From assembly GCF_003323745.1 (NCBI RefSeq), contig NZ_QOIL01000006.1, forward strand, positions 186,001 to 250,000: 64,000 bases of DNA. Direction: 5' to 3'. Shown one piece after another: positions 1-64,000 of the stretch (position 1 is the stretch's first letter; every line of letters starts with the position of its first letter). The DNA comes from Sphaerisporangium album (GTDB lineage Bacteria; Actinomycetota; Actinomycetes; Streptosporangiales; Streptosporangiaceae). The notes beneath the pieces were generated by a model. It made no database searches and had not been told where the DNA came from. It saw nothing but the letters and a program-made list of their open reading frames with translations. Both the position numbers and the translations under genes were made by a program.

Positions 1-181
1 TTTCGGCGGAGGCGCGGCCGGGCAGCTCGCCGTCCACCACATGGCGCCCGGCGCCGGGACTGCTCCCCGGCCGCGCGTGCGGGCCGTCCCGGGCTATCCG
101 GGCCAGTCGTCCGTCCCCGGCTCTCCGTACCCGACCATGCCGAGCCCGCCCTCCCCGGCCCCGGCGGGGTTCCCGAGGTGA
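1..181 (+). CDS. 3' end of an unidentified proline-rich protein (partial)
   Basis: Reading in frame from base 2 gives an open frame of about 59 codons that begins outside the window and stops at the TGA at 179-181. The residues are Gly-, Pro-, Ala- and Ser-rich, ending in a PSPPSPAPAGFPR tail, as in the disordered C-terminus of many actinobacterial proteins. No domain can be recognised. A DUF4230 gene follows on the same strand 86 bases later. The frame could be chance, because GC-rich DNA often stays open over this length. Confidence 0.4.
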   Translation, partial: FGGGAAGQLAVHHMAPGAGTAPRPRVRAVPGYPGQSSVPGSPYPTMPSPPSPAPAGFPR

Positions 182-267
182 GTCCCGGGGCGCGCGGCGG
201 GGACCGCGCTCCCGCACGGGGCCGCACATGATGTGAGAAAGGCCTCATCTCGGGAAGGAGACGGGTC

Positions 268-957
268 GTGAACCGCCAGATGTCGACCCCCCAGACGGCG
301 CCCCCGGCCGAGCCGGTCGAGCGCCGTCGCCGGCGTGGCTGGCGCCTGCTCGCAGGCGTGCTCGTGGTGCTGGTGCTCCTGGTCGTGGGAGCCCGGCTCA
401 CCTGGTCGTACCTCAACCCGTTCGGTGAGACGACCGTCGACCGCAGTCAGCCGGTCCTGCTCCAGTCGATCCAGAACATGAGCCGGTTCCAGGCCGCCAG
501 CGGCAACTTCCAGGTCATCGTCGACCTGGAGAAGGACGCCGCGTTCCTGCCCGACGCCATCAAGGGCACGCGCACGCTGTTCGTCGGCGCGGGCAGCGTG
601 GACGCCTACGTCGACTTCTCGGGCCTGCCCAAGGACGCGATCACCGTCTCCCCCGACCGCACCGAGGTCAGCGTGCGGCTGCCGCGCGCGCAGCTGGAGA
701 AGACGAACCTGAACAACGACAAGTCCTACGTCTACGCCCAGCAGCGCGGGCTGCTCGACCGCGTCCAGGAGATGCTGTCCAGCTCCCCCCAGAACCAGCA
801 GGAGCTGTACGTCCTGGCGGAACGGAAGATCGCCGAGGCCGCCCGGTCCAGTGACCTGCGCAACCGCGCCGACCAGAACACCAAGCTGATGCTCGAGGGC
901 ATGCTCAAGTCCCTCGGCTTCACCAAGGTGACGGTGAAGTACGCCGACGAGCCCTGA
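268..957 (+). CDS. DUF4230 domain membrane-anchored protein
   Basis: A 229-residue protein with a basic N-terminal stretch (RRRRR around residues 19-23), one membrane segment at about 27-42, and a long extracytoplasmic part that resembles the DUF4230 family. That family consists of single-pass membrane proteins of unknown function found in actinobacteria and firmicutes. The GTG start is supported by GGAAGGAG at 253-260, 7 bases upstream; an in-frame ATG at 280 is possible but lacks its own ribosome site. No cysteines or catalytic motif are evident. It faces the convergent thiolase gene across 85 bp, so it is probably a single-gene unit or the last gene of a unit starting outside the window. 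The family match is from sequence recognition; the role is unknown. Confidence 0.8.
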   Translation: MNRQMSTPQTAPPAEPVERRRRRGWRLLAGVLVVLVLLVVGARLTWSYLNPFGETTVDRSQPVLLQSIQNMSRFQAASGNFQVIVDLEKDAAFLPDAIKGTRTLFVGAGSVDAYVDFSGLPKDAITVSPDRTEVSVRLPRAQLEKTNLNNDKSYVYAQQRGLLDRVQEMLSSSPQNQQELYVLAERKIAEAARSSDLRNRADQNTKLMLEGMLKSLGFTKVTVKYADEP

Positions 958-1042
958 CGCGCGGGGCCGCACGACGCTACCGACCTGCGCCTGACGCCTG
1001 ATCACGCGGGGCGGACGGCCGGAGCCGAGGAGGTCCCCGGGG

Positions 1043-2230
1043 TCAGGAGGCCGGGACGGTGATGATCAGGGCGTCGCCCTGGCCTCCGCCGCCGCACAGG
1101 CCGGCCGCGCCGGTGCCCCCGCCCCTGCGCCGCAGCTCGTGGGCGAGGGTCAGGACGATGCGCGCGCCGGAGGCGCCGATGGGGTGCCCGAGCGCGATGC
1201 CGCCGCCGTTGACGTTCACCTTGTCCTGCGGCACGCCAAGCTCCTTGACCGACTGGAGCACGACCGCCGCGAACGCCTCGTTGATCTCGACCAGGTCGAG
1301 GTCGTCGGTGGTGAGGCCCTGCTTGCCGAGGGCCTGGAAGATGGCGTTGGCGGGCTGGGACTGCAGCGAGTTGTCCGGCCCGGCGACGTTGCCGTGCGCG
1401 CCGATCTCGGCCAGCCAGGGCAGCCCGAGCTCCTCGGCCTTGGCCTTGGACATGACCACGACGGCGCAGGCCCCGTCGGAGATCTGGGACGCCGACCCGG
1501 CCGTGATCGTGCCGTCCTCGGCGAACGCCGGCCGCAGCCGGGCGAGCGTCTCGACGGTGGTGTCGCCGCGCACGCCCTCGTCGGTGGAGAAGACGATGGG
1601 GTCGCCCTTGCGCTGGGGCAGCGTGACCGGGACGATCTCGTCGTCGAACCGGCCGTCCTTGATGGCGGCGGCGGCGAGCTGGTGGGACCTGGCCGAGAAG
1701 GCGTCCTGCTCCTCGCGCCCGAGGCCGAGCCGGGTGTTGTGCCGCTCGGTGGACTCGCCCATCGAGACCTGGTCGAACACGTCCGTCAGCCCGTCGTAGG
1801 CCATCGCGTCGACGACCTCCGAGCCGCCGTACTTGACGCCCTTGCGCAGCCCCGGCAGCAGGTGGGGGGCGTTGGTCATCGACTCCATGCCGCCCGCGAC
1901 CACGATGTCGAACTCGCCGGCGCGGATGAGCTGGTCGGCCAGGGCGATCGCGTCGAGCCCGGACAGGCAGACCTTGTTGATGGTCAGCGACGGCACGCTC
2001 ATCGGCACGCCCGCCTTCACGGCGGCCTGGCGGGAGGGGATCTGCCCCGCGCCGGCCTGGAGTACCTGCCCGATGATCACATACTGCACCCGGTCGGGCG
2101 CGACGCCGGCGCGCTCCAGCGCCGCCTTGATCACGATGCCGCCCAGGTCGGCGGCGGACAGGCCGGACAGCGCGCCGAGCAGCCGTCCGATGGGAGTGCG
2201 GGCCCCCGCCACGATGACGGATCGCGACAT
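1043..2230 (-). CDS. acetyl-CoA C-acetyltransferase (thiolase)
   Basis: A 395-residue thiolase, the usual length for biosynthetic acetoacetyl-CoA thiolases, which condense two acetyl-CoA to acetoacetyl-CoA or run the reverse. The nucleophilic cysteine is C88 in NKVCLSG; the C-terminal [16 protein letters not shown] block with the active-site histidine and the second catalytic cysteine in [11 protein letters not shown] are present. The [16 protein letters not shown] start at 2230 fits the family, although no strong Shine-Dalgarno is visible there; an in-frame ATG at 2272 would add 14 residues. It diverges from methylmalonyl-CoA epimerase, and the region between holds a perfect 11-bp inverted repeat. 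With the 3-hydroxyacyl-CoA dehydrogenase at 7758-9230 it suggests short-chain acyl-CoA or polyhydroxybutyrate-type metabolism. Confidence 0.93.
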
Positions 2231-2323
2231 GCCGGGCGGGATGGTGGAAGAACCGGACACCAGGGCCTCCATGATGGGGTCGTAGGCGACTTTGCCACCA
2301 TACCCAGGCCGGGCCGGACGGCT

Positions 2324-2354
2324 TGAGCGAGGTCTCGCGACGGGACCTCGCTCA
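2324..2354. promoter_or_regulatory. perfect 11-bp inverted repeat between divergent thiolase and epimerase genes
   Basis: TGAGCGAGGTC at 2324-2334 is repeated as its exact reverse complement at 2344-2354 with a 9-nt spacer. It lies 94 bases upstream of the thiolase start and 45 bases upstream of the epimerase start. A symmetric element at a divergent promoter is typical of a repressor operator, but it could equally form a hairpin in the leader of either transcript. No T-tract follows, so a terminator is less likely. Confidence 0.5.
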
Positions 2355-2398
2355 GGGCGCCCGGCCCGCGAAGACCGACACGCACCGGAGGACACGCA

Positions 2399-2827
2399 AT
2401 GCTGATGAGAATCGACCATGTGGGCATCGCCTGCGAGAATCTCGACGAGAAGATCGCGTTCTATCGGTCGGTCTTCGACGTGAAGGTCGTCGCCCGCGAG
2501 ATCAACGAGGAGCAGGGGGTGGAGGAAGCCATGCTGCACGTGGCCGACGGCGAGGGAGGCGGCTCCTACATCCAGCTTCTCGAACCTCTGGGCCCCGACA
2601 CGCCGGTGGGGAAGTTCCTCGCCCGGCGAGGCGAGGGCGTTCACCACATCGCGTACGGAGTGTCCGATATCGTCGCGGCGATGGAGCACATCGGCGGCGA
2701 GGGAGTGCGTTTGCTGGACAAGTCGCCCCGTCACGGAGCAATGGGCACGTCAATCGCGTTTCTTCATCCAAAGGACGTGGGAGGAGTCTTGACAGAGCTG
2801 GTCGAGTCCCCTCCCCGGCCGTCCTAG
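2399..2827 (+). CDS. mce: methylmalonyl-CoA epimerase
   Basis: A 142-residue VOC-fold (glyoxalase superfamily) protein that interconverts (2R)- and (2S)-methylmalonyl-CoA between propionyl-CoA carboxylase and the B12-dependent mutase. Expected metal ligands are visible: H7 in RIDHVG, Q59 in SYIQLLEP, H82 or H83 in VHHIAYGV, and E133 in LTELVE. ATG at 2399 follows GGAGG at about 2386-2390; a second in-frame ATG lies two codons later. The neighbours fit: thiolase is divergent on one side and the coiled-coil polarity protein follows, the same neighbourhood as mce-scy in Streptomyces. The PduO adenosyltransferase at 18390-18980 would supply the cofactor of the partner mutase. Confidence 0.95.
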
Positions 2828-3098
2828 CAGACGAAACTTAACAATGGCTTATTCGTAACAAGTCGCGCAGAAAGTCGGACGGGACCTCCAATTCGGCAAC
2901 ACCGGAGTACGCTGGCCTACCACCGGACGTGGATCCCGACCATGGACGGGCGAGCCGAGCACAAGCACCCGAGGGCGCGCGAGAGCGGGCCCTCAGCCAT
3001 GTGCGCAGCGCGCGCGACCATAGGAGCGGGTTCCCGCCTCGGATGTCCGCCCCCCGTCCGGCCCGTGTAGCCGTCTCGACAACCCAGGATCGAGCCTC

Positions 3099-4391
3099 AT
3101 GCAGTCCGACATCGACGCCCAGCTGAACAATTTCTTCGAAGACGCCCCCACGCGGGAATTCGACGTGGTTCTCCGTGGTTACGACCGGCACCAGGTGCAC
3201 GACCACCTCAAGCAACTCGACACCGAGTTGCGTCAGGCACGCGAGCAACTCGCCTCCTCGCAGCGCGAGCTCTCCGATTCCCAGCGCCAGCTCCAGGAGC
3301 AGGAGCGCCCGACCTATTCCGGTCTGGGCGCCCGCATCGAGCAGCTGCTGCGCCTGGCGGAGGAGCAGGCGACCGAGCTGGTCCAGGCGGCCAGGTCCGA
3401 GGCCAACGAGATCAAGGCCGCGGCGAAGGTCGACGCCGCCGACACGCGCGCCGCCGCCGAGAACGAGGCGGCCGAGAAGCGCGCGCTCGCCACCCGCGAG
3501 GCCGACGAGATGCGCACCACGGCCGAGCGCGAGGCCGAGGAGATCCGCTCGACCGCCAAGCGCGAGGCCGACGAGCTGACCTCCACCACCGAGCGCGAGG
3601 TCTCCAAGCTCCGGGCCACCGCCGACCACGAGGTCGCCGAGAAGCGCGCCGACGCCGAGCGCGAGATCGCCAAGCTGCGCACCACCACCGAGCGCGAGGT
3701 CGCGCAGCTGCGCGCGTCCACCAAGCGCGAGCGCGACGAGGTGCTCACCACCGCCAAGCGCCAGGCCGACGAGATGCGGGCCCAGGCCCAGCGCGTCCTG
3801 GAGGAGTCCGAGGCCAAGCGCGCCCAGGACGAGGCCGAGTTCGAGATCCAGCTCGCCGCCCGCCGCGAGGAGGCCGAGCGCCAGGAGTCCGAGCGCCACG
3901 CCACCGCCCAGGCCGCGACGCAGAAGCTGGTCGCCGAGGCCGAGCAGCGCGCCGCCACGGCCGAGCAGCGGGCCACCAAGGCCACCCAGCAGGCCGAGCA
4001 GACCCGCCGCGAGGCCGACACGCACGCCAAGCAGTTGCTGGCGAACGCCCGCAAGAACGCCGACCAGCTCGTGGCGGAGGCCAAGTCCAGCGCCGAGTCG
4101 ATCGTCTCGGACGCCAAGGCCGAGGCCGAGCGCAACCGCACCCTCGCCCAGCGTCAGGTGGACGAGCTGACCCGCCAGCGCGACAGCATCACCAGCCACC
4201 TCGCGCAGCTGCGCCAGCTCCTCGGCGGCGCGGCGCTGCCGGGCATGGACGAGGCCCCGGCGGTGGCCGCCGCACCCGCCAAGCCCGCCCTCGCGCCGAC
4301 GCCGGTCGCGAGTGAGAAGCCGAGCCCCGCGCCGGCTCCGCAGCGCGCCGCGGCTCCCGCCGACGACGATTCCGAGTGGTGGCAGGAGTAA
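3099..4391 (+). CDS. DivIVA-type coiled-coil polarity protein (Scy/FilP-like)
   Basis: A 430-residue, almost wholly helical protein. Residues 20-40 (FDVVLRGYDRHQVHDHL) match the N-terminal DivIVA membrane-binding motif. Residues 100-231 form twelve uninterrupted 11-residue units (hendecads) of the type READEMRTTAE or REIAKLRTTTE, giving a right-handed or straight coiled coil; a less regular coil continues to about 375. The tail is Ala/Pro-rich and ends in DDDSEWWQE. Position immediately after mce is that of scy in Streptomyces, where Scy and FilP organise the tip-growth polarisome. This protein is far shorter than Scy (about 1,300 residues) and longer than FilP. Its likely role is polar cytoskeletal scaffolding on the cytoplasmic membrane face. 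A strong hairpin ends the unit at 4433-4473. Confidence 0.8.
   Translation: MQSDIDAQLNNFFEDAPTREFDVVLRGYDRHQVHDHLKQLDTELRQAREQLASSQRELSDSQRQLQEQERPTYSGLGARIEQLLRLAEEQATELVQAARSEANEIKAAAKVDAADTRAAAENEAAEKRALATREADEMRTTAEREAEEIRSTAKREADELTSTTEREVSKLRATADHEVAEKRADAEREIAKLRTTTEREVAQLRASTKRERDEVLTTAKRQADEMRAQAQRVLEESEAKRAQDEAEFEIQLAARREEAERQESERHATAQAATQKLVAEAEQRAATAEQRATKATQQAEQTRREADTHAKQLLANARKNADQLVAEAKSSAESIVSDAKAEAERNRTLAQRQVDELTRQRDSITSHLAQLRQLLGGAALPGMDEAPAVAAAPAKPALAPTPVASEKPSPAPAPQRAAAPADDDSEWWQE
3396..3791 (+). repeat. twelve in-frame 33-bp hendecad repeats
   Basis: The coding DNA for residues 100-231 of the coiled-coil protein consists of twelve adjacent 33-bp units whose translations share the pattern xExxExRxTAx. 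Spacing is exact, with no partial unit, so copy number could change by slippage or recombination without shifting the frame. Confidence 0.8.
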
Positions 4392-4432
4392 GCCCCGAGC
4401 AGGTACCACAAATGGGGCGTTAGGACGGCTAC

Positions 4433-4473
4433 CAGGAGAGCCTGGCGATCATGAGGGTCGCTAGGCTCTCCTG
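4433..4473 (+). terminator. 16-bp-stem hairpin between coiled-coil gene and permease gene
   Basis: Bases 4433-4448 pair with 4458-4473 (15 Watson-Crick pairs plus one G-U) around a 9-nt loop. It lies 42 bases behind the coiled-coil gene and 33 bases before the GTG of the permease, and is followed by TTGTCC rather than a long T-run. The best reading is a terminator of the upstream gene; it may also act in the permease leader. Confidence 0.65.
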
Positions 4474-4505
4474 TTGTCCGCGCCCTGTGACGCCGAGGAG
4501 CACTC

Positions 4506-5774
4506 GTGCCCGATACCGCCCCGGACGCCGTGCCGCGTCCGGACATGCCCAGAGCCGCCGCGCACGGCAGGCCGGGTGCCGCAGGCGCGGCGGAGGTGAC
4601 CGATATCCTGCCCACGGCGGGCGTCCCCTATCCCACGCCCTCCGAAGACCGCACGGCGGGCGGGCGCGCGGCCTCAGCCCCGGGCCCGGGTCCGGCCGTA
4701 GCCGCGGACGCGACGGACGACTCTGCGCCGTACGGCGTGCCGGGCAAGCCCTTCGCCCGGGGGCCGTTCCTGTGGGGGTTCACGGCCGCGCTCGGCGTGC
4801 TGACGGCGTGGGGCCTGGCCCAGGCCCTGGTCAGCTCGCGCAGCGTGATCGTGCTGATCGTGGTGGCGGCGTTCCTGGCCGTGGGGCTCAACCCCGTGGT
4901 CGAAGGGCTCCAGCGGTGGGGGCTCGGCCGGCGCTGGGCGATCTCGATCGTCTTCCTCGGCGTGATCGTCATGTTCGGGCTGTTCGGGCTCGCGATCGTC
5001 CCGCCGGTAGGCGAGCAGACCAGTGACTTCATCAGCGCCGTGCCCGGCTACGTGCAGGAACTGCTGGGCAACCCGACGATCAAGCAGCTCGACGCCGACT
5101 ACCAGATCCTCGCCAAGGTGCAGGACTACATCACCAACGGCGGCCTCGGGGCGGCCGTCGCGGGGGGCATCCTCGGCGCGGGCGCGGTGGTGCTGGACGC
5201 GTTCTTCTCCGGGCTGACGCTGCTGGTGCTGACCCTCTACTTCCTCTCCTCGCTGCCGACGATCAAGGAGTACATGCTGCGCCTGGTGCCCGCGACCCGC
5301 CGGGCCCGCACGTCGGCGATCGGCGACGAGATCCTCGCGGGCATCGGCGGCTACGTCGCGGGCAACGTGCTGATCTCGGTGATCGCGGGCGCCCTGTCGT
5401 GGCTGTTCCTGTCCATCGCCGGGGCGCGGTACGCGCTGGCGCTGGCGCTCGTGGTGGCGGTGACGGACCTGATCCCGCTGGTGGGCGCCACGGTGGGGGC
5501 GGTGCTGGTCAGCGCGGTGGGGTTCCTGCAGTCCGCGACGCTCGGCATCGCCTGCGCGATCTTCTTCATCGTCTACCAGCAGGTCGAGAACTATGTCATC
5601 TACCCGCGCGTGATGCGCCGGTCGGTGGACGTCGCACCCGCCGTGACGGTGATCGCCGCGTTGTTCGGCGGAGCGCTGCTCGGCGCGGTCGGGGCGCTGC
5701 TGGCGATCCCCGTGGCGGCCGCGGTGGCGCTGATCGTCCGTGAGGTCGTCCTGCCCCGCCAGGCCAGGATGTGA
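4506..5774 (+). CDS. AI-2E family transporter (PerM/TqsA-like permease)
   Basis: A 422-residue integral membrane protein. Residues 1-80 are a hydrophilic, probably disordered cytoplasmic N-terminus rich in Pro, Ala and Gly. Then come about eight hydrophobic segments in the usual arrangement of this family: paired helices after residue 85 (WGFTAALGVL, VIVLIVVAAFLAVGLNP), an extracytoplasmic or amphipathic middle region (QELLGNPTIKQLDADYQ), and clustered C-terminal helices including DLIPLVGATVGAVLV and YPRVMRRSVDVAPAVTV. Family members export small molecules or act as Na+/H+ antiporters; the substrate cannot be told from sequence. GTG at 4506 follows GAGGAG at 4495-4500. It converges with the SDR gene across 15 bp. 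Confidence 0.9.
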   Translation: MPDTAPDAVPRPDMPRAAAHGRPGAAGAAEVTDILPTAGVPYPTPSEDRTAGGRAASAPGPGPAVAADATDDSAPYGVPGKPFARGPFLWGFTAALGVLTAWGLAQALVSSRSVIVLIVVAAFLAVGLNPVVEGLQRWGLGRRWAISIVFLGVIVMFGLFGLAIVPPVGEQTSDFISAVPGYVQELLGNPTIKQLDADYQILAKVQDYITNGGLGAAVAGGILGAGAVVLDAFFSGLTLLVLTLYFLSSLPTIKEYMLRLVPATRRARTSAIGDEILAGIGGYVAGNVLISVIAGALSWLFLSIAGARYALALALVVAVTDLIPLVGATVGAVLVSAVGFLQSATLGIACAIFFIVYQQVENYVIYPRVMRRSVDVAPAVTVIAALFGGALLGAVGALLAIPVAAAVALIVREVVLPRQARM

Positions 5775-5789
5775 CCCGGGCGCGGCCGC

Positions 5790-6548
5790 TCAGGTCGCGG
5801 TGAAGCCGCCGTCGATGAACAGCACCTGCCCGGTCATGTAGGCCGAGGCGTCGCCGGCGAGGAACACCGCCGGGGAGGCCATCTCCTCGGGCGTGCCCCA
5901 GCGGCCCATGGGCACGGACGAGACGGTCGCCTTACTGGCGTTGTCGTCCTCCCACAGGGTGCGGTTGAGGTCGGTCGCGGTCCAGCCGGGGCACAGGGCG
6001 TTGACGCGGACGCCGCTCGCCGCCCACTCCAGCGCGAGGGTCTTGGTCAGGGCGACCAGGCCCGCCTTGGAGACCGCGTACGGCGCCATGAACGGCGCGC
6101 CCAGGGCTGCCACGGACGCCACGTTGATGACCGAGCCGGACCCGCGCTCCAGCAGGTGCGGCGCGAGCGCGTGGCACACCGCCATGGCGGAGTCGAGGTT
6201 CAGCTTCATCAGCTTGTCCCAGCCCGACAGGCGCAGGTCCTTGAACGGGACCATGAAGTTGGAGCCGCCCGCGTTGTTGACGACGATGTCCACGTGGCCG
6301 AGGCGCTCGACGGCCTCCAGCGCGGCCGCGGCCGCGGCGTCCCGGTCGGAGACGTCGCACGGGATGACGTGCGCGCGGCGCCCGAGGGCCTCGACCTCCT
6401 TGGCGACCTCGGCCAGGTTCTCCGGCGACCGCGCGACCAGCGCGACGTCGGCTCCCGCCGCGGCGTAGGCGAGGGCGATGGCCCGCCCGATCCCGCGCGA
6501 CGCCCCGGTGACCAGCGCGCCCCGCCCCGACAGATCAAACGCACCCAC
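5790..6548 (-). CDS. SDR family NAD(P)-dependent oxidoreductase
   Basis: A 252-residue classical short-chain dehydrogenase/reductase. It has the TGASRGIG nucleotide-binding motif near the N-terminus, NNAGG, and the catalytic Ser with YAVSK (Tyr and Lys). It ends in GQVLFIDGGFTAT, as in FabG-like and gluconate/glucose dehydrogenase-like members. Substrate is not predictable; the neighbouring acyl-CoA genes make a 3-oxoacyl or hydroxyacyl substrate possible, but this is only context. ATG at 6548 gives the typical MxxFDLSGRxALVTG start. A 63-bp gap separates it from the hydrolase gene upstream on the same strand, so the two may be cotranscribed. Confidence 0.93.
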   Translation of the reverse strand: MGAFDLSGRGALVTGASRGIGRAIALAYAAAGADVALVARSPENLAEVAKEVEALGRRAHVIPCDVSDRDAAAAAALEAVERLGHVDIVVNNAGGSNFMVPFKDLRLSGWDKLMKLNLDSAMAVCHALAPHLLERGSGSVINVASVAALGAPFMAPYAVSKAGLVALTKTLALEWAASGVRVNALCPGWTATDLNRTLWEDDNASKATVSSVPMGRWGTPEEMASPAVFLAGDASAYMTGQVLFIDGGFTAT

Positions 6549-6611
6549 GGATGTGCCCTCCCTCGTCCGAAACCGAACAAGATTCTAGGGCATCGCCGGG
6601 CGGGCGGGAAC

Positions 6612-7316
6612 TCACACTTCGGTGGGCAGCGGATGAGCGGCGGGGTTGACCCGCCCGACGATCTCGTTCAGCACGACGCGGACGTACGGCTCGCCCACCC
6701 ACAGGTGCTTGGCGCCGTCCACGCCGACGACCTCCGACTGCGGGACGCGCGCGAACCGCCGCCGCGCCTCCTCGGGCCTCAGGTAGTCGTCGAACTCGGG
6801 GACCAGCGCGACCAGCGGCCGTCCGAACCGCGCCCAGGCGTCCAGGTCGGCGTCGCCGGCGCGCTTGAGGGGAGGCGACAGCAGGATCGCGCCCTGGACG
6901 AGCGGGTCGTGCCCCCACTTCAGCGCCAGCTCGGTGCCGAACGACCAGCCGAGCAGCCAGGGGTTCGGCAGGTCGTGGAACTCGGCGTACTCAAGCGCCG
7001 CCGCCACGTCGAACCGCTCGCCCTCACCCTCGTCGAACGCCCCCTCGGACCTGCCCCGGGCCGAGGCGGTGCCCCGGGTGTTGAAGCGCAGCACGGCCAG
7101 GCCCGCCAGCGCGGGCAGCCGGTAGGACGCCTTGCGCAGCACGTGGCTGTCCATCATGCCCTCGGCCGTGGGCAGCGGGTGCAGGCAGATCAGCGTCGCG
7201 GCGGGACGTCCCTCGGGCGGCGAGGCCAGCTCGCCCACCAGCGTGAGCCCGTCGGCCGTGTGCAGCTCGATGTCCTCCCGGGCGGCGGGCAGGATCGTGG
7301 ACGAGCGGATCTCCAA
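6612..7316 (-). CDS. alpha/beta-fold hydrolase
   Basis: A 234-residue alpha/beta hydrolase of the small dienelactone-hydrolase or YdjP-like type. The nucleophile elbow is GWSFGTE (GxSxG), preceded by LICLHPLP with the oxyanion region; the catalytic His is in GAKHLWVGEP near the C-terminus and an Asp candidate lies in EFDDYLR. The start is taken as TTG at 7316: GAGGAG lies 6 bases upstream, and the longer version (7442) would overlap the next gene by 49 bases with a poor Pro/Arg-rich extension. The probable operon order is 3-hydroxyacyl-CoA dehydrogenase, zinc-ribbon protein, this gene, SDR. Substrate unknown. Confidence 0.85.
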   Translation of the reverse strand: MEIRSSTILPAAREDIELHTADGLTLVGELASPPEGRPAATLICLHPLPTAEGMMDSHVLRKASYRLPALAGLAVLRFNTRGTASARGRSEGAFDEGEGERFDVAAALEYAEFHDLPNPWLLGWSFGTELALKWGHDPLVQGAILLSPPLKRAGDADLDAWARFGRPLVALVPEFDDYLRPEEARRRFARVPQSEVVGVDGAKHLWVGEPYVRVVLNEIVGRVNPAAHPLPTEV

Positions 7317-7393
7317 TGACGGCTCCTCAAACTCCTTCGAGCACCCCGGCGGTCCCGGGGCCGTGCGGGGCGGCGGCCCGCTCTTGCTTCGGA

Positions 7394-7717
7394 TCAGTAC
7401 CGCGAGCGGCCGGGCCCGCGGTCGGTGCGCTTGCGCCAGCACGCGGTGTGCCAGTGGCGCCGCTCGCCCTCCCCGCCGGTCCAGTTGGGCCAGCTCACGA
7501 GGTGCGGCAGGCCGGGCCGGATCTCCTGGTCACATCCCGGGCAGCGGTAGACCTTCTCGGAGCCGCCGCCGGACACCATGCGGACCTTCCACTCTCCGTC
7601 CGGCCCTTCCTCCACCCGGTCCATCCCCCGTAGAACACCGTCGTCGAGCGGGCGCGCGGGCGCGGCGCGTCCTCCTCGGTCCCAGGGGTCCATGCGGCGA
7701 GCACGACGGGGGCTCAT
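7394..7717 (-). CDS. small zinc-ribbon-like conserved actinobacterial protein
   Basis: A 107-residue basic protein with a CPGC knuckle (VYRCPGCDQEI), followed by a conserved HLVSWPN stretch and WHTACW. The CxxC plus HxxC spacing suggests one bound zinc. Proteins of this type occur widely in actinobacteria and are sometimes labelled ATP/GTP-binding without a visible P-loop; none is seen here either. It starts 40 bp downstream of the 3-hydroxyacyl-CoA dehydrogenase gene on the same strand and ends 77 bp before the hydrolase. ATG at 7693 (MDPWDRGG) is an alternative, shorter start. Function unknown. Confidence 0.75.
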   Translation of the reverse strand: MSPRRARRMDPWDRGGRAAPARPLDDGVLRGMDRVEEGPDGEWKVRMVSGGGSEKVYRCPGCDQEIRPGLPHLVSWPNWTGGEGERRHWHTACWRKRTDRGPGRSRY

Positions 7718-7757
7718 GTCGACACAAACGTCTGATCGCAGGATCTTCTTCCTGTAC

Positions 7758-9230
7758 CTATCCCCTATCCTCGACCCGCGTCACCCCGGCCGTGACAAGT
7801 CGGTCCAGCAGAGGCGCCGGGGCGAACGACGGCTCGCGGTACTCGGCGTACAGGGCGCGCAGGCCGTCGCGGACGGTCGCCAGGCCGACGGCCTCCAGCG
7901 TCTCGAACGGGCCCGCCGGGTAGCCGCAGCCGAGCCGCATCGCGGCGTCGATGTCGGGGGCGGAGGCGTACCCGGAGTCGTACATGCGCACGGCGTCGTT
8001 GAGGTAGGGGTACAGCAGGGCGTTCACCACGAACCCAGCGCGGTCGGCGCTCGCGACCGGCGTGCGCCCGAGCGCCCGGACGACCTCCCCGGCCGCGCCG
8101 GCGGCCTCGGCAGAGGTGAGCACCGTCGAGACGACCTCGGCCACGCACTCGCCGACCAGATGCAGGCCGACGAGCCTCTCGGGCCGGGGCAGCCGAGCGG
8201 CGTGCTCGACGACCGGCGTGCTGGAGAGCACGAGCACGACGTCGGCCTCCTGCGCGTCGGCCGCCTTGACGCCGGCGGCGGACAGCTCGGAGACCAGCCG
8301 GTCGGCGCCCTCGCCGATCACGCACACCGACCCCGGGAGCGTCCCTCCCGCAGCCGCTTCGGCCTCGGAGGCGCCCTCGTGGGCGTGGAAGCCGCGCCCG
8401 CTCTTGCGGCCGAGGAGCCCGGCGGTGACCAGCTCGCGCAGGATCGGCGCGGGCGCGTGCACGCGGTCGCGGCTCTCCTCGAACAGCACCTCGCAGACCT
8501 CGTGGGAGACGTCCAGGCCGATCAGGTCGAGCAGGGCGAACGGGCCCATGGGCAGGCCGGCGCCGAGCCTCATCGCGGCGTCGATGTCGTCGCGCGAGGC
8601 CACGCCGAGCTCCAGGAGGCTCGCGGCGTGGTTGAGGTAGCCGAGCAGCAGCCGGTTCACCACGAACCCGGCCCGGTCCCCCACGGTCACCGGGGTCTTG
8701 CCGACGCGCCGCGCCAGCTCGGCGACGTCCTCGGCCACCCCGCCGGCGGTGGCGACCGTGCGCACGACCTCGACGAGCCGCATGACCGGCGCGGGGTTGA
8801 AGAAGTGCATGCCGACCACCTGGCCGGGACGCGCGGTGAACGAGGCGATGGCGGTGACGGACAGGGAGGAGGTGTTGGTCGCGAGGACCGCCTCCGGCTT
8901 GCACACGAGGTCCAGGTCGGTGAACAGGGCGCGCTTGTACTCCATGACCTCGGGGATCGCCTCGATCACCAGGTCGGCGTCGCGCAGGTCGTCCAGCGAG
9001 CCGGTGAAGGCGATCCTGCCGAGGATCTCGTCGCGCCCGGCCTCGGACAGCCTGCCCCTGCTCACCGCGCGGTCGGTGGACCGCAGGACGTGCCCCCGGC
9101 CGCGTTCCAGCGCCTGGGCGTCGACCTCGACCCCGACGACGGCGAGCCCGGCGCGGGCGAACACCTCGGCGATCCCGGCCCCCATGGTGCCCAGCCCGAC
9201 GACTCCGACCGTCTCAAATGTCCGTGACAT
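7758..9230 (-). CDS. 3-hydroxyacyl-CoA (3-hydroxybutyryl-CoA) dehydrogenase, two C-terminal domains
   Basis: A 490-residue NAD(P)-dependent dehydrogenase oxidising (S)-3-hydroxyacyl-CoA to 3-oxoacyl-CoA. The N-terminus carries the Rossmann motif [11 protein letters not shown] and the [13 protein letters not shown] block with the catalytic region HFFNPAP. Two C-terminal 3HCDH_C domains follow one another: one with [17 protein letters not shown] and a second with [18 protein letters not shown], separated by a shortened region resembling a second, degenerate Rossmann segment ([13 protein letters not shown]). This duplicated layout is about 200 residues longer than the single-domain enzymes. ATG at 9230 follows AGGAGG. 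It diverges from nucS across 120 bp and heads the four-gene minus-strand unit down to the SDR. Confidence 0.93.
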
Positions 9231-9350
9231 CCGGCCCTCCTCTCGCGGCAAGTGTCCCAGAGCGCCAGGCGTCCCCTCAAAAGACCCCACCCGGACGGGC
9301 GTCGGCGATCGGCGCCCGGAGGCCCCGGGCGGGCGGTAGGGTTGGCGGTC

Positions 9351-10010
9351 ATGCGGCTGGTCATCGCGCGTTGCAGCGTGGATTACGTGGGGCGGCTGAC
9401 GGCGCACCTCCCGATGGCGCCCAGGCTCATCCTCGTCAAGGCGGACGGCTCGGTGTCGATTCACTCCGACGACCGCGCCTTCAAGCCGTTGAACTGGATG
9501 AACCCTCCGTGCAGGCTGCGCGAGGAAGAGGGCGGCTGGACCGTCACGCACGGCAAGACGGGCGAGCAGCTCATCCTCACCATCGAGGAGATCATGCACG
9601 ACTCCGCGCACGAGCTCGGCGTCGACCCGGGCCTGCGCAAGGACGGCGTCGAAGCCCACCTGCAGGAGCTGCTGGCCGAGCACATCGAGACGCTCGGCGA
9701 CGGCTGGTCCCTGATCCGCAGGGAGTACCCCACCGCGATCGGGCCGGTCGACATCCTGTGCCGCGACCACCTCGGCGGCACGGTCGCGGTCGAGATCAAG
9801 CGGCGCGGCGAGATCGACGGCGTCGAGCAGCTCACGCGCTACCTGGAGCTGCTCAACCGCGATCCGCTGATCGCGCCGGTCAAGGGCGTCTTCGCCGCGC
9901 AGGAGATCAGGCCCCAGGCCCGCGTGCTGGCCACCGACCGGGGCATCGGCTGCGTCACGCTGGACTACGACGCCCTGCGCGGCATCGAGCGCACCGACAC
10001 CCTCTTCTGA
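9351..10010 (+). CDS. nucS: mismatch-specific endonuclease NucS/EndoMS
   Basis: A 219-residue protein that performs non-canonical mismatch repair in actinobacteria, which lack MutS/MutL: it binds the beta clamp and makes double-strand cuts at G-T, G-G and T-T mismatches. N-terminal DNA-binding domain about 1-115 ([15 protein letters not shown]), C-terminal RecB-like nuclease domain about 120-219. Catalytic residues D134 (GPVDILC), E148 and K150 (VAVEIKRRG) are intact. The C-terminus [16 protein letters not shown] matches the family's clamp-binding tail region. ATG at 9351 gives the standard [12 protein letters not shown] start; an upstream ATG at 9252 would add a basic Pro/Arg stretch without family support. 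Its location near the atp operon is as in Streptomyces and mycobacteria. Confidence 0.96.
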
Positions 10011-10568
10011 CCTCCCGCGGTCCGAGCGCGGCGCCGGCCCGGTGCCGCGCCTTTCGTGTGCCCTGAATCCGTACAGACGCCCAGAAACCGGCGCCGCCCG
10101 GCAAATCGTTCACACCCGGGCCGCATTTCCACTGGTAGCTCGGCCGTCCGATTCATCGGGCGTTCATCGGCGCCGGGTCCATCGGCGCACGGCGTGATCA
10201 CCTGGCCGGAGACCGCTCCCCCGGCATGCGAATGCCGTTCGGCCGGTCGCCGCGCGCGCCCGTCCCGATGACATGCGGGGACCCGTCGCGCCCTGAAAGC
10301 GCCGATGCGGGCCGCCTGCCCGATGTCCCGTTTTAGGTAACCATTCGAGCACTCATCGAATTTTTCGCGAAAAGACGCAACTTTTCCCCGGGATCAATGC
10401 GTCTAGATCATGAACAAGGGGACTTGGTACGGGGAGCGCGCTAACCCCACGTTTACCTCCGATGGAGTACGAAAGAGGTCGTCCTCCCGGGCATGCGCGT
10501 TTCCCCGCGCCGTTGGGCGAATGACTTGCGAGGGCACGAATGACTTCACGACACAGGGGGCGTTCCGC
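10011..10568. other. 558-bp intergenic region with AT-richer palindromes
   Basis: No gene is supported here. The stretch 10330-10420 is clearly richer in A/T than its surroundings and holds a perfect 12-bp palindrome TTTTCGCGAAAA at 10362-10373. Directly after it, GACGCA at 10374-10379 is inverted as TGCGTC at 10398-10403. These probably mark the promoter/operator of the glycosyltransferase gene, with a leader of about 150 bases. Confidence 0.55.
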
Positions 10569-11843
10569 GTGATGACGAGGGCACGGGCAATCGTGGCCCG
10601 CGCGGCGCTCGCGCTGCTCGGGCTCATCAACCGCAGGCGACTGCGCAAGGCGCCGCCCCGGGGGACGGGACCGGTGCGCATCCTGCTGCTGCACGCGTAC
10701 GGCATGGGCGGCACGATCCGCACGGTGCTCAACCTCGCCGCCTACCTGTCCCGGGAGCGCGAGGTCGAGATCGTCAGCCTGGTGCGCACGAACGAGGAGC
10801 CGTTCTTCGCGATGCCGCCGGGCGTGAAGGTGACCTTCCTCGACGACAGGACGGCGCCGCGCGGCCGGTTCGCCGAGTTCCTCGCCCGGCGCCCGAGCAG
10901 GCTGGTGTCCAAGGAGGAGAAGGCGTACCACAACATGAGCCTGCTCACGGACCTGCGGCTCCTCCGCTTCCTGCGGTCCCTGCGCGGCGGGGTGGTGATC
11001 GGGACCCGTCCCGGGTTCAACCTGGTCATGAGCCTGTTCGCGCCGCCGGAGGTCGTGCTCGTCGGCCAGGAGCACGTCACCTTCGAGTCGCACGGCCCCG
11101 AGCTCCAGTCGCTGATCAAGCGGCGCTACGGCAGGCTGGACGCGTTCGCCACCCTCACCGAGGCGGACCGCAAGGAGTACGCCAAGGCGCTGCGCAAGAA
11201 CCCGCCGGGGCGGCTGCTGCGCATCCCGAACGCGATCCCCGAGCTCGCCGGGGACGTCTCGCCCCTGACCGAGAAGGTCGTCATCGGCATCGGCCGCATC
11301 GTCTGGGCCAAGGGGTTCGACCGGCTGGTCAACGCCTGGAAGACCGTGGCCGAGGAGCACCCGGACTGGGTGCTGCGCATCTACGGCGGCGGCACGCCCG
11401 AGCGCGAGGAGAAACTCCAGGCGCGCATCGACGAGGCCGGGCTGTCGGACAAGGTCTTCCTGATGGGCAGCACGCCGGAGATCGGCGTCGAGCTGTCCAA
11501 GTCCTCGATCTACGCGGTGAGCTCGCGGTACGAGGGCTTCGGCATGACGATCCTGGAGGCGATGAGCAAGGGAGTGCCGGTGGTGAGCTTCAACTGCCCG
11601 CACGGCCCCAAGGAGATCATCACCGACGGGCACGACGGCCTGCTCGTCCGTTCCAAGAAGGCCGCGGAGCTGGCGGCGGGCATCGGCCGGCTCATCGAGG
11701 ACGAGGAACTGCGCCGCGAGATGGGCGCCAACGCCCTGCGTACCGCGGCGAACTACCACATGGAGGTCATCGGCGCGCGGTGGACGGAGCTGCTGGCGGA
11801 CCTCGCCCAGCCCTCCCCCGGCCGCGCGCCCGGCGCCGCCTGA
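10569..11843 (+). CDS. glycosyltransferase family 4 (GT-B fold)
   Basis: A 424-residue retaining glycosyltransferase. The N-terminal half has LLLHAYGMGGTIRTVLNLAAYL, the glycine-rich acceptor loop of GT4 enzymes; the C-terminal half has GIGRIVWAKGFDRLVNAW and the EX7E motif in SRYEGFGMTILEAMSKG, then PVVSFNCPHGPKEII. Such enzymes transfer a nucleotide-sugar residue to cell-envelope glycans, teichoic acid-like polymers or polysaccharides at the cytoplasmic membrane. GTG at 10569 lies 8 bases after AGGGGG (10555-10560); ATG at 10572 is the next codon and equally plausible. An in-frame ATG at 10410 would add an unlike, basic extension. The unit appears to stand alone, ending at the inverted repeat at 11853-11882. 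Acceptor unknown. Confidence 0.87.
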   Translation: MMTRARAIVARAALALLGLINRRRLRKAPPRGTGPVRILLLHAYGMGGTIRTVLNLAAYLSREREVEIVSLVRTNEEPFFAMPPGVKVTFLDDRTAPRGRFAEFLARRPSRLVSKEEKAYHNMSLLTDLRLLRFLRSLRGGVVIGTRPGFNLVMSLFAPPEVVLVGQEHVTFESHGPELQSLIKRRYGRLDAFATLTEADRKEYAKALRKNPPGRLLRIPNAIPELAGDVSPLTEKVVIGIGRIVWAKGFDRLVNAWKTVAEEHPDWVLRIYGGGTPEREEKLQARIDEAGLSDKVFLMGSTPEIGVELSKSSIYAVSSRYEGFGMTILEAMSKGVPVVSFNCPHGPKEIITDGHDGLLVRSKKAAELAAGIGRLIEDEELRREMGANALRTAANYHMEVIGARWTELLADLAQPSPGRAPGAA

Positions 11844-11852
11844 CCCGTGGGA

Positions 11853-11882
11853 CCGTCTGTCCATCGATCGGTGGACAGACGG
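11853..11882. terminator. perfect 11-bp inverted repeat: terminator or operator
   Basis: CCGTCTGTCCA at 11853-11863 and its exact complement at 11872-11882 flank an 8-nt spacer. It begins 9 bases after the GT4 stop codon and ends 52 bases before the ABC transporter start. It can serve as a GC-rich terminator of the first gene; equally it sits where an operator of the ABC/two-component operon would be. Confidence 0.55.
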
Positions 11883-11934
11883 ATCGATCCCTCGGTGGTG
11901 TCCGGAAAGCCCAGACGACCGCGATGATTGCGGC

Positions 11935-12801
11935 ATGAATGGGACAGCGGTGAGCGTGCGCGGCCTCACCAAACGGTACGGCGACGTCCGGGCGGTGGAC
12001 GGCATCGACCTGGAGATCGGCACGGGCGAGGTGTTCGCCATCCTCGGCCCCAACGGCGCGGGCAAGTCGACGACCGTGGAGATCCTGGAGGGGTACCGCG
12101 AGCGGGACGCCGGGGAGGTCAGCGTGCTCGGCACCGACCCCCGGCACCCGACGCGGCTGTGGCGCAGCCGCGTCGGCATCGTCCTGCAGACCGCCAACGA
12201 CACCGCGGAGCTGACCGTCCGCGAGACCGTGCGCCACTTCGCCGCGATGTACCCCTCCTCCCGGGACCCCGACGAGGTCATCGCCAAGGTCGGGCTGACC
12301 GAGAAGGCCCGCACGCGCCTGCGGCAGCTCTCCGGCGGCCAGCGGCGGCGGGTCGACGTGGCGCTCGGCGTGATCGGCGACCCGGAGCTGCTGTTCCTGG
12401 ACGAGCCCACCACCGGCTTCGACCCCGAGGCCCGCCGGCGGTTCTGGGAGCTGATCAGGGGACTCTCCGACGACGGCACGACCATCGTCCTCACCACCCA
12501 CTACCTCGACGAGGCCGAGGCGCTCGCGGACCGGGTGGCCGTGATCGCGAAGGGCCGCATCGTGGCCGAGGGCGAGCCCGCCACGCTGGGCGGGCGCGCG
12601 TCGGCCAAGGCCGCGGTGAGCTGGCTGGAGGACGGCGGGCGCAGGCGGATCGAGACCCGCACGCCGACCGCGACGGTCCTGGAGCTGACCGCCCGCTTCG
12701 ACGGCGAGGTCCCCGAGCTGACGGTGACCCGCCCATCCCTGGAGGACGTCTACCTCGATCTGATCAACGCGTCCCCCGATTCCGAGCAGAGGCCGTCATG
12801 A
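11935..12801 (+). CDS. ABC transporter ATP-binding protein (DrrA/CcmA-like)
   Basis: A 288-residue ABC ATPase with Walker A GPNGAGKST, Q-loop LQTAND, signature LSGGQRRRVD, Walker B LLFLDEPTTGFD and the H-loop THYLDEAEALADR. The C-terminal 70 residues form the extension typical of drug-export (DrrA) and ABC-2-type transporters. It pairs with the permease that starts inside its stop codon (4-nt ATGA overlap, 12798-12801), so the two are translationally coupled, and both precede a two-component system. The likely role is energising export of an antibiotic, lipid or other envelope-active compound; substrate unknown. ATG at 11935 has no strong ribosome site visible. Confidence 0.94.
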   Translation: MNGTAVSVRGLTKRYGDVRAVDGIDLEIGTGEVFAILGPNGAGKSTTVEILEGYRERDAGEVSVLGTDPRHPTRLWRSRVGIVLQTANDTAELTVRETVRHFAAMYPSSRDPDEVIAKVGLTEKARTRLRQLSGGQRRRVDVALGVIGDPELLFLDEPTTGFDPEARRRFWELIRGLSDDGTTIVLTTHYLDEAEALADRVAVIAKGRIVAEGEPATLGGRASAKAAVSWLEDGGRRRIETRTPTATVLELTARFDGEVPELTVTRPSLEDVYLDLINASPDSEQRPS

Positions 12802-13652
12802 GTGACACCGTCGCGTCCACCCGTGCCAGGGCCGTGGACCGGGAAGGTTCCGGGCGGCTGCCGTCCATCGCCGCGAGCGGCTGGGGCAGGGCCGCCGTGG
12901 AGACCAAGATGTTCTTCCGTGAGAAGGACGCGGTCATCTTCACCTTCTCGTTCCCGATCATCCTGCTCGTCATCTTCGGCTCGATCTTCCAGGGAGAGCT
13001 CGAAGGTCACGTCACCGTCTCGCAGCTCTACACGGCCGGGCTGATCGGCGCCGGCGTGATGAGCGCCAGCTTCCAGAACCTCGGCGTCGGCATCGCCGTC
13101 GACCGGGACGACGGCACGCTCAAGCGCCTCGCCGGCACGCCCATGCCGCGCAGCGCCTACTTCGTCGGCAAGATCCTCAGCGTGCTGATCCTCTCGGTGC
13201 TGGAGGTGGCGATCCTGCTGGCCGTCGGCGTCGTGATGTACGACCTGAATCTTCCGACCGCGCCCGGCTCCTGGCTGACGTTCGCCTGGGTGTTCGTGCT
13301 CGGCGTCACGGCGTCCTCGCTGCTCGGCATCGCCGTGAGCAGCCTGCCGAGGTCCGCCAAGAGCGCGACCGCGGTGATCAGCATGCCGTTCGTGGTGCTC
13401 CAGTTCATCTCGGGGGTCTTCATCCCGTTCACCGCGCTGCCCGAATGGCTGATGAGGATCGCGTCGTTCTTCCCGCTGAAGTGGATGTGCCAGGGCTTCC
13501 GGTCGGTGTTCCTGGGTGAGGCGGGGGCCTCCCTGGAGCTGGCGAAGTCCTACGAGCTGGGCCGCGTCGCCCTGGTCCTGAGCGCGTGGATGGTCGGAGG
13601 TCTGGTCCTGTGCTTGACGACGTTCCGCTGGAAGGGCCGCCGCGACGGATGA
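12798..13652 (+). CDS. ABC-2 type transporter permease
   Basis: A 284-residue membrane protein of the ABC2_membrane family with a cytoplasmic N-terminus of about 45 residues and six hydrophobic segments: FTFSFPIILLVIFGSIF, a second around LYTAGLIGAGVMSASF, VLILSVLEVAILLAVGVVMY, FAWVFVLGVTASSLLGIAVSS, VISMPFVVLQFISGVFIPF and LVLSAWMVGGLVLCL. The ISGVFIPFTALPEWLMRIASFFPLKW stretch is the family's conserved loop and helix. It overlaps the ATPase gene upstream and the kinase gene downstream by 4 nt each, so it is the middle member of a tightly coupled exporter plus sensor operon. Confidence 0.93.
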   Translation: MSDTVASTRARAVDREGSGRLPSIAASGWGRAAVETKMFFREKDAVIFTFSFPIILLVIFGSIFQGELEGHVTVSQLYTAGLIGAGVMSASFQNLGVGIAVDRDDGTLKRLAGTPMPRSAYFVGKILSVLILSVLEVAILLAVGVVMYDLNLPTAPGSWLTFAWVFVLGVTASSLLGIAVSSLPRSAKSATAVISMPFVVLQFISGVFIPFTALPEWLMRIASFFPLKWMCQGFRSVFLGEAGASLELAKSYELGRVALVLSAWMVGGLVLCLTTFRWKGRRDG

Positions 13653-14863
13653 CGAGCCGCCGGGCGCGCGGCGACGCGTGGGTGGCCTATCGCGGCTGGG
13701 AGATCTTCTACCTCGTCGTGTTCACGGTCACCATCGCGATCGTGGCGACGGACGACGGGCCGTCTCCGGCGGCCAAGGCGACGGCGCTCGTCCTGCTGGT
13801 GGCGTGCGCCGTCGCCTACCTCGTCCTGGGACGGCCGGCGCTCCTCACCGACGAGCGCACCTCTCGGGAGGCGGTGATCTACAGCCTGCTGGTCCTGGGC
13901 GCGTTCGTCCCCGCCGCCGTGATCGTCCACGCGGCGGGGTTCGCCCTGTTCGCGCTGTGCCCGCAGATGTTCATGATGCTGCGCTCGGGGTGGGCGCCGG
14001 TGATCGTGGTCCTCCTCAACATGTTGCCGGCCGTCCGCTTCCTCATCGGGCCGGACCTCAACGTGGGCGACGTCGTCGGGTCCGCCGGGTTCATGGCCGT
14101 CGCGACCGTCTTCTCCCTGGTGTTCGGCCCATGGGTGTCGCGCATCATCGACCAGAGCGCGGAGCGGGCCGAACTCATCGAGGAGCTACGGGCCAGCCGG
14201 GCGCAGGTCGAGCGGCTGTCGCGCGAACGGGGAGCGCTGGCCGAGCGGCAGAGGCTCGCCGGGGAGATCCACGACACGCTGGCCCAGGGGTTCACCAGCA
14301 TCATCATGCTGATCCAGGCCGCGGAGGCGCAGGCCGACCCGTCCCGTCACCTGGCGCTGGCCGTGCGGACGGCGCGGGAGAACCTGGAGGAGGCGCGCGG
14401 GCTCATCACGGCGCTCACCCCGGCGCCGCTGGACGGGTCCACGCTGGAGGAGGCGCTCGGCAGGATCGCCTCGCGGCTGGGCGAGGAGCTCGGCGTGCCG
14501 GTGACGTTCGCGGCCGAGGGCGCCTCGCATCCGGTTCCCCCGGGCGCCGAGGTCGTGCTGATCAGAGCCGCGCAGGAGGCGCTGGCGAACGTCCGCAGGC
14601 ACGCGGCGGCCTCCTCGGCGCGGGTCGCGCTGCGGTACGGCGAGCGCGCGGTCGTCCTGCGCGTCGCGGACGACGGCGTGGGCTTCGCCACCGAAGCGGA
14701 CGCGACATCGGACGCGGCGGGCCCTGCCGCGGCCCGGGGGTACGGCCTGCGGGCCATGCGCGCGCGCGTCGAGCAGGCCGGGGGCACGCTGGAGATCGCG
14801 AGCGCGCCCGGCAAGGGCACCGAGCTGACCGTCCGGCTTCCCCAGGAGGAGACCCCCGCTTGA
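13649..14863 (+). CDS. NarL-type sensor histidine kinase
   Basis: A 404-residue membrane kinase. About five membrane segments occupy the first 150 residues (for example IFYLVVFTVTIAIVA, ALVLLVACAVAYLVLG), with very short loops and no extracytoplasmic sensor domain, as in intramembrane-sensing LiaS/DesK-like kinases. A short coiled linker (ELIEELRASRAQVERL) leads into the HisKA_3 box ERQRLAGEIHDTLAQGF with the phosphorylated His, and a HATPase domain with VADDGVGF and GYGLRAMRARVEQAGG. The start is ATG at 13649, overlapping the permease stop by 4 nt; an upstream ATG at 13586 would overlap it by 67. It phosphorylates the next gene product and probably senses the substrate or envelope stress handled by the ABC pair. 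Confidence 0.92.
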   Translation: MTSRRARGDAWVAYRGWEIFYLVVFTVTIAIVATDDGPSPAAKATALVLLVACAVAYLVLGRPALLTDERTSREAVIYSLLVLGAFVPAAVIVHAAGFALFALCPQMFMMLRSGWAPVIVVLLNMLPAVRFLIGPDLNVGDVVGSAGFMAVATVFSLVFGPWVSRIIDQSAERAELIEELRASRAQVERLSRERGALAERQRLAGEIHDTLAQGFTSIIMLIQAAEAQADPSRHLALAVRTARENLEEARGLITALTPAPLDGSTLEEALGRIASRLGEELGVPVTFAAEGASHPVPPGAEVVLIRAAQEALANVRRHAAASSARVALRYGERAVVLRVADDGVGFATEADATSDAAGPAAARGYGLRAMRARVEQAGGTLEIASAPGKGTELTVRLPQEETPA

Positions 14864-15477
14864 TACGCGTGCTGATCGTCGACGACCACCCCGTCGTCCG
14901 GGAGGGCCTGCGCGGCATGCTGGAGGCCGACCCCGGCATCCGCGTGGCCGGGGAGGCGGGCTCCGGCGAGGAGGCGGTGACCCGCGCGCGGGAGCTGACC
15001 CCCGACGTGATCCTCATGGACCTGCGGATGCCCGGCGGCGACGGCGTCTCGGCCATCGCGCGCATCGTCGGCGACCGTCCCGAGAGCCGCGTGATCGTCC
15101 TCACGACCTACGAGACCGACCAGGACATCGTGCGCGCGGTGGAGGCGGGGGCGGCGGGCTACCTGCTGAAGGACACCACGCGGGCCGACCTGGTCGCGGC
15201 CGTGTTCGGGGCGGCGCGGGGCGAGACCGTACTGTCCCCCTCGGTGGCGACCCGGCTGGTCACGCGCATGCGGGCACCCGCACCCGAGTCGTTGTCCAAG
15301 CGCGAGACCGAGGTGCTGGCCTTGGTCGCGCGCGGGCTGACCAACGCCGAGATCGGCAGGGAGCTGTTCATCAGCGAGGCGACGGTGAAGACCCACCTCC
15401 TGCGGATCTTCGGCAAGCTGGGGGTGTCCGACCGCACCGCCGCCGTCACGACGGCCCTGAGCCGGGGCCTGCTGTGA
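14860..15477 (+). CDS. LuxR/NarL family response regulator
   Basis: A 205-residue two-domain regulator. The receiver domain has the acidic pair in VDDHP (D8, D9), phospho-acceptor D54 in ILMDLRMPGG, a Thr in VLTTYE and Lys in LLKDTTRAD. The C-terminal HTH reads LSKRETEVLALVARGLTNAEIG followed by SEATVKTHL. The start is a TTG at 14860 that overlaps the kinase TGA by 4 nt, with AGGAGG about 11 bases upstream; a GTG three codons later is the alternative. As the last gene of the four-gene operon it most likely activates that operon's own promoter in front of 11935. Confidence 0.93.
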   Translation: MIRVLIVDDHPVVREGLRGMLEADPGIRVAGEAGSGEEAVTRARELTPDVILMDLRMPGGDGVSAIARIVGDRPESRVIVLTTYETDQDIVRAVEAGAAGYLLKDTTRADLVAAVFGAARGETVLSPSVATRLVTRMRAPAPESLSKRETEVLALVARGLTNAEIGRELFISEATVKTHLLRIFGKLGVSDRTAAVTTALSRGLL

Positions 15478-15676
15478 ACGGCCTATGAGCCGCAGTGCCG
15501 TGACCGGCGGCCCGGCCGGTGCGCACGCGCGGCGGCGTGATGGTTCGGGCCGCCTTCACCGGGCATATCGTTGCCCCAGATCGCCGGAAAGGTGCACCAT
15601 GTGGGTCCGAGGGGCTCCGGACCGGTCTCACGGCCCCGGGACCGGCCGACGCCGCGAGTGCCGAGAGGGAGACGTC

Positions 15677-17164
15677 ATGTCAACGGCCACCGAGCAGCGC
15701 ACCTTCGACTCGCTGGACCCCGCCACGGGCGCGGTCGTGGGCACCCATCCGATCCACGACGCGGCGTCCGTACGGGCCGCCGTCGAGGCCGCGGGCGAGG
15801 CGGCGCGCTGGTGGGCGCGGCTGGGCTTCGCCGGCAGGAAGCGCCGGCTGCTGGACTTCAAGGCCGTCCTGACCCGGAACCTCGACCGCGTCGCCACGAA
15901 GATCCACCAGGAGACCGGCAAGCCGATGGGCGACGCGACGCTGGAGACGGCGATCACGATCGTCCACCTCGACTGGGCGGCGCGCCACGCGCGCGGGGTG
16001 CTCGGCCCGCGCCGGGTCTCGCCGGGCCTGGTCGGCATCAACATGGCCGCCACGCTGGAGTACCTGCCGCTGGGTGTGGTCGGCGTGATCGGCCCGTGGA
16101 ACTACCCGCTGCTCACTCCCATGGGGTCCATCGGCTACGCGCTCGCCGCCGGGAACGCCGTGGTGTTCAAGCCCAGCGAGCTGACCCCCGGGGTCGCCGT
16201 CCTGCTGGCCGAGCTGTTCGCCGAGAGCGTCCCCGAGCACAAGGTGTTGCAGGTCGTCACCGGGTTCGGCGAGACCGGGGCCGCGCTCGCCGCCGACCCC
16301 GGCATCGGCAAGATCGCCTTCACGGGCTCGACCGCCACGGCCAAGCGCGTCATGGCGTCCTGCGCGGCGAACCTCACGCCGATCGTCGCCGAGTGCGGCG
16401 GCAAGGACGCGCTGATCGTCGACACAGGCGCCGACCTCGCCGCCGCGGCCGACGCCGCGCTGTGGGGCGCGATGTCCAACGCCGGCCAGACCTGCGTGGG
16501 CGTCGAGCGCGTGTACGTCGTGGAGGGGGTCTACGACGCGTTCATGCGCGAGCTCACCGAGCGCGCCGCGGCCCTGCGCACCGGCGAGGACTACGGGCCC
16601 ATCACCATGCCGTCGCAGACGGACGTGATCCGGCGGCACGTCGACGACGCCCTCGCCCGGGGCGCGAAGGCCGTGGTGGGCGGCGCGGCGTCCGTACGGC
16701 CGCCGTACGTCGACCCCGTGGTGCTCGCCGACGTGCCGGAGGAGTCGAGCGCGGTGCGCGAGGAGACGTTCGGGCCGACGATCACGGTGACCAGGGTCGC
16801 CACCGCGCAGGAGGCGCTGGAGAAGACCAACGCCGTCGCCTACGGCCTGGGCGGGACGATCTTCTCGGGCGACGCCCGGCGGGCCATGGAGCTGGCCCGC
16901 GCGATGCTCAGCGGCATGACGGCGATCAACTCGGTCATCTCGTTCGTGGGCGTGCCCGCGCTGCCGTTCGGCGGCGTCGGCGACTCGGGGTTCGGGCGGA
17001 TCCACGGGGCCGACGGGCTGCGCGAGTTCACCCGTGCCAAGTCCATAACGCGGCAGAGGTTCCCCCTTCCGGGCATGAACCTCACGTCGTTCACCAGGAC
17101 TCCCGCGGAGCTGCAGCGTCTTGTGAAAATGGTCACTATTCTGCATGGTCGACGCAAGAGCTAG
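15677..17164 (+). CDS. aldehyde dehydrogenase (succinate-semialdehyde dehydrogenase-like)
   Basis: A 495-residue NAD(P)-dependent aldehyde dehydrogenase. The general base E239 lies in VAECGGKDALIV and nucleophile C273 in NAGQTCVGVERVYV. The GPWNYPLLTPMGS and FKPSELTPG cofactor-binding blocks and TGSTATAKRVM are present. The overall pattern is closest to actinobacterial succinic-semialdehyde dehydrogenases (GabD2-type), which feed succinate into the TCA cycle; other aldehydes cannot be excluded. ATG at 15677 follows GAGGGAG (15664-15670); the open frame extends upstream but without family similarity. A TetR regulator starts 79 bp downstream on the same strand. Confidence 0.9.
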   Translation: MSTATEQRTFDSLDPATGAVVGTHPIHDAASVRAAVEAAGEAARWWARLGFAGRKRRLLDFKAVLTRNLDRVATKIHQETGKPMGDATLETAITIVHLDWAARHARGVLGPRRVSPGLVGINMAATLEYLPLGVVGVIGPWNYPLLTPMGSIGYALAAGNAVVFKPSELTPGVAVLLAELFAESVPEHKVLQVVTGFGETGAALAADPGIGKIAFTGSTATAKRVMASCAANLTPIVAECGGKDALIVDTGADLAAAADAALWGAMSNAGQTCVGVERVYVVEGVYDAFMRELTERAAALRTGEDYGPITMPSQTDVIRRHVDDALARGAKAVVGGAASVRPPYVDPVVLADVPEESSAVREETFGPTITVTRVATAQEALEKTNAVAYGLGGTIFSGDARRAMELARAMLSGMTAINSVISFVGVPALPFGGVGDSGFGRIHGADGLREFTRAKSITRQRFPLPGMNLTSFTRTPAELQRLVKMVTILHGRRKS

Positions 17165-17243
17165 TTGTCCTGATACTTCCCCAAAAACGATCTTGCGTCC
17201 ATAATGATGGGTTCCTACGAGCCAGCAGGACGCGAGGTGGGAC

Positions 17244-17849
17244 TTGGCGACCGGACGTGACTACCGCGGGATGACGGCGGAGCAGCGATTAGCCGACCGC
17301 AAGGAACGGCTGATGAGCGCGGCTTACACGTTGTTCGCCGGACCAGGATTCAACGCCACCACGATCGAACGATTGTGCGCGGCGGCTCGCATTTCCAACC
17401 GGGCGTTCTACGAATGCTTCACCGGCCGCGAAGATCTGATGCGGGCGGTGTACGACCGCTGCGTCGAGGAGACCCTCCTCGCGGTATCCAAGGCGATCGG
17501 AGAGGCGCCCCCCGACACCGACAGCAGGATCCGGGCGGGCATCGCCGAGTACATCAACTTCGTCACCCGCGACCGGCGGCGGGCGAAGATCATGCATCTG
17601 GAGGTGCGGAGGGCCGGCGACATCCTCACCCCGCACCGCCAGCGCGCGGTCACCGGCTTCACCCAGATCATCGAGGAGAATCTGGGCGAGGTGCCGGGCG
17701 AACCGGGCGGACGACTCCACCTGCTCTCGCTCGCGCTCGTCGGCGCGATCCAGGAACTGCTCATCGAGTGGGTCCTCGCCGACGTCAAGCCTCCCCTGGA
17801 CGGCCTGATCGACACGGCCGTCCACATCTTCCGCCGCTCCTTCGGCTGA
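17244..17849 (+). CDS. TetR/AcrR family transcriptional regulator
   Basis: A 201-residue one-domain regulator. The N-terminal helix-turn-helix spans about residues 20-66: KERLMSAAYTLFAGPGFNATTIERLCAAARISNRAFYECFTGREDLMRAVYD is cut here into its recognisable parts TTIERLCAAARIS (helices 2-3 start) and NRAFYECFTGREDL. The C-terminal ligand-binding domain is unlike well-characterised members. The TTG start at 17244 follows GAGGTGG; no better start exists nearby. The 79-bp AT-richer gap upstream carries its likely promoter. The position behind the aldehyde dehydrogenase suggests control of that gene or itself, by context only. Confidence 0.9.
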   Translation: MATGRDYRGMTAEQRLADRKERLMSAAYTLFAGPGFNATTIERLCAAARISNRAFYECFTGREDLMRAVYDRCVEETLLAVSKAIGEAPPDTDSRIRAGIAEYINFVTRDRRRAKIMHLEVRRAGDILTPHRQRAVTGFTQIIEENLGEVPGEPGGRLHLLSLALVGAIQELLIEWVLADVKPPLDGLIDTAVHIFRRSFG

Positions 17850-17882
17850 AGCGCACCCCCGTCGCACCCGGGGGAGGCGCCT

Positions 17883-18200
17883 TCAGGCCGCGGCGGCCGC
17901 CGGGAGCTCGACCTTGAGCACCCGGTGCAGGCGGGTGATGGCGAGGAGCCTCATGACCCGCGGCGGCACCCCGCGAAGGACCAGCCGGCGCTCCGCGCGC
18001 AGCGCGCGGCGATGCGTGCCGACGAGGACCCCCAGACCGGCGGCGTCGATCATCTCCAGATCCGACAGATCGACGATCATGTCACCGTCTCCCGACTCGA
18101 CCGCCTCGTGCAGACGCGGCCGCAGCCGTGCCACCGTGCCCACATCGAGCCTCGCCCCGACGCTGACCACCTGGCACCCCGGACCAGACCGGCTTGGCAT
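17883..18200 (-). CDS. STAS-domain anti-sigma factor antagonist-like protein without the phosphorylatable serine
   Basis: A 105-residue single STAS domain of the SpoIIAA/RsbV type, which bind anti-sigma kinases and free sigma factors. The core beta-helix signature is present (DLSDLEMIDAAGLGVLV), but the conserved Ser/Thr of the D-S-[ST]-G motif is replaced: D52-A53-A54-G55. It therefore cannot be switched off by phosphorylation at the usual site. ATG at 18200 follows AGGAGG. No kinase or sigma gene is adjacent; it diverges from the adenosyltransferase and converges with the TetR gene. Partner unknown. Confidence 0.88.
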   Translation of the reverse strand: MPSRSGPGCQVVSVGARLDVGTVARLRPRLHEAVESGDGDMIVDLSDLEMIDAAGLGVLVGTHRRALRAERRLVLRGVPPRVMRLLAITRLHRVLKVELPAAAAA

Positions 18201-18389
18201 GCCGCCTCCTCATGTCAGACGGCCCTCACAGACCGCAGACGTCCCCTGCCCACCATTCCCTCCCCCATGCATGCGTTCCCGCCGCAGAATCCACCTCAGC
18301 GCCCAGAGGTGTGCTCACCCGTGGTCGGGGGCGCCGGGTTCGCGGACACCGCACGGGGCGTCGGCGCCGCGGGGCGTTACTGTGGCGGC

Positions 18390-18980
18390 ATGACCCGCGC
18401 TGACAACGACAAGCCCGTGGTGCTGTCCAAGATCTATACGCGGACCGGCGACGACGGCACGACGACGCTCGGCGACATGAGCCGCACGCGGAAGACCGAT
18501 CCCCGGCTCGCCGCCTACGCCGACGTCGAAGAGGCCAACGCCGCCATCGGTGTGGCCCTCGCGATGGGGAACCTCGCGACCGAGATCGCCGAGGTGCTGA
18601 CCGTCGTGCAGAACGAGCTGTTCGACGTCGGCGCCGACCTGTGCACGCCTGTCACCGAGAACCCCGAGTTCCCGCCCCTGCGGGTGGAGCAGTCCTACGT
18701 CGACCGGCTCGAAGCGCAGTGCGACCGCTTCAACGAGCGGCTACGCCCGCTGCGCAGCTTCATCCTGCCCGGAGGCGACACGGGGACCGCGCTCCTGCAC
18801 GTCGCCCGCACGGTGGTCCGCCGCGCGGAGCGCACGACGTGGTCCGCGCTGGAGACCCACGACGACGTGAACCCGCTCACGGCCCGCTACCTGAACCGCC
18901 TGAGCGACCTGCTCTTCATCCTCTGCCGCATTGCCGCCGACGGCCGGGAACTCCTCTGGAAACCAGGCGCCACGCGCTAG
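18390..18980 (+). CDS. pduO: PduO-type cob(I)alamin adenosyltransferase
   Basis: A 196-residue ATP:corrinoid adenosyltransferase making adenosylcobalamin, the cofactor of methylmalonyl-CoA mutase. Family motifs are all present: the N-terminal ATP-binding RTGDDGTTTLG, ADVEEANAAIG, the FILPGGDTGTALLHVART loop, the VVRRAER arginines and YLNRLSDLLFILCR at the C-terminal helix. ATG at 18390 gives the usual length; no strong Shine-Dalgarno is seen, but GGCGG precedes closely. It lies between the STAS gene (divergent, 189 bp) and the DUF2550 gene (convergent, 78 bp). Functionally it links to methylmalonyl-CoA epimerase at 2399-2827. Confidence 0.95.
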   Translation: MTRADNDKPVVLSKIYTRTGDDGTTTLGDMSRTRKTDPRLAAYADVEEANAAIGVALAMGNLATEIAEVLTVVQNELFDVGADLCTPVTENPEFPPLRVEQSYVDRLEAQCDRFNERLRPLRSFILPGGDTGTALLHVARTVVRRAERTTWSALETHDDVNPLTARYLNRLSDLLFILCRIAADGRELLWKPGATR

Positions 18981-19058
18981 TCGTCGCCTCGACGGCGACC
19001 CTGCCCGGCACGGTCCGGGGGCCTCAAGAGCGCGGCGAACCCGCCGGCGCGAGGCGAC

Positions 19059-19466
19059 TCACGCGGCGTCGAGGTGGGCGCTCGGAGGGGCCGACTCGAC
19101 CCAGGCCAGGAAGCCGGTGAGGGCGTCCTCGCTCATCGCGAGGGAGACGCCGGCGCAGTCGACGGTCCAGTAGCCGGCGGGGCCGTCGTCGCCGGTGAGG
19201 GGGCGACGGGTGGAAACGGTGAGGCCGCGCCTCGCGATAGCGTGGCGCGGCCTCAGTCGCAGTCCTAGAAATGGGATCCAGTGGAGCTCTCCCCCCGCGT
19301 AGCGGGCCACCCCACTTTTCCAGGCCCGGTCTCCCGTGCGCAGGCTACATACGACGTTGCCCCGGGAGCGGGCGAGCAATATGCCTCGGAGGACGAGCAG
19401 GGCGGCGACCACCGCAACGCTTGCCAAAATTTCCAGCGCCGCCATGGTCGCCCCCCCAAAGCTCAT
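19059..19466 (-). CDS. DUF2550 membrane-anchored protein
   Basis: A 135-residue protein with one N-terminal membrane helix (about residues 9-28, LEILASVAVVAALLVLRGIL) and a soluble domain of about 100 residues containing WKSGVARYAGGELHWIPFLG, the hallmark stretch of DUF2550. It begins 10 bases after the atpC stop, the same position as its homologue (Rv1312) in mycobacteria, so it is the last gene of the ATP synthase operon. Start taken at ATG 19466 (MSFGGATMAAL); ATG 19445 is the alternative. Function unknown. Confidence 0.85.
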   Translation of the reverse strand: MSFGGATMAALEILASVAVVAALLVLRGILLARSRGNVVCSLRTGDRAWKSGVARYAGGELHWIPFLGLRLRPRHAIARRGLTVSTRRPLTGDDGPAGYWTVDCAGVSLAMSEDALTGFLAWVESAPPSAHLDAA

Positions 19467-19476
19467 GTCCGTCTGA

Positions 19477-19878
19477 CTAGACCTCTTCGCCGGCCGCGCG
19501 CAGGCGAGCCCTGGCACGCTTGGCCTCGATCTGCGCCTCGGTGTCCTCGCCGTCGGCGTCGACCGACGCGAGCGCTCGCTGGAGCGCGTCCCGGGCCGCC
19601 GCGACGTCCACCTCGGAGCCGAGCTCGGCCGTCTCGGCCAGAACCGACACGTCGTTGTTCGCCACGGAGATGAACCCGCCGTGGACGGCCGCGATCACGT
19701 CCCCGCCGTCGCCTCGCTTGATGCGAAGGACGCCGCCCTCCACGAGGACGCCGAGAACGGGGGCGTGGTTCGGCATAATACCGATCTCACCGTCCACGGT
19801 CTTGGCAATCACCATGTCGGCCTCGCCCGACCAGATCTCACGTTCCGGCGAAACGACGCCGATGCGGAGCTTTGCCAT
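19477..19878 (-). CDS. atpC: ATP synthase F1 epsilon subunit
   Basis: A 133-residue epsilon subunit of the F1 central stalk, which couples rotor to c-ring and inhibits hydrolysis. The N-terminal beta-sandwich (MAKLRIGVVSPEREIWSGEAD cut here to its start, MAKLRIGVVSPEREIW; then GEIGIMPNHAPVLGVL) is typical. The C-terminal helical part is short (LQRALASVDADGEDTEAQIEAKRARARLRAA). It is preceded in the operon by a 52-bp gap holding a perfect 15-bp-stem hairpin, and by GAGGAAGGTGAG near its ATG. Confidence 0.96.
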   Translation of the reverse strand: MAKLRIGVVSPEREIWSGEADMVIAKTVDGEIGIMPNHAPVLGVLVEGGVLRIKRGDGGDVIAAVHGGFISVANNDVSVLAETAELGSEVDVAAARDALQRALASVDADGEDTEAQIEAKRARARLRAAGEEV

Positions 19879-19892
19879 TACTCACCTTCCTC

Positions 19893-19925
19893 GGATGCCG
19901 GTACGGCAGGGCCGTACCGGCATCC
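19893..19925 (-). promoter_or_regulatory. perfect 15-bp-stem hairpin between atpD and atpC
   Basis: Bases 19893-19907 are exactly complementary to 19911-19925, leaving a 3-nt loop. The element fills most of the 52-bp atpD-atpC gap. On the transcribed strand it is followed by GAGGAAGGTGAGTA and the atpC start, with no U-tract, so it is more likely a partial terminator, an RNA-stability element or a translation-setting structure than a full terminator. Confidence 0.75.
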
Positions 19926-19930
19926 CCTCG

Positions 19931-21367
<1,437 letters not shown>

Positions 21368-22270
21368 TCACTCTTTCCCCGCGGAGGCGTCGGCGAGCGC
21401 GTTGGCGCCGCCGACGATCTCGCTGATTTCCTGGGTGATCTCGGCCTGCCGCGCCTGGTTCATCCGCTGCGTGAACACGCGGATGAGCTCGTTGGCGTTG
21501 TCGGTCGCCGACTTCATCGCGCGGCGACGCGAGGCGTGCTCGGAGGCGGCCGACTGGAGCAGCGCGTTGAAGATGCGCGACTCGATGTAGCGCGGCAGGA
21601 GCTGGTTCAGCACCTCACCGGCGGTCGGCTCGAACTCGTAGTACGGCAGCGGGCCTTCGGGGGGCTCCTCGGTGGTCTCCTCGACCTCCAGCGGAAGGAT
21701 GCGCTTCACCTGGACCTGCTGGGTGAGCATCGAGACGAACTCGGTGTAGACGATGTGGATCTCGTCGATGCCGTTCTCGTCCTCGAACGCCGCCACCAGC
21801 GAGTCGGCGATCTCCTTGGCGTGCGCGTACAGCGGGTTGTCGGAGAAGCCCGACCACTCGCCGCTCATCCGCCGGTCGCGGAACCGGTGCCAGGTGATGC
21901 CCTTGCGCCCGACGACGAAAGGCTTGACCTCCAGGCCGCGACCCCGCAGGTGGCCGCCCAGCGCCTCGGCCTCGCGCAGCACGTTGGCGTTGAAGCCGCC
22001 GGCGAAGCCGCGGTCGCTGGTGATGATCAGCACGCCTGCCGCGGTGGGCTGTTCCTTGGCGACGGTCAGCGGGTGGTCGACGTCGGCGGAGTTGCTGAGG
22101 ACGGCCGACACCGCGCGCGTGATCTCACGCTCGTACGGGACCGCCGCCTCCATGCGCTGCTGCGCCTTGACGATGCGGGACGAGGCGATGAGCTCCTGCG
22201 CGCGGGTGATCTTCGCCGTGGACTTGACCGAACGGATCCGCCGCCGCAGCAGTCTTAGCTGGGCACCCAT
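21368..22270 (-). CDS. atpG: ATP synthase F1 gamma subunit
   Basis: A 300-residue central rotor subunit. The N-terminal helix (MGAQLRLLRRRIRSVKSTAK) and C-terminal helix (ASRRRAMKSATDNANELIR and RMNQARQAEITQEISEIV) form the coiled coil inside the alpha3beta3 ring. The central Rossmann-like domain contains LIITSDRGFAGGFN. An acidic insert rich in Glu (VEETTEEPPEGPLPYYEFEP, about residues 193-212) is the kind of actinobacterial gamma loop described for mycobacteria, although placed differently. It is 3 bases from atpA and 9 from atpD. Confidence 0.97.
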   Translation of the reverse strand: MGAQLRLLRRRIRSVKSTAKITRAQELIASSRIVKAQQRMEAAVPYEREITRAVSAVLSNSADVDHPLTVAKEQPTAAGVLIITSDRGFAGGFNANVLREAEALGGHLRGRGLEVKPFVVGRKGITWHRFRDRRMSGEWSGFSDNPLYAHAKEIADSLVAAFEDENGIDEIHIVYTEFVSMLTQQVQVKRILPLEVEETTEEPPEGPLPYYEFEPTAGEVLNQLLPRYIESRIFNALLQSAASEHASRRRAMKSATDNANELIRVFTQRMNQARQAEITQEISEIVGGANALADASAGKE

Positions 22271-22273
22271 CGG

Positions 22274-23926
<1,653 letters not shown>

Positions 23927-23966
23927 CTCTGTTCAGTCTCCCTAATCATCGGCCGCCCTGACTCTC

Positions 23967-24775
23967 CTAGCCGGCCAACCGGCGGCGGACATCTTCAATA
24001 CGTCCTGCGATCGTGGTGTCGATCATCTCGTCGCCCATGCGGACCGAGAATCCACCGATCACCCGCGGGTCCACCTCGACGTTCAGGTGGACGTCGCGAC
24101 CGTACGTGGTGCGCAACCAGGCGGCGAGGCGCTGCCTCTGCCCGTCGGTCAGCGGAACCGCGCTGCGCACCACGGCGACAAGTTGCTGTCGCTGCTCCGC
24201 CACGAGCTGGATGTATTCATCCAGCCCCCGTTCCAAACTACGTCCTCTGGGGTACAGCGCAAGCTGCGTCACCAGCCGCAGGGTGGCCGGGGCGACCCTG
24301 CGGGCGAGCAGGTCGCCCAGCAGCGCCCGCTTGGCGTCCCCGGGGAGGCCCGGGTCGGCGAGCGCGTGGCGCAGCCCGGGGTTGGCCTCGACGATGCGGC
24401 CGAAGCGGAAGAGCTCGTCCTCCACATCGTCGAGCCTGCCCTGGGACTCGGCCTCGGCGACCGAGGCGATGACGCTGAGCCGCTCCAGCGCGTCGGCGAG
24501 GTCGCCGGACTTCGACCACTTGACCGAGACGGCCGTGACGACCGTCTCCAGGGCCGCGTCGTCGATCTTGCCGCCCAGCAGCGACCGCACGACCTCGGCC
24601 TTCTGCTCCGCGGGACGCGCGGGGTCGGCCAGGTTGCGGCGAAGCCCGTGCTCGCGGTCCAGCAGGACGGCGACCGCGAGCAGGTCATCGGCCACGCGAG
24701 CGAGGTCCGCCGTACCGGCCACCGCGTTGAAGCGCTCTTCGACCTCGGCGAACGAGCTACGGCTCAGGCCTCTCA

Positions 24776-24776
<1 letters not shown>
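23967..24776 (-). CDS. atpH: ATP synthase F1 delta subunit
   Basis: A 269-residue delta subunit that ties the peripheral stalk to the top of F1. It is longer than the E. coli protein (about 177) but of usual actinobacterial length; in mycobacteria the delta subunit is fused with an additional b-like domain, which is not the case here because a separate atpF precedes it. The C-terminal signature VDPRVIGGFSVRMGDEMIDTTIAGRIEDVRRRL is clear in its parts GGFSVRMGDEMIDTT and IAGRIEDVRRRL. Its ATG shares one base with the atpF stop (TGATG), so translation is coupled. Confidence 0.95.
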
Positions 24777-25597
<821 letters not shown>

Positions 25598-25659
25598 CTA
25601 TCGACCAGTGGGACGTCCACCGGGGTTTCGGACGAGGTGGAAGATCTATCAGTGCGTTA

Positions 25660-26451
25660 TCAGTGCGCGGGGTGAACCGCGTCGTTGATGAACATGGCCG
25701 TCAGCAGCGCGAACACGTAGGCCTGCAGCGCCTGGATGAACAGCTCGAAGGCGGTGAGCAGGATCGTCATCGCGACCCCGAGCACGCCGAGCGGGGCGCC
25801 GAGCGGCGTGACCTGCACCGCGAGGAAGTGCCAGCCGACCTCGGAGAACAGCGCCACGATGAGGTGGCCCGCCATCATGGTGGCGAACAGTCGCACCGCG
25901 TGGGTGATGTGGCGCAGGAAGAAGGTCGAGATGAGCTCGATGGGGGCGACCAGGACGTAGATCCACCCGGGCAGGCCGGGGGGGAACATCACGTTCTTGA
26001 AGAAGCCGATCGGCCCCTGGTGCTTCATGCCCAGGTACATGACCAGCAGCCACACGCCGAGCGAGAGGACGGCGGGGTAGCCGATGCGCGCCATGACGGG
26101 GAACTGGACGAAGATGACCGAGCCGAACAGGTTCATGATCCAGACGAACAGGAACATGGTGAACAGCAGCGGCATCCAGCGGTCGCTGTCCTTGCCGAGA
26201 TTCGGCCGGGCGATCTGGTCGCGGACGAAGTCGTAGGCGAGCTCGCCGACGTTCTGCACGCCCCTCGGCACCAGCTTGGGCTTGGAGAAGGCGACGAAGG
26301 CGAAGACCATGACCAGGATCGCGGCGGTCAGCGCCAGCAGGGCCGGCTTGTTGAACCAGGCCACATCGTCGACGAGCGGTGGCCAGTCGAAAAGGCCCAG
26401 CCCCGGAGCGTGGAACTCATCGGAGGCGAGAGGCGTCAGCGTGGCGCTCAC
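25660..26451 (-). CDS. atpB: ATP synthase F0 a subunit
   Basis: A 263-residue membrane subunit forming the proton half-channels. Five to six hydrophobic helices are visible (ALLALTAAILVMVFAFVAF, LLFTMFLFVWIMNLFG, AVLSLGVWLLVMYLG and two near the C-terminus). The essential arginine is in HAVRLFATMMAGHLIVALF, and the partner helix is LLTAFELFIQALQAYVFALL. The start is taken as GTG 26451 (MSATLTPLASDEFHAPG), preceded by GAAGGGA; the frame continues upstream to 26601 without family similarity. Confidence 0.95.
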   Translation of the reverse strand: MSATLTPLASDEFHAPGLGLFDWPPLVDDVAWFNKPALLALTAAILVMVFAFVAFSKPKLVPRGVQNVGELAYDFVRDQIARPNLGKDSDRWMPLLFTMFLFVWIMNLFGSVIFVQFPVMARIGYPAVLSLGVWLLVMYLGMKHQGPIGFFKNVMFPPGLPGWIYVLVAPIELISTFFLRHITHAVRLFATMMAGHLIVALFSEVGWHFLAVQVTPLGAPLGVLGVAMTILLTAFELFIQALQAYVFALLTAMFINDAVHPAH

Positions 26452-26740
26452 TCGTCGTTCCCTTCGTCGTGATGATCGGTCGTCAGCAGGTCCTCCGGTC
26501 GGCGTACCTCGGAGAGGCCGGCCGGAGAAGAAGTGTGAAGAGGGCGAGGAGGCCAGGACTCGATGGCACAGGCGAACGTTCCCCTGCCGCGCACGCGACA
26601 ATAGCAGGCGTGGCCGTGACTAGTCATATCGAGCCAGCCGCGTGAGGCATTTCCCTCAGGCGCCCGGCGATGACGTGTCTCGCCCCGTCTGCCAAGGCGA
26701 GTGTAGAGGAAACTCCCGGAGATCGTCGGTACGCGACGCG

Positions 26741-27172
26741 TCACGTCCGCTTCTCCCCGATCTGGCCCGGCACCTTGACGGTGGGGTCGACGTAGAGGAT
26801 GCGGAGTTTCAGGAAGCCGCGCGCCTCGCCGATGGTCCAGATGACGGTGCACGCGATGACGGTCAGGCCGAACGCCCCCGGGTGCCACACGGTGGCGTCC
26901 TGGAAGGCCTCCAGAGTCACGACCAGGGCGAGGATCTTCAGCAGGAACGTGCCCAGCGCCGCGGCCATCATCATCGTCGGCGAGATGCGCGCGGCGTAGG
27001 TGACGGCGACGAGGCTGATGGTGAAGAAGGCCGCCACGACCAGCACACCGATGCCCGCGCCCAGGGCACCCTTGGCACCCTCGGCGAACGCCGCGACGAC
27101 GACGGCGGCGAGGCCGGCCACCGCCGTGGGGATCACGGCCGCCCGGAGAATCTGGAGATCGTTGGCCTGCAT
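26741..27172 (-). CDS. atpI: AtpI-like membrane protein at the head of the atp operon
   Basis: A 143-residue protein with four hydrophobic segments (VIPTAVAGLAAVVVAAFA, GIGVLVVAAFFTISLVAV, MMMAAALGTFLLKILALVVTL, FGLTVIACTVIWTIGEA). It occupies the position of AtpI (Rv1303 in M. tuberculosis), a proposed chaperone for c-ring assembly or cation carrier. The GGAG in TTTGGAGCACC lies just before ATG 27172. A 289-bp gap separates it from atpB, and 138 bp from the WecA-type gene upstream, where a Crp-like dyad lies. Confidence 0.88.
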   Translation of the reverse strand: MQANDLQILRAAVIPTAVAGLAAVVVAAFAEGAKGALGAGIGVLVVAAFFTISLVAVTYAARISPTMMMAAALGTFLLKILALVVTLEAFQDATVWHPGAFGLTVIACTVIWTIGEARGFLKLRILYVDPTVKVPGQIGEKRT

Positions 27173-27242
27173 CGGTGCTCCAAAGAACAGTTGTCAAGCG
27201 AGCGATTGCTACCTCGCGGGGCGCGCGTTGCCCGCCCTTGCT

Positions 27243-27258
27243 AGTGAAAGATATCACA
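27243..27258. promoter_or_regulatory. Crp/GlxR-like dyad upstream of the atp operon
   Basis: AGTGA-N6-TCACA on the plus strand (TGTGA-N6-TCACT on the transcribed strand) lies 71 bases upstream of the atpI start. It differs by one base from the TGTGA-N6-TCACA consensus of cAMP receptor family regulators (Crp, GlxR). It is the only such site I noticed near the operon, but short dyads also arise by chance. Confidence 0.45.
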
Positions 27259-27310
27259 AGCTCATGAAGGAGCGCCTTTACCTGGGCTTTCGGGCAGGTG
27301 AACGGACGTA

Positions 27311-28564
27311 TCAGCCGGTTGTCGCGGTGGCCGGAGAGGTGTGCGCGGGATCGTCGGCCGCGGACGCCTCCGCAGTGGAGGGGTCCGCCGAGACCGGGCC
27401 GGAGGTCGGACCCGGGCCGCGCCGGGCCGCGTGCGTGCCTCCCCCGCGCCCGCCCCGGCCCGAACGCCACCGCGGCAGGCCCATGAGCATCAGCACGGCG
27501 AGGGCGAACACCACGACCGCGGGGAACACGAACAGCGGCACGCCGCCCACCGAGAGGCCGACGACGGGCGCCGCGAACAGGAACGTCCACGCGTACATGA
27601 TCAGCACCGTGCGGCGGTGCGAGTGGCCGACCTGCAGCAGGCGGTGGTGCAGGTGGCCGCGGTCGGGCGCGAACGGGGACTTGCCGTACGACGTGCGCCG
27701 GACCACCGCCATCACCAGGTCGGCCAGCGGGAGCACCATCACCGCGAGGGGCAGCAGGATCGGCAGGACGAGGGGGAAGCGGTTGATGTCCGCGGCGCCC
27801 TGGTAGTCGACCGTGCCGGTCACCGTGACCACCGACGTCGCCAGCACCAGGCCGATGAGCATCGCGCCGGTGTCGCCCATGAAGATCTTGGCGGGGTGGA
27901 AGTTGTGCGGCAGGAAGCCGAGGCACATGCCGATGAGGATCGCCGTGATCGCCGCCGTGACGCTCAGCCGGCCCTGGTCGAGGCTCTCGGTCAGCGCGAT
28001 GGTCCACGCGAACGTCGCCATCGCGGCGATGCAGACGATGCCCGCCGCCAGTCCGTCCAGTCCGTCCACGAAGTTGACCGCGTTGATGGCGACCACCACC
28101 ACGAGGATCGTGATGATCGTCTGCAACGTGCTGTCGAGGTTCAGCGTGTTCCCGTCGGGCAGCGGGACCCACAGCAGCGTGAGCTTGAAGACCACCAGAA
28201 TGCCGGCGGCGGCGATCTGCCCGCCCAGCTTGACCAGGGCGTCCATGCCCCACCAGTCGTCCAGGAAGCCGGTGATCACGATGACCCCGCCCGCGAGCGC
28301 CAGGGCGATCACGGTCTGCCCCTCGCCCATCTTCGGCTCGGCGAGCGTGGCCCCGATGTGGTCGAGACGGGTGGCGACGAACAGCCCCGCCAGCATTCCG
28401 GCGTACATCGCCAGGCCGCCGAGGCGGGGGGTGCGGACGGTGTGCACGTCGCGCTCGCGGATCTCCGGCGCGGCGCCGATGCGGAGCGCGAAGACCCTGA
28501 CCAGGGGGACCAGCAGGTAGGTAACCGCGGCCGCCACCAGTGCTATGAGTGTGTATTCGCGCAC
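27311..28564 (-). CDS. wecA: decaprenyl-phosphate N-acetylglucosaminephosphotransferase (MraY/WecA family)
   Basis: A 417-residue polytopic membrane enzyme transferring GlcNAc-1-phosphate from UDP-GlcNAc to decaprenyl phosphate, the first step of arabinogalactan linker or other wall-glycan synthesis. Around ten hydrophobic helices are seen. Catalytic loops are intact: the aspartate-rich NFVDGLDGLAAG, HPAKIFMGDTGAMLIG and the histidine loop DRGHLHHRLLQVGHSHRR. The last 60 residues are a Gly/Arg then Ala/Thr/Pro-rich cytoplasmic tail, longer than usual. Its position just upstream of atpI equals that of rfe/wecA (Rv1302) in mycobacteria. The gap to glyA upstream is 60 bp and contains a hairpin. 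Confidence 0.93.
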   Translation of the reverse strand: MREYTLIALVAAAVTYLLVPLVRVFALRIGAAPEIRERDVHTVRTPRLGGLAMYAGMLAGLFVATRLDHIGATLAEPKMGEGQTVIALALAGGVIVITGFLDDWWGMDALVKLGGQIAAAGILVVFKLTLLWVPLPDGNTLNLDSTLQTIITILVVVVAINAVNFVDGLDGLAAGIVCIAAMATFAWTIALTESLDQGRLSVTAAITAILIGMCLGFLPHNFHPAKIFMGDTGAMLIGLVLATSVVTVTGTVDYQGAADINRFPLVLPILLPLAVMVLPLADLVMAVVRRTSYGKSPFAPDRGHLHHRLLQVGHSHRRTVLIMYAWTFLFAAPVVGLSVGGVPLFVFPAVVVFALAVLMLMGLPRWRSGRGGRGGGTHAARRGPGPTSGPVSADPSTAEASAADDPAHTSPATATTG

Positions 28565-28584
28565 GTACCTAGTTTCCCGGATTG

Positions 28585-28604
28585 TCCGGTCATCTGTGAC
28601 CGGA
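28585..28604 (-). terminator. 8-bp-stem hairpin between glyA and wecA
   Basis: TCCGGTCA at 28585-28592 pairs exactly with 28597-28604 around a 4-nt loop. It sits 20 bases behind the glyA stop and 20 bases before the wecA start. On the transcribed strand the T-run lies before rather than after the stem, so termination would be inefficient. Confidence 0.5.
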
Positions 28605-28624
28605 AAACTGCACAGAACTGCACA

Positions 28625-29935
28625 TTAACCCCGTGGATATGCCGGGTGACCACGTGTGAGCCGGGTCACCCGCTCGGCCACCGACGTTATCGCACCTGGA
28701 TCCCCCACCGCTTGCGCCACCATCGACGCGATCTCCTTCATCTCCGGCACGCCCATGCCCTGCGTCGTCACGCACGGCGTGCCCAGGCGGATGCCGGAGG
28801 TCACCGTGGGCGGCTCGGGATCGTACGGGATCGTGTTGCGGTTGAGCGTGATCCCCGCGCGGGCGCACGCGTTCTCGGCCTCGGCCCCCGAGACGCCGAG
28901 GTCGCGCAGGTCGATGAGCGTCAGATGGGTGTCGGTGCCGCCGGAGACCGGGCGCATCCCCTCCACCGCCAGCGCGTCCGCCAGCGCCCGCGCGTTGGCC
29001 ACCACCTGCTCGGCGTACGCGCGGAAACCCGGGCGGGACGCCTCGCCGAACGCCACCGCCTTGGCCGCGATCGCGTGCATCAGCGGCCCCCCCTGCGTGA
29101 ACGGGAACACCGCGCGGTCGACGCGCGAGGCGAGTTCGTCCGTGCACAGGATCGCCCCGCCCCTCGGGCCGCGCAGCGCCTTGTGCGTCGTGAACGTCAC
29201 CACGTCGGCGTACGGCACCGGGGACGGGACCGCGCCGCCCGCCACCAGGCCGATCGTGTGCGCGGCGTCCGCGAGCAGCCACGCCCCCACCTCGTCGGCG
29301 ATGCCACGGAACACGGCGAAGTCGATGAGCCTCGGGTACGCCGTGGCGCCGCAGATGATCAGCTTCGGCTGGTGGCGCAGCGCCAGGTCGCGCACCTCGT
29401 CGTAGTCGATCGTCTCGGTGTCGCGCCGCACGCCGTACGCCACGACGTCGAACCACCGGCCCGAGAAGTTGACCTTCGAGCCGTGCGTCAGGTGACCGCC
29501 GTGCGAGAGGGCCATGGCCAGCATGGTGTCGCCCGGCTGGAGCAGCGCGGCGTAGGCGGCGAGGTTCGCGGAGGCCCCCGAATGCGGCTGGACGTTGGCG
29601 TGGTCGGCCCCGAACAGCTGCTTGGCGCGGTCGGTCGCCAGCCGCTCGGCGCGGTCGACCACCTCGCAGCCGCCGTAGTAGCGCCTGCCCGGGTAGCCCT
29701 CGGCGTACTTGTTGGTGAGCGTCGAGCCGAGCGCGGCCATCACCGCGGGCGAGGTGAAGTTCTCGCTGGCGATCAGTTGCAGGCCGGCGCGCTGGCGTTC
29801 GAGCTCGTCCAGCAGCACCAGCGCGATCTCGGGGTCGGTGCGCAGCAGCTCGGAGAAGTCGGGCCCGTAGAAGACTTTCTCGCCCGCGGCCGCGTCGCCG
29901 GGCCGCCGCTCGTGGTCGCGCCCTCTCGCCCGCAT
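28625..29935 (-). CDS. glyA: serine hydroxymethyltransferase
   Basis: A 436-residue PLP enzyme converting serine and tetrahydrofolate to glycine and methylene-THF. The PLP lysine lies in [13 protein letters not shown]; other landmarks are [33 protein letters not shown] and [17 protein letters not shown] at 29935 is the only good in-frame start before the conserved region, although GAGGAGGGG lies rather far upstream (about 17 bases). It follows the WXG100-like gene across 101 bp, a gap that holds a perfect 26-bp palindrome. The sequence differs from GlyA1-type housekeeping enzymes at several places (HKALRG rather than HKTLRG), so a second paralogue elsewhere in the genome is possible. Confidence 0.95.
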
Positions 29936-30010
29936 GGCTCGATCACCATTCCCCTCCTCGCGCCGCGAAGCGCGTGGCAAGGACCGCCGATCTCCCCACT
30001 GTATGCCCGG

Positions 30011-30036
30011 CACCCTCCGGCACGCGTGCCGGAGGG
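30011..30036 (-). terminator. perfect 26-bp palindrome directly after the WXG100-like gene
   Basis: Bases 30011-30036 read identically on both strands (a 13-base half-site ACCCTCCGGCACG and its complement). The element begins at the base next to the stop codon of the 127-residue gene and ends 76 bases before the glyA start. A cruciform or GC-rich hairpin here should terminate or strongly attenuate transcription entering glyA; there is no U-run. Confidence 0.7.
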
Positions 30037-30420
30037 TCAGCTGTAGGCGTGCGGAGCCGAGGAGGAGACCGGCACCCAGCGGGGGGTGTCCGCCGCCTGG
30101 TCGCTGATCGCGGTCAGCACGGCCTGCCGGTACATGCCGAGCCGCGTGCGCCACTCGCCCATGTCCTGCACGTACCGCTCGGCCACCGGGGCGTCCCAGA
30201 CGTCGCGGCTCCGCGCCATCTGATACGCCTTGTCCAGTGAGCCGGTGAGCCCCTCCAGCAGGGGCTGGGCCTGCTGCCAGAGATCGACGAGCTTCTGGTA
30301 CTCGGGGTTGAAGCGCCAGCTCGTCGCCTGCCCGTCCGGGCTGAACGGATCTGGCGACGCCGATACGGGCGGCATCTCCCCAGGCTGCAAGGGCTTCGGC
30401 GCCGGCGGATCCGAGTACAT
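30037..30420 (-). CDS. WXG100-like small helical protein
   Basis: A 127-residue protein. After a proline-rich N-terminus (residues 1-38) it has helix 40-72, a turn, and helix 77-110. The turn reads W75-D-A-P-V-A-E-R-Y83, which fits the WxGxxAxx[FY] pattern of WXG100/ESX proteins with Gly changed to Ala; a second tryptophan follows at 90. No canonical YxxxD/E secretion tail is present. ATG 30420 follows GAGAGG. It starts 55 bp after the Lys/Asp-rich gene on the same strand and both are bounded by strong hairpins, so they form a two-gene unit. ESX-type secretion or an envelope role is inferred; no EccC, EccD or mycosin gene is in the window. Confidence 0.75.
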
Positions 30421-30475
30421 GTCTTTGTGGCCTCTCTTCGTTCGGCGGGTTCGGGCGCCTTCGCGGCGAACGGCT

Positions 30476-32062
30476 TCAGGAAGCGGCCGACGAGGAGCGA
30501 GGGCCGTCCGAGGCGGGGGTGTGGCTCGGGCCCGGGTCCTCGGTCGCGTCGCCGTTGTAGGCGGGGTCGGTGAACGGGTCGCCGGTGTAGGGGTCGGCGG
30601 AGGGGCTTTGGGCGGCGCTGAGATCGCCAAGCGCGGTCGAGGAGTCCGGAGCCATGTAGACACCCGACTGCACCTGTCCTCCCGCCTGCACGACGCCCTG
30701 AGGGGCGGCGGCGGCCGGGTCAGGGGTCTGGGCGCCCGAATCGGACGGCTGGGCGCCGGAGTCGGGCGGCAGGGGCGCCGACGGCTTGGCAGAGACGGAG
30801 GGATCGCCGGGCTGGACGTAACCCGTCGGCCCGTCGGAGTGCGGATGCCCCGGCTGCGCGCCGTCCGGGGGCACGACCACCGGCTGCTCCATGGGCGGGA
30901 TCTTGTCCATGTTCTGCGACAGCCAGTCGAGGTGCTCGGCCGTCGGCGGCTTCATGGTGACCTCGACCACCCGGACGCCGTCGACGTTGATCACCCGCGT
31001 GCGCTCCTGGCTGGTGTCGATGTCGTGGGCGTTGTCCGGTTTCGGGGTGTCCAGCGGGCCGTCGCCCCCGCCGCTCTGCGGCGCGGTCGGGTCGACGTAC
31101 CGGGGCTGGTCGGCCTTGGGAGCGGGGTCGGCCTTCGGCGCATGGTCGGCCTTCGGCGCGGGATCCGACTTGGGACTGGAATCGGCCTTCGGCGCCGGGT
31201 CGCCCTTGTCCTTGGGGGTCGAATCACCCTTGGGCGCGTCGTTCTTGTCCGGCTTGTCGCCCTGGGGGGCGTCGTGCCTGTCCGGATGGTCGGCCTTCGG
31301 GGCCACGTCCTTCGTGTCGTGCTTGGGAGCCTCGTGACCGACCGGCTTGTCCGTACGGGGAGCGTCCTGCTTGTCGGCCTGCGGCGGCTCGACCTTGTGG
31401 GTCTGGTCGTTCTTCGGTGGCTCCACCTTGTGGGTCTGGTCGTTCTTCGGCGGGTCCTGCTTGTCGACCTTGGGATCGTCCCGCTTCTCGCCCTTCGGCG
31501 CGTCCTTGTCGGCCTTGGGGGTGTCGTCCTTGTCCGCCTTCGGGGGCAGGTCCGCCGAGTGCTTGTCCCGATCGTGCGGCTTGGCGTCCTTGTCGGGTTT
31601 GTCGTCCTTCGGCGCGTCGTGCTTGTCCGGCTTATCGGTCTTGTCGGGCTTGTCGCCGGACGCGTGGTCCTTCGGCTTGTCCTTGTTCTGCGAGTCGGAC
31701 GTAGGGGCGCCGTTCTTGTCCCCCTTATCGCCGCCCTTATCGGACTTATCGGACTTATCGCCGTCGTCCTTCGCGTCCTTCTTCTCGGGAGCCGTCTGCT
31801 TCATGGTCTTGGGACCGGCCGGGCCCTCGTTCTGCTTCTCCTTCTTCTCCAGCAGCACGAGGCGGGCGTTGACGTCCTTGACCAGCGTCTCTCCCGCGTC
31901 GGCCACCTGCGCGGGCCGGTGGATCGCCGGGACGGAGAGGCCGGCCGCACTCGTGAGCCGGCTGATGCGGGACTCGACCGTGCGCATCTGATCACCGGCA
32001 CGCCCGACCTCGGCCAGCAGCTCGCGGACCAGCTTGGGGTCCATGCCGTCCAGCTTGCCCAT
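30476..32062 (-). CDS. Lys/Asp/Pro-rich low-complexity protein partnered with the WXG100-like gene
   Basis: A 528-residue protein of four parts: an N-terminal helical region (1-75, MDPKLVRELLAEVGRAGDQM and ARLVLLEKKEK); a highly charged linker (76-320) built of DKPDK, KADKD, PAPKAD and similar motifs; a short possibly folded segment (about 350-392, RVINVDGVRVVEVTMKPPTAEHLDWLS); and a Pro/Ser/Gly/Gln tail. The linker is near charge-balanced in Lys and Asp. It has no signal peptide or membrane helix. The ATG at 32062 follows AGGGAGG at good spacing; ATG 32044 is an alternative. Its N-terminus resembles ESX-associated helical hairpins. It appears to be cotranscribed with the WXG100-like gene. 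Function unknown. Confidence 0.72.
   Translation of the reverse strand: MGKLDGMDPKLVRELLAEVGRAGDQMRTVESRISRLTSAAGLSVPAIHRPAQVADAGETLVKDVNARLVLLEKKEKQNEGPAGPKTMKQTAPEKKDAKDDGDKSDKSDKGGDKGDKNGAPTSDSQNKDKPKDHASGDKPDKTDKPDKHDAPKDDKPDKDAKPHDRDKHSADLPPKADKDDTPKADKDAPKGEKRDDPKVDKQDPPKNDQTHKVEPPKNDQTHKVEPPQADKQDAPRTDKPVGHEAPKHDTKDVAPKADHPDRHDAPQGDKPDKNDAPKGDSTPKDKGDPAPKADSSPKSDPAPKADHAPKADPAPKADQPRYVDPTAPQSGGGDGPLDTPKPDNAHDIDTSQERTRVINVDGVRVVEVTMKPPTAEHLDWLSQNMDKIPPMEQPVVVPPDGAQPGHPHSDGPTGYVQPGDPSVSAKPSAPLPPDSGAQPSDSGAQTPDPAAAAPQGVVQAGGQVQSGVYMAPDSSTALGDLSAAQSPSADPYTGDPFTDPAYNGDATEDPGPSHTPASDGPRSSSAAS
31388..31453. repeat. tandem 33-bp duplication in the charged linker gene
   Basis: Units 31388-31420 and 31421-31453 are nearly identical (two or three differences) and encode the repeated 11 residues PKNDQTHKVEP. 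This is the sharpest of many looser DKPDK/PKAD repeats in the linker and points to recent in-frame expansion. Confidence 0.85.
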
Positions 32063-32244
32063 GGCGCCTCCCTGCTCGTGGTCGCGCTCCGCCGGTCGCT
32101 CTGTGGCAGGGATCACGCCCTGCCCGCAGCCATGCTCCCTCGCCACGGCCCATCGCTCAAGAGCGCGGACGCGGTTCACGGTACTGTCCGTGGCCGTCCG
32201 CGCCACCCGGCGATAGCCACAGGGCATGAATCACGGTGACGCGC

Positions 32245-32268
32245 CGTGGCGGGGCGGGCCCCGCCACG
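32245..32268 (-). terminator. 11-bp-stem hairpin after the sua5 gene
   Basis: CGTGGCGGGGC at 32245-32255 pairs perfectly with 32258-32268 over a 2-nt gap. It begins 8 bases after the stop codon of the threonylcarbamoyl-AMP synthase gene, and ends the prfA-prmC-sua5 transcript before the Lys/Asp-rich gene. Confidence 0.7.
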
Positions 32269-32276
32269 CGCCGTGG

Positions 32277-33170
32277 TCAGACCCCGCCGTCGGCCTTCCT
32301 GGCCTGCTCGACGGGCTTGTCCAGCGGCTTGTCCAGCGGCTTCGGCTCCCCGGCCGTCGCCTCTGCCGGCTTCGGCTCGTCCGCGATCGTCTCGACGGGC
32401 TTGGGGGTCTCGACCGACTCGAGGGGCTTCGGCGTCTCGGCCGGACTCGTCGTGGCGTCCTTGTCGTCGGTGCCGGTCACGCCGGTGTCGCCGGGAAGAG
32501 AGCGCCGGGTGTCGACCTCGGGCTCCCCGTCCGTGGCGATGTACCCGACGATCGCGCGCAGCTTCTCGACCGGCACGGCGCCCTTGCGCAGCACGCGGGG
32601 CACCGGCGTGGTCAGGTCGACGATCGTGGAGGGGGTGTCATCGGCGCAGGGCCCGCCGTCCAGGTAGACGCCGACCGCCTCTCCGAGCTGGGCCTCGGCG
32701 TCGGCCGCGGTGGTGGCGGGCGGCGCGCCGGAGCGGTTGGCGCTGCTCACCGCCATCGGCCCCGTCTCCTTGAGCAGTTCCAGCGCGAGGGCGTGCAGCG
32801 GCATGCGAACCGCGACCGTGCCCTTGGAATCGCCGAGATCCCAGGTGAGGGACCGGCTCGCCCGGCAGACCAGCGTCAGCGGCCCGGGCCAGAACGCGTC
32901 GATGAGGTCCTGCCCGTAGGCGCCGAGATCCTCGATCAGGGCGGTCGCCGCCCGTACGGTGCCCACCAGCACGGGGACGGGCATGTCCCTGCCCCGGCCC
33001 TTGGCCTCCAGCAGCTCCGCCACCGCCGAGGGCGTGAAGGCGTCGGCGCCGATGCCGTAGACGGTGTCGGTCGGTATCACGACCAGCTCGCCCGCGCGGA
33101 TAGCGGCCGCCGCGTCGGCGAGCCCGGTCGCGCGCTCCTCGCTGTTCGAACAGTCATAACGTCGGATCAC
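32277..33170 (-). CDS. L-threonylcarbamoyladenylate synthase (TsaC/Sua5) with low-complexity tail
   Basis: A 297-residue protein; the YrdC fold covers about 1-210 (LVVIPTDTVYGIGADAF, KGRGRDMPVPVLVG, GPLTLVCRAS, VAVRMPLH, SSANRSGAPP). It makes threonylcarbamoyl-AMP for t6A37 in ANN-decoding tRNAs. Residues after about 212 form a Pro/Lys/Glu/Thr tail with repeated ETPKP, DEPKPAE and GEPKPLDKP motifs instead of the Sua5 domain of archaeal/eukaryotic proteins. GTG 33170 (MIRRYDCSNSEER) follows GGGAGGA. It is 60 bp after prmC; the order prfA-prmC-sua5 is conserved in actinobacteria. The tail looks like the linker of the next gene and may share its origin. Confidence 0.94.
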   Translation of the reverse strand: MIRRYDCSNSEERATGLADAAAAIRAGELVVIPTDTVYGIGADAFTPSAVAELLEAKGRGRDMPVPVLVGTVRAATALIEDLGAYGQDLIDAFWPGPLTLVCRASRSLTWDLGDSKGTVAVRMPLHALALELLKETGPMAVSSANRSGAPPATTAADAEAQLGEAVGVYLDGGPCADDTPSTIVDLTTPVPRVLRKGAVPVEKLRAIVGYIATDGEPEVDTRRSLPGDTGVTGTDDKDATTSPAETPKPLESVETPKPVETIADEPKPAEATAGEPKPLDKPLDKPVEQARKADGGV

Positions 33171-33230
33171 GAGTCGTCATCCTCCCACGTGGGCCGCACC
33201 GTCATGCCACGGGCATCGGTGCATGTGCCC

Positions 33231-34085
33231 TCATTCCTGGCCGTAACGGGCGGTCACGAACCGGTCACGCCCGGCGAGGTCGGTGTGGTCGCGGGTGTCG
33301 CGCCAGCCGCGCTCCTCGGTGAACTCCAGGTACACCGACGATCCCTGCTGGTCGGCGTGCTCGACGGCGACCAGGCCGCCGGGCCGCAGCAGCCGCCTCG
33401 CGGTGCGCTCGACGGCGCGGACCTCGTCCAGCCCGTCCTCACCGGAACCGTACAGCGCGCGGGAGGGGTCGTAGTCACGCACCTCGGGATCGCGCGGCAC
33501 CGCCCCCGGCGGGATGTACGGCGGGTTGGAGATCACCAGGTCGACGCGGCCGTTCAGCTCGGGCAGGCAGTCGGCGAGGTCTTCGGGGTGGAGCGAGACG
33601 CGGCCCTGGCCGTGCTCGACGATGTTGCGCTTCGCCCAGCCGTACGCCACCGGGTCGACCTCGACGGCGTGGACCTGGGCGAGCGCGACCTCCTGGGCGA
33701 TCGACAGGGCGATCGCGCCGGAGCCGGTGCCGAGGTCGACCACGACCGGCGAGGCGACGTCCATCTCGCGGAGCCGGTCGATCGCCCAGCCGGCGACGAC
33801 CTCGGTCTCGGGCCTCGGCACGAAGACGCCGGGGCCGACCTCCAGGGAGAGGTAGCGGAAGTAGGCGCGCCCGGTGATGTGCTGGAGCGGCTCGCGGGCC
33901 TCGCGCCGGGCGACGCCCTCCCAGAACAGGGCGTCGAAGTCGGCGTCGCGCACGGTGTGGAGCTGGCCACGCCGGACGCCGTGGACGAACGCCGCGATCT
34001 CCTCAGCGTCGGTTCGCGGTGAGGGGACACCCGCCTCGGCGAGCCGGGCGGTGGCGAGCGCTATCTCGTCCATCAGCAAGGTCAT
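33231..34085 (-). CDS. prmC: peptide chain release factor N5-glutamine methyltransferase
   Basis: A 284-residue SAM-dependent enzyme that methylates the Gln of the GGQ motif in release factors. The catalytic NPPYIPPG motif is intact, with SAM-binding VVDLGTGSGAIALSIA and the N-terminal helical bundle (about 1-90, FVPRPETEVV follows). ATG at 34085; it sits 60 bp downstream of prfA, its substrate gene, in the same direction. Confidence 0.96.
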   Translation of the reverse strand: MTLLMDEIALATARLAEAGVPSPRTDAEEIAAFVHGVRRGQLHTVRDADFDALFWEGVARREAREPLQHITGRAYFRYLSLEVGPGVFVPRPETEVVAGWAIDRLREMDVASPVVVDLGTGSGAIALSIAQEVALAQVHAVEVDPVAYGWAKRNIVEHGQGRVSLHPEDLADCLPELNGRVDLVISNPPYIPPGAVPRDPEVRDYDPSRALYGSGEDGLDEVRAVERTARRLLRPGGLVAVEHADQQGSSVYLEFTEERGWRDTRDHTDLAGRDRFVTARYGQE

Positions 34086-34145
34086 GGGCGTTTTCGTGAT
34101 TTGTCTCGTTACGGGTGGACGGCGGGCACCAAGGACATCTCAGGG

Positions 34146-35198
34146 TCACGCGTGGGCGGCGAGCTTCTCGGTCATCTCGGCGTCGGTCAGCGCCTGGATG
34201 ACGGCGGAGAGGTCTCCGTCGAGCACCTGGTCGAGGTTGTACGCCTTGAACCCTACGCGGTGGTCGGAGATGCGGTTCTCCGGGAAATTGTAGGTGCGGA
34301 CGCGCTCGGACCGGTCGACCGTGCGCACCTGGGACTTGCGCTCGGCCGAGGCGGCGGCGTCGGCCTGCTCCTGGGCGATCGACAGCAGCCGGGCGCGCAG
34401 GATGCGCAGCGCCGACTCCTTGTTCTGCAACTGGCTCTTCTCGTTCTGGCAGGAGACGACCACGCCGGTGGGCACGTGGGTGATGCGCACGGCCGAGTCG
34501 GTCGTGTTGACGCTCTGGCCGCCGGGGCCGGAGCTGCGGAACACGTCGATGCGCAGGTCGTTCGGGTCGATCTGGACCTCGACCTCCTCGGCCTCGGGAT
34601 AGACCAGGACGCCCGCCGCCGAGGTGTGGATGCGGCCCTGGGACTCGGTCACCGGCACGCGCTGCACCCGGTGGACGCCGCCCTCGAACTTCAGCCGCGA
34701 CCAGACGCCGTCGGCGCCCTTGCCCTTCACGGCGACCGTCACGTCCTTGTAGCCGCCGAGGTCGGAGTGCTGCGCGTCGATGATCTCGGCCTTCCAGCCC
34801 ACCCGCTCGGCGTACCGCAGGTACATGCGCAGCAGATCGCCGGCGAACAGCGCGGACTCCTCACCGCCCTCGCCCGCCTTGATCTCCATGATGATGTCCT
34901 TGTCATCGTTGGGATCGCGGGGGATGAGCAGGTGCTTGAGGCGATCCTCCAGCGGCGGGATGCGCGCTTCGAGCTCGACGACCTCGTCGGCGAAGCCGGC
35001 GTCCTCGGTGGCGAGCTCCCGGGCCGCCTCCAGATCGTCCCGGACGCCGTCCAGCTCGCGGTAGACGGTGACGATCGGCGTGAGCTGGGCGTACCTCTTG
35101 CCAAGGGTCCGCGCGCGGTTCTGGTCGGCGTGCACGGAGGGGTCGGCGAGCTTGAGCTCCAGCTCCGCGTACTCGGCGAGCAACTCCTCCAGGTTCAC
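34146..35198 (-). CDS. prfA: peptide chain release factor 1
   Basis: A 350-residue RF1 recognising UAA and UAG. The tripeptide anticodon region is [10 protein letters not shown] (PxT) and the catalytic GGQ is in [19 protein letters not shown]. The N-terminal helical domain 1 is complete ([20 protein letters not shown] in parts). GTG at 35198 is preceded by GAAGGGA. It follows rpmE by 133 bp; a hairpin lies in that gap, so prfA may use its own promoter. Confidence 0.97.
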
Positions 35199-35283
35199 CG
35201 TGCGTCCCTTCTTTCGTGCTTGGCTCGTGGCAGGAAACCCGTGGCGGAAACCGGGGCCGTCATCAAGAACGCCGACCCGGGCA

Positions 35284-35305
35284 CGCCCCCGCGAACCGGG
35301 GGGCG
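35284..35305 (-). terminator. 7-bp GC hairpin downstream of rpmE
   Basis: CGCCCCC at 35284-35290 pairs with GGGGGCG at 35299-35305 over an 8-nt loop, 26 bases after the rpmE stop. It has no U-run; it is a plausible GC-type terminator or attenuator between rpmE and prfA. Confidence 0.5.
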
Positions 35306-35331
35306 CTTCCGGGCCGGCGCTGCTTGCCGGG

Positions 35332-35550
35332 CTACTTGCTCGCGGGCTTCTTGCCGAAACGCTTCTCGAAGCGCGCCACGCGGCCGCCGGTGTCCAGGAT
35401 CTTCTGCTTGCCCGTGTAGAACGGGTGGCAGGCCGAGCACACGTCGGCGTGGATGACGCCGTTCTTGGCCGTGCTGCGGGTGGTGAAGCTGTTGCCGCAG
35501 CTACAGGTCACCTGGGTGAGGCCGTACTGCGGGTGGATGTCGGGCTTCAT
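35332..35550 (-). CDS. rpmE: 50S ribosomal protein L31 (zinc-binding form)
   Basis: A 72-residue ribosomal protein with all four zinc ligands C16, C18, C38 and C41 (TCSCGNSF and [13 protein letters not shown]). This is the C+ paralogue, replaced in zinc starvation by a cysteine-free copy that would be elsewhere in the genome. It stands at the usual place between rho and prfA, but here separated from rho by a two-component system. Confidence 0.97.
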
Positions 35551-35975
35551 CTCAGTCCTCTCTGGGGCGCGGCCGCCGGGTCGCCTTCATCTCTCGCGGT
35601 CGGAGTGACGCGCGGGCGGGCGGGAACCGGAACCGCCATGGGTCGGCTACCAGTGTGCCAGATCCTGTAACCGCGCCAGGCCATCGGCCATTCCCCCCGC
35701 CGCTCCCCGCCTGGCCGGGACAGGCCACGCGACACCTCGCTACGGCTGCGGAAATTGAGTGCCAAAGGCTCTTATTGTGGGAAAAAGCGGGCTGTGACCG
35801 TGATTCCTGGCAGGAACACGCCCTGGGGGAGCCACAAGCTCAGGCGAAAGGGCAACGATACGGACGAGGCCAAGGCACGCGGACAGGAGCCGGGTTCGAC
35901 CGGCTTACCCGGTTTACCCAAGCCTGACTCGGCGGACGAGCGCCGCCCGGAGGCCGGCACGGCTCGAAGGCGGGT
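35551..35975. other. 425-bp intergenic region upstream of rpmE
   Basis: No gene is supported. The part 35740-35830 is richer in A/T than its surroundings (GGAAATTGAGTGCC and TTATTGTGGGAAAAAGC) and is the likely place for regulatory DNA of rpmE or of the converging end of the response-regulator unit. I see no strong hairpin and no zinc-uptake-regulator palindrome that I could defend. Confidence 0.5.
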
Positions 35976-36620
35976 TCAGAGGCGGCCGAGGTAGGCCAGC
36001 ACGGCGAGCACCCTGCGGTGGTCGTCCGGCGTGGGGTCGAGCCCCAGCTTGCCGAAGATGCCGGAGATGTGCTTCTCGACGGCCCCCTCGGTGACCTCGA
36101 GGCGCCCGGCGATCGCGTTGTTCGACCGCCCCTCGGCCATCAGGGCGAGGACCTCTGACTCCCTGCCGGTCAACGACTCGATCGGCTGCCCCCGGCGGCG
36201 GCTGAGCAACTGCACGACCACCTCGGGATCGATCACCGTGCCGCCTGCGGCCACCCGGCGCACGGCGTCGAGGAACTCGGCGACGTCGGCGACCCGCTCC
36301 TTGAGCAGGTAGCCGACGGCCGCCGCGCCGCGCCCGATCAGCTCGGTCGCGTACCGCTCCTCGACGTACTGCGACAGCACGAGCACCGGCAGTCGTGGCA
36401 TCAGGGCGCGCGCGGAGATCGCCGCGCGCAGGCCCTCGTCGGTGTGGCTCGGCGGCATGCGGACGTCGACGACCGCGAGGTCGGGCTCGTGCGCGCGCAC
36501 CGCCTCGACGAGGCCCGGGCCGTCGCCGGCCGTGGCCACGGTCTCGATGCCGCCGTCGGCGAGCAGCCTGACCAGGCCCTCCCGCAGCAGGACGGAGTCC
36601 TCCGCGATCACGACCCGCAT
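35976..36620 (-). CDS. LuxR/NarL family response regulator
   Basis: A 214-residue regulator with receiver domain (acidic E7/D8, phospho-acceptor D52 in VVDVRMPP, Lys in YLLKERV) and C-terminal LuxR-type HTH (LTGRESEVLALMAEGRSNNAIAGR and AVEKHISGIFGKLG in parts). The start is ATG 36620 with GAGGGAA 7 bases upstream; GTG 36638 would overlap the kinase by a few bases. It lies 11 bases behind its kinase gene. PSHTDEG after the aspartate is typical of a large actinobacterial subgroup of unknown stimulus. Confidence 0.94.
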   Translation of the reverse strand: MRVVIAEDSVLLREGLVRLLADGGIETVATAGDGPGLVEAVRAHEPDLAVVDVRMPPSHTDEGLRAAISARALMPRLPVLVLSQYVEERYATELIGRGAAAVGYLLKERVADVAEFLDAVRRVAAGGTVIDPEVVVQLLSRRRGQPIESLTGRESEVLALMAEGRSNNAIAGRLEVTEGAVEKHISGIFGKLGLDPTPDDHRRVLAVLAYLGRL

Positions 36621-36631
36621 CGCGCGTTCCC

Positions 36632-37924
36632 TCACCACTCGTACGGTAGCCGGGCCCGGATCACCGTGGGGCCGCCCGGCGGGCTCTCGACGGTCAGCGT
36701 GCCGTCGATGGTGGCCGCGCGGTCGGCCAGCCCCGCCAGCCCGCCGCCGGGGCCCGCCACCGCTCCCCCGACGCCGTTGTCGCGCACCTCGACCACCACC
36801 CGCTCGTCCTGCCGCCCGACCCGGACGGACGCCTCGGTCGCCGCCGAGTGCTTGGCGACGTTGGTCAGCGCCTCGGCGACGATGAAGTAGGCGATGCTCT
36901 CGACGGCGGCGGGCGGCCGGTCGGTGATCTCGACGCTCACGTCCACGCGGATCGGCGCCCGCGCGGCCAGGGCGGACAGGGCGGCGTCCAGCCCCCGGTC
37001 GGTCAGGATGGCCGGGTAGATGCCCCGCGCCAGGTCACGCAGCTCGGCGATCGCGGCCTTGGCGTCGGCGTGCGCGCGGACGAGCAGCTCTCTGGCCTGT
37101 TCGGGGTCGGAGTCGAACTTCGCCTGCGCCCTGCCGAGCTCCAGCGCCACCGACAGCAGCCGCTGCTGGGCTCCGTCGTGCAGATCCCGCTCGATCCTGC
37201 GCCGCTCGGCCTCGGCGGCGTCCACTCCCCTGGCCCGGCTCGCCCGCAGGTGCGTGACGCGCGCCTCGTCCCCCGGGCCGAGCAGCGCGACCGCGAGCAG
37301 GGTGTGCAGCCAGGCCATGCCCCGCACGACGTACAGCGTGATCACCAGCAGCGCCAGGCCGGCCAGCGCCCACGGCAGGGACTCGGGCAGGGTGTCGACC
37401 ACCAGACGGTCGGTGATGACGGTCGTCCGGCCGGACAGCACCAGCGCCGGCTGGACGAGAAGCCCCACGGAGGACACCCACAGGGTCAGCGACACGATGA
37501 ACTCGCCGAGGCCGAGGGGGAACAGCAGCAGGAGGTAGCCCAGATCCTTCCAGGTGGCCGGGTCGCCGAACACCCAGCGGAGATGTCCCACCACCCCCGA
37601 GGGCGGCCTCGGCCGGTACGGGTCGGGGATCGCGACGCCGAGCGCCAGGCGCAGCAGGCGGCGCTCCAGCATCGCGCCGCCGCGCCACAGCAACATGGCG
37701 GCCAGCAGCAACGGCAGGCCGAGCCATATCAGCACCAACGCCAGCGAGACCGACAGCCCCACGGCCAGGATCACGAACCAGGCGATGCCGAACGCGGCGC
37801 TGATCCCCAGCAGGTACGGCGCCGCGCGCCAGGTCAGCGGATCGGCGAGCAACCCCAGCGGCCCGTACGGCCCCAAGGGCACCCTCCGGCGCAGCGGCGG
37901 GCGGGCCGTCGCCTCCCCGGTCAT
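36632..37924 (-). CDS. sensor histidine kinase with N-terminal membrane sensor domain
   Basis: A 430-residue kinase. Residues 25-215 hold four to five hydrophobic segments (YLLGISAAFGIAWFVILAVGLSV and LGYLLLLFPLGLGEFIVSL in parts), arranged as the putative sensor domain found in actinobacterial NarX-type kinases. The HisKA_3 box is RRRIERDLHDGAQQRLL and the ATPase domain has VEVRDNGVGG and GGGLAGLADRAATIDG. It pairs with the regulator immediately downstream. ATG 37924 follows GAGGGGTG. The unit sits between rho (and its terminator) and rpmE, an insertion relative to the mycobacterial order. Confidence 0.92.
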   Translation of the reverse strand: MTGEATARPPLRRRVPLGPYGPLGLLADPLTWRAAPYLLGISAAFGIAWFVILAVGLSVSLALVLIWLGLPLLLAAMLLWRGGAMLERRLLRLALGVAIPDPYRPRPPSGVVGHLRWVFGDPATWKDLGYLLLLFPLGLGEFIVSLTLWVSSVGLLVQPALVLSGRTTVITDRLVVDTLPESLPWALAGLALLVITLYVVRGMAWLHTLLAVALLGPGDEARVTHLRASRARGVDAAEAERRRIERDLHDGAQQRLLSVALELGRAQAKFDSDPEQARELLVRAHADAKAAIAELRDLARGIYPAILTDRGLDAALSALAARAPIRVDVSVEITDRPPAAVESIAYFIVAEALTNVAKHSAATEASVRVGRQDERVVVEVRDNGVGGAVAGPGGGLAGLADRAATIDGTLTVESPPGGPTVIRARLPYEW

Positions 37925-38084
37925 CCCGAAACACCCCTCGGTCGAACCTCGGCCGTGTGCTGTTCGCCGGCCCGGACGTGACGAGCCTGCCAAGCCCGCG
38001 GGCGGGGCGCCATGGGGCGGGCGCCAGACCCGGGGTGGGGCCACCCCCACCCCGGCGCAGATCTCTCACCCCCGGCCGCACACG

Positions 38085-38114
38085 AAAAGGCGGCGGGCCC
38101 CATGGCCCGCCGCC
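38085..38114 (-). terminator. intrinsic terminator of rho
   Basis: Stem 38089-38099/38104-38114 (11 perfect G-C-rich pairs, 4-nt loop) is followed on the transcribed strand by CCTTTTCGTG. A second 9-bp hairpin lies just before it at 38145-38172, overlapping the rho stop. This is the clearest hairpin-plus-U terminator in the window. Confidence 0.85.
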
Positions 38115-38171
38115 CCTTCACACGCCTGCCGGACGGCCGCGCGAACCGCCCGCAGGACGGTTCGCGGGCGG

Positions 38172-40199
<2,028 letters not shown>

Positions 40200-40650
40200 C
40201 TAAAAGGTCCTTCCCAGGGGTCGGGCGTCGGCCACGATCAGCCAGGCGTCCCGGTGGTGCGACCCGGCGGGACAGACCGGGTCGGGCTGGACGAACTTCC
40301 AAGGTGTCGGAATGCCGGTGCGTCGAACCGGCACGAGGCCGTCACCGCAGAGATTCGCGAGCCGTTGGGGGCCCGGGGGTCGCCCCCCGGCTGGTTACCG
40401 CCGACCAGATGTCGATGCCAGTCGAACGCGCATGTCCCCGATTACGCCGCTTCTCGACACGCCAACCGGATGTGGACCAACCGGAGGCGATGAATTCGGG
40501 AAGCCCGCTGTGCGGCCTGCGTCTTGCGACGCGAGGCGCGATCCAGCGATGTATGGCTGACAAGCACGCACCCGCAACGGGGGCATCTGGTGCGGCTATC
40601 AGCCTAACATCACCAGCGCACACTGCTATTCCCTGAAGGTCGAAGATGCA
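40200..40650. other. 451-bp region between thrB and rho
   Basis: No gene is supported. It probably holds the rho promoter and a long 5' leader; a 6-bp dyad (GCCGGT/ACCGGC around 40315-40333) is the only structure noted. A/T content rises at 40600-40640. A long leader would fit the Rho-dependent autoregulation known for rho genes in other bacteria. Confidence 0.45.
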
Positions 40651-41586
40651 TCAGCGTGTCTCGGGAATTTGAACGGTCGCGCCAGAGCGGTCGACGTCCA
40701 ATGGCTGGATGTGCCAGTCATTACCCACTTCCGACGCGATCAAATCATGCGTATCCGTCGTTCCGAACGCGAGAACCGTCGGACCGGCCCCCGATACGAC
40801 CGCGGGTACCCCGGCCGCGCGCAGACGTTTTACCAGATCGGCCGTGCCCGGCATCGCAGGCGCGCGGTAGGCCTGGTGCAAACGATCTTCTGTGGCGGCC
40901 AGCAGAACCTCGCTCTCGGGTCGCTGGGTGAGCGCCGCGATGAGCAGGGCGGCGCGTCCGGCGTTCGCCGCGGCGTCGGCGTGCGGAACATCCTTCGGCA
41001 GGAGCCCGCGCGCCGTCTCCGTGGAGAGCCGGGTTCTCGGCACTAACACCACAGGTCGGACGCCCCCGTGCGGGCTCAGTTTCAGCTTACGCGGCGTTCC
41101 GGACAACTCCGTCCACGCGATGGTGAGACCTCCGGACAGGCAGGGCGCCACGTTGTCGGGATGCCCCTCCATCTCCGTGGCCAGCGCGAACACCTCGTCG
41201 TCCGTCATCTCGGGGGCGGCGAGCGCGCGGGCGGCGAGGATGCCCGCGCAGATGGCGGCCGAGGACGAGCCCAGGCCGCGCGCGTGCGGAATGCGGTTCA
41301 GGCATCGCAGCCGTATGCCCCTGGGCTGGGGCACGCCGGCGCGGGCGAACGTCGCGCGCATCGCGCGGACGATCAGATGGCCGTCGCCGAGGTCGAGTTC
41401 CCCCTCCCCCTCGCCTTGGACCTCCACCTCGACCCCGTGCGCGGCCGGCGACCCCTGCACGTCGTCGTGCAGGGCGGCCTCGATCTCGTCGTACAGGGTG
41501 AGCGCGAGCCCGAGCGAGTCGAAACCCGGCCCGAGATTGGCGCTGGTGGCGGGCACCCGGACGACGACGGGGCTGCTCGTTGCCAT
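40651..41586 (-). CDS. thrB: homoserine kinase
   Basis: A 311-residue GHMP kinase phosphorylating homoserine for threonine synthesis. Motif 1 is RVPATSANLGPGFDSLGLAL, the ATP loop is ARGLGSSSAAICAGIL, and motif 3 appears as GVPAVVSGAGPTVLAF near the C-terminus. ATG 41586 follows GAATGC with only a weak ribosome site. In most actinobacteria thrB follows thrC almost directly; here a 642-bp non-coding gap with a strong hairpin separates them, so thrB likely has its own promoter. Confidence 0.96.
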   Translation of the reverse strand: MATSSPVVVRVPATSANLGPGFDSLGLALTLYDEIEAALHDDVQGSPAAHGVEVEVQGEGEGELDLGDGHLIVRAMRATFARAGVPQPRGIRLRCLNRIPHARGLGSSSAAICAGILAARALAAPEMTDDEVFALATEMEGHPDNVAPCLSGGLTIAWTELSGTPRKLKLSPHGGVRPVVLVPRTRLSTETARGLLPKDVPHADAAANAGRAALLIAALTQRPESEVLLAATEDRLHQAYRAPAMPGTADLVKRLRAAGVPAVVSGAGPTVLAFGTTDTHDLIASEVGNDWHIQPLDVDRSGATVQIPETR

Positions 41587-42133
41587 GCATTCCTCGGATT
41601 CGTTCTGCGTTGTGCTCGAAAGGCGATCTCGGTGGCGCCGAGTGCCGTCTGGAAAGATTCACGAACGCCGGTCCCCGGCCGTTCCCGGGCGCGCCCAGTA
41701 GTTTCGCGGGCGCACCTGGTGGTGTACCCGCTCATCGGGCGGGCTCAGGGGGGCCGCGACCGACTTGTGGGGCTTGCCCCGTGAGCCGCCGGGGTGACGG
41801 AGGCCGATCTCCCGGTGAGTTCCGGCGTGTCCCGGGGTGCGCGGACCCGCCACCGGGGCACGGCCGGCGCCCGAGTCCCGGGTGACGCCCTTGAGGATTA
41901 CGGGTGGCCGGGTGAAGGCTCTGGGGTGATCGCGACGGTTTCTCCGGCCGGTCCGGGCCGCGCTCCCCGCGTCCCCCGCGACCGTCTCCGCCGCCCCGTG
42001 AACCTTACCGGTCCGCCCCGAACCCTTCCGGGTGTCGACCGACATAATGCCGGGTCACGACGGGTTCGTCCAGGGGGTGCGGGGCGGGGGGAACCATCCG
42101 GAATCGCCCGCCGCGACGGGCGGGGCCATCCCG

Positions 42134-42151
42134 GAGGGCGGCGCCGCCCTC
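42134..42151. repeat. perfect 18-bp GC palindrome
   Basis: GAGGGCGGC at 42134-42142 is followed immediately by its exact complement at 42143-42151. With no loop it could only extrude as a cruciform or hairpin with a 4-nt loop; it may be a dimeric protein site or the second part of the thrC terminator. Confidence 0.5.
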
Positions 42152-42173
42152 GGCCGCCTCGCCGGGACCCTCC

Positions 42174-42203
42174 GGACGGCGGCTTCACACGCGGCCGCCG
42201 TCC
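42174..42203 (-). terminator. 10-bp-stem hairpin downstream of thrC
   Basis: GGACGGCGGC at 42174-42183 pairs perfectly with 42194-42203 over a 10-nt loop, 25 bases behind the thrC stop. There is no U-run, but GC-only hairpins of this size are common terminators in high-GC actinobacteria. Confidence 0.65.
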
Positions 42204-42228
42204 CCTCGGCCACGCCGGGCCGGACGTC

Positions 42229-43287
42229 TCAGGCCAGTTCGAGCGCGCCGGCGGCGGCGAACGCGTCGACCGGGATGGTCAGCGGGGTGGGCGCGCCGGA
42301 GATCGCCCAGTCCGGGTCCTTGAGCCCGTTGCCGGTTACCGTGCAGACCACGCGCTCGCCGTGCCGCAGCAGGCCCTGCTCGTGCGCCTGCAGCAGGCCC
42401 GCCACGCTCGCGGCCGAGGCCAGCTCGACGAACACGCCTTCCTCCTGCGCGAGGAGCTTGTACGCGGCGGCGATCTGCCGGTCGGTGACGGCCTGGATGT
42501 CGCCCCCGGAGTCGTCGCGGGCCGCCTCGGCGAGCTTCCACGACGCGGGGTTGCCGATGCGGATCGCCGTCGCGATCGTGTGCGGGTGGGTGACTGGGGC
42601 GCCCTGGACGATGGGCGCGGCGCCGCTGGCCTGGAAGCCGAGCATGCGGGGCGTGCGCGTCGCCACGCCGTCCGCGGCGTACTCGCGGTAGCCCATCCAG
42701 TAGGCCGAGATGTTGCCGGCGTTGCCGACGGGGATGCAGTGGACGTCCGGCGCGTCGCCGAGGGCGTCGACGATCTCGAACGCGGCGGTCTTCTGGCCCT
42801 GGAGGCGGTGAGGGTTCACCGAGTTGACCAGCGCGATGGGATAGTTCTCCGCGAGCTTCCTGGTCATCTCCAGGCAGTCGTCGAACGAGCCGTCGACCTG
42901 CAGGAGCTTGGCGCCGTGCACGAGGGCCTGCGCCAGCTTGCCCATGGCGATCTTGCCCCGGGGCACCAGGACGGCGCACGTCAGCCCGGCGCGCACGGCG
43001 TAGGCCGCGGCGGAGGCGCTGGTGTTGCCGGTGGAGGCGCAGATCACCGCCTTGGCGCCCTCCTCCACCGCCTTGCTGATGGCCACGGTCATGCCGCGGT
43101 CCTTGAAGCTGCCGGTGGGGTTCAGGCCCTCGACCTTGAGGTAGACCTCGCAGCCGGTCAGGTCGGAGACACGCCGGGCGGGAACCAGCGGCGTGCCTCC
43201 CTCGTGCAGCGTGACCACGGGCGTCGTCGCGGTCACGGGAAGCCTGTCACGGTATTCCTCGATAAGGCCACGCCATGCCCTGAACAT
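42229..43287 (-). CDS. thrC: threonine synthase
   Basis: A 352-residue PLP enzyme converting O-phosphohomoserine to threonine. The PLP lysine is in [11 protein letters not shown]; the phosphate-binding [27 protein letters not shown] and [13 protein letters not shown] are present. This is the short, class-II-like form typical of actinobacteria. ATG 43287. It lies 313 bp from the divergent methyltransferase gene and is separated from hom, its usual upstream neighbour, by about 6.5 kb of glycan genes. Confidence 0.96.
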
Positions 43288-43600
43288 CGTCGCTCCTCCC
43301 GCGCCCGGCCCGGCCTTTCGCCGGGGCCGCGGCGGCGCGTAACCATGGGGCCGCTACCAGCGGTATCAGGCCTTGAGTCTACGGGGACGGCCGGCCCGGC
43401 CGCTCCGTTGTCCACAGGCTGGACCGGCCTTTTCGGCCCGTCCACAGCGTGCCGGACGATTCGCCGGGCGCCCTTGTGTGAAGGGCCGCCGCGAAATCCT
43501 CACCACATCATCGTGGAAGGAATGAGAACCTCACTGTCTCTTTATCATCTCTTACCCCACAATTGGGGAAACGTCTGCAAGCTCCGAGGAGATCCGTCGC
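43288..43600. other. 313-bp divergent promoter region of thrC and the methyltransferase
   Basis: No gene is seen. The stretch 43525-43575 is markedly A/T-rich for this genome (CTCTTTATCATCTCTTACC) and includes CCCCACAATTGGGG, a short dyad just before the methyltransferase ribosome site. It is the likely promoter of the methyltransferase; the thrC promoter would lie nearer 43300-43400. Confidence 0.5.
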
Positions 43601-44812
43601 GTGCCCGACGAACACGACACCGCCGGCACGTACACGCGAGCCACCCAACCCCCGGACGACGTCCACCGTGCCCCCGCGCGACCCCAGCAGACCCCGGGCA
43701 CCGGGCACCACCACCGCCCACGAGCCTTGGCGATACCGGACGACGGCCACCACGACCGCCCACGAGCCCCCGAGATACCGAACGACGGCCACCACGACCG
43801 TCTCCACTGGATGCTGGAGCACCTGCCCTCCGGCCGTCCCGGACGCCCGATCGCCGTCCTCGACCTCGGCTGCGGGCCCGGCGACCTCTCCCTGCTGCTG
43901 GCCGAGCGCGGCGACCAGGTCACCGGGCTCGACACCGACCCCTCCGCCATCGCGGACGCGGACGGGATGCGCGGCCGGGCCGCGGCCGACGTGACGTCCC
44001 GCATGACCTTCGCCGTCGCCGACGGGCACGACCTCGCCGACGTGCCGGACCACGCGTTCGACGCCGGGGTCGCGGGCGGCCTGCTCCACGAGGCCGCCGA
44101 CCCGGTGCGCGTGCTGACCGAACTGCACCGGACGCTCCGCCCCGGCGCGACCCTCGTCCTCACCGTCCCCTACGGCGTCCACCACCCCGCCTCAGCGCCC
44201 CCCGCCCGGACCGCCGGCCCGGGCTCCGGCCGGGTGTTCTACCACGGAAGCCTCCGCCACCTGGTGGAACCGCTCTTCGAGATCCGCGAGCTGACCATCC
44301 TGCGGCGTCACCTCGCCGGCGTCGCGGTGCGCCGGGACGAACCACGCGGCACGCCCGGATACGCCATGAGCCGCGCGGAGAGCGCCTTCCTCCACAGGGA
44401 ACGCCTCCTGCACGACGAGATCGCCGAACTGCGGGTCCACTGCGCGGACCTGGCCGGCCGGGAAGCGGAACTGACCGCTCGGGAAGCCGAGCTGGCCGGC
44501 TCCCGCGAGGAGCTTGTACGCGTCAACGCCGAGCTGCGCGCGGAGGCCGTCCGGCTCAGGCGCCGGGTCAAGCTGCTCGAAGACCGCCTCAAGGAGTACC
44601 GCGAGGCCATCGCCCGCGTCCGCCGCTCCCGGGCCTGGCGCGTGATCACCGCCTACCGCCGCGTCCGCCACCCCGGCCGCCGCCCCACCGGAGACCCCTC
44701 CCCCACCCCGGCCCCCCTTCCGGGCGGGACCGTCCCCGCTGCGATCCCCGGCACGGTGGCGGGCTCATCCCCAGGCGGCGGTCCCGGACGCCTTCCAGCC
44801 GGGCCGGCATAG
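43601..44812 (+). CDS. class I SAM-dependent methyltransferase with C-terminal coiled coil
   Basis: A 403-residue protein. The N-terminal 70 residues are low-complexity and contain a 14-residue tandem repeat (GHHDRPRAPEIPND type). The methyltransferase domain (about 70-230) has SAM motif I VLDLGCGPGDLSLL (residues 86-99), the acidic GLDTDPSAI and a late motif ELHRTLRPGATLVLTVPYG. Residues about 265-345 form a coiled coil (AELRVHCADLAGREAEL..., RLRRRVKLLEDRLKEYREAIARV in parts) ending in RSRAWRVITAYRR, a tail seen in glycan-chain methyltransferases and glycosyltransferases where the coil acts as a ruler. GTG 43601 follows GAGGAG at about 43587-43592. A role in capping or modifying an envelope glycan is inferred. 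Confidence 0.83.
   Translation: MPDEHDTAGTYTRATQPPDDVHRAPARPQQTPGTGHHHRPRALAIPDDGHHDRPRAPEIPNDGHHDRLHWMLEHLPSGRPGRPIAVLDLGCGPGDLSLLLAERGDQVTGLDTDPSAIADADGMRGRAAADVTSRMTFAVADGHDLADVPDHAFDAGVAGGLLHEAADPVRVLTELHRTLRPGATLVLTVPYGVHHPASAPPARTAGPGSGRVFYHGSLRHLVEPLFEIRELTILRRHLAGVAVRRDEPRGTPGYAMSRAESAFLHRERLLHDEIAELRVHCADLAGREAELTAREAELAGSREELVRVNAELRAEAVRLRRRVKLLEDRLKEYREAIARVRRSRAWRVITAYRRVRHPGRRPTGDPSPTPAPLPGGTVPAAIPGTVAGSSPGGGPGRLPAGPA
43714..43797 (+). repeat. 42-bp tandem duplication in the methyltransferase N-terminus
   Basis: Units 43714-43755 and 43756-43797 are 42 bp each and differ at only about five positions. They encode two adjacent 14-residue copies in the disordered N-terminus, upstream of the enzymatic domain, so copy change would not disturb catalysis. 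Confidence 0.8.
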
Positions 44813-45163
44813 GCCCGCCACGTCCGCGCCCACCGCACCGGGCCCGACACGGGTGCGACCGGGCCGGCCCACGCCCTGCCGGCGGACACGCCGCCGATCG
44901 TGCTGCTTGGAGGGGCCTGCCGGTGAACCTGCCGATCAGCAGCAGGACGGAGGCGCTCCGCCTCGCGGGAGTCCGCCTCCGGTTCCATACCGTCGACGTA
45001 CCGTGTGATCCAGGAAGCAGGGCCGGTCCTTCCCGCGCGCATCCTCGCGGGCGTTCGGGGTTTCGCAGGCCTCCGCCCGCATACGGGCTCTCACCATGCT
45101 CACAGGTTTCGGGGGTAGGGTCGTCAGGCGGTGGCGAAGCGTAGCGACGAAGGAGCGATCATC
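44813..45163. other. 351-bp region upstream of the plus-strand GT2 gene
   Basis: No convincing gene. GTG 44923 with GGAGGGG upstream opens a 73-codon frame to 45144 (MNLPISSRTEALRLAGVR start), but the encoded sequence becomes Arg/Pro/Gly low complexity and overlaps the ribosome site of the next gene, so I do not call it. The GT2 ribosome site GAAGGAG is at 45149-45155. Confidence 0.45.
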
Positions 45164-46780
45164 GTGTCCGTCTCCCCGCGGACGAGCCCGGTGCGGCCCG
45201 GTCACGCCCAGGGAAACCCCACGACGCCCAGTCCCGGCGACCGGCCCAGGATCCGCCACAACGACTACTCCCCGCTGGTCCCGCCCCCGCTCGGCCGGTG
45301 GAGTCCCGAGCTCCGCGTGAGCGTGGTGGTCCCGGCCCACGGCGGGCAGCACCGGCTCGACCTGACGCTCGCCGCGCTGGCGGCGCAGACGTACCCGGCC
45401 GGCCTCATGGAGGTCATCGTCGTCGACGACGGCAGCGACCCGCCGCTGCGCCTGCCGGAGAAGCGTCCGGAGAACACGCGCCTGGTGACCGCCGCGCCCG
45501 GCGGCTGGGGCATCGCGCACGCGCTCAACACCGGGGCACACCTCGCCGAAGGCGAGATCATCCAACGCCTGGACGCCGACATGGTGATCTCCCGCGAGCA
45601 CATCGAGGCGCTGATGCGCTGGCACCACCTCACCGACTACGTGGTCACGATCGGCGCCAAGGTCTTCGTCGAGGAGCCCGCCCTTACGGCGGCGCAGGTC
45701 AACACGGCCGTCGGCCAGGGGGGGCTGGACTCGCTGTTCGACATGGCGGCGGCGGTCCCGAGCAGCACGGAGGCGACGATCCGGCGGCTGGACGGGCTGC
45801 GGGCCAGCAAGAACCCTTACCACGTCTGCACCGGGCCCACGGTCTCGCTGCGCCGCGCCCTGTTCCACGAGGTCGGCGGCCTGGACCCCTCGGTGCCCAG
45901 GGGCGAGGACACCGAGTTCGCCTACCGGCTGGCGATGACCGGGGCGGTGTTCGTCCCGGACATGGAGGCGCGGGCCGTCCACCTCGGCATCCCGGCGCAG
46001 CGGGTCGACACCGAGGCGACCGTGCGCGTGGTCGCCCCCTACCTCGCCCACCGTGTTCCCCTGCGCCGTGACCTGCGCAAGGAGCGCGGCAGGCGCTGGC
46101 TGGTCCCGTACGCCGAGGTCGTGCTGGACGTGCGGGGACGCGCCGAACCCGAGGTACGGGCGGCCGTCGGCGCGGCGCTCGGCGGCAGCCTGCCCGACGT
46201 CGCGGTCACGCTGCTCGGCCCGTGGTCCGCGCTGCCCGAGGGCCGTCGCCGCGTGCTGGACGATCCGGACTTCGAGGCGCGGCTGATTCACGAGCAGTTC
46301 CGGCACGACGACGCCGTCCGGCTCGCCGACGAGCCGACGCCCGACCCCGCGCCCGTCCCGTTCCGGTACACCGGGTCCGTGGACGTGCCGCTGGGGCGCC
46401 GCTCGCTGGAGCTCATGATCAAGTCGCTGAACGACACCCGCGCCGGGCTTCTCGTGGTCGAGTTCCCCGGCGGCGGCACGGCCCGCCTGGAACGCACGGA
46501 GGCGACCAACCGCGCCCGCCTCCTCGCCGCCCCCGGCGAGGACCTCACCGACGTGATCGCCCAAACCCACGGCGTCCGCCGGGCCCCGTCATCCGACTTC
46601 TGGCCCCCGGACAAGCCGAAGGCCAAGCCCGCCCCCGCCACTCCCGAGCCGGCCGCCCCCGCCCACGACCGTCCCTCGGCCACCCGCAACCCCGCCGAGC
46701 GCCCAACCCCCCGCCCCACCCCCCAAGGCACACCGGAAAAGCTGGTAAAACGCCTACGAACGGCCCTCCGCGGCCGCTGA
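45164..46780 (+). CDS. glycosyltransferase family 2
   Basis: A 538-residue GT-A glycosyltransferase. The catalytic domain has RVSVVVPAHGGQHRLDLTLAAL, the nucleotide-binding VIVVDDGSDPP, a DxD-type metal motif in IIQRLDADMVIS, and GGLDPSVPRGEDTEFAYRLAMTG (ED general-base region). A C-terminal half of about 230 residues includes a second domain seen also in its neighbour, then a Pro/Lys/Ala tail (PKAKPAPATPEPAAPAH). GTG 45164 is favoured over GTG 45131 because GAAGGAG lies 8 bases upstream. It converges with a paralogue across 33 bp. Sugar and acceptor are unknown; envelope polysaccharide is likely. Confidence 0.87.
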   Translation: MSVSPRTSPVRPGHAQGNPTTPSPGDRPRIRHNDYSPLVPPPLGRWSPELRVSVVVPAHGGQHRLDLTLAALAAQTYPAGLMEVIVVDDGSDPPLRLPEKRPENTRLVTAAPGGWGIAHALNTGAHLAEGEIIQRLDADMVISREHIEALMRWHHLTDYVVTIGAKVFVEEPALTAAQVNTAVGQGGLDSLFDMAAAVPSSTEATIRRLDGLRASKNPYHVCTGPTVSLRRALFHEVGGLDPSVPRGEDTEFAYRLAMTGAVFVPDMEARAVHLGIPAQRVDTEATVRVVAPYLAHRVPLRRDLRKERGRRWLVPYAEVVLDVRGRAEPEVRAAVGAALGGSLPDVAVTLLGPWSALPEGRRRVLDDPDFEARLIHEQFRHDDAVRLADEPTPDPAPVPFRYTGSVDVPLGRRSLELMIKSLNDTRAGLLVVEFPGGGTARLERTEATNRARLLAAPGEDLTDVIAQTHGVRRAPSSDFWPPDKPKAKPAPATPEPAAPAHDRPSATRNPAERPTPRPTPQGTPEKLVKRLRTALRGR

Positions 46781-46813
46781 GGGGTTTCGCCGTCGGACGG
46801 TCTCGCTCGCGCG

Positions 46814-48478
46814 TCAGAGGTCGGTTTGCTGGTCGTTCGCCGGCTTGGGAGGGGTGGTTCGCTTGGGTGAGATGCGCTTCATGACCGTGCGGAGGCGGCT
46901 GGTTTTCAGGGTCGCGACCTCCTTGCGCAAACCGCCGACCTCGCGGCGGAGGTCGACGGCGGACTTGCGCCAGCGGCCGGCCTCCTCGCGCCACTTGGTC
47001 ACCTGGCCGCGCAGCCGTTCGGCCTCCTTGGTGAGCTTGGCGATCTCGGCCTCGGCGTCCAGGCGGGCGCGGTAGGTCATCCGGCGGCCCTTGACGGGGG
47101 TGGCCTCCGAAGCGGGAAGGAACCCGAGGGTCTCGCCGTCGATCCACAAGGTGCCGTACACCTCGTCGACCAGGTCATCGACCGCCCCTTCCGAGTCGGC
47201 CCCGCCGACCAGGGCGGCGCGGGCGAAGGCCGAGCGGCGTTCCAGGCGGGCCGTGGTCACGCCGTCCGGGGCCTCGTCCAGCAGCACGCTGACCAGCCCG
47301 TGGTCGCCGTCGACCGCCAGGTCGAGCAGCCGGGCGAGCGTGTCCTCCCCCGGAACCCAGCCCGCCGGGAGCCGCAGCCGGTACGGTGCGAGACGTTCGG
47401 CCTCGCCGGATGTGAGCCGGACCCGTGTGTCATGGGCGTAGTGCCCGCGCAGGAGGGTGAGGTCGAGACGCGGGTCGGTGAGCGGAGCCCTGCGCTCGGG
47501 CGTAAGCGCGTCCCAGGGGCCGTCGAGCAGCACCGACACGTCCGGGACGGTGCCGGCGAGCACGGCGTCCACGGTGGCGCGCGTCTCGTCGTACCCCCCG
47601 GCCTCCACCACGACGTCGAGGTACGGGACCTTCCACTGACGAGTGGGATGCCCGCGCAGCCAGCGGTAGTGCGGGACGCGGTCCCCGATCAAGGCCTGGC
47701 TGACCCGGTCGATGCGCTCTTTGTCCCGCATGCGCATGGACGGCCCGAGGTGGTACCCCACGGCGAGCGGCTCGGGGACGAACACCGCCCCCGCCTGGGC
47801 GAGGCGGTACCCCATCTCGGTGTCCTGGCCGAGGACCAGATCGACGTCCATGGGCCCGGCGGCGTCGATCAGCCGCCGGTTGACCGAGGTGGCGCCGCCG
47901 ACGTGCAGGCTGAAGGCCCGGCTCGGCGCCCGGGTGAGGCCATCGGTGCGTTGGACCAGGTCGACCAGCCATTCGTGCGGCTCCGCGGGCTCGAAGAGCT
48001 CGGCGAGGTCCTTGCCCCCGGCGACGGCCTCGGGCGCGGGCGGCGCGGCCGTGGTGAAGCGCAGGTAGCTCGTGACGACGAGGTAGGGCGCGAGGTGGTG
48101 CCAGCGCATGTGGGCCTCGACCTCGTGCCGGTCGGCGACCACGTCCGAGTCGAGCCAGTGGACGACGTCGCCGGTCGCGACGGCGAGCCCGGCGTTGCGC
48201 GCGTCGGCCCGGCCGGGCGTGTCGCAGACGATCAGGCGCGTGGCGGCCGGGCGGATCGGCGGCAGGCGCAGGGCCGGGCTGCTGCCGTTGTCCACGACGA
48301 CGACCTCGAGAAGCTCCTCGGGGTAGGTCTGCCCGGCGAGGGCGGCGAGGGCCAGGTCGAGCTTGTGCTGCCCGTTGTGGGCGGGGACGACCACGCTGAC
48401 CCGCAGGGACGGTGTCCAGGCGCCGAGGGCGGGCGGGTCGAGCACGGTGTAGTCGTTGCCGCGGACGCGCGCGATCAT
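46814..48478 (-). CDS. glycosyltransferase family 2 with C-terminal coiled coil
   Basis: A 554-residue paralogue of the convergent gene. Shared blocks include RVSVVVPAHNGQHKLDLALAALAGQTYP, VVVVDNGSSPALRLPPIRP and a QDTEMGYRLAQAGAVFVPE general-base region; its metal motif is WLDSDVVAD. A middle domain of about 200 residues is also shared. The last 75 residues are a coiled coil (AEAEIAKLTKEAERLRGQV, RREVGGLRKEVATLKTSRL) ending in basic residues, comparable to the methyltransferase coil. ATG 48478 overlaps the upstream GT2 stop by 4 nt (ATGA), so the two are translationally coupled. Confidence 0.87.
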   Translation of the reverse strand: MIARVRGNDYTVLDPPALGAWTPSLRVSVVVPAHNGQHKLDLALAALAGQTYPEELLEVVVVDNGSSPALRLPPIRPAATRLIVCDTPGRADARNAGLAVATGDVVHWLDSDVVADRHEVEAHMRWHHLAPYLVVTSYLRFTTAAPPAPEAVAGGKDLAELFEPAEPHEWLVDLVQRTDGLTRAPSRAFSLHVGGATSVNRRLIDAAGPMDVDLVLGQDTEMGYRLAQAGAVFVPEPLAVGYHLGPSMRMRDKERIDRVSQALIGDRVPHYRWLRGHPTRQWKVPYLDVVVEAGGYDETRATVDAVLAGTVPDVSVLLDGPWDALTPERRAPLTDPRLDLTLLRGHYAHDTRVRLTSGEAERLAPYRLRLPAGWVPGEDTLARLLDLAVDGDHGLVSVLLDEAPDGVTTARLERRSAFARAALVGGADSEGAVDDLVDEVYGTLWIDGETLGFLPASEATPVKGRRMTYRARLDAEAEIAKLTKEAERLRGQVTKWREEAGRWRKSAVDLRREVGGLRKEVATLKTSRLRTVMKRISPKRTTPPKPANDQQTDL

Positions 48479-49584
48479 GATGCTTCCAGGATGTGGCTGG
48501 GCCGGAAGCCGCGCCACTGGTTGGCCGAGACGCGCAGGAAGTGGGCGAGAGGGAGCTGCCAAGTGTGCCCGGCGGCGAGCGAGCGGCGCAGGACGTAGCC
48601 GAGGCCCTGCGTGCGGTAGATGCGGGCGCCGGCGGCGTGGGCGGTTTTGAGGAATTGCGCGTCCACGCCCCGCGCCACCCCCTCGAACCCGCCTATCTCC
48701 TGAAATCTCGCCCGAGCGAGGAAGATCGTACCGCCGGCCACATGGTCCGACCACACCTCACTGGTGTAGTCCGTACGGCGGACCGTGACCTCCAGCGGCT
48801 CCAGGTAGAAGAACTCCGCCGTCGTGCCCACGATGTCTGCCTGGCTGTAGGCGCGCGCCATGAGCAGGTCGGACAGGTGCTCCGGCGAGTACCAGTCGTC
48901 ATCGTCCCACTTGGCGATCTCGTCGCCGCCCGCCCGCGCCGCCGCCCGGTTGAGCACCTCGCCGAACGGCGTGGCGACGTCCGCCTCGACGACGGTCACC
49001 GGCAGCGGGAACGACTCCAGGGCGCCCCGCACGCCCGGATGCGAGGCCGGGACGCCGTGCAGGCCGAGGAGGACCTCGACCTCGACGTGCCGCTGGCGGG
49101 CGATCTGCGCGAGCGCCGTCCCGAGCAGCTCCGGGCGCTTGCTGGACATCACCACGCTGACCTTCGGCGCCGTACGGCCGACCGGCGCCCGCAGCGCATG
49201 GCGGCGCAGGCGCAGGCTGTGCTCCTCACGGCGAAGATCGCTCACCGACCGCACCGACGGGTCGCGCGGGCCCGGCGCCCACGCGGAAAGGAGCGCCGCC
49301 AGCTCCGGCTCGGCCTCCTTGTACCAGGCCGGCACCTCGTCCGCGTACACCGGCACCCCCGCCGCCGCCAGGCCCGAGATCGTCTCCCGCACCCCAGCGC
49401 GGCCCTCCGGCCAGCGCACGCGCAGCCCGTCGAGCGGCCGCAGGCCCACGACGGCCGCCGCCGTCACCGGAAGATCGGCCGGCTCCCCGTCGAACACCGG
49501 ACGCCCGTCGCGGAAGGCCAGCTCACCGGGGCCGCCGGTCGGCGTGCGCGTGAACCCGAGCGGTGTCGGGTCGCCCTCTGCCAC
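48475..49584 (-). CDS. glycosyltransferase family 2
   Basis: A 369-residue enzyme. An N-terminal region of about 135 residues (GLRPLDGLRVRWPEGRAGVRE) precedes the GT-A domain with KVSVVMSSKRPELLGTALAQIARQ, the DxD-like WDDDDWYSPEHL, and GGTIFLARARFQEIGGFEG. The latter resembles enzymes adding sugars to glycan polymers. GTG 49584 follows AAGGGAG at 5-base spacing. First gene of a two-gene minus-strand unit ending with the coiled-coil GT2; 227 bp from the hom stop on the same strand, so read-through from hom is possible. Confidence 0.87.
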   Translation of the reverse strand: MAEGDPTPLGFTRTPTGGPGELAFRDGRPVFDGEPADLPVTAAAVVGLRPLDGLRVRWPEGRAGVRETISGLAAAGVPVYADEVPAWYKEAEPELAALLSAWAPGPRDPSVRSVSDLRREEHSLRLRRHALRAPVGRTAPKVSVVMSSKRPELLGTALAQIARQRHVEVEVLLGLHGVPASHPGVRGALESFPLPVTVVEADVATPFGEVLNRAAARAGGDEIAKWDDDDWYSPEHLSDLLMARAYSQADIVGTTAEFFYLEPLEVTVRRTDYTSEVWSDHVAGGTIFLARARFQEIGGFEGVARGVDAQFLKTAHAAGARIYRTQGLGYVLRRSLAAGHTWQLPLAHFLRVSANQWRGFRPSHILEAS

Positions 49585-49811
49585 TGCGCTCCCTTCGACG
49601 ATCGCCCTCCGCCGGGGGGCGGGGGTGGACGACGCGAGGCCCCGGCCCCGACGGGCAGGCGGTCTCGTCCGGAGAAAATGCTCTCATCAGCGAGGGACAC
49701 CGCGAGCCGTACAGCCGGCCGTACGGGCACGCTCTGGGCGAACCCACGGCCGGACGGCGAACCGCCGGCCCGACGGGCACGCGCGGCGCACCCCCGGCCG
49801 GGCGGCCGAGG

Positions 49812-51194
49812 TCAGGAGGACTCCTCGCCCTCGACGCGCATCACGCTCGTCACGTCCCGGACGATGTCCAGCTCGCGCAGCCCGGCGATCGTCGCCGACA
49901 GCGCCGCGTCGCTGGCCCGGTGGGTGACCAGAACGAGCTGCGCGTCGTCGCCGCGGCCCTCCTGGCGGACGATCTGGATGGAGACGTCGTGCTTGGCGAA
50001 CATCTCGGCGACCGTTGCCAGCACGCCGGGCTTGTCCGCGACGTCCAGCGAGACGTGGTAGCGGGTCACCGTCTCGCCCATCGGGTGGACCACCAGGTCG
50101 GCGTACGTCGACTCCTGGGGCCCGTGGGTGCCCGCGATGCGGTTGCGCGCCACGGCGACGATGTCGCCCAGCACGGCCGACGCCGTGGGCGCGCCGCCGG
50201 CTCCCTTGCCGTAGAACATGAGCTGGCCCGCCGACTCGGCCTCCACGAACACGGCGTTGTACGCCTCGCGGACACCGGCCAGCGGGTGCGTCCTCGGGAT
50301 CATCGCCGGGTGGACCCGGACGCCGACCGAGCGGCCGTCGTCGGACCGGGCGCAGATGGCGAGCAGCTTGATGACGTACCCCATGGCCTTGGCGCTGGAG
50401 ACGTCGGTCGCGGTGATCTCGGTGATGCCCTCGCGGTGGACGTCGGCGGCGGTCACGCGCGTGTGGAAGGCGAGCCCGGCCAGGATGGCGGCCTTGGCCG
50501 CGGCGTCGAAGCCCTCCACGTCGGCCGTCGGGTCGGCCTCGGCGTACCCCAGGGCCTGGGCCTCCTCCAGGGCGTCGCTGAACGACGCCCCCGTGGAGTC
50601 CATCTTGTCCAGGATGTAGTTGGTGGTGCCGTTCACGATGCCGAGCACGCGGTGCACCCGATCGCCCGCCATGGACTCGCGCAGGGGGCGCAGCAGGGGG
50701 ATCGCCCCCGCCACGCTGGCCTCGTAGTACAGGTCGCCGCCGTGCTTCTTGGCCGAGCCGTGGACGGTGGCGCCGTCCTCGGCCAGCAGCGCCTTGTTGG
50801 CCGTGACGATCGACTTGCCCGCGGAGATCGCCGACAGGATGAGCGAACGCGCCGGTTCGATGCCGCCGATCACCTCCACCACGATGTCGACGTCCTCACG
50901 CGTGACCAGGGACTCGGCGTCGGTGGTCAGCAGGGCCGGGTCCACGTCGCTGTCGCGCTTACGGCCGAGGCGCCTGACGGCCACCCCGGCGAGTTCCAGC
51001 GGCGCGCCGACGCGGGCGGCCAGGTCGTCGGCCTGCTCCTGCAACAGCCGCACCACCTGCGACCCGACGACGCCACAGCCGAGCAGCGCGACCTTCAGCG
51101 GTTTTCCCGGCTCGCCCGGCCTCTCGTGCCGTCCGCGCTGCGGCGCCAGATCGTCCCGCGCGCCGACCTCCCGCACCCCTTCGACCGTTTTCAC
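49812..51194 (-). CDS. hom: homoserine dehydrogenase
   Basis: A 460-residue NAD(P)-dependent enzyme reducing aspartate semialdehyde to homoserine. The Rossmann motif is [17 protein letters not shown]; substrate-binding and catalytic blocks include [31 protein letters not shown] and [16 protein letters not shown]-terminal ACT domain ([21 protein letters not shown] in parts) implies threonine feedback control. Its GTG at 51194 overlaps the lysA stop by 4 nt, so expression is coupled to lysine synthesis. In related genomes thrC follows; here a glycan block intervenes. Confidence 0.97.
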
Positions 51195-52573
51195 GCTTGC
51201 CCCCTCAGCAGGTCGTCCTCGGTTTCGCGGCGCACGATCACGCGGGACACGCCGTCCCGTACGGCGACCACGGCGGGCTTGGGCAGGTAGTTGTAGTTGT
51301 GCGCCAGCGACCGGCAGTAGGCGCCCGTCGCCGGGACCGCCAGCAGGTCGCCCGCGGCGAGGTCGTCCGGCAGCCAGGTGTCGCGGACGACGATGTCGCC
51401 GCTCTCGCAGTGCTTGCCGACCACGCGGGACAGGACCGGCCGGGCGTCGCTGGAGCGGGACGCCAGTACGCAGGTGTACTCGGCGCCGTACAGCGCGGTG
51501 CGGAGGTTGTCGCTCATGCCGCCGTCCACGCTGACGTAGGAACGGATGCCCTCGACGTCCTTGATCGTGCCGACCTCGTAGACGGTCACGCCGCCGGGCC
51601 CGGCGATGGCCCGCCCCGGCTCGACGGTGAGCCTCGGAACGGGGAGGCCGGCGTCCTCGCACACGCGCCTGATGATCTCGCGCAGGCTGTCGGCGACCAC
51701 CTTGATGTCCGGCGCGTCGTCGCCGTCGACGTAGGCGATGCCGTACCCGCCGCCCAGGTCCAGCTCGGGCAGGACGACGCCGTGCTCGTCCTTGATCTGC
51801 GTCAGCAGCACCGCCAGACGCCGCGCGGCGACCTCGAAGCCCGCCGTGTCGAAGATCTGCGAGCCGATGTGGGAGTGCAGGCCGACGAGGTCGAGCCCGG
51901 GCAGGGCCAGCACCCGGCGCACGGCCTCGGCGGCGGCGCCGCTGTTCAGCGACAGGCCGAACTTCTGGTCGTCGTGGGCCGTGGCGATGAACTCGTGGGT
52001 GTGCGCCTCGACGCCGGTGGTGACCCGGATCTGCACCTGGGCGCGGACGCCGAGCTTCTCGGCCAGGAAGCCCACGCGTGCGATCTCGTCGAAGGAGTCG
52101 ACGACGATGCGGCCGACGCCGGCGGTCATGGCCTGCTCCAGCTCGGCGTACGACTTGTTGTTGCCGTGCAGGGCGATGCGCGCGGGCGGGAAGCCTACGC
52201 TGAGCGCCACGGCCAGCTCGCCGCTGGTGCAGACGTCCAGGCCGAGGCCCTCCTGGTCGACCCAGCGGGCGACCTCCCTGCACAGGAACGCCTTGCCGGC
52301 GTAGTAGACGTCGCCGCCGTCGAACGCGGCCTTGTAGTCGCGGCAGCGCGAGCGGAAATCGTCCTCGTCCACGACGTAGAGGGGCGTGCCGTACTCGCGG
52401 GCGAGATCGCGGACGTCCACGCCGGCGATCGTGACCGCTCCGTCCACGCGGCCGGACGTTCGCGGCCAGATGGTGGGGTCGAGCGTATTGAGGTCGGCCG
52501 GGGCCTGCGGAGGCCGCTCCTCGGGCAGCACCTCGGCGTGCCGGTCACCGGCGGGATGGGCGAATCGACTCAC
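51191..52573 (-). CDS. lysA: diaminopimelate decarboxylase
   Basis: A 460-residue fold-III PLP enzyme making lysine from meso-diaminopimelate. The PLP lysine is in [40 protein letters not shown] and [14 protein letters not shown] plus the tyrosine region [15 protein letters not shown] are present. The start is taken at GTG 52573 ([17 protein letters not shown]); GTG 52621 would add 16 residues. Neither has a strong ribosome site, so a leaderless transcript is possible. It is 127 bp from the ArgS-like gene, the position of argS in mycobacteria. Confidence 0.96.
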
Positions 52574-52700
52574 CCGAACGAGGCTATCCGACCCCGTGAT
52601 CCTCCCGCGCCCAATGCTCACCTGACGAGACGGTACCGAGGAAGATGTTCACGGCGGCAGGCCAGTCGGCGCACCACTTCCTGCTATTTACCGGTTTTTG

Positions 52701-53600
52701 TCATATTTTCACAGGAGGGGCTTGCCCGAGTGCTGTCAACCCCTCCCCCAGCACCCTGCGGACCGCCCGCGCCATCCACAGGCGCGCGACATGAGTGCCG
52801 GTCGGCGGTTCGTCGCCCTTCGGACTCGCCGGGGCGTGCTCGAAGGCGTCGTGGTAGGACTCGGCCAGCCGCTCCAGGTACGCGGGCCATCCGGGCTCCC
52901 GCCCAGGCGCGCCACCGCCGGAGGCGCGCGACCCGCCGCCACAAGACAGATACCTCCCCGATCGACCGGCATCCCGTCCCGCCCGCCGGCTCGGCAGCTC
53001 GGCCAGCACGCGCAGCACCGCCCGATCACGCGGATCGTCGAGCGACTCGGGCCGGAACCCCGCACCCGCCTCCGGCTCACCCCTGCGTTCCTCCGGCCCC
53101 CCCTTACCCTGACCGGACACCCCCTGAGGACCGGCCTCGATCCCGAGGTCGCGGGCCCAGCGCTGGACGGCCCCCGCCCGCACGTAGGCGTACCTCACGA
53201 CGAAACCGGGGTTGCTCCACGTGAGCGGCGCCTCTGGCCACGGCGCCGCGCCCGCCGGAACCGGCACCTCGGCCGGCGTGACCGGCTCGGCCAGGATCTC
53301 GCGGACGACCTCCCCCGGCACGGCCACCTCGATGACCAGGAACCCGTTCGGCCGCACCTGGACCGCCCTCACCCCGGGCACGGCCCGAAGCCGCACGGCC
53401 AGCCCTTCCGCGATCTCCCGCGCAGACCCGCCCGCCGGCCGTTCCGCGATCTTCCTCGCCGGCCCGCCCGCCGGCGCTTCCGCCACCTGCCGCGCGGGGC
53501 CCGCCCGCCGAAGCGCCGCCGCCGAGACGTACACCGCCTCACGCTCCCATGATCCTTCGGGCACCGGAGGCGAGCCGAGGATGGCGCGCAGCGCGTCCAC
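52701..53600 (-). CDS. ArgS-related DALR anticodon-binding protein (NrtL-like)
   Basis: A protein of about 299 residues lacking the arginyl-tRNA synthetase catalytic core. The C-terminal half has the DALR anticodon-binding pattern (NPGFVVRYAYVRAGAVQRWARDLG, SYHDAFEH, HVARLWMARAVRRVLGEGLTALG in parts); the N-terminal part resembles the ArgS N-domain (VRAVQVRPNGFLVIEV). Streptomyces carry a similar protein annotated NrtL next to lysA. The start is uncertain: GTG 53600 has GGAGGTG 5 bases upstream, but the frame is open to 53765. A 12-13-residue motif (PARKIAERPAGG) is repeated about three times in the N-domain. A tRNA-binding role is inferred. Confidence 0.75.
   Translation of the reverse strand: MDALRAILGSPPVPEGSWEREAVYVSAAALRRAGPARQVAEAPAGGPARKIAERPAGGSAREIAEGLAVRLRAVPGVRAVQVRPNGFLVIEVAVPGEVVREILAEPVTPAEVPVPAGAAPWPEAPLTWSNPGFVVRYAYVRAGAVQRWARDLGIEAGPQGVSGQGKGGPEERRGEPEAGAGFRPESLDDPRDRAVLRVLAELPSRRAGRDAGRSGRYLSCGGGSRASGGGAPGREPGWPAYLERLAESYHDAFEHAPASPKGDEPPTGTHVARLWMARAVRRVLGEGLTALGQAPPVKI
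53415..53500. repeat. short in-frame repeats in the ArgS-like N-domain
   Basis: About three imperfect 36-39-bp units encode PARQVAEAPAGG, PARKIAERPAGG and SAREIAEG. The third copy matches the normal family helix, so the first two look like recent duplications of it. Unit boundaries are approximate. Confidence 0.6.
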
Positions 53601-53859
53601 CGTCACCTCCAGAACCTTCCCGCCGGACGTCCCGGCCTCGCCGATGAGCGGCACAAGGCTCAGGCTACGGCGCGTCCGTCGGCGCTTCCCCGGCGGCGGG
53701 CCGCGCGCCGAGGGCGGGCGTCCGGGCGCTGAGCAGCGCGCCGCGGATCTCCGCGGCCGGATCACCGAGATGAGATGTGGTGGTCATTCGATCGGCGTTC
53801 GCGTTGCGACATCGGGCCATGGAAGCGGCGTGCTCAGAGGCGGCGTGCTCAGAGGCGGC

Positions 53860-54771
53860 TCATTCGTGGGCGCGCAGGGCGGCGACCAGCCATTTGAAGG
53901 CCGGTATCGCCGAGGGGAACGACGTCCTGCCGTTGAGCACTTCCAGCAGTTGCCAGTAGCGCTCCACCCGTGGGTCGGCGAGCAGTTCCAGCCGCTCGCG
54001 CAGTTCCGCGCGCCCGGAGGCCGGAAGGCTTGGGCTGACGATCTCGTCCAGGACGGCCTTGCCCCGCGGCGAGTCGGGGGCGATCCCGTCGGCCAGCGCG
54101 CCGCCCGCGAGCTTGACGACGGCCGGGTACAGGCCGGGCCGCCACTCGGGCGCCCACCCGTCCCCCGTCCCCGCGATCACCATCTGCCGGATCTTCCGCT
54201 GGAAGCCCTCGTCCGCGACCAGTCCGGCCAGCTCGATCCAGGCGTCCACCCGGTCCGGCGCGGGGTCGTCGGGCAGCTCGCGCATCCAGTCCGCGATGAT
54301 CACGGCATCCGGGCTCAGCCCCACGCCGGCGGTCACCCGCGCGACGAAGTCGTCGATGATCTGCTTACGCTCGCGTACGGACAGCCGGGCCAGTTCGTGC
54401 ATCAGAAGCATCTCCTTCGGGGTCCCGCCACGCTTGGCGACCGTGCTCAGCACGGCGCGGCGCAGCCGGAGGGTGCGGATCTCCGCGTCCAGGGCCTTGA
54501 CGTGGGCCTCGGCCACCTCGGCGACCGTCGCCCTCCGCTCCAGCACCTCGCGGACGGCCTCCAGCCCGAGGCCGAGATCGCGCAGCGTCTTCACCAGGTC
54601 GAAGCGGGCGACCGCCTCGGCGTCGTAGAGCCGGTAACCACCGGCCGACCGCCCGCTCGGCGGCACCAGCCCGGCGTCCGACCAGAACCGCACCGTCCGC
54701 GCCGGCACGCCCGCCCGCCGCGCGAGATCACCGATCGTGTACAGCCGCTCGTGTTCGCCCACACCGCCCAC
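53860..54771 (-). CDS. MerR family transcriptional regulator
   Basis: A 303-residue regulator. The winged HTH is at about residues 9-75 (LYTIGDLARRAGVPARTVRFW and GLVPPSGRSAGGYRLYD) followed by the dimerisation helix (FDLVKTLRDLGLGLEAVREVLERRATVAEVAEAHVKALD in parts). A C-terminal domain of about 190 residues has no recognised ligand motif; such MerR proteins often sense small organic compounds. GTG 54771 follows GGAAGGTG at 5 bases. It lies next to a truncated hydrolase, whose full-length ancestor may have been its divergent target. Confidence 0.86.
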   Translation of the reverse strand: MGGVGEHERLYTIGDLARRAGVPARTVRFWSDAGLVPPSGRSAGGYRLYDAEAVARFDLVKTLRDLGLGLEAVREVLERRATVAEVAEAHVKALDAEIRTLRLRRAVLSTVAKRGGTPKEMLLMHELARLSVRERKQIIDDFVARVTAGVGLSPDAVIIADWMRELPDDPAPDRVDAWIELAGLVADEGFQRKIRQMVIAGTGDGWAPEWRPGLYPAVVKLAGGALADGIAPDSPRGKAVLDEIVSPSLPASGRAELRERLELLADPRVERYWQLLEVLNGRTSFPSAIPAFKWLVAALRAHE

Positions 54772-54838
54772 CGTGCACCTTCCACCCACTGGAACCTCAA
54801 CCCGTGTCCGCGAGAAGCCGCGGCTGTGAGGGGCCGTC

Positions 54839-54970
54839 ATGACGGCGATGGCCGCCCGCATCCCCGGCGCGACCTACCGCGAACTCCCCGGCACCCCTCA
54901 CACGCAGATCACCTTGCAGGCACTGGGACAGCCGAACCTCGTGGCCGGCGCCCTGGACGCCTTCCCGCCG
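54839..54970 (+). pseudogene. C-terminal remnant of an alpha/beta hydrolase
   Basis: From ATG 54839 the frame reads MTAMAARIPGATYRELPGTP, HTQITLQALGQPNLVAGALDAF, which matches the usual end of alpha/beta hydrolases: the strand before the catalytic His (PGTPHTQ), then the last helix (QPNLVAGALDAFLP). Nothing of the preceding nucleophile domain is present, because a stop codon lies just upstream (54827-54829), and the tail after ALDAF drifts into low complexity. It may still be translated, since GAGGGG precedes the ATG. Confidence 0.5.
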
Positions 54971-55053
54971 AGCGAAGCCCGTCCTTGTATCGCCGCCGGA
55001 AAATCACCGGCCGCGGATCCGTCAACCGACGTCCGGCTTGAGATACTCGCCCT

Positions 55054-55425
55054 ATGTCTCCCGGGCTCCTCGTCCTCATCATCGCGATCGTGCTGATGAT
55101 CACCACGAACCTCCCTCGCCGAGGCCGGTCGACCTCGTACAAGGACGCCGACCACAAGGGCGTGGTCATCTACTGGCGACCCGGTTGCACGTTCTGCATG
55201 AGGCTGCGCACGCGCCTGCGTTTCACGCGTCTGCGCTACAACGAGGTCAACATCTGGCGGGACCCCGAGGCGGCGGCGTTCGTCCGCTCGGTCGCGAACG
55301 GGAACGAGACCGTACCGACCGTCACCGTGGCCGGAAAGGCGATGGTGAACCCGTCGAAGCAGCAGTTGCTCGAAGCGGTCAAAACGCACGCGCCACACCT
55401 GACATCCGGTGACCGAGACGGGTGA
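55054..55425 (+). CDS. membrane-anchored glutaredoxin-family protein
   Basis: A 123-residue thioredoxin-fold protein: N-terminal membrane helix (about 4-18, GLLVLIIAIVLMITT), a basic stretch, then the glutaredoxin domain with redox motif C45-T-F-C48 (YWRPGCTFCMRL), the cis-proline in TVPTV (P88) and the following VNPSKQQLLEAV. It resembles mycoredoxin-type proteins, which reduce mixed disulfides with mycothiol; the membrane anchor is unusual for mycoredoxin-1 but seen in longer homologues. No clear ribosome site lies before ATG 55054. It ends 4 bp from the convergent phosphotransferase gene. Confidence 0.88.
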   Translation: MSPGLLVLIIAIVLMITTNLPRRGRSTSYKDADHKGVVIYWRPGCTFCMRLRTRLRFTRLRYNEVNIWRDPEAAAFVRSVANGNETVPTVTVAGKAMVNPSKQQLLEAVKTHAPHLTSGDRDG

Positions 55426-55429
55426 CCCG

Positions 55430-56167
55430 CTACCGCAGACGGTCCTCCAACTCCCGCCGATGCCGGCCGACCCACTGGGCGGCGTTCCTGATGGAGACCA
55501 CCACGCCCGCCTCGGCGAGCCGGATCATCGCCGGGTCGCCGTCTGCGGCGCCGGCCTCGATGCCGCGCCTGCAGCGGTCCTGCCACCACAGGATCGTCTC
55601 GACGAGCCCGTCGCGATCCGCGAGGCCGTAGGCGTCGGAGATCAGACGCACCCGCCGACCGGCCTCCGCGACGTCCGTCACCGACGGGCCGAGGTCGAGA
55701 TACTGCCAGCAGACATGCGCGACGTCGTGAACGCGGGCGCCGGGCGCGGCGATGTCCCAGTCGATGAACGCCACCGGGCGCGTCTCGTCCCCGAGCCCGT
55801 CGTAGACCGTGTTCTTCGGCGACAGGTCGTTGTGACAGACCACCTCTTCGTCCCTGGCGAGTTCCGTCCCCGCCGTCAGATCGTGGAACTCCCGGACTAG
55901 CTCGGCGACCCGGACGAGGCTCTTGTCCGAGGTCGCCCAAGGAGCCCTCTCCTGCTGCCAGGGAACGTCGCCGGGCAGATATGACAGCACTTCCCGCCCC
56001 TGCTTATCCACCCCGAGAAACCTCGGCGCCCCGCCCCACTCCCGCCGCTCGAAATGCTCCAACAGCGCGTGCACGAAACCACTACGCCCCGTCAACGACC
56101 GCCGAACCGTCCCACCGACCCGCACGACGTCACTGACGAACCCCCCGGCCAAACGAATCTCTTCCAC
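55430..56167 (-). CDS. aminoglycoside phosphotransferase (APH) family protein
   Basis: A 245-residue small-molecule kinase-like protein. The catalytic loop is VCHNDLSPKNTV (H112, D114, N119) and the metal-binding D136 is in FIDWDIAAPG. The N-lobe is short (RLAGGFVSDVVRVGGTVRR), as in many actinobacterial APH-like proteins that phosphorylate choline, homoserine, fructosamine or unknown substrates; there is no specific aminoglycoside-resistance signature. GTG 56167 (MEEIRLAGG). Its neighbours on the same strand are an adenylate-kinase-like gene (100 bp upstream) and a AAA ATPase, which may be a cotranscribed set. Confidence 0.88.
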   Translation of the reverse strand: MEEIRLAGGFVSDVVRVGGTVRRSLTGRSGFVHALLEHFERREWGGAPRFLGVDKQGREVLSYLPGDVPWQQERAPWATSDKSLVRVAELVREFHDLTAGTELARDEEVVCHNDLSPKNTVYDGLGDETRPVAFIDWDIAAPGARVHDVAHVCWQYLDLGPSVTDVAEAGRRVRLISDAYGLADRDGLVETILWWQDRCRRGIEAGAADGDPAMIRLAEAGVVVSIRNAAQWVGRHRRELEDRLR

Positions 56168-56266
56168 CCCTGGACCCTGTCAAAGCAACACCCGGAACAC
56201 AACGGAATTCGGCATGCCACTGCGCCCTCGCAACAACTTGCCGGTCACACCATTTCTGGCCCGTGA

Positions 56267-56803
56267 TCACTGAAGAGGAGCGGGCCGCAGGGCATGTAAC
56301 CAATTGTCGGCCTCGCGCGGCGAGGCGAGGCGGATGACGTGCAGAGGCACGAATCGGGGGTCGTGGACGCGTCGCGTGATCTCGGAGCGGCGGGCGGCGT
56401 GCTGGGTCCATGCCCACCAGGCCGGATGTTCGCGGCTGAGCCATCCGGTCCAGGTTTCCACGTTTCCGCCGAAGATTCGCTCGCGACGCAGCGTCCTGCG
56501 CAATGATCGGCGCAGCACGCGGGGCATGATGACGGCCCTGGAATAGTCGAGCCAGATCACGGTGTCGGCATGCGCCCACAACAGGTCGCGTACTTCGGGA
56601 TATCCGAGCGAGTCGAATATCCAGGCGGGGGTGGAGGCGATCTCGGTTACCCGGTGACGGAACTCCGGGTCCGTCACCCAATCGGGGCCGACGTAGTGCA
56701 GAGAATCCATCTCGTGAAAAGGCAGGCGAAGGCGTTCGGCCACGGCCCTGGCCATAGTGGTCTTCCCGGCTCCACTAATGCCGACGACGAGGATGCGATT
56801 CAT
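56267..56803 (-). CDS. P-loop NTPase of the adenylate-kinase/topology-modulation (FlaR-like) type
   Basis: A 178-residue P-loop protein with Walker A GISGAGKTT (residues 8-16), the lid-like MDSLHYVGPDWV, the VIWLDYSRAVIMPRVLRRSLRRTL helix and the lysine/arginine-rich ATP-binding part. It resembles the group annotated as adenylate kinase-like or DNA topology modulation protein (FlaR). The preferred start is ATG 56803; ATG 56824 adds 7 residues. Substrate unknown. Confidence 0.84.
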   Translation of the reverse strand: MNRILVVGISGAGKTTMARAVAERLRLPFHEMDSLHYVGPDWVTDPEFRHRVTEIASTPAWIFDSLGYPEVRDLLWAHADTVIWLDYSRAVIMPRVLRRSLRRTLRRERIFGGNVETWTGWLSREHPAWWAWTQHAARRSEITRRVHDPRFVPLHVIRLASPREADNWLHALRPAPLQ

Positions 56804-56928
56804 CTGCGCAGACCACTGATCCATTCGCTGCCACCGATGTCGATGGAGATCATGAGATCACGACACGGCGCCGAGGGCGGTGAACTCGGTCTGCCCCTCA
56901 CAGAGAATGTGAACGCGGCGCACCCGCG

Positions 56929-58068
56929 TCACCCTGACTCGGCCTGGGGCCTGCCGCCGAGCAGGTTCTTTTCCCACAGTTCGCCCAGCGAGTAGTCGGC
57001 CAGCCATTCCTGCAGGTGAGCGGAGTCCGGACGGTCGAAGCCGGAGGAACCGCCGGCGCGTTCGACGACTATGAGGTCGTCCAACTGGAACTGGTTCATG
57101 AGCGTCACGGACTGTGTGGCGATGAGGACCTGACTCTCACGGCTCGCCGCGCGCAGCATCTCGGCGAGCTGAACTATCGCGTACGGGTGAAGGCCGAGCT
57201 CGGGCTCGTCGAGCACAACGAGATGAGGAAGATCGGGCAGGCTCAGCAACGTGGTGAGACAGATGAAGCGCAGGGTTCCATCGGACAACGCGTCAGCGGG
57301 GAAGACGACGTCCGATCCCTCCTGGAGCCACCGCAATCGCAGCCGTCCGCCTTCTTCTGTCAGCACGAACTCGCGGAAGAACGGTGCCACCTGCCGGATG
57401 GTCCGTACGATCCGGCGGTACGAGGGCGGATCCGAATCTCGGAGACGCAACAGAACGGCCGCCAGGTTTCCGGCGTCCGGATGGAGCGTGATGTTGTCCG
57501 AGGCGTAGCCGAGCTGCTTGACGGGCGCGTTTCTGCTCGTGTCGTGAAAATGGAAGACTCGGCAGCCGCGCAATATTTCCACCACCTCGCCGGCGACGGA
57601 CTTTCGTGCCCGCTCGTGCGTCTGGTCGTGTGGGTGCGTCTTGCGATGCTCGCGCTGGTGCATCTCGTAGTGGAGGCGCGTTTCGCGATGCCCTCGCCCG
57701 AGAGACGACTCGAACGAGGCTCCGTCGCCCTGAGACGATATGCGCTCGTCGCCGAAGATCAGCTCGTCACCCGCCGACGGCACCAGCGTGGCCTCGTAGC
57801 CGTTGGCATCGAAACCAAGCCGAAGAGTGACGCGCGCGTCTCCTTTGGGACCACCGTGGAGAAGGGCGGACCCCCCGCCCGCCTGTCCGACGAAAAGATT
57901 GAGCTCGCCGTCGACGATGCGGCCGAGAAGCGCCAGCGCGGAGATGAAATTGCTCTTGCTCGCCCCGTTGGCTCCGACGAGGACGTTGAGGTCACGCAGG
58001 TCGACTTCGGCCGATCCAATGGAGGTGTAACCCTCGATCTTGATCGTGTGGAGCCGCCGGCGCGTCAT
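56929..58068 (-). CDS. AAA-family ATPase (RecF/SMC-like) with altered Walker A
   Basis: A 379-residue ATPase of the AAA_21/RecF-like group, alone without an obvious partner nuclease. Walker A reads G32-A-N-G-A-S-K38-S (normally GxNGxGKS): the glycine before the lysine is serine. The signature is LSDGTLRFICL (261-271), Walker B HLVVLDEPELGLHP with D287/E288, and the switch-like VLIATQS. The central 120-160 region is His/Arg-rich (HQREHRKTHPHDQTHE). Proteins of this group serve in DNA repair or phage defence (for example PtuA-like), but no partner gene is seen here. ATG 58068; it is the last gene of a minus-strand run. Confidence 0.86.
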   Translation of the reverse strand: MTRRRLHTIKIEGYTSIGSAEVDLRDLNVLVGANGASKSNFISALALLGRIVDGELNLFVGQAGGGSALLHGGPKGDARVTLRLGFDANGYEATLVPSAGDELIFGDERISSQGDGASFESSLGRGHRETRLHYEMHQREHRKTHPHDQTHERARKSVAGEVVEILRGCRVFHFHDTSRNAPVKQLGYASDNITLHPDAGNLAAVLLRLRDSDPPSYRRIVRTIRQVAPFFREFVLTEEGGRLRLRWLQEGSDVVFPADALSDGTLRFICLTTLLSLPDLPHLVVLDEPELGLHPYAIVQLAEMLRAASRESQVLIATQSVTLMNQFQLDDLIVVERAGGSSGFDRPDSAHLQEWLADYSLGELWEKNLLGGRPQAESG

Positions 58069-58149
58069 GGAGTCAGCTTAGATCGATAGCGGCACTGCTA
58101 TCAGCAGGTACGGCGGCCGGGACAGAGGTTCCTCCGGGCAGAGCCCGCG

Positions 58150-60672
58150 TCAGATCATGGCAAGGGGTTCGGCCGGGGTGTAGCCCTGGAGGTGGGATGA
58201 GGACAGGAGGCGTTCGTTCGCTGCCGGGGGGACGCGGACGTAGGAGTAGCGGTCGGCGGAGTAGACGCGGATGCCGTCGGTGCGGCATTGGCGCATCAGG
58301 GTTTCGTCCCACTCGTCCGAGACGTCGGGGATACCGAGGTCGGTGAGGGTGGGGCGACGGGCCAGGAGGGTGGCGCCGGCGAGTTCGGGCAGGAAGCGGT
58401 GCTCGGTGCCGGGGCCGCGGAGCAGGGTGGCGCCGGTCCCGGGGATGTGGGCGTAGTAGGACGACTTGCCGATGATCTCGGCGTCCACGGCGGCGAAGTA
58501 GCGGACGAGGTCGGCCAGGTAGTACTCACCGTAGAGGTCACGGGGGTCCAGGACGGCCACCAGGTCGCCGTCCGCGAGCCTCAGGGCGCGGTCGAGGGCC
58601 GCTCCCCTGGTGGCGGGTGCGCCGGTCTCCCGGACGATCACGTCGCCCCTGTGGACGGCTCGCGCGGACTTCTCGACGGTGGCGGCGTCCATGCCTTCGG
58701 CCACGATGACGAGCTGGCCGGGGGCGTGGGCCTGGCGGTGGAGCTGGGCGAGTACACGGTCGAGCTCGGTGGGGTCCGAGACGGCCGTGATGGCGGCGAT
58801 CGAGGCGGCGTTGCGTATCGAAGGCAGGCCCGCGGTGGCGATGATCGGGTCGAGCAGCGGGGTCACCGAGATCGTGGCGCGCCAGGCGAGGTGGGCTTCT
58901 GCGGCGGACTGGTCCTCGGCCACGAGGTACTCCTGGACGGAGGCCAGGGCGCGGCGCAGGGACTCCTCGTCCGTCGCGATGGGAGCGGCGAGCTGCATGA
59001 TCGGGGTGCCGCAGGCGGACAGCTCTTCTATGGTCCGCGCGTCGGCGTCCGGCCCGGCGAGCACGAGTGCGGCCGACCTGTAGGCCGTCAGCAGATCGTC
59101 GTACGTGGCCTTGGAAGTGATCAACGGCCCCCACGGCGCGACGACGGGCACGTCTCCTCCGTACGCCGAAAGGGGTCGCGGACCGCCCTCATCGGCAGTC
59201 TTCCGCACCCCGGGACGAGCAGCACCCGCGCCGGGCACGGCCGAGGAACCCGTACGGCCGGCTCCACCGGCCGTACCAGAAGAGATTCCTCCGTACGCCG
59301 CACCGGGCTGGTGGCCGCCCTCATCGCTGGTCTTGTTCGGACCGGGGTGCGGAACCTGGCCTTCTCTGAGCGGCGCGGGGGCGGTCTGCCCAGTGACGGC
59401 GGTGGGACCGCCGGGGCTCGGGGTGGCTCCCACGGCCGGCACAGCGACTCCCACGCTTGGGACGGCCCCCACGCTCGGGGCGGCTCCCGCGCTCGGAGTG
59501 ACGGCTCCCGCGCTCGGGCTGACGGCTCCCGCAGTCGGGGCAGCTCCAGTGGTCGGCACAACAGCCCCCACGCTCGGGGGGGCTCCCGCAGTCTGGTTGG
59601 CTCCCGGCGCAGTGGCTCCCGCGCTCGGGGTGGCGGCTGCCGTGGTGGGGGTGGGGAGGTAGGACTTGGGGAAGTCGGCGGGGAGAGTGCCTTGGACGGC
59701 GGTGCCCAGGAGGGCTATTGCCTTGCGGCCTTCAGCCGCGGGGATCTGGTTGTGGACGCGGGGTTGGGTGGCCACGGGAAGGACGGCGACGCGGTCGTGG
59801 CGGAGGGCGGCGCGCCATTCGCGGGCGCGGGCCTCGGACGTCGCGAGGACGTGGTCGAAGTACGACGCCATGGGGACGCTGGCCGAGACCGGGCCGCCGG
59901 AGTGCCAGAAGACCGTGCGGATACCGCGCCGTCCGCATTCCTCGACCAGATCGCGGAGGCCGCGCGTACGCCCGGCGAGTTCCTCAAGCCAGCGGCCGCC
60001 GTTGCCCTGGAGGGGACCCGGCTTGACGGACTCCACGAACAGCAGGTGCGGGCGGTGCTGGTCGAGCATCGCCTCCCAGTTGTCCGGGCCGAAGTTGGTC
60101 ACCTGGCGCCACTCGTAGCGGAACAGCGCCTCGGAGCGCCGGTCGACGATGGCGGCCACCGTGAGGTACGGCCTGGTGAGCGGGCCCTTGGGGACGACGA
60201 AGCCCTCAGCCAACGGGGCCGAGACGGCGGGGCCGGCAGTGGTGGGGACGACGGACTCGACGGGCGGGGGCGCGGCGAGGGGGGTGGGGGCGAAATCGGA
60301 GCGCTTGGGCGCCGGGCGCTTGTTGATCGGGCTCCGCAGGGTGCGGGCGACCTCGCCGGGCTTCTTGGTGTGGATGGCGTCGCCGAGCTTGGACCAGCGG
60401 CTCTCCTGCACCGACTCCAGGCGCCACAGGGCCACCTCGGTCTGGTACTTCTGCTCGGCGAGGTTCTTGGCGAGCTGGGTCGCCTGCCGCTCGACCGACT
60501 TGAGCCGGGCCTCGGTCTCCTTCAGCCGGGTGAGGGCCTCGGCCTCCGAAGCGGCCGCCGCCGCCAGCCGTTCCTGGTAGTCGGCCAGCAGCCTGGTGAG
60601 CTCGGCGGCACCGGACGCGGCCGCCACGGCGGCCTCAAGGGCCCGCCGGGTGCTCTCCAACTCTTCGCTCAT
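58150..60672 (-). CDS. large two-domain glycosyltransferase with internal repeat insertion
   Basis: An 840-residue protein: N-terminal coiled coil (1-95), a region with CgeB/GT-B-like blocks (about 165-340, LFVESVKPGPLQGNGGRWLEEL, RTVFWHSGGPVSA), a low-complexity Ala/Gly/Pro/Val/Thr insertion (341-510), the rest of the GT-B-like domain (513-600, PWGPLITSKATYDDLLTAYRSAALVLAG) and a C-terminal GT2 domain (about 620-840, metal motif VLDPRDLYGEYYLADL). The insertion splits the GT-B-like fold: KSYLP before and PWGPL after. ATG 60672 is the first Met before the coil; its ribosome site is weak (GGTGATGGC). It diverges from the asparagine-synthase-like gene across 242 bp. It probably builds or modifies envelope glycans. 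Confidence 0.83.
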   Translation of the reverse strand: MSEELESTRRALEAAVAAASGAAELTRLLADYQERLAAAAASEAEALTRLKETEARLKSVERQATQLAKNLAEQKYQTEVALWRLESVQESRWSKLGDAIHTKKPGEVARTLRSPINKRPAPKRSDFAPTPLAAPPPVESVVPTTAGPAVSAPLAEGFVVPKGPLTRPYLTVAAIVDRRSEALFRYEWRQVTNFGPDNWEAMLDQHRPHLLFVESVKPGPLQGNGGRWLEELAGRTRGLRDLVEECGRRGIRTVFWHSGGPVSASVPMASYFDHVLATSEARAREWRAALRHDRVAVLPVATQPRVHNQIPAAEGRKAIALLGTAVQGTLPADFPKSYLPTPTTAAATPSAGATAPGANQTAGAPPSVGAVVPTTGAAPTAGAVSPSAGAVTPSAGAAPSVGAVPSVGVAVPAVGATPSPGGPTAVTGQTAPAPLREGQVPHPGPNKTSDEGGHQPGAAYGGISSGTAGGAGRTGSSAVPGAGAARPGVRKTADEGGPRPLSAYGGDVPVVAPWGPLITSKATYDDLLTAYRSAALVLAGPDADARTIEELSACGTPIMQLAAPIATDEESLRRALASVQEYLVAEDQSAAEAHLAWRATISVTPLLDPIIATAGLPSIRNAASIAAITAVSDPTELDRVLAQLHRQAHAPGQLVIVAEGMDAATVEKSARAVHRGDVIVRETGAPATRGAALDRALRLADGDLVAVLDPRDLYGEYYLADLVRYFAAVDAEIIGKSSYYAHIPGTGATLLRGPGTEHRFLPELAGATLLARRPTLTDLGIPDVSDEWDETLMRQCRTDGIRVYSADRYSYVRVPPAANERLLSSSHLQGYTPAEPLAMI
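59143..59652. repeat. minisatellite-like insertion within the glycosyltransferase gene
   Basis: This stretch encodes residues 341-510. It holds roughly ten units of 6-8 residues (PSAGAVTP, PSVGAVVP, TAGAVSP and similar; DNA about 59400-59650) and a separate pair of 17-residue copies with the pattern KT.DEGG..P...AYGG. The region is bounded by clean family sequence on both sides, so it is an expansion inside one gene rather than a frameshift. Confidence 0.75.
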
Positions 60673-60914
60673 GCCATCACCGTGTCCCCGAAAGCCGTCG
60701 AGGCAGAATACTCCCAGATCTCCACCGACCATCTCGAACTTGGCGATGTGCCCGACCATCTCTCAGGCAGACCAGCCGAGTACGGGAACTCGCCGGCCGG
60801 GCTCGTCAGTGAAGGTGTCCAGCATGTGCAACGTCGCGTGGTTCCTGCCGTTACGGGCCTGCGTGACTCCGTACACTCGGCAGGTACTCGCTGGGTGCTG
60901 AGGGGAGAGAGCCG

Positions 60915-62645
60915 GTGCGCAAGGGGAAGTGGCCTGAGTACGGGGCGCGGCCGTATGTGTGCGGCGCGATCGGGGCCTACGACCCGGCGAGGCTGGAGGT
61001 GCTGGCGAAGGCGGGTCCGGCGGTTCGTGAGGTTCACCGGTCCTCGGGGGCGGCTCTGTTCGGCTCCGCGCCGCTCGTCCCGTACGTGCGGTCTGTGATC
61101 GCCACGCCTGACGGGGCCGCGGGCGCGCCGCCTTCCGCCACAGGCACGGCGGGGGCGGATGTCCGGTTCACCTGGGCGGAGCGGGGGCCGGATCGGGCCA
61201 TGCCGTGGCTCGCGGTGGCCGAGACGTTCGAGGCGCCGGGGCTGATCGACGAGCCGGGGGCCGTCACCCTGCACACCGGGGCGTTCGGGCTGGTCGATGT
61301 GTACTACCTGGCCGAGGGGGACGCGGTCTACTTCGCGGGGAACATCGAGCCGCTCCTGGCGCTGGCGCGCAGGCCGTACGAGGTGGACTGGGACGCGTGG
61401 GCGGCGATCCTCAAGCTGACCTATCCCTTGCTGGAGGCCACACCGTACAAGCAGGTCAGGCGGCTGCCGGGCTCGGCGGCACTGGTCTGGTCGAGGACGA
61501 ACGAGAAGATCACCGTGGAGAAGCGGGCGCCGCGCTGGGTCCGCGAGGAGCCGTTCGACCGCGGGGTCACGGCCGGGGACATCGTGGCGCTGCTGCACGA
61601 GGCGCTGAAGCCGTACGACGACCGGCCGCTGCTGGTGCCGGTCAGCGGCGGGTACGACTCGCGGCTGCTGGCGTCCGTCGTGAAGTCCCGCGGGATCGAC
61701 GTCGAGTCGTGGACGACCAGCCCGGACGACGGCCTGGACAACGACCTGGACTTCGCCCGCATGGTCACCCGCGTGCTGGAGATCCCGCACCGGATCGTCG
61801 CGCAGGACGCCGCGGCGTACCCCGACGAGGCGCGGTGGGCGGCGCGCAGGCTGGAGTACCTGACCAGCCACCACGCCTGGTACTCGCCGTTCGCCCGCGA
61901 GGTGCACGCCGCGGGCCGTCCTGTCGTGGACGGCCTGGCGGGCGGGCCGCTGATGAAGAACTTCCTGATCACCGCGGACGCCGTGGGCGCGGGGACCTCC
62001 GCCGGCCGCCAGACGGCGCTGCTGGCCGCGCTGTCCACCGGCGAGCCGCACATGCCGATGCTGTCCGACCGGGCCCTCGCCTTCGTCGAGGATCGGGTGG
62101 GGACGGCGTTCGCGCAGGCCACCTCGATGCTGCGCGGCCACAGGTCCGAGCTGCCGCTGAGCGTGCTGCACACCCGGACGGCCCGGGGCATCGCCCGCTC
62201 CCCCGTGAACCTGGTCGGCCCCGAGGTGACGCCGGTCTTCCCGTTCCTGCACCCGGAGTTCTTCGACGCGGCGCTGTCGGTGCCGGTGGAGCGCAAGGAG
62301 GGGGGCCGGTTCTACCGGGAGATCCTGTGGGCGGCCAACCCGCGCGTGGCGTCACTGCCGTCCACGAACGGAGCGCTGCCGCACCGCCGGGTGCCGCTGC
62401 GCTCGGCGGGGCCTGCGGCCCGGGAGTGGAACCACCGGATGCTGCTCAAGGTCGCCGGCGCCGTGCCGAGCCTGATGTCGGCCCCGATGCTGGAGGCGAT
62501 CTCCCGGGGGCCGGACGGGCTGACGGCGTTCGGGTCGTGGAACTCGCGATTCTGGCTGCGCAGCCTGGTGCTTTTCGGTTCCTGGCTGACCGACTACGAG
62601 GACCTTCTCGGGGACCTCACGCCCCCGTGGGAGACCGCGTCGTGA
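60915..62645 (+). CDS. asparagine-synthase-like (PP-loop) protein
   Basis: A 576-residue protein from GTG 60915 (GGGGAGAGAG just upstream). The synthetase part has the PP-loop VPVSGGYDSRLLAS (244-254), used to adenylate a carboxylate. The N-terminal part resembles a class-II glutamine amidotransferase (VCGAIGAYDP), but the cysteine is residue 16, not the N-terminal residue such enzymes need. An in-frame GTG at 60957 codes the residue just before it, giving MCGAIGAYDP; which start is used decides the chemistry. Paired with the divergent glycosyltransferase, it may amidate or amidinate an envelope or secondary metabolite precursor. Not a housekeeping asparagine synthase. Confidence 0.82.
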   Translation: MRKGKWPEYGARPYVCGAIGAYDPARLEVLAKAGPAVREVHRSSGAALFGSAPLVPYVRSVIATPDGAAGAPPSATGTAGADVRFTWAERGPDRAMPWLAVAETFEAPGLIDEPGAVTLHTGAFGLVDVYYLAEGDAVYFAGNIEPLLALARRPYEVDWDAWAAILKLTYPLLEATPYKQVRRLPGSAALVWSRTNEKITVEKRAPRWVREEPFDRGVTAGDIVALLHEALKPYDDRPLLVPVSGGYDSRLLASVVKSRGIDVESWTTSPDDGLDNDLDFARMVTRVLEIPHRIVAQDAAAYPDEARWAARRLEYLTSHHAWYSPFAREVHAAGRPVVDGLAGGPLMKNFLITADAVGAGTSAGRQTALLAALSTGEPHMPMLSDRALAFVEDRVGTAFAQATSMLRGHRSELPLSVLHTRTARGIARSPVNLVGPEVTPVFPFLHPEFFDAALSVPVERKEGGRFYREILWAANPRVASLPSTNGALPHRRVPLRSAGPAAREWNHRMLLKVAGAVPSLMSAPMLEAISRGPDGLTAFGSWNSRFWLRSLVLFGSWLTDYEDLLGDLTPPWETAS

Positions 62646-62737
62646 AACGTTCCCCCCACCAGGGATCGGCACGGTGCGTGTGCGCGCCTTTACGTGAGCA
62701 AACCCCGGACTGTGACCGATTACGCGGTTGCCCTCCG

Positions 62738-62760
62738 GGAGACGAACGCTGATCGTCTCC
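62738..62760 (+). terminator. 8-bp-stem hairpin between the synthase-like gene and treS
   Basis: GGAGACGA at 62738-62745 pairs perfectly with 62753-62760 around a 7-nt loop, 92 bases after the upstream stop and 169 bases before treS. No U-run. It is a terminator candidate, or an operator for treS. Confidence 0.5.
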
Positions 62761-62929
62761 GGACGGCCCTTATGGCCTGCTAGTCTTCCGCGAAACAGCG
62801 CTGAAACACGATGCCGCGCACCGCGATACCCCCTCGGTGACGGCGTCGGGCGGTAGCCGCAGGGATGACGGCTCCATAGGCGCGTTCCCCCCCGTTTGCA
62901 TGCCCTACTCTCCCAATGCGAGCGAACCA

Positions 62930-64000
62930 ATGAGCGCTTCACCATGCCCGGAATCGGTTTCCGAGGACTTCATCTCGTCCGACCCCCAGTGGTACAAGCG
63001 AGCCGTCTTCTACGAGGTGCTGGTCCGGGGTTTCCGTGACTCCAACGGCGATGGAACCGGTGACCTGCGCGGTCTGATCGAGAAGCTCGACTACCTGCAG
63101 TGGCTCGGCGTCGACTGCCTGTGGCTGCTGCCCCTGTACGAGTCGCCGCTGCGCGATGGCGGGTACGACATCGCCGACTATATGAAGATCCTCCAGGAGT
63201 TCGGCGACCTGGGCGACTTCGTGGAACTGATCGAGCAGGCGCACAAGCGGGGCCTGCGCATCATCACCGACCTGGTGATGAACCACACCAGCGACCGGCA
63301 CCCGTGGTTCCAGGCGTCCCGCCACGACCCGACGGGCCCGTACGGCGACTTCTACGTGTGGTCCGACGACCCGTCCGGGTACCCCGACGCGCCGATCATC
63401 TTCGTCGGCGCCGAGGAGTCGAACTGGACCTACGACCCGGTGCGGGGTCAGTACTACTGGCACAGGTTCTTCCACCACCAGCCGGACCTCAACTACGAGA
63501 ACCCGGCCGTGCAGGACGCCATGCTGGAGGTGCTGAGGTTCTGGCTCGACCTCGGCATCGACGGCTTCCGCCTGGACGCGGTGCCGTACCTGTTCGAGCG
63601 CGAGGGCACGAGCTGCTCCGGCCTGCCCGAGACCCACGCCTACCTGAAGCGGGTCAGGGCCGAGGTCGACCGCCTGTACCCCGACCGGGTGCTGCTCGCC
63701 GAGGCGAACGGCTGGCCCGAGGACGTGGTCGAGTACTTCGGCGACCCGACGACCGGCGGCGACGAGTGCCACATGGCGTTCCACTTCCCGCTGATGCCGC
63801 GCATCTTCATGGCCGTGCGCCGGCAGTCGCGCGAGCCGATCTCCGAGATCATGTCGCTCACCCCCAAGATCCCGGAAAGGGCGCAGTGGGGCATCTTCCT
63901 CCGCAACCATGACGAGCTGACGCTGGAGACGGTCACCGAGGAAGAGCGGGACTACATGCACGCCGAGTACGCCAAGGACCCGCGCATGCGGGCGTACCTG
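62930..64000 (+). CDS. treS: maltose alpha-D-glucosyltransferase/trehalose synthase (partial, 5' end)
   Basis: The first 357 residues of a GH13 enzyme interconverting maltose and trehalose and feeding the GlgE alpha-glucan route; the frame runs off the window. Landmarks: [38 protein letters not shown], nucleophile D216 in [12 protein letters not shown], acid/base E258 in [17 protein letters not shown], and D328 in [15 protein letters not shown] at 62930 ([14 protein letters not shown]) has only a weak ribosome site; the family aligns well from WYKRAVFYE on. Usual TreS length is about 570-600 residues, so roughly 40 per cent is missing. A pep2/mak kinase gene often follows outside the window. 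Confidence 0.95.

Follow-up and report, generated by a model that had tools for sequence, protein, structure and literature searches.

The window analysed here, a 64,000-nucleotide stretch of a Sphaerisporangium album contig, contains two neighboring genes on the minus strand, designated P2 and P1. P2 (30476-32062) encodes a protein of 528 amino acids (aa) that starts with MGKLDGMDP and consists of a GIDP-type N-terminal domain (see below), a tail, and a C-terminal unit; P1 (30037-30420) encodes a protein of 127 aa, in which a Pro-rich N-terminal region of 35 aa precedes a likely helix-turn-helix. Both genes lie where an earlier note on this DNA had placed them, and P1 carries the motif W75-D-A-P-V-A-E-R-Y83 that the note had described (30172-30198, minus strand). 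The note had also located the pair within a conserved sua5-wecA backbone. The setting is indeed conserved; however, the direct neighbors, both on the minus strand, are a sua5-like gene upstream (32277-33170; Pfam Sua5_yciO_yrdC, E = 9.5e-52), whose product has a Lys/Pro/Glu-rich tail in the window, and a glyA-like gene downstream (28625-29935, start approximate; Pfam SHMT, E = 1.6e-154), only about 100 bases from P1. The wecA-like gene (27311-28564, minus strand; Pfam Glycos_transf_4, E = 2e-35) lies one gene beyond.

The order P2 then P1, adjacent and on the same strand, was found at 73 of 80 named loci, and the remaining seven end at a contig edge. The sua5 gene is upstream of P2 at 70 of 73 loci, and the wecA-like gene is a constant downstream neighbor (80/80). 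A glyA-like gene is present at 64 of the 80; among the 16 loci that lack it, the wecA-like gene directly follows P1 in the three whose gene calls were read (L098, L142, and L163). At one locus (L153), a LytR_cpsA_psr gene is inserted between sua5 and P2. The P2-P1 junction is an overlap of 4 or 1 nt at 19 of 73 loci, a gap of at most 21 nt at 49 (overlaps counted in), and a gap of 34-1198 nt at the other 24, the window having 55 nt. No secretion genes were seen beside the pair at these loci. Perfect hairpins had been proposed to seal off the pair at both ends. Both stems exist, an 11-bp hairpin directly after P1 (30012-30037), which reaches into the P1 stop codon by one base, and another of 10 bp in the interval that separates sua5 from P2 (32245-32268), with folding z scores of -2.2 to -4.1 across both strands; but the first is not conserved at orthologous loci, nor, as a rule, is the second. 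A stem of at least 8 bp occurs within 90 nt after P1 at 2/73 loci (1.8% of mononucleotide shuffles) and within 90 nt after sua5 at 9/66 loci (1.3% of shuffles). Because orthologous loci rarely carry such stems, we rejected the hairpins as a conserved boundary.

The co-occurrence and synteny check suggested by the earlier note showed that the same 19 of 60 genomes searched carry close copies of both P1 and P2, one per genome, and the two genes are adjacent wherever the contig permits a view. Within genomes of the same family, 19 of 37 bear the pair and 18 are pairless. The partial distance correlation between P1 and the P2 N-terminus (P2N) is 0.37, as compared with 0.14 when either is paired with sua5 (0 of 2000 permutations), a signal that linkage could cause. 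By a rough Nei-Gojobori method, the dN/dS of P1 is approximately 0.10-0.13 against five Sphaerisporangium relatives and 0.22-0.36 against four relatives from other genera, and that of P2 residues 1-78 is 0.13-0.24 within Sphaerisporangium and 0.48-0.60 against three other genera; the control gene prfA gave 0.09-0.12 and 0.22-0.28 (two genomes), respectively. Judged from these codon comparisons, P1 is under purifying selection.

P1 had been described as WXG100-like. Membership in that family did not survive the analysis: a Pfam search of P1 returned no family at E<=10, a home-made WXG100 HMM recovered none of 81 P1 sequences at E<1e-3 (best 0.034, window 0.39; no decoys up to E 10), and hhalign of P1 against WXG100 gave a probability of 1.9, no better than the reversed control (1.3). 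On these results, we rejected the view of P1 as an ordinary WXG100 protein. In addition, W75 and A77 are invariant across the 81 sequences, with Ala replacing the Gly of WxG in every one. A search of the PDB with a P1 profile matched nothing meaningful. The YxxxD/E motif is absent after P1 residue 85 (0/80), and FxxxD is not conserved in P1, where only scattered W-x-x-x-D/E was found (11 occurrences among 81 sequences).

P2 can be divided into residues 1-80 (31823-32062), assigned to the GIDP-homologous domain by hhalign and HMM; residues 81-306 (31145-31822), a Lys/Asp/Pro low-complexity tail by composition; and residues 307-443 (30734-31144), the C-terminal unit with the conserved pattern PP..L..I.PmDmP.V.VP......PDGP.G, all on the minus strand. 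By composition, the long tail is disordered, and its length varies widely; the 73 P2 orthologues range from 394 to 1143 aa. Its Lys/Asp polyampholyte character, which had been singled out in the earlier note, was rejected as a conserved feature on tail composition across orthologues: Lys accounts for 6-12% in six proteins of this genus, where the character is strongest, and 2-10% elsewhere, and tails outside the genus are rich in Pro, Gly, Asp, and Glu. The C-terminal unit, with seeds drawn from 55 P2 proteins, occurs in 70 of 74 P2 proteins in one to six copies each; the four that lack it are from Planotetraspora, and in 60 relatives its matches are confined to P2 genes. The window P2 matched no Pfam family, including LXG, toxin families, and DUF6571 (PF20211), and LXG or toxin families were not found in three P2 orthologues, which rules out a Pfam-recognisable toxin in these four proteins. 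No stretch reaches the hydrophobicity needed for a membrane helix, and a single one of 73 P2 proteins has YxxxD/E at residues 40-110. The best PDB match of a P2N/GIDP profile was a mitotic-spindle protein over 28 residues (E = 0.0012), which we take as chance.

P1 has paralogues of about 100 aa, the "PNP...WxGP" proteins (PAR), and most PAR proteins are encoded beside a large protein that begins with the GIDP domain. No Pfam model scored over its cut-off in the PAR members scanned. A PAR HMM built without P1 recovered all 81 P1 sequences at E<1e-3 (window 4.3e-13; decoys 0/162), and hhalign of P1 against PAR is ungapped over 84 columns. The P1 motif aligns without gaps to W-T-G-P-x-A-x-R-F of the paralogues, most of which keep W-x-G, unlike P1. 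Similarly, a GIDP HMM built without P2 matched 51 of 74 P2 proteins at E<1e-3 (window 5e-7; decoys 0/148) with filters off and the first 90 residues, or 25 of 73 when whole open reading frames were searched with default filters; hhalign aligned P2N with GIDP over 71 columns without a gap, at a probability of 95 (E = 3.5e-8), as compared with 0.2 for the reversed control. On this profile evidence, P1 is homologous to the PAR family and the P2 N-terminus to the GIDP domain. The pair thus combines a PAR profile match, a GIDP-domain start, and same-strand adjacency, the features that define the pair family.

We examined 47 stretches around PAR genes, leaving out L084 and L085, which have no PAR gene, and L285, L288, and L289, which hold P1/P2 orthologues. 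A same-strand GIDP gene lies within 1.5 kb in 36 stretches (9/10 in L074-L083 and 27 of 37 later stretches, 2 of these being seed loci), and 11 have no adjacent GIDP match; since the 11 GIDP seeds were chosen by motif in the vicinity of WxGP genes, the adjacency seen at those loci is in part circular. A lone P2N match outside the family (G039, E = 3.4e-4) and a weak second P1 match (G008, E = 8.7e-4) were discarded; their surroundings (L085 and L084, respectively) contain no PAR or GIDP match. An EccC-like ATPase gene is present in 7 of the 47 stretches and in none of 80 control loci, all of which are copies of a single syntenic place and do not sample genomes at random. Part of the family is thus linked to EccC-like genes. 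For example, locus L293, from the same genus, contains a PAR gene, a GIDP protein with an Ntox17 domain (E = 3e-10, over the cut-off), an EccC-like ATPase, and two WXG100 genes. Among 28 large partner proteins scanned, six match DUF6571 (PF20211) over the cut-off and one Ntox17. The similarity between PAR and WXG100 is weak: the PAR HMM matched 8 of 28 WXG100 proteins and the WXG100 HMM 3 of 29 PAR proteins (too-short translations dropped: 2/30 and 1/30, respectively), and hhalign gave 55 versus 20 for the reversed control. Against the PDB, a WxGP profile (26 rows, window P1 among them) ranked S. aureus EsxA first (E = 0.004), with unrelated coiled coils from 0.045.

EccC and ESX genes were surveyed in pair-bearing genomes. 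A canonical EccC over the cut-off was found in at least 18 of 19 pair-bearing and at least 8 of 18 pairless genomes of the same family (up to 16 candidates scored per genome), and in at least 6 of 20 genomes of a second pair-bearing set (up to 35 candidates scored per genome). This second set, which has two genomes in common with the first and in which six Planotetraspora were included on purpose, splits into 0/6 for Planotetraspora and 6/14 for the others among the candidates scored. As EccC candidates were scored only in part per genome, these absences are provisional; G062, counted among those without a canonical EccC over the cut-off, has a partial match of 468 bits, which may represent a canonical gene. 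Every pair-bearing genome of both sets (19/19 and 20/20, 37 distinct in total) carries an EccC-like gene that scores below the canonical cut-off, as do at least 9 of 18 pairless same-family genomes, among candidates scored. Since EccC-like and canonical EccC genes both occur in pairless genomes, the same-family set of 19 pair-bearing and 18 pairless genomes favors neither route. Of these same-family genomes, 18 of the 19 with the pair and 5 of the 18 without it have EccB, and G032 keeps the pair without EccB.

The closest known counterparts are the other GIDP/WxGP pairs, which share a homologous N-terminal domain and a homologous small partner, with genes usually adjacent; the large proteins of some relatives have DUF6571 or Ntox17 bodies, whereas P2 has the disordered-type tail and its private C-terminal unit. 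LXG effectors (T7SSb) combine an N-terminal helical targeting domain with two small helix-turn-helix partners, Lap1 and Lap2 (PMC9600955). P1/P2 would resemble them in joining a large protein with a targeting-type N-terminal domain to a small, putative helix-turn-helix partner, but no LXG or toxin domain was found in P2, there is one partner gene rather than two, and FxxxD is not conserved in P1. PE/PPE and EsxA/EsxB (T7SSa) are paired helical hairpins, as is only proposed for P1/P2, with a Trp in the turn; however, P1/P2 have no Pfam PE, PPE, or WXG100 match, essentially lack YxxxD/E, and lie outside an ESX locus. The likeness of P1 to WXG100 (PF06013) runs through its paralogues, whose WxGP aligns with the P1 motif and which are weakly similar to WXG100; P1 itself differs in its missing Gly, the absence of a family match, and its extra Pro-rich N-terminus.

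The earlier note had suggested an ESX-like module outside any ESX locus. This idea stands insofar as P1 and P2N are homologous to a paired family that lies partly near EccC-like genes, but not as regards WXG100 membership. We consider it somewhat probable that P1/P2 is a type VII-style substrate pair of the wider actinobacterial GIDP + WxGP family, recognised by an EccC-like ATPase, and that P2 is exported. In this model, P1 and P2 residues 1-78 would most likely form a packed pair of helical hairpins, an EccC-like ATPase of the FtsK/SpoIIIE kind (perhaps the non-canonical one seen in all 37 distinct pair-bearing genomes surveyed) would recognise the resulting complex, and P2 would leave the cell either alone or together with P1. 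The toxin or DUF6571-type body of some relatives would be replaced in P2 by the disordered tail and the short conserved unit, and this replacement suggests that P2 most likely works in or across the cell wall and not as a toxin. An envelope role is also weakly supported by the adjoining wall-polymer genes (wecA-like, and LytR_cpsA_psr in L153). More tentatively, the pair may form a toxin-free type VII branch, exported by a non-canonical EccC-like system, in which the payload has turned into a disordered stalk of variable length that bears repeated C-terminal units and is part of the Streptosporangiaceae cell surface; we regard this as possible, although the odds are somewhat against it.

The most serious rival holds that P1/P2 is a domesticated cytoplasmic complex, e.g., a scaffold at the membrane, derived from an ancestral type VII pair that lost its payload and export signal. 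The stable housekeeping setting (sua5 upstream, wecA downstream), the near absence of YxxxD/E from both proteins, the Ala for Gly substitution in all P1 sequences, and the absence of a linked secretion gene speak for this reading; conservation of both family halves, membership in a family part of which is linked to EccC-like genes, and the long tail, disordered in composition and highly variable in length, point the other way, and we judge it unlikely. Export of P2 by the canonical ESX system only (EccB/C/D/MycP) would fit the higher frequency of EccB and, among candidates scored, of canonical EccC in pair-bearing than in pairless genomes, but it fits poorly with the low canonical EccC count in the second set, above all in Planotetraspora, among candidates scored, and with the pair in G032; we think it improbable. 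An antibacterial toxin-type effector whose C-terminal unit is active, with P1 as its partner, could be imagined from the one Ntox17 domain among the GIDP partner proteins. P2 and its three scanned orthologues have no Pfam toxin domain, though; the gap from P1 to glyA in the window, of about 100 bases only, holds no immunity gene; and a single close copy per genome, together with a unit that is repeated one to six times and matches only inside P2 genes, makes this account highly improbable.

Two uncharacterised genes in a stable Streptosporangiaceae neighborhood are thereby tied to a wider family, part of which lies near EccC-like ATPases. If P2 is exported as a substrate of this type VII style, soil actinomycetes would have a fixed envelope substrate of type VII secretion, probably not a toxin, and a candidate cargo could be assigned to the non-canonical EccC-like ATPase. 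If the stalk reading is true, type VII effector modules can become domesticated envelope components.

In the 9.3-Mb genome of Sphaerisporangium album, a member of a genus placed in the family Streptosporangiaceae, two genes designated P2 (30476-32062, minus strand, 528 residues) and P1 (30037-30420, minus strand, 127 residues) lie in the minus-strand order rho-prfA-prmC-sua5-P2-P1-glyA-wecA-atpI-atpB; the identities of sua5, glyA and wecA were checked against Pfam, and the names rho, prfA, prmC, atpI and atpB are those we presume. The earlier note was right about the two genes, both of which are in place with sua5 and glyA flanking them. The Sua5-like neighbour, too, has a low-complexity end rich in Lys, Pro and Glu (32277-32500). 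The order sua5-P2-P1-glyA is kept in all 16 fetched relatives that have this place on one contig, and in the two remaining pair-bearing relatives the contig end falls inside P2.

A close P1 match (E < 1e-40) was found in 19 of the 60 genomes searched, S. album included, and all 19 belong to one family, that of S. album. Seven genomes gave distant matches (E 4.5e-10 to 8.7e-4), and five of them also have a close one. Residues 1-80 of P2 matched in the same 19 genomes, plus one other (G039, E 3.4e-4). The same-family set comprises 37 genomes, 18 of them without the pair; among these 18, G021 carries only a distant relative of P1. A wider scan of genome contigs confirmed 103 relatives, of which 80 were kept as named loci, from Sphaerisporangium, Streptosporangium, Microbispora, Acrocarpospora, Planobispora, Planotetraspora, Planomonospora, Microtetraspora, Nonomuraea, Herbidospora and a few more; apart from Sphaerisporangium, the family of these pair-bearing genera is our assumption. 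The N-terminal part of P2 (P2N) precedes P1 in 73 of the 80 loci, and in the other seven the contig breaks off within 1.7 kb upstream of P1, with P2N on another contig for two of these genomes. In 19/73 loci P2 and P1 overlap, by either 4 or 1 nt; their spacing is at most 21 nt in 49/73 (overlaps included) and larger in 24. In L105 (Thermocatellispora tengchongensis, 8799-10000), the P2 frame ends about 1.2 kb before P1, which would reflect either a shift of frame within the tail or an assembly error.

Across the named loci, sua5 lies upstream in 70/73, glyA is present in 64/80, and wecA in 80/80. A glyA-like gene was not found in 16/80 loci, including L098, L142 and L163, where the gene calls place a wecA-like gene directly after P1. 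Three loci, all from Streptosporangium (L117, L126 and L145), gave no sua5 upstream of P2; this position holds polysaccharide deacetylase and low-molecular-weight phosphatase genes in L117 and a glycosyltransferase gene in L145. Four loci from Planobispora and Planomonospora (L123, L137, L153 and L160) carry about 1.3 kb extra between sua5 and P2, and in L153 a LytR_cpsA_psr gene lies there on the opposite strand.

Neither protein matched a Pfam family, and NCBIfam gave one weak match only, to P2 (E 0.05), which was taken as chance. P1 has a Pro-rich start followed by two stretches, both likely helices, that flank W-D-A-P; W75, A77, V79 and R82, among others, are invariant across 81 sequences. 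The P2 proteins are 394-1143 residues long and open with a conserved domain of roughly 78 residues, in which G6, M7, P9, L11, V12 and R13, among others, are invariant in 74 sequences. The 74 tails have a charged fraction of 0.14-0.37 and a mean net charge per residue of -0.08, and their Lys content peaks in the window (12%), although a Lys/Asp tail is not confined to Sphaerisporangium. A unit of the form PmDMP...VP.GEWG...PDGPxG, with seeds taken from 55 of these proteins, occurs in one to six copies in 70/74 P2 proteins and was not found in four from Planotetraspora. Eighteen of 60 relatives have the unit, all of them pair-bearing, and the matches listed are all inside P2 genes; the pair-bearing G014 gave no match to it. 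The peak 19-residue Kyte-Doolittle means of P2 (1.42) and P1 (1.41) are below the level of about 1.6 of membrane helices.

The distant P1 matches in relatives are mostly proteins of about 100 residues with V-W-T-G-P-x-A-x-R-F (the PAR family), adjoining proteins of 609-756 residues, most of which have a domain starting F/Y-x-G-I-D-P (GIDP); S. album itself has one such pair at L083 and another at L279. By hhalign, the P1 family aligned with PAR over 84 columns (probability 97.5, E 6e-12; reversed control 0.3) and P2N with GIDP over 71 columns (probability 95, E 3.5e-8; reversed control 0.2), and P1 against WXG100 reached a probability of 1.9 (reversed control 1.3). An HMM of PAR built without P1 recovered 81/81 P1 sequences and 0/162 decoys; one of GIDP built without P2N recovered 51/74 P2N and 0/148 decoys, or 25/73 P2 on whole ORFs with default filters. 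These hhalign and HMM results mark P1 as a divergent relative of PAR. PAR and WXG100 profiles gave weak cross-matches (8/28 and 3/29), and EsxA in the PDB matched the PAR profile at E 0.004; PAR may itself be a divergent WXG100-type family. A PAR-type match (E <= 1e-6) is present in 36/296 genomes of the class. The WXG100 HMM recognized 0/81 P1 sequences (best E 0.034). The interpretation of the earlier note held in direction but was wrong in details.

A same-strand GIDP gene lies within 1.5 kb in 36 of the 47 stretches around PAR genes, and seven of the 47 (L074, L264, L273, L274, L278, L292 and L293) hold an EccC-like gene; none was found in 80 control loci (1.54 Mb), which are copies of one place. 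In L293 (8649-16898; G004, same genus), consecutive genes encode a PAR/WxGP partner, a GIDP protein that carries Ntox17 as its C-terminal domain, an EccC-like ATPase in which two FtsK/SpoIIIE stretches were recognized, and a pair of WXG100 proteins; this compact cluster resembles a type VII toxin locus belonging to the wider PAR/GIDP family. Among 28 large partner proteins scanned, DUF6571 was over the cut-off in six and below it in five, and Ntox17 was in one; the DUF6571 match in L273, below the cut-off, starts at the GIDP domain. No paper in the literature searched mentions DUF6571. Near EccC-like genes, the GIDP-type proteins of L264 (7619-8725; no Pfam match) and L274 (7196-8344) have a C-terminal HERVHAEQW stretch resembling a metal-binding motif. 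Others, in L264 (14602-15747), L274 (9766-10926), L273 (11648-12844) and L278 (7060-8196), have a long acidic N-terminus rich in Asp, Ser and Gly and lie beside a WxGP partner, with EccC-like genes in the same stretches.

Within Sphaerisporangium (five relatives), dN/dS was about 0.10-0.13 for P1 and 0.13-0.24 for P2N, with prfA at 0.09-0.12; comparisons with other genera gave 0.22-0.36 (four relatives), 0.48-0.60 (three) and 0.22-0.28 (two) for P1, P2N and prfA, respectively. P1 and P2N distances correlated at 0.79 over 70 genomes. With prfA, prmC and wecA removed the correlation was 0.37, a value reached by 0/2000 permutations; either against sua5 gave 0.14.

S. album has an ESX locus with EccB and canonical EccC (contig C12, L086/L087) and a separate 1545-residue EccC-like gene adjoining a WXG100 gene (contig C7, L088). 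Among the 37 same-family genomes, EccC-like genes below the canonical cut-off are present in 19/19 pair-bearing and 9/18 pairless genomes, and EccB in 18/19 versus 5/18. Canonical EccC, found in 18/19 and 8/18, slightly raises the odds that P2 is a substrate of a canonical ESX system only, a reading that we consider improbable. A second set of 20 pair-bearing genomes, picked from the named loci with six Planotetraspora on purpose and two repeats from the 37, has EccC-like matches below the cut-off in 20/20 and canonical EccC in 6/20. Because of shared descent, the counts in these genomes are not independent. That P2 is a toxin is less likely, because a toxin domain was not found in it, the space downstream of P1 in the window is too short to hold an immunity gene, and there is one close copy per genome. 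The wecA-like (PF00953) and LytR_cpsA_psr genes are wall-polymer genes, and the constant wecA-like neighbour, together with the LytR_cpsA_psr gene of L153, weakly fits an envelope role.

In the part of PMC11217815 that concerns its new T7SS subtypes, all have an ATPase and a WXG100 protein, one subtype being excepted in the discussion; predicted substrates there often lie beside small WXG100-related proteins, which its authors speculate are co-secretion partners. By the logic of this pairing, P1 would be the targeting partner of P2. The main weakness of such an export-partner model is that YxxxD/E was not found in P1; the F/Y-x-G-I-D start of GIDP domains formally fits [FY]xxxD, and P2 is aromatic at that [FY] position in 31/74 only, with Leu in the window. 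Among the titles listed on WXG100 in Streptosporangiales, WXG100 and EccC in Streptomyces, disorder in WXG100-like proteins, Ntox17 in type VII secretion, and type VII secretion in Sphaerisporangium, none concerns the pair. PMC4791881, in the part that covers this order, reports ESX-4 clusters in the Streptosporangiales species it examined. Collectively, the pair is best filed with type VII-style substrate pairs, as a new variant whose export and complex formation are putative.
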